36,535 nucleotides of DNA. It comes from Chlorobiota bacterium. GTDB taxonomy: Bacteria; Bacteroidota; Ignavibacteria; Kapaibacteriales; NICIL-2. The position numbers and the translations under genes were made by a program. Each line of letters begins with the position of its first letter. Position 1 is the first letter of the stretch. This document shows positions 1-36,535 of the stretch, one piece after another. The notes beneath the pieces are model-generated. The model saw only the letters and a program-made list of their open reading frames with translations. It was not told the origin of the DNA and ran no database searches. The DNA lies in the NCBI GenBank assembly GCA_026415505.1, contig JAOAGY010000024.1, forward strand, positions 1 to 36,535, written 5' to 3'.

Positions 1-1292
1 TCGGCTTTGGCGTAGTCGCCTTGGGCTTGGTAGAGTGACCCCAGGCTGTTCAGACTCGTTGCAACATTTGGGTGATCGGGACCGAGCGTTTTTTCGTAAA
101 TCGAGAGGCTTCGTTTGAGAAGCGGCTCGGCTTTGGCGTAGTCGCCTTGGGCTTTGTAGAGTGACCCCAGGCTGTTCAGACTCGTTGCAACATCGGGGTG
201 ATCGGGACCGAGCGCTTTTTCCAAAATCGAGAGGCTTCGTTTGTAGAGCGGCTCGGCTTTGGCGTAGTCGCCTTGGTCTTGGTAGAGTGACGCCAGGTTG
301 TTCAGACTTTTTGCAACATCGGGGTGATCGGGACCGAGCGTTTTTTCGAGAATGGCTAAGCTTTGTTTGTAGAGCGGCTCGGCTTTGGCGTAGTCGCCTT
401 GGGCTCGGTAGAGTTCCGCCAGGTTGTTCAGACTTTTTGCAACATCGGGGTGATCGGGACCGAGCGTTTTTTCGCGAATAGCTAAGCTTCGTTTGTAGAG
501 CGGCTCGGCTTTGGCGTAATCGCCTTGGGCTTGGTAGAGTGACCCCAGGCTGTTCAGAATTGTTGCAACATTTGGGTGATCGGGACCGAGCGTTTTTTCC
601 AAAATCGAAAGGCTTCGTTTGAGAAGCGGCTCAGCTTTGGCGTAGTCGCCTTGGGCATAGTAGAGTCCCGCCAGGTTGTTCAGACTTGTTGCAACATCGG
701 GGTGATCGGGACCGAGCGTTTTTTCGCGAATAGCTAAGCTTCGTTTGTAGAGCGGCTCGGCTTTGGCGTAGTCGCCTTGGTCTTGGTAGAGTGACGCCAG
801 GTTGTTCAGACTTTTTGCAACATTTGGGTGATCGGGACCGAGCGTTTTTTCGAGAATGGCTAAGCTTTGTTTGTAGAGCGGCTCGGCTTTGGCGTAGTCG
901 CCTTGGGCTCGGTAGAGTTCCGCCAGGTTGTTCAGACTTGTTGCAACATTTGGGTGCTCGGGACCGAGCGTTTTTTCGTAAATCGAAAGGCTTCGTTTGA
1001 GAAGCGGTTCGGCTTTGGCGTAGTCGCCTTGGGCGTGATAAATCAAACCCAAAAGGTTCAGACTTGCTCCAACATCGAGATGCATCGGACCGACATTTTC
1101 TTCGGCAACCTGAAGGGCTTTCTCGGCAAGGGTTGCTGCACGATCGTATTTCCCAGCTTTGTACAGCTCGAGTGCCTCGTTGTAAAGGGTTTCCCACTCG
1201 ATGCCAGCCCCTTGGGCGTAGGCTGTCGTCGCAGCAACACACAGCGCGGAGATCAGTGTCGCAATCGCCCGAATGATTCGCGCACGTTTCAT
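1..1292 (-). CDS. Secreted tetratricopeptide (kinesin light chain-type TPR) repeat protein, C-terminus cut by window edge
   Basis: The frame starts at ATG 1292 and stays open to the window edge, about 430 codons, so the C-terminus is missing. Residues 1-27 read as a signal peptide (basic start MKRARIIR, hydrophobic core, TAYAQ-G cleavage region), so the protein is probably exported. A divergent first TPR follows, then 42-residue repeats of the form GDYAKAEPL-KRSLSI-EKTLGPDHP-VA-SLNNLA-LYQAQ, the classic kinesin light chain/TPR_10-TPR_12 signature. TPR arrays mediate protein-protein contacts; no catalytic domain is visible in the part present. The exact 126-bp periodicity with few substitutions points to recent unit expansion or gene conversion. 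The partner and role are unknown. The family call is secure; the function is not. Confidence 0.9.
   Translation of the reverse strand, partial: MKRARIIRAIATLISALCVAATTAYAQGAGIEWETLYNEALELYKAGKYDRAATLAEKALQVAEENVGPMHLDVGASLNLLGLIYHAQGDYAKAEPLLKRSLSIYEKTLGPEHPNVATSLNNLAELYRAQGDYAKAEPLYKQSLAILEKTLGPDHPNVAKSLNNLASLYQDQGDYAKAEPLYKRSLAIREKTLGPDHPDVATSLNNLAGLYYAQGDYAKAEPLLKRSLSILEKTLGPDHPNVATILNSLGSLYQAQGDYAKAEPLYKRSLAIREKTLGPDHPDVAKSLNNLAELYRAQGDYAKAEPLYKQSLAILEKTLGPDHPDVAKSLNNLASLYQDQGDYAKAEPLYKRSLSILEKALGPDHPDVATSLNSLGSLYKAQGDYAKAEPLLKRSLSIYEKTLGPDHPNVATSLNSLGSLYQAQGDYAKA
8..1015 (-). repeat. Eight tandem 126-bp coding repeats (TPR units)
   Basis: On the plus strand the anchor TTGGCGTAGTCGCC recurs at about 8, 134, 260, 386, 512 (one base changed), 638, 764 and 890, exactly 126 bp apart, with a more divergent ninth copy from 1016. 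Each unit encodes one 42-residue TPR. Variable sites are not random. The units at 260 and 764 share TTGGTCTTGGTAGAGTGACG and an identical following half. The units at 386 and 890 share GGGCTCGGTAGAGTTCCG. The units at 8 and 512 share GGGCTTGGTAGAGTGACCCC. This gives a second period of four units (504 bp), as expected if a four-unit block was duplicated. Confidence 0.92.
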
Positions 1293-1423
1293 GGCGGTAT
1301 CCTTGTGATCGACCTGAGGCACGAGCAATTTACGGAAAACGACGGCAACAGGCGTGCGCGCGTTATCGAATGCTGGTACGCCATTGACGCACGTTATCGG
1401 ACGGAGCGCCAAGAGAGGGGGAT

Positions 1424-2335
1424 TCACATTCGCTGCATGCTTGCCTCGTACAATCGATCGGCAAGCGCGGTGATCGTCTCGCCGAGGGCGAGTTTGCTGA
1501 GCCACGACGATGGGATTTGACCGATGCCCCAATAGGCACCGGCAATCTGTCCGCAGACTGCCGCGGCGGTGTCCGAATCCCAACCGAGATTGGCAGCCGC
1601 CAACACCGCATCGCGGAACGAATCGGCATGGACGAAACACCACAGCGCCGCTTCCAGCGTGTCCACGACGTAGCCGGTGCTGCGGATTTCCGGGTTCGAC
1701 TTGTTCCAATACTCCCCGCGTGCGATCGCCACGATCTTTTCGGCGCCCTCGAACGTGTCGCGATCGCCGAGCACGACTTCTTCTTTGGGCAGTCCCTGCA
1801 ACGCACGATGAATGATCCGCGCCAGCAAGCGGCAGGCATCGAGACACTCGCGCGTGCCGTGCGTGGTGCGGGAGCTTTCCACCGCGTAGTGCTCGGTCGC
1901 TTCGAGATCGGGAAAGTAGAACAGCGGGATCGGCGCCAACCGCATGATGCAGCCGTTGCCGGCGGTGTTTGGATCGCTCGAACCGGCATACGGATCGTCT
2001 GTCTGCCGGTATCGCTGCAGCGACGCCATGACGGTGCGACCTTTGTCGAAACTGTAGCCGGTGCTGCTCATGTAGCCGGTCTCGACCCAGCGCCAGTAGC
2101 GTTCCATCTGGTCCCGAGCGTCGAAACCGTCGAGCTCGACCAGACTGGCTGCCAGACACAGCGCCATCGAGGTGTCGTCGGTCCACTGTCCGGGTTGCAG
2201 GTCGAAGACGCCACCGCCGACCATGTCGTCGATCGGTTCCAGTGTCCAGCGGCTTTGGGACATGTTGGTCGCTCCCAGCGCATCGCCGACAGCGAGCCCA
2301 CAAAGGCAACCACGATAGCGATCACGGAGGTCCAT
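1424..2335 (-). CDS. ADP-ribosylglycohydrolase (DraG) family protein
   Basis: This is a 303-aa cytoplasmic enzyme of the ADP-ribosylglycohydrolase fold, which removes ADP-ribose from proteins or related substrates using a binuclear Mg centre. Residues 5-21 carry the family start (DRYRGCLCGLAVGDALG). W51-T52-D53-D54-T55 matches the first metal-binding motif, and G-W-D253-S-D255-T256 near the C-terminus matches the second. A central GNGCIMRLAPIPL segment is also typical. Length is normal for the family and the metal ligands look intact, so it is probably active. ATG 2335 was preferred over ATGs at 2341 and 2392 because AAGGA lies five bases before it and family homology begins there. A TACTTTTG (TAnnTTTG type) lies at 2397-2390, but no upstream element is clear. 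The substrate cannot be read. The neighbouring divergent gene at 2735 is a candidate functional partner. Confidence 0.88.
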   Translation of the reverse strand: MDLRDRYRGCLCGLAVGDALGATNMSQSRWTLEPIDDMVGGGVFDLQPGQWTDDTSMALCLAASLVELDGFDARDQMERYWRWVETGYMSSTGYSFDKGRTVMASLQRYRQTDDPYAGSSDPNTAGNGCIMRLAPIPLFYFPDLEATEHYAVESSRTTHGTRECLDACRLLARIIHRALQGLPKEEVVLGDRDTFEGAEKIVAIARGEYWNKSNPEIRSTGYVVDTLEAALWCFVHADSFRDAVLAAANLGWDSDTAAAVCGQIAGAYWGIGQIPSSWLSKLALGETITALADRLYEASMQRM

Positions 2336-2734
2336 AACCATCCTTAGTGATGACGACAACCATTCGGTATGCTGAGATTGAGCGTCAGGCAAAAGTAGGT
2401 CGAACTATTCCCTCCACAGCACCGGGAATGCGATCGCACCATGACAAAAATAGCTTCGCCGACACATGAACGAACGATTCTTCATTTTCCTTCTCGGAGA
2501 AGTTGCAGGGGCAGTTCATCGCATAATCGTTGTTCGGCGGAGCTCATTTGTGGCAGCGAGCAGAGTTCTGTTGCGGTTGGTATGAAACACAATTGGGCTA
2601 ACCCTCGACGGGAAAAAATGGGGAATTTTTTTTCGATGTTGTCCGCGATCGGCAAACGAATTTCGCTGCAAATATCGGCTCGTGAGAGTCCGCGGCAAAG
2701 TGTGAAAACATCGGAACACTCTGTGGTGTGAAAA
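2336..2734. other. AT-richer intergenic region between divergent genes
   Basis: This 399-bp spacer separates the DraG-like gene (minus) from the 572-aa gene (plus) and is visibly richer in A/T than the flanks, with runs such as the T tract near 2627-2634. A perfect odd palindrome, CTTCTC-G-GAGAAG, lies at 2490-2502 and could be an operator. I see no convincing gene; short open frames here lack family-like composition. Promoters for both flanking genes should lie here. Confidence 0.5.
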
Positions 2735-4453
2735 ATGGAAGTCAATGCAAAAGCAGCGTACGAAAAGTACTTTGGGCAAGAGAGACAACGCGTGCCGCTG
2801 TGGGATACAGCCGTTGTGCTGAATAGACAACAGAAAGACGGCAAGTACAAACTAACAGCAGAAACTACGCTGGCTGGCGGTCACAGACAGCGACCGCGTT
2901 CTGCGCAAGAACAATTCGAGTTGGATGTGGCGTTCTGGTACGGTGCACTTACCGAAGGTAAACACGAAGAAATCGAGTTGCTCCGGCGTGTCTTCACGAT
3001 ACTCTACTACGGCGGATTGCTTTACTACGGTAGCAGCGGTTGGGATCAATGGTCGCGCAGCAACATTCCCATTGCGGCAGCGCTCTCGCATGGCGGACGG
3101 GTGCTGATCCAGCTTCCAAGAGCAAGCAGTGGTGAGCCGGATGCTTTCTTCCGTTGGCTCCAGGCACCGAGCGGTATTATCAGCCGCAACTCACGACTTG
3201 CAGCCACACACGGGATCGAGCCGTTCGCCGTACCCATTCCCCTTCGCGGGCTGCACCGATGGCATCGTCTCAACGAGACCAAAAGCGGAGGGAATGGGCG
3301 TCATTACGGTGTCAACATCAGCTTGGGTGGAACCGGAAACATCAATCCAATTTCGGGCAATACAATCGCCTCCAACGGTGAGCATGGACATCTCTACGTG
3401 TACTATCTGGCTCCGACGGCAGACAGCTATGGAGGACTACTCATCGGGCTTGAAGGCTCCGCACCGATCGATGCCTGGGATAATCGTGGTTTAGGACACA
3501 CGCCCGGCTCGCCCCAGCGGTTGGGAAAGCTCGGCGGAGGCGCCTATGGGGCTGTGGCGTGGTCGAAAGACCACTTGCCGAAGAAAATGGGAGGCGGTCC
3601 AGAATTGTTCACACCCGACCAGACCGGAGGATACCACAAATTCGGTGCGCGGCAGAAGTACAGCCCGACGGGGAATGCCAAATGGAACGAGCTCGATGTC
3701 GGGCCGCGGCGCATCTATAACGCAATGCTCGTCGATCTTGCTGAACTTGGGTGGGAAAGTGTCGCTGCCCAATTGAGCGTATTCACACCGGAATTATTGG
3801 GCAAATGTGGCGTTTCTCCTATAGTGCCGCCCCCAGTCCAAATGCCGCCGATAATCCTCACAACGTCCTTGATCGAATCGAATCTCAAAAGGTTGGCAAC
3901 CGTCGTCGAGGAGATCAGCGAGGACATGGCAACGCTGCGATCGGGAAACTCGCCGATGGTCAAAGATTATAACGCTACCCCAAAGACCAAACGACCGATT
4001 GTCACGCTCGGATTGCGAAAAGTCAAAGATTACCATACCGAGAAACCCGTCGAAAGGATGAATCCACGAGTCGCGCAATATGCGCACGATGCAATTCTGA
4101 GCAAAGAACCGATGGACAGCATGACATGGCAAAAGTTCAGCAGCATTCGCTTGGGGAACCGATCGCTGCTGCACACCGTGGACGCTGTCGTTGATGAATG
4201 CTTGCGCTTGACCGCTCGCGAAATCAGGCTGTGCCGTCAATTACAGATTGTGGGTGGCAATAACGATTACGCCGATCGAGCAATTGCCGAACGTCGCAAA
4301 AAACTGTTGGAGCTTGTCCAGGCGATCACGCGCTACCTCGACTTGCCTCAAGCAAGATCGGATAAGCATACTCCCAAGGTCAAAGCGCTCCATGCGCTCG
4401 TGTTGACCGAACTGAAACTGCTCGATGAGGCAAAACACGCTCTCAAGCACTGA
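2735..4453 (+). CDS. Uncharacterised 572-aa protein with glycine-rich GEHGH-LYVYY core
   Basis: I do not recognise this protein with certainty. It has no signal peptide and no clear membrane segment. Residues 60-180 are mixed alpha/beta with an aromatic patch (ILYYGGLLYYGSSGWDQWSR). Residues 192-325 form a compact-looking, glycine- and histidine-rich core: VNISLGGTGNINPISGNTI, then NGEHGHLYVYYLAP, GGLLIGLEGSAPIDAWDN, and a KYSPTGNAKWNELDVGP end. Residues 375-572 are hydrophilic and predicted mostly helical, with many charged residues. Such a conserved-looking core with a separate helical tail is common in effector or toxin-like proteins, but this is inference. Base composition here and upstream is more A/T-rich than the neighbours, suggesting transfer. 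ATG 2735 has only a weak Shine-Dalgarno (GGTGTG). It stands alone, divergent from the DraG-like gene. Confidence 0.8.
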   Translation: MEVNAKAAYEKYFGQERQRVPLWDTAVVLNRQQKDGKYKLTAETTLAGGHRQRPRSAQEQFELDVAFWYGALTEGKHEEIELLRRVFTILYYGGLLYYGSSGWDQWSRSNIPIAAALSHGGRVLIQLPRASSGEPDAFFRWLQAPSGIISRNSRLAATHGIEPFAVPIPLRGLHRWHRLNETKSGGNGRHYGVNISLGGTGNINPISGNTIASNGEHGHLYVYYLAPTADSYGGLLIGLEGSAPIDAWDNRGLGHTPGSPQRLGKLGGGAYGAVAWSKDHLPKKMGGGPELFTPDQTGGYHKFGARQKYSPTGNAKWNELDVGPRRIYNAMLVDLAELGWESVAAQLSVFTPELLGKCGVSPIVPPPVQMPPIILTTSLIESNLKRLATVVEEISEDMATLRSGNSPMVKDYNATPKTKRPIVTLGLRKVKDYHTEKPVERMNPRVAQYAHDAILSKEPMDSMTWQKFSSIRLGNRSLLHTVDAVVDECLRLTAREIRLCRQLQIVGGNNDYADRAIAERRKKLLELVQAITRYLDLPQARSDKHTPKVKALHALVLTELKLLDEAKHALKH

Positions 4454-4591
4454 CTGAAGCCCGATCGCCCACAGGGGATCAGCCGGTATCGTCGGCTGTG
4501 AGGCGATAGAAAGCGTTCCTGCCGCTTCGCGGAATGCGATCGTTTCGATGGCTCGCCTAACTTTGCGTGTCGTCATGCCGAGCTACCTGGT

Positions 4592-5893
4592 ATGCCCCGC
4601 ATTCAAGACCATCTGCCGAAACTGTCGTGGATCGCCGCCGATAGGCTCTTGCTGATCGGCTACGGTCTGGTCGCGCTGCTGCAAATACGTGCACTGCCGC
4701 CGGCGGAGTACGGACTCTACGCACTGCTGGTCAGCATTCAAACGTGGGTTTTTGTGCTCGCCGATGGACTGGTTTTGCAAGGCATCGTGCAGTTCGGCGC
4801 CGATCGAAACGAGCGTCCGGTGCTCGACGGCACGGTCGCAGTGCTGTACGTCGTGGCGATCGCCGTTGTCGTCGGTGGTGTTGTGTTCGCCGAACCGTGG
4901 CTAACAGCGCTATTGGGCGAGCCGCGCTTTGCCGGCGTGGTGGCACTCGAGGCAGTGTTTTGTGCCGTAACCGTTCCGCGCACGTTCTGTTTGCGCCTTC
5001 TCCAGCGCGACGTCCAAACGCGACAGATGTTCTGGATCGATGCGGTGTGGATAGGTTCGATGAGCATAGCGACCGTGCACGGCATCGCAACGGGATGGTT
5101 GCGTCATTTCGCGTCGCTCGCTGCGATCGCGATCGGCGGTATCGCGCTCAGTTCGGTCGCAGCGCTGTGGGTGTGTCGTGGGATGATTCGGCTGGCAATA
5201 CCGAGCGTTCCGATGGCGCGGCGGCTACTCGGATTCGGCATGCAGCAGATGAGCGCCAGTGCCATCCACACGAGCGTGCGACAACTCGACGTCGTGCTCG
5301 CGCAAGCGTTCTTCGGTACGGCGGTGGTGGGAACGTACCAAGCAGCCAAGACGATTTTCCGATTGTTCGAAGTCGGCGCCGATGCCGCCAGCAGTGTGCT
5401 CTATCCTGCTGCGGTCGCCTACTACCACAAGGGCGATCGAACGTCGCTCCACGCGCTGGCGAGCAAGGCAATCTCGGTGCTGTCGGTCGCGTATGTCGCC
5501 GCAGCGGTACTCGTATGGCTCGGTGGCGATCTGGTCGGTGCGGTGCTCGGTCACCGTTATGCGGCGGCAGTCGGCATGCTGCGTGTGCTTGCGCTCGCAG
5601 GCATTGCGATGCCACTGGCTCAAGCGGGCATCGTTTTGATTGCCAGCGGACGCAGCGGAGTCCATGCAGCGGTTGCGCTTGTTGCAGCGACTGCGGCGAC
5701 GGTGTGTTTTGTCGTCAGTGGCTCTTTCGGAGCGCCGAGCTTTTTCCCCTTCGGTGTGATCGCCTACTACGCGATTTTGGGCACAGGCGACTGGTGGGCA
5801 CTGCGACGATTCGGGATAGTGCGGCTCGGCGTGCGCGACTTTTTCCGGAGCATTCCCGATGCGCTGTCGTTCGTTCGTGGACGCTCGAAATAA
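4592..5893 (+). CDS. Polysaccharide/oligosaccharide flippase family membrane protein (Wzx-like, MOP superfamily)
   Basis: This 433-aa protein consists almost entirely of hydrophobic segments of about 20 residues separated by short basic loops, consistent with 11-12 membrane helices. Family-like features are the start (AADRLLLIGYGLVALLQIRALPPAEYGLYALLVSI, resembling the usual R-LGPEEYG-YA pattern), the central RQLDVVLAQAFFGTAVVGTYQAAKTIFRLFEVG segment (compare D-ILLG-FLG--AVG-Y--A), and a second half with repeating paired helices. Members flip lipid-linked sugar units across the inner membrane during capsule, O-antigen or exopolysaccharide assembly. No glycosyltransferase or polymerase is adjacent, so the polymer is unknown. 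ATG 4592 lacks a strong ribosome binding site, but homology-like sequence begins within the first 15 residues. Confidence 0.8.
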   Translation: MPRIQDHLPKLSWIAADRLLLIGYGLVALLQIRALPPAEYGLYALLVSIQTWVFVLADGLVLQGIVQFGADRNERPVLDGTVAVLYVVAIAVVVGGVVFAEPWLTALLGEPRFAGVVALEAVFCAVTVPRTFCLRLLQRDVQTRQMFWIDAVWIGSMSIATVHGIATGWLRHFASLAAIAIGGIALSSVAALWVCRGMIRLAIPSVPMARRLLGFGMQQMSASAIHTSVRQLDVVLAQAFFGTAVVGTYQAAKTIFRLFEVGADAASSVLYPAAVAYYHKGDRTSLHALASKAISVLSVAYVAAAVLVWLGGDLVGAVLGHRYAAAVGMLRVLALAGIAMPLAQAGIVLIASGRSGVHAAVALVAATAATVCFVVSGSFGAPSFFPFGVIAYYAILGTGDWWALRRFGIVRLGVRDFFRSIPDALSFVRGRSK

Positions 5894-5979
5894 TTTTGCC
5901 GCGCAATGAAACGTCTATCGCAGCACGAAAGTAGAAACGCGCCGCTTCGGCATGTCGAACTGACCATCGAGGTCGCGCG

Positions 5980-8754
5980 ATGAAAAAGGCGATCGCTGTG
6001 CTGCTGGTTGCCCTCGGTGTGCTGGCACATGCGCAGCCGGTGCAAGTGACCGTGACACTGCGCACGCCCGCTCCAGGCGCACTCCCTGTGTGGGCGAGCG
6101 ATCCGAGCATCGTGCAAGTCGTGCTGCGCAATACGACGCCGACCCTCTACGACGGTGCGATCGTCTCGTTCGTGATACGCCGCCAGCCTTCCGGTACCAT
6201 CGTTGCCCACAGCAAAGATTTCCATCCTCTCCAGCCGCGCTTTACGATCCCGCCCAATGGCACACTCGTACTGACCGGTCCGCAAATCATCCACGAAAGT
6301 GCCGTCGCATTCGACGACGAAACAGTTCGCCAACAAGCACAGGCGAGCGGTCAACTTCCCGAAGGGGAGTACGAATTCTGTGCACGTGTGCTCGATGCGC
6401 AAGGGAACCAGATCGGCTCGACCGGTGCGATTTGTCCGCGCACAGTGGTGATGCTCCCCGATCCGCCGATGCTCATCCATCCGCGCAACGACAGCACGCT
6501 TGCCGCCGGAACGATGCCGATGTTCATCTGGGCACCGGTAATGGGATCGGCTGTGCCGGTGACGTACACACTCCGCGTGGTGCCGCAGTTTCCCGGTCAA
6601 GCTCCGCAAGATGCCCTCAACGTCAATGCTGCAGTGCTGAACGTCAGCGGACTGGTGGCGCCGCTGTATCAGTACGTACCGACCGATGTGCCGTTTACGG
6701 CATTCCCACAAGCGATTGGATTCATCTGGCAAGTGTCGGCGCTCGATGCGGCGGGACGACCCGCCACGCGCAACAACGGCAAGAGCGAAATCTTCCGCTT
6801 TCGGTTCGCACCAGCGGCGATCGGCGGAGAAACAGCAACGAGCGATACGACGACCGCATCCGGCAGCACCGACACGAAAACCCTCGGCGAAGCTCCGTCG
6901 CTTCCATCCGGTGGCGAAGGAAGCACCATCCGGCGCATCGAGCTACCGCACGGTTTTTCGATCGTGCTCGGTAGGGAGATCGCTTGTACGAGCGCAAGCT
7001 GCACGATCAGCGGCAGCGGCGCGCTCTACGTTCCGCTGCTCGGCGATTCGGTGCGAGTGACCTTCGACGGCATCACGGTGCGGCGTCCCAACAGCAACGG
7101 CACAGCAGTGCTGCAATCGGGAACCATCGCCGTGCCGGTCGGTGCGAATGTGCCGATGGGATTGCTCACGCTCGCAGTGCGCCGATTGACAGCGACACCG
7201 ACTTCGGTCACACTCGATGGTGCGTGGGTTGCGCAGTGGAGCCAGTGGGACTGGAGCTGTCGCATTCTCGATAGCGTGCCGATCGTGCGTGCGCCGTTCT
7301 ATGCGTGGGGCATGCCGCGCCAAACTCTCCCGCTACCGATGCCGTGGATGTGCAGCGGCGAAGGTCTCCTGGTCGGACCGTGCATCGAATTGCGCTTCGA
7401 CACGCTCGATGTGCGAGTGGACGTGGACACTGCCAACCGTCCGCCGACGATCGCGCCGCAACTGCTGGCTATCGGCGAGGCGACGCTACCGTGCATCGTC
7501 GCCGGTGGCGCGCCAGTGCGTGCGGGAGTGCGCCTTCGCCTCGATCGGGGGAGAGCCGATCTTGTGGCGATTCTTTCGGTACGCGTCCGCGATGCACGGC
7601 TGCAGGGGATGCCACACCTGCGACTGGATGCCGATACGCTCGTCGTCGATTTATCGAGCCAGGCGAATCCTCGACGTTTTCCGCCCGAATCGTTGTGTGC
7701 CAATCCTGCGTGGAGCGATCCTCGCTGGCGCGGCATCTATGCGCCGTCGCTGCAGGCACGGTTGTTTGTCGGTAGTGATACCGTTGCGGTCACCGGTGCG
7801 GCGATATTCGATCAAGGCGTCGGCAATCGTCTCGATGTGAGTATCGCCGCTGGAAGTACAACGCCGGATACGCTGACGGTCGGCGGCTTCGGTGTGCGCG
7901 CCGATTCGATCACCGTGCGATTGTGCCGCAGCACGATCCAAAGCATCTCGGCACGCGGAGTTGTGCTGATGCCGCCAGCATTGCAACGCGCCGGCTCGTG
8001 GGGAGCACTCGACAGCATCGGGGCGCAGCTTGCAGCCTACGACGACGGAACACGATGGCGATGGAATTCGACGCTGACGGTGCCTGCCCGTGGGGTCGAA
8101 ATCAACGCAGGGCAGTTCGTGGCACTGGCGCTGGAAAATCCCACCATCGAGACGATCGAACCACCCAGCGGGCAGCGACGGGGATATATCGAGTTCGGAA
8201 GCGTCGCTATTCACATTCCTGCGTCGAACAGTCACGGTGTTGCCAATGTATCCGGACTCCGGATATGGAACACCGGCGAGATCGAATTGTCGGAAGTCGA
8301 AGCGGCGCCGGTGCTCGGTGCATCGAGCGGTGGGTTCATGGTGGCAGGCGACACAGCCGCGAGCATTCGCACTGCGTTGCGGTGGGTCTCGCCACAGTCG
8401 TTTCCTGTTGCGGTTGTCGCTGATTCGGTGCTGCTGCGCTTCGAGCTGGAGAACACCGGAACTCGTTCGATCCCACGCGGGATGCCGTTCGATTTGGGAA
8501 TCGGTGCATACGTCGAATTGCCCGATGGTACGCGGCAGTATCTCGTCGAGCAGCAGCGATATGCGCTCGCAGCATCGTTGCCGTCTCGCACCACGGCAGC
8601 CATCGGGCACACGATCTGGCTGCCGAGCCGATGTCGCATTCTCGGCGTGCGGATAACGATGCTGCCGCGACCGCCAGTTACCGACGACGACGGCGAGGGG
8701 AACAACACACTCCAGCAGGGTCAGGTACCACCAATCGGGGAGGTGGGGCGATGA
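5980..8754 (+). CDS. Large secreted protein with TANFOR-like N-terminal domain
   Basis: This is a 924-aa exported protein with signal peptide MKKAIAVLLVALGVLAHA-Q. Residues 20-170 follow the order seen in TANFOR-domain proteins of Bacteroidota: V-VTLRTPAPGALPVWASDPS, VVLRNTTPTLYDGAIVSF, an ITL/TGPQI segment, LPEGEYEFCARVLDAQGNQIGS, then C-P-T-V-M-PDPPMLIHPRNDS and FIWAPV. The remainder is a long run of beta-rich, threonine/serine-rich sequence without recognisable catalytic motifs; no CTD is evident at the C-terminus (residues near 900-924 are acidic and disordered). GAGG lies about seven bases before ATG 5980. The stop overlaps the next start (ATGA at 8751-8754), so the two are translationally coupled. 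A surface or outer-membrane role is likely, but the exact function is unknown. The TANFOR assignment comes from memory of the motif order. Confidence 0.78.
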   Translation: MKKAIAVLLVALGVLAHAQPVQVTVTLRTPAPGALPVWASDPSIVQVVLRNTTPTLYDGAIVSFVIRRQPSGTIVAHSKDFHPLQPRFTIPPNGTLVLTGPQIIHESAVAFDDETVRQQAQASGQLPEGEYEFCARVLDAQGNQIGSTGAICPRTVVMLPDPPMLIHPRNDSTLAAGTMPMFIWAPVMGSAVPVTYTLRVVPQFPGQAPQDALNVNAAVLNVSGLVAPLYQYVPTDVPFTAFPQAIGFIWQVSALDAAGRPATRNNGKSEIFRFRFAPAAIGGETATSDTTTASGSTDTKTLGEAPSLPSGGEGSTIRRIELPHGFSIVLGREIACTSASCTISGSGALYVPLLGDSVRVTFDGITVRRPNSNGTAVLQSGTIAVPVGANVPMGLLTLAVRRLTATPTSVTLDGAWVAQWSQWDWSCRILDSVPIVRAPFYAWGMPRQTLPLPMPWMCSGEGLLVGPCIELRFDTLDVRVDVDTANRPPTIAPQLLAIGEATLPCIVAGGAPVRAGVRLRLDRGRADLVAILSVRVRDARLQGMPHLRLDADTLVVDLSSQANPRRFPPESLCANPAWSDPRWRGIYAPSLQARLFVGSDTVAVTGAAIFDQGVGNRLDVSIAAGSTTPDTLTVGGFGVRADSITVRLCRSTIQSISARGVVLMPPALQRAGSWGALDSIGAQLAAYDDGTRWRWNSTLTVPARGVEINAGQFVALALENPTIETIEPPSGQRRGYIEFGSVAIHIPASNSHGVANVSGLRIWNTGEIELSEVEAAPVLGASSGGFMVAGDTAASIRTALRWVSPQSFPVAVVADSVLLRFELENTGTRSIPRGMPFDLGIGAYVELPDGTRQYLVEQQRYALAASLPSRTTAAIGHTIWLPSRCRILGVRITMLPRPPVTDDDGEGNNTLQQGQVPPIGEVGR

Positions 8755-9719
8755 TCCGGTGGAGCGTTGTACTGGTGGTGACGGTGATCGTCGCAAGTGT
8801 GACGAGTGCTGCAGGCGATGCACCATTGCTCCCGCTGATGATCGAGGGCAAAGGCGAGGTCGGTCAAGCACGCCTACGTTGGACGAAAAGTCCCTCGCCC
8901 AGTGTGTGGGGCTATGAAATCGCACGCTCGCTGTCTCCGCACGACTCGGCACTGACGATCGTTTCGCTCGAAGTCGTCACCGACACGACGTTCGTCGAAA
9001 CGCTGCCGCTGGCGAGCGTGCCGGTGGCGTACTGGTACCGCATTCGTGCTGTCGATCGGCAGGGCAATCGCGGCACGTGGAGTTTGCCGGTGCGTGTCGT
9101 TCTGCCGGATGTCGTTCCGCCGCAGCGTCCGCAATTGGAGGAAGCCATTCCTGGCGATGGTGTCATCACGCTGCGCTGGTCGCAACCGCAGCCCGAAAGC
9201 GATGTCGCCGGCTTCTCGATTCTCCGCCGTGACGACGACGGCAACGACGTGCCGCTGACACCGACGGGATTGCCCGCGACGGCACGCACATTCACCGATT
9301 CGAGCGTCCGTGCCGGCGTGCTCTACACGTATGCAGTCGTCGCCTACGACAGCGCAGGGAATCGCTCGAAACCCTCGCGGCGCATCTCGGCAAAATGTTA
9401 CGACCTGCGCACACCGCCCGTGCCGGAAGTGGATACGCTCATCGTCACTGCCGACGGTGTGACGGTCACGTGGCACTACGTCGGCTATGTTGCCGAAGGA
9501 ACCGTCGCAGTGGTCGAGCGCAGCACCGACGGTGAATCATTTTCGCCGATCAGTCCGTTACTGCCGGCGGCGACAACAACTCGCTATACCGACGGCGGTG
9601 CCGAAATCACCGAAGCGTACTACTACCGCATCGTTCTGCGCTCGCCTGCCGGCGTGTACGGCAAGCCGTCGCTGGCACGCGCCAGTGCCGCTGCGCGGCG
9701 CACGCAACAACGGCGATAG
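8751..9719 (+). CDS. Secreted protein with three fibronectin type III domains
   Basis: This 322-aa protein has a signal peptide (MIRWSVVLVVTVIVASVTSAAG). Three fibronectin type III modules follow at about residues 34-118, 122-214 and 221-310. Each shows the hallmark W in strand B (LRWTK, LRWSQ, VTWHY), a mid-domain partner phrase (GYEIARSL, GFSILRRDD, VAVVERSTD) and the YxYxV/I tyrosine pattern (YWYRIRAVDRQGN, YTYAVVAYDSAGN, YYYRIVLRS). It ends in a basic tail without a CTD. ATG 8751 overlaps the preceding TGA and is preceded by GGGGAGG, a strong Shine-Dalgarno that fixes the start. FN3 modules serve adhesion or act as spacers at the surface. Pairing with a TANFOR-like gene suggests one envelope-associated unit. 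Confidence 0.85.
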   Translation: MIRWSVVLVVTVIVASVTSAAGDAPLLPLMIEGKGEVGQARLRWTKSPSPSVWGYEIARSLSPHDSALTIVSLEVVTDTTFVETLPLASVPVAYWYRIRAVDRQGNRGTWSLPVRVVLPDVVPPQRPQLEEAIPGDGVITLRWSQPQPESDVAGFSILRRDDDGNDVPLTPTGLPATARTFTDSSVRAGVLYTYAVVAYDSAGNRSKPSRRISAKCYDLRTPPVPEVDTLIVTADGVTVTWHYVGYVAEGTVAVVERSTDGESFSPISPLLPAATTTRYTDGGAEITEAYYYRIVLRSPAGVYGKPSLARASAAARRTQQRR

Positions 9720-9777
9720 TTTTTCGTCCGGATTTGTGCAGTTGTGCGGGAATGTTCAACTTCTTTTGGAGGATGCT

Positions 9778-11169
9778 ATGGTGATCCATGCGACGCGATT
9801 TGTGACACTGTTTCTTCTCCTTGCCGCATTGCTGAAAGCACAAATTCCCTTCACAGCCCTCAAGGGCTTGGGCGCAGCAAAAGGATTTGCTGGAGCGACG
9901 ACGATGCCATCGGCGCTCGGTGCCCCGCTCGATCCGAACACCGCCGCCGATGGCAAAGCGATGATGTGGATGTACGCCTTCCCACAAAACGGTCAAATCA
10001 CCGGTGCACAGGTTGTCCAACCGATGGAGAACTCGTTCCAAGCGAGTCAATTGAGCAATACCGACACGACCAATCTGCCGATCTATGTCAACGCCGAACC
10101 GCTGCCGGACGAGCTCATCGACAGCGACAGCGCCATGGCAATCATTTCCGCCAATGCCGTGTATCAAAACTGGATGGCGATGCACCAGGTCGAGCAAGTG
10201 CTCCTGTTGGCAGGGCGAGTCAACGAAGAATGGGCACAGCTCCCGATGATGTTGCCGCCGGCAGGTACCCCGGCATGGGTTTTTATCGCAAGCGAGAGAG
10301 CCGATAAGCAGCTGATCTGCTGGTGCGGCGCCGATGGCAACGGCAGCGGATGCATGAGCATCGATCCGAACGCACGGTTTTCTGCGCACGACGGATTGGG
10401 GTCTGCCCAAGGTGCAGTAAGTACCACCGAGCATCCATGTTTGGTCAGCGGGATGGGCACTGATACAAACGGACTGGCGCGCGCGTGGATGTATATTTTC
10501 CCCGCCGGTGATTCGATCGTCGGAGCTTACACCTCGATCGTGTCGGAAGGTGTGTACTCTTCGTCGCGCATGCCGGTCGAAGACACCACCAGCGATCTAC
10601 CGCTCTACTTCCGCGCCAATCCGTTCCAAAGTGGCTGGATCAACAGCACCACAGCAATGGAGCGCATCCGGCAAACTGAAGGGTATCGCAACGTTGTGCA
10701 GCAATTTCAGCTTGATACAATTATGCTTGTCGGTGGTCGCCTTCGACCCGATGGCGCAGCGGTCGTTGGTCAACCAGTCGGAACAGCAATTTGGCTGTTC
10801 TACGCAGTCGCACGCAATGAGAACGGCCATACAGCACGGTTGGGATGCTGGTGTAATCTGGAAGAAAGCTCACAGCCGTTTGCTACGTGTTTCAGTCAGA
10901 TCAACAGTACGCCCGAAGCAACGGTCAATGCATCGCTTGTCCTTTTGCCGAATCCTGCCAGCGATGGTGTCCTTGTGCGGACAAGCGACGATCGTCCCAT
11001 CGAGCGTGTGACACTCTACGACATGCACGGGCGCGCACATTCGGTGCCACTGCTCAGCTACGGCTCGAATGCATGGCTCGATGTGCAGATGCTTTCGACG
11101 GGCAGTTACGTGGTTGTTGCGGAATCAGGTGGTAAACTCCAGCGGCAGTTGCTGCACGTGGTGCGGTAA
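9778..11169 (+). CDS. T9SS cargo protein with duplicated CWC-containing module and type A sorting domain
   Basis: This is a 463-aa exported protein. The signal peptide is MVIHATRFVTLFLLLAALLKA-Q. Two homologous modules follow, residues 60-192 and 234-371. Both have a WMY-FP opening, a TD-LP-Y--A-P segment, an AM--I helix, LL/LVGGR, a P-GTP/A-W-F strand and a closing CWC motif (C181-W-C183 with C192; C357-W-C359 with C371). Residues 386-463 form a T9SS type A-like C-terminal domain (LVLLPNPASDGVLVRT, VTLYDMHGRA, LSTGSYVVVAESGGK). The protein should cross the outer membrane through SprA and be anchored or released. ATG 9778 is preceded by GGAGG seven bases upstream; earlier in-frame starts overlap the previous gene and would bury the signal peptide. 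The module function is unknown. Confidence 0.85.
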   Translation: MVIHATRFVTLFLLLAALLKAQIPFTALKGLGAAKGFAGATTMPSALGAPLDPNTAADGKAMMWMYAFPQNGQITGAQVVQPMENSFQASQLSNTDTTNLPIYVNAEPLPDELIDSDSAMAIISANAVYQNWMAMHQVEQVLLLAGRVNEEWAQLPMMLPPAGTPAWVFIASERADKQLICWCGADGNGSGCMSIDPNARFSAHDGLGSAQGAVSTTEHPCLVSGMGTDTNGLARAWMYIFPAGDSIVGAYTSIVSEGVYSSSRMPVEDTTSDLPLYFRANPFQSGWINSTTAMERIRQTEGYRNVVQQFQLDTIMLVGGRLRPDGAAVVGQPVGTAIWLFYAVARNENGHTARLGCWCNLEESSQPFATCFSQINSTPEATVNASLVLLPNPASDGVLVRTSDDRPIERVTLYDMHGRAHSVPLLSYGSNAWLDVQMLSTGSYVVVAESGGKLQRQLLHVVR

Positions 11170-11178
11170 ACTCCCGCA

Positions 11179-13335
11179 TTACTGCGCAACAGCAAGCGAG
11201 GTCGAATCGCGGTTGGCGGGTGCCGAGCGTAGCGCCCGCCAACATTGTTCGAAATCGGCGATGACCTCTGCAACGAACGACTCCCACAGTGCATCGGCAC
11301 AAGAACGGAGGTGTTCCTCCCACACCGTCACCAACAGCGACCAGGCGCTTTCTTCGTCGAGCGAGCGCCGGACGCTTTGAAGGGCTGGCAGTAGCTGCGC
11401 CGTACAGCGCGCGACGACAGGCGAGAACCAATCCTCGCTGTCCTGTGTCGCAGCCGCAGCGCGGTTTTGCTGGAGCATCTTCAGTTCGCTCTGTACGACG
11501 ACCATGTGTTTGAGCAGCTCGCTGAGTTCGTTCTGGAGAGGCAGTGTGCTATCAATAAGCTCCGGCGCATCGTGTGGGACATCGTGAGCCTTGGCTCGTG
11601 CATGCAGCTCTGCCATGCGGGTGCGACATTCAGCCAATTGCCGTTGGAGCGCAGCAATCCGGGCGTCCAGCTCTTGTAACTCGGACTGGCGTTGATGAAC
11701 ACGGCGCCGCAACTCTTCACGAACGCGGTCGTAGAGTCCGGGCACAGACGCCGCTACTATGTGCTGCTCGCGATGGTCGAGCTCTCGCCAGAGTTTGACG
11801 CCGACGCCGCGCAACTTCCGTTCGACGTTGGCAAAGATGCTCTCGACAACAGCGCGCGCACCGTATCGCTCTGCGCCCACCAGGTCTGGCTCGATGGCAA
11901 GCCACCAATTGATTGCCAGTGATCGTGCCTGCGGAATAGTCAAACTCGGTACACTCGCGACATGCTCGACAAGTGAGCTTTCAGCAGTCTGCCAGAGCAT
12001 GCGTCCGTACTGGCGGAGCAGTGGACGAATGCGATTCCACCACAAGTGCAGCGTGTAGTAGAATCGCATCTCGTGCGTCCGCAGCCCAGCCGAGGAACGA
12101 ACAGCACTTCCGAGCATCGCAGCAGTAGCGATGCGGTCATCGAAGCGAAGCGAGCCGTTGTTTCCGATGACAAGGTTGCCGAAATCGAGTCCCCGCTGGC
12201 TCCAACGATGCAGCACGTCGGACAGTGCCGTGTCGTTGGGCGCAGCCGACAATGACGCTGCACTACTGCTTTTCCACGCCAGCCACTGGTAATTGCTGTC
12301 GCCGCGGGTGATCGCGTCGCAGAGTTCTTCGATGCGCTCGATTGAAAACTCGCCTGCGAGGGTTCCATTGAGCACCCGCCTCCGCAAGTGGACCGGTGCG
12401 GTAGTCCGCAGCAGTACGAATGTCCAGCCGCTGTTCCGCTGCTGCGGCGTCCATTCGATGATTGCTTCCAGACGGTCGCTGTCCATCGCAGCACGCAGCT
12501 GGTCGTTCCACCACCGCTCGATATGAGCTGTGGGAATCATCACCAGCGCTTTGCCACCGGGGTGGAGCAATTGCCAGCACGCCTCCAGATAGCCTTCTGT
12601 TGCAGCATCGGCAATAGCGACGATACGGTCGAACCGGAGCGAGGACTTCGCGCACGCATTGAACGATTCAGCCAGTGCAATTGGCACCGACATCGAAGCA
12701 GCCGTCGCGAGCATACGAACGATCGCTTCGTGACGACGGTCGCAATCGGCGATCGTAAAACGAACTGCGGGCGCCGCTGGTGGTGAGAAGGTTCCGAGAA
12801 GTGCCGTCATGTTCCACAACAACGAGCTATACACGCTGCCGCATTCGAGCAGCGATGCCCACGGTGGCGGCTGAAGCAGTCGGTATGCCAGCAACGGAAC
12901 CGACGGCGGAAGTCCTCGCCGTTCCAGTTCGACACGGGCGACATAATCGGCGACACCGGCGGCGAATGCCGACGGTTCGAGTGTCCGGAGAGCTGTCACT
13001 GCTTGTACCGCCTGGCGTATCCGTTGCGGTTCGTAGGGCTGACCGCATGCGCGGACACCGAATTGCCAAGCGGTTGCAACCCCGCTCAAGCGCTCGTCGG
13101 AGCCGCTCAGCCGAGCAAGCGCACCGGCGATGTTGCCGGCGATTGCTGCCAGCGATTGCCGGTGCGGTGGCAAGCGGTCGAAGCGATGCAACGTCAGGAG
13201 TGCGAGCGTGTGGAAAAGCGGTACAAAAGTGCCCTCTCGCTCGCCGTCGGCAAAGCATTCATGCACATGGAAACACACCTCGGCAATGCGCTCAGGGCGC
13301 ACCATTCCAAGCCGTGATCGGCTCTCCGGTGACAT
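11179..13335 (-). CDS. N6-adenine methyltransferase-like protein lacking the catalytic motif, with C-terminal coiled coil
   Basis: This 718-aa protein has no signal peptide. The middle resembles the methyltransferase core of type I restriction HsdM subunits. LLECGSVYSS (162-171) stands where DPxCGSG is expected, VRFTIADCDRRHEAIVRML (191-209) matches the acidic-loop and helix region, FDRIVAIADAATEG (235-248) stands where fDxIvxNPPF should be, and LLHPGGKALVMIPTAHI--WWNDQLR (256-281) with DRLEAIIEWTP----SGWTFVLLR matches the following strands. The NPPF/DPPY tetrad is absent, so methylation is unlikely. Residues 535-625 form a long heptad-rich coiled coil. No specificity (HsdS) or HsdR gene is adjacent. 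ATG 13335 was chosen because GGAAG lies six bases upstream; an upstream in-frame start at 13479 would run into the preceding terminator. The fold assignment is inference. Confidence 0.7.
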   Translation of the reverse strand: MSPESRSRLGMVRPERIAEVCFHVHECFADGEREGTFVPLFHTLALLTLHRFDRLPPHRQSLAAIAGNIAGALARLSGSDERLSGVATAWQFGVRACGQPYEPQRIRQAVQAVTALRTLEPSAFAAGVADYVARVELERRGLPPSVPLLAYRLLQPPPWASLLECGSVYSSLLWNMTALLGTFSPPAAPAVRFTIADCDRRHEAIVRMLATAASMSVPIALAESFNACAKSSLRFDRIVAIADAATEGYLEACWQLLHPGGKALVMIPTAHIERWWNDQLRAAMDSDRLEAIIEWTPQQRNSGWTFVLLRTTAPVHLRRRVLNGTLAGEFSIERIEELCDAITRGDSNYQWLAWKSSSAASLSAAPNDTALSDVLHRWSQRGLDFGNLVIGNNGSLRFDDRIATAAMLGSAVRSSAGLRTHEMRFYYTLHLWWNRIRPLLRQYGRMLWQTAESSLVEHVASVPSLTIPQARSLAINWWLAIEPDLVGAERYGARAVVESIFANVERKLRGVGVKLWRELDHREQHIVAASVPGLYDRVREELRRRVHQRQSELQELDARIAALQRQLAECRTRMAELHARAKAHDVPHDAPELIDSTLPLQNELSELLKHMVVVQSELKMLQQNRAAAATQDSEDWFSPVVARCTAQLLPALQSVRRSLDEESAWSLLVTVWEEHLRSCADALWESFVAEVIADFEQCWRALRSAPANRDSTSLAVAQ

Positions 13336-13460
13336 CGTCACTTCCGCGGGTTGATTGGCTGGTTGTCGCAACGTGCGGTATGCTGCCTCCCGCACGCAAG
13401 TGCAATTTACTGCACAACGCCTCGACCGTGCAAAAAATTTTTTCCACCGTCGGGCAAACG

Positions 13461-13494
13461 AAAAAATGGCGCACGGCAACAGCCGCCGTGCGCC
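13461..13494 (-). terminator. Rho-independent terminator of the TonB receptor gene
   Basis: A perfect 10-bp inverted repeat (GGCGCACGGC at 13468-13477 and GCCGTGCGCC at 13485-13494) encloses a 7-base loop. Read on the minus strand the hairpin is followed, after one A, by six T residues (13466-13461). It starts 26 bases past the stop of the receptor gene and precedes the next minus-strand gene, so it should separate the two transcripts. Confidence 0.88.
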
Positions 13495-13519
13495 GCTGAC
13501 TCACCGCATGGCGATGATG

Positions 13520-15703
13520 TTACCATCGCTGCTGGATACCGACCCTCACCATTGCATTGCGCGGCAAACCCGGCTCGATGTAGGCTGCTCCAGCGCTCGT
13601 GATGTCCGGATTGATCCACACACTGGCGACGTACCGCTCATCGCTAAGATTCATCCCGCGTACTTCGGCAACGAGCGTTGTCCCGTCGAGCAGCGGCTGA
13701 CGATACTGTACGCCAGCGTCGAAGACGGTGTAGGCAGGCACCCGATACCGGTTTCGATCGTCGGCGTAGTAACTACCGACATGGCGCATTTCGATCTCGA
13801 ACCGGAGCCGATCAAACCAGCGTGGTTGATACTGCACGCGCAGTGTCGCAAAAACATCCGGCACACCCGGCATCGCATTCCCCGAAAGGTCGGCTGTTTT
13901 GCCGTCGAGAGCAGGGTTGTAGCTTGCCTGCGTGTAGATCGAGTCAATGACGTACTCGGCAAGACGTGTTCGCATCACCGTGACAGCTCCGAGTACGGCA
14001 ATGCCTTCGGCAAAGTCGCTCCGAAAGCCGAGTTCGATGCCGATACGTTCGGTGCGCCCTGCCGGAAGATAGAACCGCCCTCCTCGGTACGGGATCAGAT
14101 CGTTCCACGTGCGGATGAAGTATGCAGCGACGTCGTAACTGAGCGTCCGCAGTAGCCCGTCGCCGACGAAGAGAATGTGTTTGACGCCGATTTCGTACGT
14201 CTCCGATCGGATCGCATCGAGCAATGGATTGATCGCGCGCACGGTATCCTCGCCGAAGACACTCGCCGGATCGGTTTCGTTACCAGCGGGAATTTCGACG
14301 CCTCGTCCATAGTTGACGTACACGCTCGCCAGTTCAGCGAGCCGGTATGTGATGCCCACTTTCGGCGATAGCTGGGCGAAGGTGCGACGATCGTTGAGTC
14401 GCGGATTGAGAAAGTCGCCGTAGTAGTAGGTGAGCCAATCGTGGCGTAGCCCTACGACGATGCTCCACGCACCGATTGTCAGTTCGTCTTGCAGGAAAAC
14501 GCCGGTATTCTCGGCACCTTCGCGTTTATTGGTTTGAAGCGGACCGCGCCCGCCGGTTGTCAGGTCGTAGCGATAGAACAGAATCGCACCGTCTTGATAT
14601 TGCTCGTCGGCGCCAAGGAGCAATCGGTTGCGCGCGGTCTCGCCGAGAGCCGACGTCAGGCTATACGTGGCACTGCCGCCGACGTGGTAGCGCGTAAAGT
14701 CGCGGAATGTATTTCGCTCGGAGCGTTGGAGAAACTTCGGCTGGGCGAACAGTTGCACCATCAATTCTCCCTCTCCGATGCCCTGTTCGAGCCGGATGCC
14801 GATCCGTCCGAGCCGGTTCGACCGTCGTTCGTCGCGGGCAACATAGGTGGGGTTGTACACTGCCGGATCGTCTTGCGCCTTCTGCGGATTGGTCTGGAAT
14901 TCCGCTTCTGTCAACGGACCAGGAATGCGGAACGTATTCGATGCACCGACGACGAACATCCCTAACCTTGTCCGCTCGGCGAGGTGGGCGACTGCACCAG
15001 CGGTGAGCTGAAAATTCGACGAATGCGAGTGCTCTCGCCAGCCATCGAACGATGTGTTGGTGAGGTTGGCATAGACCACACCGTCGGCACCAAGCGGTGC
15101 TGCCAGACGTGCTGCCGTCCGCAGAAAGCCGAACGAACCGCCGGTGACTTCCGCTACAGCATAGCGGGAGCCGAACGCCGGTACTGTCGATAGCTGCACG
15201 ACGCCGCCGGATGCATTTCCCCACAACGCCGAGGCATTGGAGCGGAGCACTTCGATAGTCTGTGTGGCACCCAAATCGAGCAGATCGAATGCGGTGCGTC
15301 CGTCGGGTTCGGTTTCGGGAAAGCCGTCGATGTAAAACCGTACTCCCCGCGATGTCCCGGCGTTGGATCGCTCACCAGCGCCGCGTGCACCGAAGCCGCG
15401 AATGAGCACCCGCACGTCGTGGTTACCTGTGCGCGATTGCACGAGCGCGCCCGGCACCAGCGACAGTGCCTCGTCCAAGCCGTAGTTGCGGTTGAGTCGA
15501 AACTGCTCTTGTGGTACGACGGTCGTCGCCAGCGGCACTTCGAGGTTGTACTCCGGTTGACGCATCGCGACGACTGTCACCGCTGCTGCGTTGTACTGGA
15601 GCGTGTCGCGAGCACCGATGGACGATTTCTGCTGCGCAGCGGCTGGAAGAAGAACGGCGATCAGTGCTACTGCATGCCAAATGAGTGTGCAATAGTTTCG
15701 CAT
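13520..15703 (-). CDS. TonB-dependent outer-membrane receptor
   Basis: This is a 727-aa outer-membrane active transporter. The signal peptide is MRNYCTLIWHAVALIAVLLPAAA-Q. An N-terminal plug of roughly 150 residues shows the family order: AVTVVAM start, LDEALSLVPGALVQSR, VLIRGFGARGAGERS, VRFYIDGFPETEPDGRT, then LDLGATQTIEVLRSNASALWGNASGGVVQLST. The rest is alternating aromatic and polar beta strands of a 22-stranded barrel, and the protein ends in an aromatic residue (QQRW), as outer-membrane barrels do. The substrate is not readable; ferric siderophores or other large nutrients are usual. ATG 15703 was chosen because the signal peptide begins there; an in-frame ATG lies at 15730. Neither has a strong ribosome binding site. 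A small membrane protein gene lies 142 bp upstream in the same direction. Confidence 0.92.
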   Translation of the reverse strand: MRNYCTLIWHAVALIAVLLPAAAQQKSSIGARDTLQYNAAAVTVVAMRQPEYNLEVPLATTVVPQEQFRLNRNYGLDEALSLVPGALVQSRTGNHDVRVLIRGFGARGAGERSNAGTSRGVRFYIDGFPETEPDGRTAFDLLDLGATQTIEVLRSNASALWGNASGGVVQLSTVPAFGSRYAVAEVTGGSFGFLRTAARLAAPLGADGVVYANLTNTSFDGWREHSHSSNFQLTAGAVAHLAERTRLGMFVVGASNTFRIPGPLTEAEFQTNPQKAQDDPAVYNPTYVARDERRSNRLGRIGIRLEQGIGEGELMVQLFAQPKFLQRSERNTFRDFTRYHVGGSATYSLTSALGETARNRLLLGADEQYQDGAILFYRYDLTTGGRGPLQTNKREGAENTGVFLQDELTIGAWSIVVGLRHDWLTYYYGDFLNPRLNDRRTFAQLSPKVGITYRLAELASVYVNYGRGVEIPAGNETDPASVFGEDTVRAINPLLDAIRSETYEIGVKHILFVGDGLLRTLSYDVAAYFIRTWNDLIPYRGGRFYLPAGRTERIGIELGFRSDFAEGIAVLGAVTVMRTRLAEYVIDSIYTQASYNPALDGKTADLSGNAMPGVPDVFATLRVQYQPRWFDRLRFEIEMRHVGSYYADDRNRYRVPAYTVFDAGVQYRQPLLDGTTLVAEVRGMNLSDERYVASVWINPDITSAGAAYIEPGLPRNAMVRVGIQQRW

Positions 15704-15845
15704 CGTTTCAGTGTTGGGAAAGTGGAACATATTCGATGGTCGGCGTGCTACTCTGGCGACACCGAATTCTTTCGATGCACCAGAGCAGATAAACGTGCGT
15801 ACCAGCCGACCGGCAGTACGCGCTTGCAAGCGGAAGGGGAAGTTC

Positions 15846-16223
15846 CTACGACGGCAGACGCGGAGGAACGAACGGAGGCGAAGAGTAGCCGTCCAGCGGT
15901 ATCGGCGCGTGAAGAATCGGTGTTTCTGCGCGGAACTGTTGCACCGATACCGATGATTGTTGCAGGGGCAGCGTATAGGCGACGCTGCGTTCGACGATTG
16001 TGATCAGCGAGAGCGCTCCCTCGGCTTGTCCGTGCTGGGCATCGGACATTTCGTGCACGTACCGTGCACCGGCGAATGGGTTGGTCGAGCCGAGTTCGTC
16101 AGGGCAGAAGTAGAGAACGATGTCCTGCTTCTCGACAAAGTAGAGGCACCACATCACCAGCAGGCTCTGCGAGTAGAGCAGAAACGCTGCGGTCACAATT
16201 GTGTGGAAGACTATCCGAAGCAT
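15846..16223 (-). CDS. Small membrane-anchored protein upstream of the TonB receptor gene
   Basis: This 125-aa protein has one hydrophobic segment at residues 5-25 (VFHTIVTAAFLLYSQSLLVMW), then YFVEKQDIVLYFCPDELGS, a mildly hydrophobic LSLITIVERSVAY stretch, and a proline-rich tail (PIPLDGYSSPPFVPPRLPS). The codon pattern is coherent and the composition protein-like. The segment after the anchor recalls, loosely, small Bacteroidota proteins with a YI--LC-N----C-GKC-L signature found near TonB receptors, but here only C40 is kept. That comparison is from memory and weak. Position and orientation suggest co-expression with the receptor. The start ATG 16223 lies only 83 bp from the divergent gene at 16307, so both promoters share a short region. 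Confidence 0.6.
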   Translation of the reverse strand: MLRIVFHTIVTAAFLLYSQSLLVMWCLYFVEKQDIVLYFCPDELGSTNPFAGARYVHEMSDAQHGQAEGALSLITIVERSVAYTLPLQQSSVSVQQFRAETPILHAPIPLDGYSSPPFVPPRLPS

Positions 16224-16242
16224 CGCCAGCGAAATTAGCTTT

Positions 16243-16269
16243 TTTGCAAAGCAAAGCTCGCTATATTTG
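16243..16269 (+). promoter_or_regulatory. Putative Bacteroidota-type promoter (TTTG / TAnnTTTG)
   Basis: TATATTTG at 16262-16269 matches the TAnnTTTG -7 element of the Bacteroidota primary sigma factor. TTTG at 16243-16246 could be the upstream element, with a 15-base spacer that is shorter than the usual 19-21. The -7 site lies 37 bases before the start of the beta-propeller gene. This is a motif match only. Confidence 0.35.
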
Positions 16270-16306
16270 TCCGCCTCGTTTTTTCACCATCGCAACACTT
16301 GCTGGT

Positions 16307-18928
16307 ATGCGCTCTTTCGGTCGTACTGTCGCTGTCGAGCTTTTCGGAATTCTCCTGCTTGCAGTCGGCTTCTGGCTTACAGCTTCTGCGCGAGCATTCG
16401 ATAACCCGACCGCTCACAATCTGGACCGGCTCCACATCCCATCGCCGAGCGGAACACCGAAGTGGGCGAGTGTGCCGTTCCGCACCGACGCGATACCATC
16501 GTCGAGCATCCTGGCTGCCGATTCCGATGATCGGTACTGGGACCCGCAGTTCGGACCGCCGACGGGCGATACGCTCGTGGTGCAGGCTATCGTGACGAAG
16601 GGTGACTCGATCGTCATTGGCGGATATTTCCGCACGCTGCAGGGTATCCCGGTCAATTCGCTTGCGCTGTGGGACGGTAGTCGGTGGAAGCCGCTTGTCA
16701 CCGGCGGCGCGCTTACGACGACTGGACAAGCAGGAAACATCACCGCTTTGGCACTCGCACCCAATGGCGATCTCTACATCGCCGGGCAGTTCGCCAGAAT
16801 CGGCAATGTCGCTGCTTCCAATCTCGTCCGCTACGATTGGCAAACCGTGCAGCCACTCCCAGCAACGTTGAGTGGCGGGATTGCGGCGATGACGTTCATT
16901 GGCAACGATCTCTACGTCGGCGGTGCATTCAGGGACATCAACGGCGTCGCTGGCACACAGAGTATCGCACGGTGGGACGGTACCCAGTGGTACCCGCTCG
17001 GTAGCGGTGTGGACGATGGCAATGTTTCTGCGCTCTTCGCAGTCGGTAACGATCTCTACGTCGGTGGTTCGTTCAGTAGCGTCAGTGGGGTAGCGGCAAC
17101 GGCAATCGCACGATGGGACGGCACCCAGTGGCATGCGATGGGCGATGCATTGCGTGGCGAGACGCCCAACGTCACACCCCAGGTGTTCGACATCGACATG
17201 CTCGCATCGGGTCAGATCGTCATCGGCGGAGAATTCTACCGTAGCGGCTCGCGGCTGGTTCGTTACCTGGCAGTGTGGGACGGTCAGCAGTGGCAAGAAA
17301 TCGGACCGCCCGACGGCGTCGTTACCGCCGTTGCTGTCAAGGGCAGCAATCTCTACATCAGCGGCGGTTTCGAAACGGTCGGCGGCAGCGAGATATTCTT
17401 GGCAGCATGGTGGGACGGTTCCCAATGGCGTTCGATGGGTGGCGACCAGCTCAACAGCACGATGATGGTTCTCCAGCCGACTCCGATGGGCATCCTCGGT
17501 GGCGGTGGTTTCGACGCATCGCTCGACAACGGCTTCACGCTCAGAGGATTGGCACTATGGAACGGTTCCGCATGGGTCGGTATGGGCGGCAACCGTGGCA
17601 ATGGGATGGATGGAACGATTTTCGCGCTCGCCAGCGACGATGCCGGTTCGGTGTATGCGCTGGGGACGTTCAACAGAGCTGGACCAGTTGCTGCACCGCG
17701 TATGGCTCGATTCACGGGGACACGTTGGGAAGCCATCAGCGGACTTCCGTTCAACAACCAGCAACGGACATTCCATGCCATGACACGCTATCGGCAAGGA
17801 ACGCTCGCGGTCGCTGCTGTCTTCAATCTCAACGCGCAGGCAGTATCGGCAGTCCTCCAGTACGACCTTACCAGTAGCAGCTACACCCAACTCGCCACTG
17901 TCGGCGGAAGTATCAACGCACGCTCGATCTTCGCACTGACATACGATGCTGTGCGTGATCGGCTCTACTGTGGCGGGAATTTTCTCACGCTCAATGGTGA
18001 TACGGTCCGCGGGATTGCTGTTTTCGACGGGCAACGGTGGGCGAGCATGGGTGGTGGCATCTCGTCGGGACAAATCAACGCAATCGCAGTGCTACCGGAT
18101 GGGTCTGTCGTCGCAGCAGGTAATTTTTCGACGATCGGTGGCGAGAGCGCTCGCTCGATTGCACGGTGGGACGGAAACCGGTGGCGCGCACTATCCGACG
18201 GCATCGCGCTCGGATCACAGCAAGGCACAGTCTATGCGCTGTGGGTAGAAGGGCGCTCGCTGTACGTCGCTGGCAACTTCGATCGTGCTGGCTCGCTGCC
18301 CTGTGCCAATATCGCGCGGTGGAATCTCGATCGTGCCGAATGGGAATCGCTCGGCGGCGGTACTGATGGGACGATCTACGCATTGGCTTCGTACGGCAAC
18401 CAGCTCATCGTCGGGGGAAGCTTCACGCGGGCTGGCGACACGACGGCGAGTTTGATAGCTCGTTACGATCCCCAATCCAGTCAGTGGTACCGCATGGGAA
18501 GCGGGCTGGGCGGATCGTCAGCAGCGGTTCGCGCAATGACGATCGCAGGCGGTGCACTCTGCGTCGGCGGCAGTTTCGCGACTGCCGGAGGGCGCGCATC
18601 GGCATCGTTTGCACGTTGGTTGACCGGGGTCAGCAGCGTCGAAGACGAGCGACACCGACCAGAACTGTCCGATGTGCCGCTTGTGCTTTTTCCCCAGCCG
18701 CTGGGCGAGAATACTGTCGCGACAGCGGTCCTACGACTACCGCATGGCGGACAGCTCGTGCTGGATGCATTCACGCTCGACGGGCGCCGACTGGGGCAGC
18801 TCTGGAGCGGCATTCTCGACGCCGGCGAGCATCGCTGTACGTTCGATATCGGTTCGTGCAACGGTGCAGTCATGATCGTTGCCGAACTCGACGGTCGCCC
18901 GATCGGTTGGACGCTGGCGGTGCGATAG
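16307..18928 (+). CDS. Secreted beta-propeller repeat protein with T9SS type A-like sorting domain
   Basis: This is an 873-aa exported protein. The signal peptide is about residues 1-30 (MRSFGRTV start, ASARA-F cleavage). Most of the chain is a repeated blade of about 50 residues with the pattern NDLYVGGSF--I-GV----IARWDGTQW--LG-G, close to the propeller-like repeats often found in Bacteroidota cell-surface proteins; more than ten copies are visible. Residues 792-873 are a C-terminal domain with the T9SS type A layout (LVLFPQPLGENTV, LVLDAFTLDGRRLGQLWSG, LDAGEHRCTFDI, GAVMIVAELDGRPIGWTLAVR). It is thus a probable cargo of the translocon encoded by the convergent gene. The start was set at ATG 16307, where the signal peptide begins; longer in-frame versions overlap the divergent small gene. 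The ligand is unknown. Confidence 0.86.
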   Translation: MRSFGRTVAVELFGILLLAVGFWLTASARAFDNPTAHNLDRLHIPSPSGTPKWASVPFRTDAIPSSSILAADSDDRYWDPQFGPPTGDTLVVQAIVTKGDSIVIGGYFRTLQGIPVNSLALWDGSRWKPLVTGGALTTTGQAGNITALALAPNGDLYIAGQFARIGNVAASNLVRYDWQTVQPLPATLSGGIAAMTFIGNDLYVGGAFRDINGVAGTQSIARWDGTQWYPLGSGVDDGNVSALFAVGNDLYVGGSFSSVSGVAATAIARWDGTQWHAMGDALRGETPNVTPQVFDIDMLASGQIVIGGEFYRSGSRLVRYLAVWDGQQWQEIGPPDGVVTAVAVKGSNLYISGGFETVGGSEIFLAAWWDGSQWRSMGGDQLNSTMMVLQPTPMGILGGGGFDASLDNGFTLRGLALWNGSAWVGMGGNRGNGMDGTIFALASDDAGSVYALGTFNRAGPVAAPRMARFTGTRWEAISGLPFNNQQRTFHAMTRYRQGTLAVAAVFNLNAQAVSAVLQYDLTSSSYTQLATVGGSINARSIFALTYDAVRDRLYCGGNFLTLNGDTVRGIAVFDGQRWASMGGGISSGQINAIAVLPDGSVVAAGNFSTIGGESARSIARWDGNRWRALSDGIALGSQQGTVYALWVEGRSLYVAGNFDRAGSLPCANIARWNLDRAEWESLGGGTDGTIYALASYGNQLIVGGSFTRAGDTTASLIARYDPQSSQWYRMGSGLGGSSAAVRAMTIAGGALCVGGSFATAGGRASASFARWLTGVSSVEDERHRPELSDVPLVLFPQPLGENTVATAVLRLPHGGQLVLDAFTLDGRRLGQLWSGILDAGEHRCTFDIGSCNGAVMIVAELDGRPIGWTLAVR

Positions 18929-18934
18929 TAGCGC

Positions 18935-21900
18935 TCACCGTCCGCCGCTGATCGAGATGCGGAGTTCGACGCCGACTTCGGTCACGCTGAAACCGGGATT
19001 GGAAGCGCCGGTGGTGAACTCGCCGTTGTAGCGGAAAAAGGCTGTCGCCGTCACCAAGCGGCTCAGCGTGTAGCGCGCTCGCGGTTCGATGAGGATCGAG
19101 CGCCGCCCGTCCACTTCGGTGCCGTTGCCGGTCTGTTGGGCGTCGCGTCGCTCGCCGAGCAAGAATGCACGACGGCTCGATGCGCGGTAGGAGGCGATGA
19201 ACGAAAACTCGACGTCGTTTTTCAGCTCGATGCCCAACAGCGGGAAGCTGAATCCCCGCAGCGCGTAGTTGGCGTTGAGCGCCAGTTCGTTCTGTACTTC
19301 TTCGGTCAGCGTGCGTGCCGATGCGGCGATGCTGTAGTTGGTGCGCGTGTTGTAGCGAAGGTTCGCCGTCAGTAGCCCTTTGAGCTTTTTCTCGTCGAAC
19401 GAAAAGATCGCGCCCACCAGCGGTTGGAACTGCATCTGAACGGTTTGCGCATTGACCACGCGCCCGTTGTCGGTCGTGTAGGCGCTTTCGGAGTAGAGCG
19501 TCTGGTACGAGTGCTCCAGCGTGATGCGTTGCGCGAACTTTTCGAGCAGCCAGAATTTCTCGATGCCTTCCCACCGAAGCGACCAATTGACCTGCGGCAA
19601 GTATCGCTGCAAGACACCCGGCAAAAATTCGAACGCTTGCAATCCCGAAATGAACGCATCGGTCATGGCGTTCTGCAACGCCATCTGTTCGGCGATCGAA
19701 AGCGAGTCTTCGTTTTTGGTGCCGATGATCTGCGCTCGAAGCTGGCGATAACGCTCGACGACCGTTTCGGGGCGATTGTTGAAGCCAGCCAGAAAGAGCC
19801 AGTACGGCGCCGAGAGAAACGTCCGCTGGTACTGCTCGCTGAGCGTGACGTTGGTGAACGTCATCGCTCCTTGGGCATCGGTCGTGGTCAGTTGATTGCG
19901 GTTGATGCCGAACTGTGTGCGCCAGTTCAGTTCGAGCGTGGCGCCTTTCCAGAGCGGACGTGTGGTGCGGATTTCCAGTCCGGTTTGCTGCGAGATGTTG
20001 TCCTGGAACTGCGCGTTCGGCGGACGGATGCCGTAGTCTTCCCAGAACTGCACGAAGGGGAAACGTCCGGTCAAACGTGCGCCGATGCTCGCGTGCGGAT
20101 AGCGCACCAATCCGAGCTGGTAGGCTGCCGATGGTCCAAGAAGGAGCTCGCTGCCGCGTCCGGTCAGCATGCGTCCCCACAGGTTGCTGACGCCAGTGCC
20201 GCCGAACGCACCGGGTGTATTGGCGGTGTTGTTTTGCGTGAAGCTCAGCGTCACTTGCTGGTAGTCGAAAAAGATCGAACGCAGCACATCGAGCACATCG
20301 CCGAGCACGCTCGAACTTTTCGCTGTTGTGTCGCGCTGACCCGGGCGCTGCTGCGCTGGCGGTGTGATGCCGAACCACGCGTTGCTCATCGCTTGGAGCC
20401 GGAGATTGGCGTTCCAGCGAATCGTGTTGTTGTAGCTGACCTGCTTGACGGCGTCGCGCAGACGGGGATCGGGCTGAAGCGGATCGTTCCACGAATAGGT
20501 CGTCGTGAACGTGCCCGACAGGTCCAAAAAGCGGTTGAGATTGCCGATGTTCGGCAGCAGCGGTCGGAACGTCAGTGTGGTCGTCTGTTGCACCGATGTC
20601 GGCGTGCCGAAGTCGATCCAGCGATCGTTGTTGAAGAACATCTGGCGAACGATCTCCGAGCCGGTGCGTTGCCGTCCGAACGGATCGAGTTCGAGCGGCA
20701 CGAGCGTATTGGTTTGCGAGAGCTGATAGTCGAGCATCGGCGAGAGCAAGCCGCCTTCGGTGAACTTCCACTGCAGCGAGGCGGAGTTGGTCGCCGTGAA
20801 TCCCCGTTCGACCGGCGAGGGGAACGGCAGAAACCACGATTGTTCGGTCCGCCGATAGCGGGACAGCCGCGTCGAAAACGAGATGTTCTGCGGCAACAAG
20901 TTGATTTTCCAGCCGGCGTAGGTGTCCAGCAGCGGAATGCCGCTCATCCAGCCGCCGAGCGACAGTTGCGCCAACGTCGCCGGCAGCGGTAGCGAATACT
21001 GCGCCGTGAAATCCCACTGCCAGCGGAAACGTTCGGCATAGACGGGCGATTGCTCGGCTTCCTGGGCATAAGAGTAGCCGAGCACCAAGCGATTGAGCGT
21101 CTCGCGCACCAACCACAGCGACGTCGGAATGCCGAAGCGAAAGCCGAGGATGCTCCACTGCAACTGTGCGATGCGCGTGCGTGCGCGACGGCGGACGTAG
21201 TCGGCGCGATCGAGCGCTTCCTGCTGCGTTCCGCCAGATGAGAGCACGCTGTTATACGCCATCATCGCAGCTTCTTCGATGTTGACGTCGCTTTGCGCGG
21301 CGAAGATGGGTGTCCGCTCGCGAACCGTGCGCGTCAGTGCGAAGGGAATGCGAGCGTCTTTCCAGTCTTTCGGCAGGAATTTTTCCATGCCGAGTTCGAG
21401 CGTGAAGGTGAAATCGCGAGACTGCTCGCGCGTGCCGAAGCGCTCTTCGAGGCGGTGGAAGAAGGGGTTGGCTTGGGTGTACGCTGTGCGAATGGCGCCC
21501 AAGTCGGCGAGCTTGACGTCGAGATTGGCAGTGGCTGCCCAATCGGTGCGGGCGTCGGGTTCGACCAAGCGCAGCTCGTCAGCCCAAATCGTCGTGCTGA
21601 GCGCTTGCGGACAGCGCTCGCGCGGATTGGCGATGCCGATCGAAATGAACATCACGCGCGTCAGCAGCGGATTGCCCTGAATGGCAAAGCGTGCCAGCGG
21701 CTCGCCAGGCACGGGATAGGTGACGCGCTGCCACTGCATCATGCTGTCGCGCTGTGCTTTGAGTGCCGCCAGTGTCTGGAGCGGAATCGAGACGTTGCGC
21801 CATTGACGCACGATCGGCGCGCGGTACTCGTAGTAATTGGCGGTGTCGATGCCGAAGCGGATGAAAAATTGCGGTGCGGCAGTGTCGCCGGGAGTCAGAA

Positions 21901-24900
21901 AGAGCGAGTCGGGCGGAACGTAGTCCTGACCGCCGACGCCTTTGATGAACACCTTCAGCGAGCGGTAGTAGAAAAAGTCCATCGGGCGGAAGAGAAAGCG
22001 TGTGGCTTTGCGCTCGTCGCCGCACTGGAGATTGGTCACGCCGATCGCCAGCGATTGCTCGTTGAGCAGGATGTCGTTTTGAAAGTCGGGATTGGCAAGG
22101 TTCCGCGGCGGCTGCACACCCGGCGGCATGGTGTAGTAGTCGGGCGGACCGGCGTTCTCTTCGCGATTGACGAACGAAACACGAACGACCGTGTCGTTGG
22201 CGACGGCGCTGTTTTGCACTTGCGCATAGTTGACGCGCTGCCACTGCGAGCCGACGAATCGCCAATCGGCGATCGAAACTTTGATGCGCCCGCCCTTGAA
22301 CCAGACGCGCACATACTGGATGTTCGAAAACAGCGGATTGCCGACGATGCGCTTTGCCCCGCGCAGCGGAATGCGGTAGAGTCGCCACCCGTTGGTGCCA
22401 CCGCCGACGACTTGGGGATTGGCGTCCGATGGATCGAGATTGACTTCGTAGCTGAAATAGCTGTCGTCGAGCGAGATGGTTTGTCCGTTCTGTTTGTTGA
22501 GCACTTCGGTGTCGGGGAACTGCCCCAGTTCCGATTGCGAGGCGTTGCCTTCGTAGTTGTTCCACTGCACGAAGTCTTGGTCAACTTGCTGCTCGTTTGG
22601 TTTGGTGAAGTTGAAAAAGTAATCGTCGCGCGATGGGTCGCTTTCGAGGTTGAGCGGATACGGGTATGCAGCACGTTCGCCGGCATTGTCGAGCGCGTCA
22701 ATGCCGACGTCCTCGCCGGGGTCGATACGTCCGTTGGGGATGGGAGCGCCGGCAGTGATGCCGTCTTCGGTGTTGAGCCGGTAGTTCGGAATGATGTCTT
22801 CGCTGATTTGCCCCAAGTCGATGAACATGCGCGCACCGGGCTCGCGATCCTCGATGCGCATCATGATGTCGATGAAGTCGATGTTTTCCAGGTCGAAGTT
22901 CGAATTGAACGTCGAGATCAGCCGTTGCATGCCTGCCCAGAGGCGTTCGCGGTTGGCTGGGCGCTGCTGCCAGGGATTGATCTTGACCGAGTCCCATCGA
23001 GGATTGAGCGTGTCGATGTAGTCGGGGTTGGGGTTGTAGATACCGCGCCGATCGGGATCGAAGGTAATCACCAGCGGCGAAATGCGCGATTGCCCCTGAA
23101 CGGTTTGGCGATTGGGATAGACTTCGGCGATCGGCACGCGCGGCAAAAAGAAGTTGTACCAGTAGAGCTTGCCGCGGTAGAGCGCCCGCCGCTCGTGTTG
23201 TGAGTCAATTGTCGAATCAACGGGCGGCGATGAGTGTGTCCAGAGTGTGCTTGTCAAGCCCATCGAGATGAAGCGTTGCGCACCTTCGAAATCGTCGATG
23301 TAGGCGGCAGCTTGGTTGTTGTCGACGGGGATTTCCGAGATGCGTTTGTTCGGCGTCGGCATTTGCTGTGCCCATTCGCCGCGGAAGGTGATCGTCGAGT
23401 GCTCTTTGGTGCTGTAGAACGGCAGCCAGTTGAGCGCATCGGTGAGCCATTGTGCGTTCCAGTTCAGATTGGCGTCGAAACCGAGCATCGTGTTCGAGAT
23501 CGGCTCTTCGCCGAGGCGGACGCGATCGACGAGTGCAGCGGTGCTGAAATTCATCAGCGTGCTGCCGAGCGTCAGTGTTGCGTTGCGTGTACGCGAGAGC
23601 ACCAGGTCGGCACGCATTCCCAGCAGCGTGCGCGTTTGGATGTTCATCACGTCGTTCGATTCGTACTCGATGACCAGATCGCTGCCGGCTGCTTGCGCCT
23701 GTGGATTGCGAATGCTGACGATGCCCGAGTAGTAGTCCACGACATAGTCGTCGTTTTCGCGGAGTTGGCGTCCGCTCAAATACACACGCACACTGCCTGG
23801 GGCGACATACGGTCCGAGCGTGATACGACCGGCTGATTGCCCTTGTACATCGCCGATGATGAGCCAGCGATCCTGTGCGGTCTGCTGTTGAGCGAGGGCT
23901 TTTTGTACGTCATAGACAGCGCTGTAATAGTACTGCTTTGCCAGCGCAGGATTGCCGCGGCGTGCGAATGCCGAATCCAAGCCTTCCCGAAACGGTTCGA
24001 TCCAAGGGAAGATGATTTCGCCCCGTACCGCGTTGAAATAGGGACTGCCAGTGGCGAACTGTTGTTGCTGTCCGGGGAGCGTCCCTTGTCCTGGTGTAAA
24101 GCCAGCACCGGCTTGCTGCTGAGCTGGCGGTGCGCCGCCGGTAAAGTCGAACAAACCGTCGCCCGGTGGTTGTCCTGTTGCGTTGTTGACGCGGTCCACG
24201 CCGAGAGCTGTGACGAGCTTGTCGGATGTACCGTCGAGAATGTCGGTCGAGTCGTTATTGGTGCGCAGGTAGTAGATGTTGATCCGTGCATCTTGGGTCG
24301 AGACATTTGTCGCGTTGATGAAGTAGATGTTGCGCATTTGCCGCGCCCACAGGTTCGTAAAACCGGGCTGCAGATTCGGTCGGTAGATGAGCTTCAAGAT
24401 GAGCGTGTCGCCGTCTTTGGCGGTCGCCGAAAGCGTGCCGTGATAGAGGTCGTCGTCTTTCGAGGGCGAATCTCCTTCGGTGCGATAGGCGACGGCATAG
24501 GTACGGTCGCGACGGAATCCCCAGATGTCGAGCGTGCCGAGATTGGGGTTGAACGTAAAGCGCGATGGATCGAGTCGCACGAAGCGTCCGCGCTCGACCT
24601 TGCCCTGTTCGATGCGAACGGTCGGGCTTTTCATTGCTGCCGGATACCGCTCGCCTTGCGCAAAACGAATCGGCGAGAGCGTGTCGTAGGCGATGACCTC
24701 GATGCCGCCGACGGCTTGATCGCGGACGTCGGCGGTGCTTTCGTACACCTCGATTTCCTTGACCAGGAGCGGTCCGGCGGGAACCGGTACGGGTGTCGTC
24801 AGTTGCCAATACTGCCGATAGAGCCGCTTGTAAGCGGTGTCGAGGAAGTAGTGGTTTTCGGCGTAGTCGTAAGCGCGGAGCGCGAAGCTTGTCCGTGCAC

Positions 24901-25813
24901 TACCGCTGTTGGCACGGAGAATACGGCGATCGGCGCGGCGTTGGGCACCGATCGTTTTCAGATAGAGCGGACCGAACTGGAAATCGGCTCGTGCGCCGAA
25001 GAGAGCCTGCGATCCGCTGATGAACGTGCTCGTCGTCGGCAGTTGCACATTGCCCAGCTCGACGAGTTTGACGATGTCGTCGTCGTAGCCTTCGTAGCCG
25101 ATCTTGAAACGATTGTCGAATTCGAATTGACGCATCGTGTTCCAGTCGGTGCCGAGCCGGAATTTGTCGCCAATGCGTGCGCTAACGTTGAGTTGGATGT
25201 TCTGCGAAAACAGCGGCGCCGATTGACTCTGTCCGAACGCACTCGATGCTCCCAGGTTCTGCGAGTCCCATCGCCAGCCGGCGCGCAGATTGACCTCGCC
25301 GTTGACGGTGATGCTGATCTCCGGTTTGCCGAAAATCGTCGTCAGCGGATTCGGCGGCAGAGGAATCGAAATACCCGACGATTGCGAGAGCAGCTTTGCA
25401 AGGTTTCCACCGCTGAGCGCTCGTTTGAGATCGTAGCTGGTCGAGAGCGAATCCCACAGTTGCCGGCTGGTCTGGCGCCGGCGCTCGGCAAGGTATGCAT
25501 CGAGTTCGACGTAGCGCGGGAGCGAGACATCCGTGCCGCCGATCTGCTCGCGAATTTGGACGGTTCCGCTGGAGTCGAGCTGTCGGAGAATCTCCAATCC
25601 TGACGGACGACGACGAGCCAGTCCAGTGCTGTCCCCATACCGCAATGGAGTACGTCGCATCGGTCGGACGGTATCGGGAGGCGCTGTCCATCGTAGGTGT
25701 GCGTTGCTGCGCAGGGTAAACGCACACATGCTGCCGATTGCACATGCAATCCCGATGAGTGCACATGCCGCTCGACACGCGATCGTCGCCGAATTGTACG
25801 CGGATCGGTTCAC
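18935..25813 (-). CDS. sprA: Type IX secretion translocon protein SprA
   Basis: This 2292-aa protein is SprA (called Sov in Porphyromonas), the giant outer-membrane barrel through which CTD-tagged cargo leaves the cell in the type IX system, and which gliding species need for motility. Length is close to the usual 2300-2500. An export signal is likely in residues 1-40 (hydrophobic CALIGIACAIGSMCAF). The N-terminal third has the SprA-like run LPPNPLTTIFGKPEISITVNGEVNLRAGW with NIQLNVSARIGDKFRLGTDWNT. The rest has many barrel strands and conserved phrases such as YIDDFEGAQRFISMG. It ends in the beta-rich EVGVELRISISGGR. The initiator appears to be GTG 25813 without a strong ribosome binding site, so the exact N-terminus is uncertain. 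It ends six bases from the convergent cargo gene. No other T9SS component is in the window. Confidence 0.95.
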   Translation of the reverse strand: MNRSAYNSATIACRAACALIGIACAIGSMCAFTLRSNAHLRWTAPPDTVRPMRRTPLRYGDSTGLARRRPSGLEILRQLDSSGTVQIREQIGGTDVSLPRYVELDAYLAERRRQTSRQLWDSLSTSYDLKRALSGGNLAKLLSQSSGISIPLPPNPLTTIFGKPEISITVNGEVNLRAGWRWDSQNLGASSAFGQSQSAPLFSQNIQLNVSARIGDKFRLGTDWNTMRQFEFDNRFKIGYEGYDDDIVKLVELGNVQLPTTSTFISGSQALFGARADFQFGPLYLKTIGAQRRADRRILRANSGSARTSFALRAYDYAENHYFLDTAYKRLYRQYWQLTTPVPVPAGPLLVKEIEVYESTADVRDQAVGGIEVIAYDTLSPIRFAQGERYPAAMKSPTVRIEQGKVERGRFVRLDPSRFTFNPNLGTLDIWGFRRDRTYAVAYRTEGDSPSKDDDLYHGTLSATAKDGDTLILKLIYRPNLQPGFTNLWARQMRNIYFINATNVSTQDARINIYYLRTNNDSTDILDGTSDKLVTALGVDRVNNATGQPPGDGLFDFTGGAPPAQQQAGAGFTPGQGTLPGQQQQFATGSPYFNAVRGEIIFPWIEPFREGLDSAFARRGNPALAKQYYYSAVYDVQKALAQQQTAQDRWLIIGDVQGQSAGRITLGPYVAPGSVRVYLSGRQLRENDDYVVDYYSGIVSIRNPQAQAAGSDLVIEYESNDVMNIQTRTLLGMRADLVLSRTRNATLTLGSTLMNFSTAALVDRVRLGEEPISNTMLGFDANLNWNAQWLTDALNWLPFYSTKEHSTITFRGEWAQQMPTPNKRISEIPVDNNQAAAYIDDFEGAQRFISMGLTSTLWTHSSPPVDSTIDSQHERRALYRGKLYWYNFFLPRVPIAEVYPNRQTVQGQSRISPLVITFDPDRRGIYNPNPDYIDTLNPRWDSVKINPWQQRPANRERLWAGMQRLISTFNSNFDLENIDFIDIMMRIEDREPGARMFIDLGQISEDIIPNYRLNTEDGITAGAPIPNGRIDPGEDVGIDALDNAGERAAYPYPLNLESDPSRDDYFFNFTKPNEQQVDQDFVQWNNYEGNASQSELGQFPDTEVLNKQNGQTISLDDSYFSYEVNLDPSDANPQVVGGGTNGWRLYRIPLRGAKRIVGNPLFSNIQYVRVWFKGGRIKVSIADWRFVGSQWQRVNYAQVQNSAVANDTVVRVSFVNREENAGPPDYYTMPPGVQPPRNLANPDFQNDILLNEQSLAIGVTNLQCGDERKATRFLFRPMDFFYYRSLKVFIKGVGGQDYVPPDSLFLTPGDTAAPQFFIRFGIDTANYYEYRAPIVRQWRNVSIPLQTLAALKAQRDSMMQWQRVTYPVPGEPLARFAIQGNPLLTRVMFISIGIANPRERCPQALSTTIWADELRLVEPDARTDWAATANLDVKLADLGAIRTAYTQANPFFHRLEERFGTREQSRDFTFTLELGMEKFLPKDWKDARIPFALTRTVRERTPIFAAQSDVNIEEAAMMAYNSVLSSGGTQQEALDRADYVRRRARTRIAQLQWSILGFRFGIPTSLWLVRETLNRLVLGYSYAQEAEQSPVYAERFRWQWDFTAQYSLPLPATLAQLSLGGWMSGIPLLDTYAGWKINLLPQNISFSTRLSRYRRTEQSWFLPFPSPVERGFTATNSASLQWKFTEGGLLSPMLDYQLSQTNTLVPLELDPFGRQRTGSEIVRQMFFNNDRWIDFGTPTSVQQTTTLTFRPLLPNIGNLNRFLDLSGTFTTTYSWNDPLQPDPRLRDAVKQVSYNNTIRWNANLRLQAMSNAWFGITPPAQQRPGQRDTTAKSSSVLGDVLDVLRSIFFDYQQVTLSFTQNNTANTPGAFGGTGVSNLWGRMLTGRGSELLLGPSAAYQLGLVRYPHASIGARLTGRFPFVQFWEDYGIRPPNAQFQDNISQQTGLEIRTTRPLWKGATLELNWRTQFGINRNQLTTTDAQGAMTFTNVTLSEQYQRTFLSAPYWLFLAGFNNRPETVVERYRQLRAQIIGTKNEDSLSIAEQMALQNAMTDAFISGLQAFEFLPGVLQRYLPQVNWSLRWEGIEKFWLLEKFAQRITLEHSYQTLYSESAYTTDNGRVVNAQTVQMQFQPLVGAIFSFDEKKLKGLLTANLRYNTRTNYSIAASARTLTEEVQNELALNANYALRGFSFPLLGIELKNDVEFSFIASYRASSRRAFLLGERRDAQQTGNGTEVDGRRSILIEPRARYTLSRLVTATAFFRYNGEFTTGASNPGFSVTEVGVELRISISGGR

Positions 25814-26158
25814 AGGGCAACTGACAAATCAAAACGCAACCAGGCGCAACTGTCCATCGTTGGGGACGGTGCGGTTCTACGATTCTGATCGAGCGGGTAT
25901 CAATTCACGACGATCGGTAGCGTTGGCGCGCTAATGGTACATGATTGCTGCAACCCAAAAATACGCCCGTTGGACAATATCGGTACGGGACGCCGTTCGA
26001 GCGACTTCGACGAACAATGCAGCGGCATGTTGTGCTCGCTTCCGGTAGCGGCACAAGCTCCCGTATTTTCGCTCGCTCTTTCGTCGAATTGGACCGAAGA
26101 CGACCGCTCCCTGAATGGTTGGGAGCGGAGGGTGCCACCATGTCAGCGAGAACCAATT
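25814..26158. other. Intergenic region between divergent sprA and GH2-like gene
   Basis: This 345-bp spacer should hold the promoters for sprA and the plus-strand gene. No TAnnTTTG site with proper spacing was found for either direction. One clear hairpin exists: CCGCTCCC at 26104-26111 and GGGAGCGG at 26121-26128 with a 9-base loop, about 30 bases before the GTG at 26159, so it would lie in the leader of the plus-strand gene. No gene, tRNA or repeat family was recognised here. Confidence 0.5.
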
Positions 26159-28660
26159 GTGAACATCGTCGGCATACTTACAACGATGATTGCGGTCTGC
26201 GTTGCGATTGCAGCGCAAACCGATATCGGGCTATGGCGATCGAACACACGTGTCGGCATACCGCTCGGCGGGCAGTGGCAATGTTCGCTCGACGGCGGTC
26301 GTTCGTGGCGATCAGTCGCATTGCCGTACGTCGAGCTCGATCCGCCGAAGCGGATGCTCTATCGCAAGACGCTTTATCTCGACAGCAACGCGCTCAAACG
26401 CGGGTGGCAACTTTCTTTCGACGGTGTGCGTGATGCTGTCGAGGTGACGATCAACGGGCAGTACATCGGTCGGCTGTTCAGTGGTCAAGTGCCGATCGTG
26501 GTGACGTTGCCTTCGCGGGTACTCCATGCCGGTCACAACACGATCGAACTGGCGGCAGTGCCGTCCTCGGACGAGGCTCTCCTTCAATATCGCATGCAGT
26601 GGCGTTCACCATGGCGACCGATCGGGATTGTCCGTCCGATTTCGCTGGTGGGGAGCACTCCTGTTTTCATCGAACATGCGACGATCGAGCAACACACTGC
26701 CGCCGATCGTGCCCACATCAGAGTGACCGCATACGTGGCGTGCCAGCAGCAAGGAGCGCAGCGTGCGATGTCGGTGCGCGCGACGATTCTCCGCGGCGGC
26801 GCAACAGTAGCGACCGCGGCGACTCCGCTTGTGCCGATCGTTGACCGACAGTTGCCGGTGACGGTCGAACTCGACGTTGCCTCACCGCAACACTGGTCGC
26901 CGCAATCACCGGAGCTGTACGATCTCCGAGTGGAATTGATCGCCGACGGCGCCGTTGCCGATGACCTCTCCCGCAGCATTGCATTCCGGCGTATCGAGCC
27001 AGCTTCGGGCAGCGGTCGAGTGCTCGTGCTCGATGGCGTGCCTCTGTCGTTGCGTGGTGTCGTGTACGTGGACCAATGGATGCGCAACGACGACGGCACG
27101 CTCCGTCCGCCCGATTACGAGCGCGATGTGCGGTTACTGCAGCAATTGGGCGTCAATGTCGTGTACTGTGCGTGGCTGCCGCCGTCGCCGCGTTTTGTGG
27201 AGCTGTGCAGTCACGCGGGAATACTCGTGCTGCTCGATGTACCGTTCGGCGATATACCGGCGCGGTACTTTAGCCAAGAGGAATTGCCCGCCCGCGCACA
27301 GAACATGGCAATACGTCTGCGTGACGCCTATGCGGGAGCACCGAGTGTCGTTGGCTGCGTTTTAGCATCCAACCTCGACTACGGGAGTGCTGCTGTGCGG
27401 GAGTATGTCGGCGCAATTGGTGCACTGGTGCGACAACAACAGTGGTTGCGTGTGGTGTCCGTTCCTGCTGGGCACACGCTGCCGGATGGTCTGCCGAGCG
27501 ATGCGGTGCTCGTTAGCGACGATATCCTCGCGCACGGGAGGCGGCACGAGCAAAAGCAATACTTCGAGCGAACCATCGGCTCGCTACGCCAGCCGTGGAT
27601 GCTCGTCGGCGGTTCGCTTGTGCAACCGTGGAACCGCAACGGTTATGCCGATCCGCTTTCGGTCGAGGGACAAGCCGAGTATGTCAGCCAACTCTATCGT
27701 CTGGCGACCGAGCTGGGTTCGGCTGGTATCGTCATCCGCACTCTGAACGATTACATGTCGGTCTATCCGGTGCTGACGACGAATGCGGGCGAGCAGGGTG
27801 TGTGTTCGGAAGGATTGGTCAATTTGTCCAGGCAACACCGGCTGGCATTCGAGCTTGTGCGGGCGCTCAACACCGGTGAAACCGCACCGTTGCTCCAGCC
27901 AGGTAGCTACGATCCGGGTACACCATACGTGTTGCTGGGGGGCGGTCTGGGCGGTGTCTTGTTGGTATTCTGGTTGCTCAATCGCTCGCGACGTTTTCGC
28001 CAGTACGTGCTACGGTCTCTGATCCATCCGCACAACTTTTTTACCGATGTCCGCGATCAGCGGATCTTGATGCAGGGGCAAACATTGCTGCTGGCTCTGG
28101 CGATCGCTTTGACCTATGCGCTCGTGCTGGGAACGCTTTTTTACGTCACGCGTCACGATCCGGCTGCCGATTACTTGAGCAATCTGTTGACGCTCTCGCC
28201 CCAGGGCAAAGCGCTCTATATTCAGCTTGCATGGTCGCCCGAACTGGCGGTGACGGTCGTTCTGCTTGTGGTGCTGGTCAAAATCGTCGCTCTTGCTCTC
28301 GTGTTGCGGGGCATAGCTGCACTCACCGATCGAACGGTGCTGTTCGCCGATGCGCTGACGATGGTCGTGTGGTCGCTCATTCCGATTGTTCTTTTCCTGC
28401 CGCTGGCGGCTGTACTGTTCCGCTTGCTGACGATGACTCCACCGATCTTGTGGTTTGCAGTGCTCGGTGTGGTGACCATCTGGAGCATTGCGCGGCTGCT
28501 GCGTGCAGTGACGATTGTTTTCGAAGCGCCGCCACTGCTTGTCTATTCGATCGGTGTCGGTAGTATCGCCGCCGTCGGTGGTATTGTGCTCGGTATTCTC
28601 CAGCTCCAAACGGCGCTGGTTACCTATCTGGGGCATTTCGTGACGCTGTTTTTCCCGTAA
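26159..28660 (+). CDS. Glycoside hydrolase family 2-like protein without catalytic glutamates, fused to a C-terminal membrane domain
   Basis: This 833-aa protein starts with a short hydrophobic leader (residues 2-20). Residues 25-165 resemble the GH2 jelly-roll sugar-binding domain (LDGGRSWRSVALPY, RMLYRKTLYL, LSFDGVRDAVEVTINGQYIGR, HNTIELA). Residues 170-280 resemble the Ig-like domain (SPQSPELYDLRVEL). Residues 290-570 resemble the TIM barrel (PLSLRGVVYVDQW, DYERDVRLLQQLGVNVVYCAWLPPSPRFVELCSHAGILVLLDVP, GIVIRTLNDYMS). The acid/base site has S-N-L (404-406) where GNE is expected, and the nucleophile strand reads QPWMLVGGSLV with no glutamate. A helix at 590-607 and about five more between 640 and 825 give a Yip1-like membrane region. 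The probable form is an extracytoplasmic pseudo-glycosidase sensor or scaffold. The GTG start is tentative; ATG 26186 is the alternative. No sugar enzymes are adjacent. Confidence 0.75.
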   Translation: MNIVGILTTMIAVCVAIAAQTDIGLWRSNTRVGIPLGGQWQCSLDGGRSWRSVALPYVELDPPKRMLYRKTLYLDSNALKRGWQLSFDGVRDAVEVTINGQYIGRLFSGQVPIVVTLPSRVLHAGHNTIELAAVPSSDEALLQYRMQWRSPWRPIGIVRPISLVGSTPVFIEHATIEQHTAADRAHIRVTAYVACQQQGAQRAMSVRATILRGGATVATAATPLVPIVDRQLPVTVELDVASPQHWSPQSPELYDLRVELIADGAVADDLSRSIAFRRIEPASGSGRVLVLDGVPLSLRGVVYVDQWMRNDDGTLRPPDYERDVRLLQQLGVNVVYCAWLPPSPRFVELCSHAGILVLLDVPFGDIPARYFSQEELPARAQNMAIRLRDAYAGAPSVVGCVLASNLDYGSAAVREYVGAIGALVRQQQWLRVVSVPAGHTLPDGLPSDAVLVSDDILAHGRRHEQKQYFERTIGSLRQPWMLVGGSLVQPWNRNGYADPLSVEGQAEYVSQLYRLATELGSAGIVIRTLNDYMSVYPVLTTNAGEQGVCSEGLVNLSRQHRLAFELVRALNTGETAPLLQPGSYDPGTPYVLLGGGLGGVLLVFWLLNRSRRFRQYVLRSLIHPHNFFTDVRDQRILMQGQTLLLALAIALTYALVLGTLFYVTRHDPAADYLSNLLTLSPQGKALYIQLAWSPELAVTVVLLVVLVKIVALALVLRGIAALTDRTVLFADALTMVVWSLIPIVLFLPLAAVLFRLLTMTPPILWFAVLGVVTIWSIARLLRAVTIVFEAPPLLVYSIGVGSIAAVGGIVLGILQLQTALVTYLGHFVTLFFP

Positions 28661-28717
28661 AATGAACGCGGCGATTGTGCGTTTTTTTCGTCGGTCGAAC
28701 ATCGTTTACGGTGTGCA

Positions 28718-29803
28718 ATGAACGCGCTCCACACACGAGCACCGACGGTGCGGCGTGCCGAACTCGACCTGAGCGAACGTGAACAGGTCATCCTCCGTGC
28801 AATCGTGCAGGCGTACGTGCTCCGTGCGGCGCCGATTGGCTCGCATACGCTGGCGAGGATGCTGGCGCGAACGCTACGACTGTCGCCGGCGACGATCCGC
28901 AACGTGATGGCTGATCTGGAAGACCGCGGCTACATCACGCATCCGCACACGTCCGCCGGACGTATCCCGACCGACAAAGGCTATCGGCTCTACGTGGATT
29001 ACCTGATGCAGCAGGGGCGGCTCAGTCAGCGCGAAGAACAAACGCTGCGCGCCAATCTTGCCAGCGTCAGCGGCGAGCTGGCGCTCCGCACTGCTTCGCG
29101 TATCCTCGGCGAATTGTCGCATCTGCTCGGAGTCGCACAACTGCCGAGCTTGCGCGATTTGGTCGTCCGTCGCGTCGAGCTGGTGCCGCTGTCGTCGCAG
29201 CGATTCGCTGTCGTTGTCGATCTCGATTCGGACGTCGTTCGCACGATCACGCTCGAAACCGACGTCGAACTCGAACCTGTTCAGTTGCAGCAGCTCTCGC
29301 AATTGCTCAACGAACGACTCTCGGGACGCACGCTCGATTTTGTGCGCCAGAACTTCGCTTTGCTCATGCGGGATCGGCTCAGCCATCCTGTGTTGCGTGT
29401 CTTTGCCGACTCGATAGACGTCCTCTTTGCGCAGCACGAAAGTCAACGCGTCTTTATCGCCGGTGCTCAGCAGTTGGTACAACAGCCCGAATTTTCGTCT
29501 CCCGAGCGTTTTCGTGCCGTCATCGAATTGCTCGAAAACGAGGAGATGATCATTCACCTGCTCGAGGGGACCAGTGATACCGAGCCGTATGGGGTGCAAA
29601 TCAAAATCGGCTCGGAATTGGGGGACCGACAATTGAACGAGTACGCATTGATCGCGACGCGGTACCGGCTCGGTTCGGCATCCTATGCGATCGGTGTCGT
29701 CGGACCCAAGCGCATGAACTACGCCAAAATGATGACGCTCGTCGGGGAAGTCGCATCGTTGCTGGCGCATCAGAACGAACCTCGCTCTGGCGCCGAACGA
29801 TGA
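28718..29803 (+). CDS. hrcA: Heat-inducible transcription repressor HrcA
   Basis: This 361-aa protein is a cytoplasmic repressor that binds CIRCE operators ahead of chaperone genes and is released on heat shock when GroE folding capacity is titrated. The N-terminal winged helix is typical: LSEREQVILRAIVQAYVLRAAPIGSHTLAR, then LSPATIRNVMADLEDRGYITHPHTSAGRIPTDKGYRLYVDYLM at about residues 54-97. The C-terminal dimerisation region has YGVQIKIGSEL and the ending VVGPKRMNYAKMMTLVGEVASLL, as in HrcA. Length is normal. No CIRCE inverted repeat (TTAGCACTC-N9-GAGTGCTAA) was found upstream or elsewhere in the window, and grpE, dnaK and dnaJ are absent. The stop overlaps the start of the ABC ATPase gene (ATGA), so the two are probably co-translated. 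Confidence 0.95.
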   Translation: MNALHTRAPTVRRAELDLSEREQVILRAIVQAYVLRAAPIGSHTLARMLARTLRLSPATIRNVMADLEDRGYITHPHTSAGRIPTDKGYRLYVDYLMQQGRLSQREEQTLRANLASVSGELALRTASRILGELSHLLGVAQLPSLRDLVVRRVELVPLSSQRFAVVVDLDSDVVRTITLETDVELEPVQLQQLSQLLNERLSGRTLDFVRQNFALLMRDRLSHPVLRVFADSIDVLFAQHESQRVFIAGAQQLVQQPEFSSPERFRAVIELLENEEMIIHLLEGTSDTEPYGVQIKIGSELGDRQLNEYALIATRYRLGSASYAIGVVGPKRMNYAKMMTLVGEVASLLAHQNEPRSGAER

Positions 29804-30900
29804 CCCGTTTGCGGCTGGAGCGACTGACCAAGTACTACGGCTCTGTTGCGGCACTCGACGAGCTGACGCTCGAGGTCGAGCCAGGTGAATTTCTCGTCGT
29901 TGTCGGTCCGTCCGGTTGTGGGAAAAGCACGCTGCTCCGTGTGATTGCCGGTCTCGACAGTGTCACCGGCGGGGACATATACTTCGACCACGAGCGCATG
30001 ACCGACCAGCCTCCGCAGCAACGCGACGTCGGCATGGTCTTCCAGAACTATGCGCTCTACCCTCACATGACAGTGGCAGAAAATCTCGCGTTTCCACTCC
30101 GTGTTCGCAAGGTACCGAAAGCCGAACGCGAAGAGCGCGTCCGACGCGTCGCTCTCATGCTCGGTTTGGAAGGACTCCTCGACCGCCTGCCCAAGCAGCT
30201 TTCGGGTGGGCAGCAGCAACGCGTCGCTGTCGGACGTGCATTGGTGCGTTCGCCGAGAGTTTTTTTGTTCGACGAACCGCTATCGAATCTCGATGCAAAC
30301 CTGCGTGCTGAAATGCGCACCGAGCTGGCAACGCTTCAACGGCAAGTGGGAATCACGACCCTGTACGTCACACACGACCACATCGAAGCGATGACGATGG
30401 GCGATCGGCTCGCCGTCGTGCGTGGTGGGCGGCTCGTCCAGGTGGGTACGCCGGAACAGCTCTACCGCGATCCGGACGATCTTTTCGTTGCGACGTTTCT
30501 CGGAACACCGACGATCAACACCATTGCTGGCGTGCTCCGATACACGGACACCGGAGCAGTAGCCGTTTCCGCGCCGACTGCTGGTGTGCAGATCGTGCTC
30601 GGTGCAGGACAAGAGAGTCTTTCGCCACAACGGCAGGCAGTGACGCTCGCAGTTCGACCCGAGCATGTTCGTGTAACGGGCGACACCGATGCTGACTGCC
30701 GCGGCATCGTCGAAAGGGTAGAGTTCATCGGGCACGAGCGACTGGCATCCATCCGCGTCGGCGGTGAGCGTGTGTTGATGCGGCTTACGGATGGGACGTC
30801 CATTGCCGCTGGGGAAACAGTCGGCATACGCTTCGATCGCAGCGGAGTGCTGCTGTTCGGCGCCGACGGCGCAAGGCTGCGTCTGTCCAGTGCTTGCTAA
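29800..30900 (+). CDS. ABC transporter ATP-binding protein, MalK/UgpC/MsmX type
   Basis: This 366-aa cytoplasmic ATPase of the sugar-importer (CUT1) class powers permease pairs taking up oligosaccharides or glycerol phosphates. All nucleotide-binding motifs are intact: Walker A GPSGCGKST (36-44), Q-loop Q82 in MVFQNYALYPHM, signature LSGGQQQ (134-140), Walker B VFLFDEP (154-160), D-loop SNLDA and switch histidine H192 in YVTHDH. After residue 235 comes the MOP/OB-type regulatory domain typical of MalK (VAVSAP, LAVRPEHVRV, RVEFIGHERLASIRVGG, VGIRFD). Length fits. No permease or binding-protein gene is adjacent, so it may serve several transporters, as MsmX does in Bacillus. It is coupled to hrcA by a 4-base overlap. 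The first palindromic repeat at 30951 follows its stop and might act as a terminator. Confidence 0.92.
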   Translation: MTRLRLERLTKYYGSVAALDELTLEVEPGEFLVVVGPSGCGKSTLLRVIAGLDSVTGGDIYFDHERMTDQPPQQRDVGMVFQNYALYPHMTVAENLAFPLRVRKVPKAEREERVRRVALMLGLEGLLDRLPKQLSGGQQQRVAVGRALVRSPRVFLFDEPLSNLDANLRAEMRTELATLQRQVGITTLYVTHDHIEAMTMGDRLAVVRGGRLVQVGTPEQLYRDPDDLFVATFLGTPTINTIAGVLRYTDTGAVAVSAPTAGVQIVLGAGQESLSPQRQAVTLAVRPEHVRVTGDTDADCRGIVERVEFIGHERLASIRVGGERVLMRLTDGTSIAAGETVGIRFDRSGVLLFGADGARLRLSSAC

Positions 30901-30950
30901 CCGAGCCTTGCGCGCCGAAGACGCTTGAAGCACATATCAATCACAGCCTG

Positions 30951-31310
30951 TCACCCCGAACTTGTTTCGGGGTCTTGTTCTCCTCTTTGCGTTTTCTCCT
31001 CCTTGCGTCACCCTGAACTTGTTTCAGGGTCTCATGCACTGCACTCTGTCACCCTGAACTTGTTTCAGGGTCTTTTTGAGATGCCGAAACACGTTCGGCA
31101 TGACGACGGAGAGGCGAAATGCTGAACCGAGTTCAGCATGACGGTCAGGAGGCGTTCACCAAGCCAGTCCACCCTGAACTTGGTTCAGGGTCTTTTCGAG
31201 ATACCGAAACAAGTTCGGCATGACACAGGCAAAAGACGTGAGATGCCGAAACAAGTTCGGCATGACGGGCAAAAAGACGTGAGATGCCGAACCGAGTCCG
31301 GCATGACACT
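30951..31310. repeat. Cluster of nine short palindromic repeats (REP/BIME-like)
   Basis: The 490-bp gap 30901-31390 has no gene; it holds nine imperfect copies of a 25-27-bp palindrome. Arms are 7-8 bp around a 5-base loop. Copies lie at about 30951, 31008, 31049, 31078, 31117, 31169, 31199, 31241 and 31282. Loop CTTGT marks one orientation and ACAAG the other. Arms differ between copies but mostly pair within a copy: CCCCGAA/TTCGGGG, CCCTGAA/TTCAGGG, TGCCGAA/TTCGGCA, TGCTGAA/TTCAGCA. Opposed copies are joined by TCTTTTTGAGA (31071-31081) or TCTTTTCGAGA (31191-31201), giving larger inverted pairs. Similar palindromes lie at 36268-36535. Such elements are non-coding and dispersed, and may act as terminators or mRNA-stabilising hairpins. 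Confidence 0.9.
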
Positions 31311-31390
31311 TGGAGAATGATAAGCGAAAGAAAATCGTTCCGCCGGCGTAATTTGCATTTGCAGCATGTACCGCTCCTCGCACGCAACCG

Positions 31391-31666
31391 ATGAATCGCC
31401 GCACTGTCGTCGTCGCGTTTGGCGCACTCGGACTTGTCGCGCTGATTTTGTGGCAAGTGAGCAATGTCGTTCGGATCAATCAGCTACTGGTGACCGTCGA
31501 GCGCAAACAACACACGCTCGATTCGCTCCAGTGGCTCAGCCGGCAGGAACGCATCGCCATTGCACAACTCGAATCGGCTGAGCGCATTCGCCGGATCGCC
31601 CGCGAGCGACTCGGATTGATCGAACCGACCCAACCGCCGATCGTCGTTCGCATGCAGTCGCCATGA
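31391..31666 (+). CDS. ftsL: FtsL/DivIC-like cell division protein
   Basis: This is a 91-aa bitopic inner-membrane protein. Residues 6-24 are a transmembrane helix (VVVAFGALGLVALILWQVS). Residues 27-70 form a heptad-type coiled coil (VRINQLLVTVERKQHTLDSLQWLSRQE and on), and the end ERIRRIARERLGLIEPTQPPIVV is the characteristic FtsL/FtsB tail (AREKLGM--P-----V). FtsL pairs with FtsB and activates FtsW-FtsI at the septum. It overlaps the ftsI start by four bases (ATGA at 31663-31666), the usual ftsL-ftsI arrangement, which supports the assignment despite low primary conservation in this family. The mraZ and mraW genes that normally precede ftsL are absent; palindromic repeats stand there instead. 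Confidence 0.82.
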   Translation: MNRRTVVVAFGALGLVALILWQVSNVVRINQLLVTVERKQHTLDSLQWLSRQERIAIAQLESAERIRRIARERLGLIEPTQPPIVVRMQSP

Positions 31667-33759
31667 GCATCGAGCATTTGATCTCGTACCGACCGCAAGC
31701 GTTGCGCTGGCGACGCCGCATCGTCGTCGGAGCGATGGCGGCGATGGCTGTGGCGATTCTCGTGCGGCTGGTGACCGTGCAAATCCTCGACCGACAGCGA
31801 TGGATCTCTCTCGGCGAGCAGCAATACCGCGCCCGCATCCGCATCAGCGGCGAACGCGGCACGATCGCCGATCGGAACGGCACGGTGCTGGCAACCAGCG
31901 TGGCAACGGTTTCCCTGGCACTCGATCCGAAGATGGTGCGCTCGACCGATGCAATCGTCGCAGCACTCGAGCAGTTGGGTCTTGCGCAAAGCCAAGAGCT
32001 GCACGCACGCATCGCGGCAGCACGCGACCGAAATTTCGTGTGGCTGGTGCGTGGCGTGCCGCTCGATGTCGCCTCGAAGCTCGATACGCTCGACGACCCC
32101 GGGCTGATCCGCATTCGCGAAATGCAGCGTGCATACGTGCTCGACTCTCTGGCAGCACAGGTGATCGGCACGACCGATCTCGACGGACGCGGCATCGCCG
32201 GTATCGAGCTGGAGTACGACTCGCTGCTCCGTGGCTCGATCGGCGAACGCATCATGGAGCGCATCGGACGCGGGCGACTGCGTCCGACGCTCGGCGATCG
32301 AGAGCGCACCGCACGCCCCGGTGCTTCGATTCAGCTCACGCTCGATGCGGACGTTCAGCAACTGGTCGAACAAGAGCTTGCCCGCAGCGTCGCACAAACC
32401 GGCGCAGCAGCCGGCATCGTCATCGCGATTCGTCCCTCCACCGGCGAAATCATCGCGTGCGCCCAGCAACCGGCATTTTCGCATTGCCGTCGCTCCGATG
32501 CCGATGCGCTTCGCTTGCGTGCCGTGACGGACATGTACGAGCCTGGCTCGACGTTCAAAGCGATCGTCGCAGCCGCTGCGCTCGCCGAGCAGCGTGTGCA
32601 GCCGGATCGGCTCTTCGATGGGCACGGCGGACAGCTCCGCTTGGCTGACGGACGCACGATCGCCGACCACGAACCGCTCGGCTGGTGTACGCTGACCGAT
32701 GCACTTGCGCATTCGAGCAACGTCGTGTTCGCAGAACTGGCGGCACAGCTCGGCGCACGAATGCTCTATCGCTACGCACGCGACTTCGGCTTTGGTGTTC
32801 GCACCGACGTCGAGTTGCCCGGCGAAGCGCGTGGCATGCTCAAGCTCGCGCGCCAGCTTGATCGGAGCGACCTGCTGTTCATGGGTTTCGGCTACGGCAT
32901 TGCCTGTACACCGCTGCAATTGGCGTGTGCGTATGCCGCGATCGCCAACGACGGCGTGCTCATGCAACCGCACCTGGTTCGGCGCATCGTCTCGCCCGAT
33001 GGGGAAGTGCTCTATCAACCGCAGCCGCAGCGCATCCGGCGGGTCGTCTCGCCGGACGTTGCCCGAACGCTTCGCACCATGCTCACTGCTGTCGTCGAGC
33101 GTGGCACCGGAACGAATGCGCGTATCGAAGGAATTCCGATCGCAGGCAAGACCGGCACAGCGCAGCAGTGGATCGAGGGCAGCTATTCCAAGCGCGATTA
33201 CACTGCATCGTTCGTGGGCATGGTCCCGGCTGATCGTCCGGAACTCGTCATGGTCGTCATGCTCGATCGCCCGCGCACGGACATTTACGGTGGCAATACG
33301 GCGGCACCGCTGTTTCGTCGTGTGGTCGCTGCGATGCTCAACATTCCGCGGCTAGCAGCACAGTACCGATTGGGAAGCTCGTCGCTGGCTGGTGCAGCAA
33401 TGCGAGACAGCGTTATCGTTCCCGATGTACGGGGGCTATCGGTCGGCGAAGCAACAGACGTTCTCGGCCGCTTCGATCTCGGTGTTGCCAGTGTGTTCGC
33501 ATCCGATGGCGGCATCGTCGTCGAACAGCAGCCGCCGGCGGGCACATTTGTCCGTCGTGGCGATCGAGTCCGCCTGACGACTGCCCGGCTCGACACGCTC
33601 GGTACTCTGCCACTTGTCGGGTTACCGCTTCGCAATGCCGTCGCGCTCGCGCACGCAGCCGGTGCGACAGTGGAGATACACGGCAGCGGTCGTGTCGAGC
33701 GTGCGACGGTTCATCGGAATGGTGCGCGACGTCATGCCGTGCTCTATTGCCGACGGTAA
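31663..33759 (+). CDS. ftsI: Septal peptidoglycan transpeptidase FtsI (PBP3) with PASTA tail
   Basis: This 698-aa class B penicillin-binding protein cross-links peptidoglycan at the division septum. One membrane anchor lies at about residues 20-40. A dimerisation/pedestal domain follows (ERGTIADRNGTVLATS, GIAGIELEYDSLLRG). The transpeptidase domain has all three active-site motifs: S296-T-F-K299 in EPGSTFKAI, S351-S-N353 in AHSSNVVFAEL and K496-T-G-T499 in IAGKTGTAQQ. After about residue 584 comes a PASTA module (VIVPDVRGLSVGEATDVL through QQPPAGTFVRRGDRVRL) and a second, weaker one (TLPLVGLPLRNAVALAHAAGATVEI). PASTA-tailed FtsI/SpoVD-type proteins are common in Bacteroidota and Firmicutes. 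It is translationally coupled to ftsL. The murE, mraY and other dcw genes do not follow; the next gene is convergent gmk. Confidence 0.93.
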   Translation: MSIEHLISYRPQALRWRRRIVVGAMAAMAVAILVRLVTVQILDRQRWISLGEQQYRARIRISGERGTIADRNGTVLATSVATVSLALDPKMVRSTDAIVAALEQLGLAQSQELHARIAAARDRNFVWLVRGVPLDVASKLDTLDDPGLIRIREMQRAYVLDSLAAQVIGTTDLDGRGIAGIELEYDSLLRGSIGERIMERIGRGRLRPTLGDRERTARPGASIQLTLDADVQQLVEQELARSVAQTGAAAGIVIAIRPSTGEIIACAQQPAFSHCRRSDADALRLRAVTDMYEPGSTFKAIVAAAALAEQRVQPDRLFDGHGGQLRLADGRTIADHEPLGWCTLTDALAHSSNVVFAELAAQLGARMLYRYARDFGFGVRTDVELPGEARGMLKLARQLDRSDLLFMGFGYGIACTPLQLACAYAAIANDGVLMQPHLVRRIVSPDGEVLYQPQPQRIRRVVSPDVARTLRTMLTAVVERGTGTNARIEGIPIAGKTGTAQQWIEGSYSKRDYTASFVGMVPADRPELVMVVMLDRPRTDIYGGNTAAPLFRRVVAAMLNIPRLAAQYRLGSSSLAGAAMRDSVIVPDVRGLSVGEATDVLGRFDLGVASVFASDGGIVVEQQPPAGTFVRRGDRVRLTTARLDTLGTLPLVGLPLRNAVALAHAAGATVEIHGSGRVERATVHRNGARRHAVLYCRR

Positions 33760-33851
33760 GCGGCGCATGCACGACAGTGAGCCTGACTCGGTGCGGATTG
33801 GTCGGCAGCATCGCGAGTATCGCGCGTCCGGTCGGCTCCTTGCCGAAATCC

Positions 33852-34421
33852 TTACGTGCCCGCAATCGCTCGCTCGACGAGCTCCCGTGCGCGTTCGAGT
33901 GTTGTCGGCAGGTCGTCGTTGACGATGACAGCATCGAACTGGTCGCGATAGCTCATCTCGAGCACTGCACGGTCGAGACGGCGGCGGATTTGTTCGTCGG
34001 TTTCGGTGCCCCGATGGCGCAGGCGTCGTTCGAGTTCCTCCAGCGACGGCGGTGCAATGAACAGCAAGAACGTATCGTCGGGAAATGCCCGCTTGAGCGA
34101 CAGCGCCCCTTTGACGTCCACGTCGAAGATCATCGCTTTGCCCTCAGCCAATGCCTGCTCGGTCGCCGAACGGAGCGTGCCGTAGTAGTTGCCGAAAATT
34201 TCTTCGTATTCGACGAGCTCTCCGCGTTCGATGCAGCGCTGGAATTCTTCGCGGCTGAGGAAATGGTAGTCGCGTCCGTCCACTTCGCCGTTGCGCCGAG
34301 GACGCGTCGTCGCCGAGACCGAAAAAACAGCGCCAGGAATCGTCTCGAGCAGGTAGCGTGCAACGGTCGTTTTACCAGCGCCGCTCGGTGCAGAAAGAAC
34401 GATGAGCCGCCGCGGATGCAT
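33852..34421 (-). CDS. gmk: Guanylate kinase
   Basis: This 189-aa cytoplasmic enzyme phosphorylates GMP to GDP with ATP. The P-loop APSGAGKT is at residues 11-18. SVSATTRPRRNGEVDGRDYHFLS is the GMP-binding segment, followed by FGNYYGTLRSA, IFDVDVKGALSLK and the lid region LERRLRHRGTETDEQIRRRL. The end (YRDQFDAVIVNDDL) is also standard and the length is normal. The start was placed at ATG 34421 because the upstream yicC stop overlaps it as TGATG; a GTG one codon earlier (34424) is possible. It is translated from the yicC transcript. The usual downstream rpoZ is absent; a convergent ftsI ends 92 bp away with no clear terminator between. Confidence 0.97.
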   Translation of the reverse strand: MHPRRLIVLSAPSGAGKTTVARYLLETIPGAVFSVSATTRPRRNGEVDGRDYHFLSREEFQRCIERGELVEYEEIFGNYYGTLRSATEQALAEGKAMIFDVDVKGALSLKRAFPDDTFLLFIAPPSLEELERRLRHRGTETDEQIRRRLDRAVLEMSYRDQFDAVIVNDDLPTTLERARELVERAIAGT

Positions 34422-35296
34422 CACTCGATATTCTGCACTTGTTCGCGGATGCGCTCGAGCTCCTCTTTGACGAAAACGACGTGCTGGCTGATTTCCGCAT
34501 CGTTTGCCTTCGAGCCGATCGTGTTGATCTCGCGGTGCATCTCTTGCAGCAGAAAGGTGAGCTGACGACCGACAGGCTCGGAACTCTTGAGCGCTTCGAT
34601 AAAGAACTTGATGTGACTGCGCAAGCGAACGATTTCCTCGGAGCAGTCGAGCTTGTCGGCAAGGAGCAAGATTTCCAGTTGCAGCCGTTGCTCGTCGATT
34701 TCGTCCGACTCGAACAGTTGTGCCACGCGCGTGCGCAGCCGTTCGCGCTCTTCGGGCACGCGCTGCATACTGCGTTGTTCGATGCGGTCGAGCCGTTCCT
34801 CGATTGCCTTGATGCGAGCACGAATGTCGCGGGCGAGTTCTTTGCCTTCGTTCTTGCGCATGGTGTCCAGACTCGACAGCGCGGCGCGGACTGCTTTAGC
34901 GACGACCTTCCATTCCTGCTCGGCGCGCTCGAGCGCAGCGGTATCGTCGGTCGTGAAGACGTCGGGGATGCGCAAGATGTCGCCGAGCGAAAGCGGCTCG
35001 GAAATTTTGAGTTTCTTGCGGAGCTTTTCCAGTTGCGTCCAGTACGCTTCGATGCGTTCGGGGCTGAGTGTCGTCGCCGGCGGGGCATCGCTTTCGGTTT
35101 TGACAGTGACGTGAACGGTGCCGCGCTGGATCGTTGCGCGAACGAGCTCGCGCAACTCGATTTCCTTGTGCGAAAGCTGCTTGGGAAGGCGGCAGGTGAT
35201 TTCCAGATAGCGCCCGTTGACTGTGCGTATTTCGACCGTTGTACGAATACCGTGCTCGCTCAGCGTCGCAGTGCTGAGCGCCGTCATGCTTTTCAT
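34421..35296 (-). CDS. yicC: YicC family endoribonuclease-like protein
   Basis: This 291-aa protein matches the YicC family in length and layout. The start MKSMTALSTATL corresponds to the family M-SMTGF---. EIRTVNGRYLEITCRLPKQLSHKEIELRELVRATIQRGTVHVTV is the N-terminal signature. The C-terminal DUF1732-type helical region ends with LRSHIKFFIEALKSSEPVGRQLTFLLQEMHREINTIGSKANDAEISQHVVFVKEELERIREQVQNIE. E. coli YicC is an endoribonuclease that promotes decay of RyhB sRNA; whether this protein has that activity is inference. It precedes gmk with stop-start overlap, a very common pairing. ATG 35296 agrees with the family start. Confidence 0.95.
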   Translation of the reverse strand: MKSMTALSTATLSEHGIRTTVEIRTVNGRYLEITCRLPKQLSHKEIELRELVRATIQRGTVHVTVKTESDAPPATTLSPERIEAYWTQLEKLRKKLKISEPLSLGDILRIPDVFTTDDTAALERAEQEWKVVAKAVRAALSSLDTMRKNEGKELARDIRARIKAIEERLDRIEQRSMQRVPEERERLRTRVAQLFESDEIDEQRLQLEILLLADKLDCSEEIVRLRSHIKFFIEALKSSEPVGRQLTFLLQEMHREINTIGSKANDAEISQHVVFVKEELERIREQVQNIE

Positions 35297-35328
35297 GCGC
35301 TGCTGTCGTAGTGGAAACGTTGCCGCCG

Positions 35329-35356
35329 CAAAGATACGGCTCGACTGTATCGCAAG
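35329..35356 (-). promoter_or_regulatory. Putative promoter for yicC-gmk (TTG / TAnnTTTG)
   Basis: On the minus strand TATCTTTG (35336-35329) matches TAnnTTTG and lies 32 bases before the yicC start. CTTG at 35356-35353 could be the upstream element with a 16-base spacer. The spacing resembles that of the candidate at 16243-16269. This is a motif match only. Confidence 0.35.
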
Positions 35357-35396
35357 GCTCGGCGCATTTTCGCGCCATGCAGTCTTTGCGCCGGAA

Positions 35397-36269
35397 ATGA
35401 ATCTCTACGCCCTGGTCGCTGTTCAACAACTGGTTGCATCGAGCACGCACGTCGTCGCGCGATCGGTGGCGACCGTGCTTCCCGCCACGAGTATCGTGCT
35501 CTATCGCGGTGTGCTCTCGGTACTCACCTATGCTGCGTGGCTCGGATTGCGGAAGCAACCGTTTGGGCTGCCGCCCATCGCGCGGAACGATTGGTGGCGA
35601 TTTGCTCTGCTTGGGCTCGTCAATATGCCGCTCAACCAGTACCTGTTCGTCGCTGGTCTGCATTACACGACGGCGCCGAATGCGGCACTGGCGTTTGCGC
35701 TTTCTCCGGCGTTCGTGCTCGTTCTGGCGCGATGGCTGCTCGGCGAACGACTCACACCGCTCAAACTCATCGGCGTTGTGTTGGCTATCGGCGGTGCAGC
35801 GATCGTTGCCTTCGGTCGCGGTGCACGGCTCGGTGCCGACGCTGCACTCGGCAATGTGATGGAACTGGCAGCGAGTTTTTCGTGGTCGCTCTACACCGTC
35901 TGGGGACGTCCGCTCGTGCAGCGCTATGGCGCAGTGCGGACGACAGCGATCGGGATGCTCTGGGGATTGGTGCTTTTTGCGCCGATTGCAGCAGTGGTAC
36001 CGCAAGGGATCGTTTTGCCCGGAGAGATCGGCACGCAGCAGTGGATCGAGATCGCCTACCTGGGAGTGGTCACCAGCGGTATCGGCTGGGCGCTGTGGTA
36101 CGTGCTTCTGCGGCGGATGGAAGCCGGTCGGCTTGCGGTGTTCAACAATCTCCAACCGGCGATGACAGTCGTGCTGGCGTGGCTTGCGTTCGGAGAACTG
36201 CCGCCGGTCGAATTCTGGATCGGTGGTTCGATCGCGATCGCTGGCGTTGTGCTCGCTCAGCGCACATGA
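35397..36269 (+). CDS. EamA family (drug/metabolite transporter superfamily) permease
   Basis: This 290-aa inner-membrane protein has about ten hydrophobic helices in two repeats of five, the EamA arrangement. The first repeat contains RGVLSVLTYAAWLGL, RFALLGLVNMPLNQYLFVAGLHYTTAPNAALAFALSPAFVLVLARWLLGERLTPLKLIGVVLAIGGAAIVA. The second has GNVMELAASFSWSLYTVWGRPL, YLGVVTSGIGWALWYVLLRRMEAGRLAVFNNLQPAMTVVLAWLAFGELP and a closing GGSIAIAGVVLAQRT. These P-T--L/F-GE and WSLYTV phrases are typical. Members export or import metabolites such as amino acids or drugs; the substrate here is not readable. ATG 35397 was chosen since earlier in-frame starts run into the divergent yicC. The stop is immediately followed by palindromic repeats. 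Confidence 0.88.
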   Translation: MNLYALVAVQQLVASSTHVVARSVATVLPATSIVLYRGVLSVLTYAAWLGLRKQPFGLPPIARNDWWRFALLGLVNMPLNQYLFVAGLHYTTAPNAALAFALSPAFVLVLARWLLGERLTPLKLIGVVLAIGGAAIVAFGRGARLGADAALGNVMELAASFSWSLYTVWGRPLVQRYGAVRTTAIGMLWGLVLFAPIAAVVPQGIVLPGEIGTQQWIEIAYLGVVTSGIGWALWYVLLRRMEAGRLAVFNNLQPAMTVVLAWLAFGELPPVEFWIGGSIAIAGVVLAQRT

Positions 36270-36535
36270 GACCCTGAAACGGGTTCGGGGTGACTGGCTT
36301 TTGTCGAGCGTGTGTCCACTGTCCGTCATGCTGAACGTGGTTCAGCATCTTACGCGTGCTCCCTTTCCGTCATGCTGAACTTGTTTCAGCATCCCGCGTC
36401 TTTTTGCCTGTCATGCCGAACGTGTTTCGGCATCTTGCCAAGACCCTGAAACAAGTTCAGGGTGACGGAGGGAGTGCATCAGACCCTGAAACGAGTTCAG
36501 GGTGACAGAGTGCGGAGCATGGGACCCTGAAACGA
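36268..36535. repeat. Second cluster of palindromic repeats, running off the window edge
   Basis: Six complete and one cut copy of the palindrome seen at 30951-31310 lie at about 36268, 36325, 36369, 36410, 36441, 36481 and 36521 (cut). Arms vary: CCCTGAA/TTCAGGG, TGCTGAA/TTCAGCA, TGCCGAA/TTCGGCA, and CCCTGAA/TTCGGGG in the first copy with a wobble pair. Both orientations occur; the copies near 36325-36435 read one way, the others the opposite. No gene is seen in this stretch. Confidence 0.9.

Follow-up and report, generated by a model that had tools for sequence, protein, structure and literature searches.

A GH2-derived pseudoenzyme fused to a six-helix membrane domain in Ignavibacteria and further families of Bacteroidota

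We analysed a stretch of 36,535 nucleotides from a Chlorobiota bacterium (class Ignavibacteria, order Kapaibacteriales; contig JAOAGY010000024.1), referred to here as the window. The gene under study, at 26159-28660, is a single uninterrupted reading frame of 833 codons. Its start codon is uncertain, being either GTG or an in-frame ATG at 26189. The features of this gene and its two neighbours are listed below.

26159..28660, + strand: whole gene, encoding a signal peptide, a pseudo-GH2 part and a six-helix membrane domain (833 aa, GTG start)
26159..26218, + strand: N-terminal hydrophobic segment, probable signal peptide, residues 1-20 (hydropathy)
26249..26659, + strand: GH2 N-terminal sugar-binding-like sandwich domain, approximately residues 31-167 (PF02837; profile match to solved GH2)
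26663..26989, + strand: GH2 immunoglobulin-like domain, residues 169-277 (PF00703)
27026..27838, + strand: GH2 TIM-barrel domain, approximately residues 290-560 (partial PF02836; full-length profile match)
27371..27373, + strand: position of the acid/base glutamate, here N405 (alignment)
27605..27607, + strand: position of the nucleophile glutamate, here V483 (alignment)
27641..27676, + strand: family-specific motif G495...S501...Q505-A506, just after the former nucleophile strand (alignment)
27923..28657, + strand: six-helix membrane domain, residues 589-833 (hydropathy)
27986..28066, + strand: predicted cytosolic loop RRFR...RPxNFFxDxRDQR between helices 1 and 2, with the highest conservation
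28013..28597, + strand: match to Yip1 (PF04893; Pfam)
18935..25813, - strand: upstream neighbour, sprA-like (T9SS translocon SprA), divergent
28718..29803, + strand: downstream neighbour, hrcA

The window protein matched PF02837 (E 8e-9), PF00703 (E 5e-13) and part of PF02836 (E 1e-3), and the three-domain GH2 sequence signature was present. Searched alone against solved structures, it matched GH2 beta-galactosidases (E 3e-19), while a family profile of 37 homologues matched 8dhe (E 2e-64) over profile positions 45-619, covering all three GH2 domains. Domain order and signature are common to the family and to GH2 enzymes of the beta-glucuronidase/beta-galactosidase type (8dhe, 5uj6 and 6d8k; E ~1e-64). 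These Pfam matches and the profile alignment bear out the original prediction that all three domains can be traced. The roughly six C-terminal hydrophobic helices that it described were also recovered, since simple hydropathy called 5-8 segments and the region matched Yip1 (E 1e-6, above the Pfam cut-off). Membrane orientation was derived from hydropathy and the signal peptide. A structure prediction from three sequences (the window protein, L032 and L033) reached a mean pLDDT of only 46, too low for a usable model.

Lineages are given as codes where needed (f, family; g, genus; G, genome; L, locus). We considered whether a sequencing error or frameshift had joined two separate genes. The gene is in three pieces in a genome of the same genus (G004:C1:1992485-1994922), through decay of the gene or through errors in the assembly of this one-contig genome. 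However, the same fusion is one open frame in nearly all other genomes, and an artefact can for practical purposes be ruled out.

We then compared the catalytic positions of the window protein with those of GH2 enzymes. The acid/base segment GNE was replaced by ASN (N405, equivalent to E461 of LacZ), and the nucleophile segment SEYG by LVGG (V483, equivalent to E537 of LacZ). It had been proposed that the acid/base "NE" reads "NL"; the absence of the glutamate is confirmed at N405, whereas the residue pairing was one residue off. The nucleophile glutamate is indeed gone from the MLVGGSLV strand, where its position aligns to V483. Both glutamates are thus missing from the window protein, in agreement with the earlier claim, and as far as sequence can tell catalysis has almost certainly been lost.

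As controls we used 21 ordinary GH2 proteins, 20 from the same phylum and one from Amphibacillus, and both glutamates were present in all of them (21/21). Among 113 aligned long (full-length) forms from more than 30 families, both glutamates were absent in 80, only the nucleophile was kept in 18, only the acid/base in 14, and both in one, so that the acid/base glutamate occurred in 15/113 and the nucleophile in 19/113. None of 35 aligned short forms, described below, had either. The sugar-contacting positions of the pocket decayed together with the glutamates in the long-form alignment: the equivalents of H391, N460 and W568 were found in 12, 14 and 37 of the 113 long forms, respectively, versus 21/21 controls each. 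The scaffold residues W40, P56, N99, G156, W246, P251, Y254, G354, D531 and G552, in turn, are as conserved as in active enzymes, indicating that the GH2 fold is retained, as had been expected. Compared with GH2 enzymes, the family thus lacks the catalytic glutamates and pocket residues and adds a six-helix membrane fusion. It is of GH2 ancestry, yet falls outside the catalytic definition of GH2.

These alignments also bear on whether the protein could still be an enzyme, with moved catalytic residues or a changed mechanism, acting for example on a cell-envelope glycan. The glutamates kept in some long forms and the acidic residues lying near the lost positions in many members would fit such activity. 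However, no acidic residue is conserved at either catalytic position, the equivalents of H391, N460 and W568 decay together, and the short forms have neither glutamate. We therefore consider continued catalysis very unlikely for the family. The single long form with both glutamates, G103 of family f23 (L054:409-3078 and L130:7909-10578), also has an HYPP motif and is possibly an active membrane-bound GH2 inside the pseudo-GH2 family.

A quick tree, built without the two catalytic columns, placed the pseudo-GH2 family as one clade on its own side of one branch (SH-aLRT 99), with families mostly grouping as vertical descent predicts. Each catalytic glutamate underwent at least 8 changes within the family, and such counts alone cannot tell gain from loss. 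Because the controls all have both residues, it is simpler to assume an active ancestor and repeated loss, and we infer an enzyme-first direction of change. The family-specific motif was kept almost throughout the long forms (G495 in 113/113, S501 in 111/113, Q505 in 110/113 and A506 in 103/113) and largely in the short forms (33/35, 25/35, 30/35 and 32/35, respectively); G495 was absent from all 21 controls. Since the GH2 scaffold and this motif near the old active site stay conserved, the periplasmic part appears to be under selection.

Of the 61 genomes in the relatives set, 60 had a homologue, as did 188 of the 197 genomes of the class, with one full-length gene per genome, although a few class matches are not long forms (family f19 has the membrane part only, or nothing). 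Full-length forms outside the class occurred in families f31, f34, f49 and f61. The losses and the fusion, for which a homologue survey had been suggested, both recur across the class and in further families of the phylum, more than chance would give. A contig scan returned one close relative, a Candidatus Kapaibacterium MAG, and one ordinary GH2, and nothing more; NCBI puts Candidatus Kapaibacterium in Bacteroidota, class Eximiradiia. In G181 (99% complete) neither smc nor the pseudo-GH2 gene was matched, which may reflect an assembly gap.

A search with the membrane domain alone reached short forms of ~530-580 residues, consisting of a signal peptide, a GH2 barrel remnant and the membrane domain, in about 14 families (weaker in f42). 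The long-form profile matched them at positions 353-823 in a single match (best E 3e-50), and hhalign of short against long form gave a probability of 100 and E 1e-42 over 499 columns, covering barrel and membrane part. The short-form barrel matched solved GH2 enzymes with a best E of 6e-10, and Pfam assigned no family to five short forms at E 0.01. In genus g36 of family f19, three genomes carry the membrane domain alone as an open frame of ~250-310 residues; in the other f19 genera examined, no remnant of the gene was found upstream of smc. The membrane-only genes, all directly upstream of smc, are as follows.

L173:8821-9702, + strand: membrane-only gene of g36
L290:5317-6252, - strand: membrane-only gene of g36
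L291:639-1400, + strand: membrane-only gene of g36

Some relatives with the membrane domain have only a shortened GH2 part or none, so the dead GH2 part looks like an accessory prone to erosion, attached to a conserved membrane protein.

Within the family, the first transmembrane helix and the following loop form the most conserved stretch, with 21% of columns at >=80% conservation versus 3-10% elsewhere. As conservation peaks there, in the part remaining after GH2 loss, we read the membrane domain as the core. The membrane domain of the window protein scored 33.0 bits against Yip1 (gathering threshold 28.6) and was also matched in a search of its own genome; 22 of 36 family members matched Yip1 at E 0.01 or better. 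Several hydrophobic helices are common to both, and the window protein adds one leading helix, a large periplasmic pseudo-enzyme and its own conserved loop. Hydropathy of the members mostly gave six or seven segments when the leading helix was counted; the Yip1 fold has five helices. Yip1 membership carries little information on function. Matches of the membrane profile to cytochrome oxidase (E 0.01) were taken as chance hydrophobic matches, and no YidC was found among solved structures searched with this profile; a distant fold relation may remain. DUF4271 (PF14093), a membrane protein of Bacteroidia (L263-L287), was above cut-off only in those families of the phylum where the searches found no GH2-membrane form. 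Its comparison with the family membrane domain gave an hhalign probability of 12% (E 0.0025), and 3 of 36 members matched it (best E 0.0027). DUF4271 is a possible distant Bacteroidia counterpart of the family, to be taken as a lead only.

That the membrane domain is the sole functional unit, in lipid handling or as an insertase-like protein or scaffold, with the GH2 part a dispensable structural leftover, would agree with the membrane-only form beside smc, with the conservation peak in the first helix and loop, and with lipid neighbours in some lineages (pgsA/pgpA-like genes in f42, lpxB and lpxK in the class, MlaC in f50). However, the GH2 scaffold and the new motif are conserved over the class and into the short forms, and we regard this explanation as possible but doubtful.

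The gene neighbourhood was examined in 19-kb loci. The next same-strand gene was smc in 33 of the 38 loci sampled first, and the five exceptions were all in the window's order. With later loci included, smc directly followed the long form in 37/38 loci outside the window's order and 0/13 inside it; the spacing between open frames is no proof of co-transcription with smc. The second-commonest neighbour was lpxB (19/38), and a HAD phosphatase, a PEMT-like methyltransferase, lpxB and lpxK lie further downstream. The same adjacency to smc was seen for the membrane-only form of g36 (3/3 genomes) and the short form of f39 (2/2 loci). In families f50, f54 and f60, ftsZ was directly upstream of the short form in 10 loci, at the end of the division/cell-wall cluster:

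L175:8019-9605, + strand: short form directly behind ftsZ
L179, L226, L227, L229-L231, L233, L238 and L253: further short forms directly behind ftsZ

A DciA-like gene followed the short form in f38 and f59, some of the f42 loci had the short form behind pgsA- and pgpA-like genes, and in f50 MlaC was convergent to the short form. Neighbours vary within the window's order. The smc gene of the genome from which the window comes lies on a separate contig, where its upstream neighbour is divergent. A MalK-like ABC ATPase lies two genes downstream in the window and is not conserved; in both family-f2 loci examined the next gene is related to hrcA, and the order sprA, pseudo-GH2 gene and hrcA-like gene recurs in that family (L146). 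Elsewhere in the window, an ORF at 2735-4453 (+ strand) encodes a domain resembling Ntox11 (PF15521, E 3e-23), and a gene for an ADP-ribosylglycohydrolase lies close by at 1424-2392 (- strand).

The original prediction had proposed a membrane-tethered carbohydrate sensor or receptor, in which the dead GH2 pocket binds sugar and the membrane domain relays a signal. The GH2 fold kept in the long forms and the strongly conserved motif beside the old pocket speak for such a role, and pseudo-glycosidases such as Klotho can act as receptors. However, the sugar-contacting residues have decayed, neither a signalling domain nor conserved sugar-utilisation neighbours were found, the surrounding genes (smc, lpxB, lpxK, ftsZ and hrcA) have housekeeping functions, and relatives have cut back or lost the GH2 part. 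These results do not support the sensor proposal, which we now consider unlikely; the barrel may still have a glycan- or protein-binding role.

Taken from the neighbourhood alone, a housekeeping role in the envelope or cell cycle is most likely, because smc, lipid A genes and the division cluster at its ftsZ end are among the neighbours. The smc link may reflect an ancient operon and say nothing about function, since in the window's order smc is not adjacent and neighbours vary. Our preferred reading, which is tentative (rough probability 0.45), is an inner-membrane protein with a Yip1-like core and a non-catalytic GH2-derived periplasmic module, serving a housekeeping envelope or cell-cycle function. 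Its core would be the six-helix domain with the strongly conserved cytosolic loop, lying in the inner membrane, and the periplasmic part, a former glycoside hydrolase, would serve, if it has any use, in binding or as a structural element, without catalysis; different lineages have kept this part whole, cut it back to the barrel or dropped it. Its contact in the envelope would be peptidoglycan, another glycan or a partner protein, and the membrane domain with its loop would contact a partner in or under the membrane. The domain make-up, the missing glutamates, the single clade, the range of forms and the neighbours can be read from the sequences, whereas for the family protein we infer this membrane orientation, the loss of activity in vitro, the partners and the link to the cell cycle. 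The f23 protein with both glutamates and the several lineages with one count against this reading. A bolder version, a so far unrecognised, phylum-wide membrane factor of chromosome segregation or division in relatives of Bacteroidota, whose dead GH2 part reads or anchors to the cell wall and whose membrane domain relays this to SMC or the FtsZ machinery, seems quite improbable.

Several known systems are comparable. The ectodomain of rBAT/4F2hc is inactive, and in Klotho, which carries GH1 pseudo-glycosidases, dead domains are kept for binding. Klotho differs from the family in being a GH1 protein of animals with a single helix. The rBAT/4F2hc (SLC3) heavy chains have a glucosidase-like ectodomain on a membrane protein and serve complex assembly and trafficking (PMC9110406); they differ in their GH13 fold, single helix, separate transporter subunit and occurrence in animals. 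The P1 domain of YidC is a sugar-enzyme-like periplasmic domain without a sugar-binding motif on a membrane-helix core, and is missing in Oxa1 and SpoIIIJ (PMC8669966), although its fold is galactose-mutarotase-like and not GH2. By analogy, the family would resemble the rBAT/4F2hc and Klotho ectodomains in working and YidC in layout; membership in none of them is indicated. Among the papers searched, none dealt with a GH2-Yip1 fusion and none with GH2 together with pseudoenzyme and beta-galactosidase, and the Melioribacter genome paper and the Chlorobia/Ignavibacteria signature paper mention neither GH2 nor galactosidase.

Reuse of dead sugar enzymes on membrane proteins is known from animals (Klotho, rBAT), and YidC has a comparable domain of unclear role. 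In the bacterial family described here, a series can be traced from full pseudo-enzyme through barrel remnant to no GH2 part, over a conserved membrane core. A GH2 assignment should not place a member of this family among the carbohydrate-degrading enzymes. Should the gene neighbourhood be a guide to function, the family would represent a so far unstudied protein of the envelope or cell cycle in a large, mostly uncultured bacterial group.
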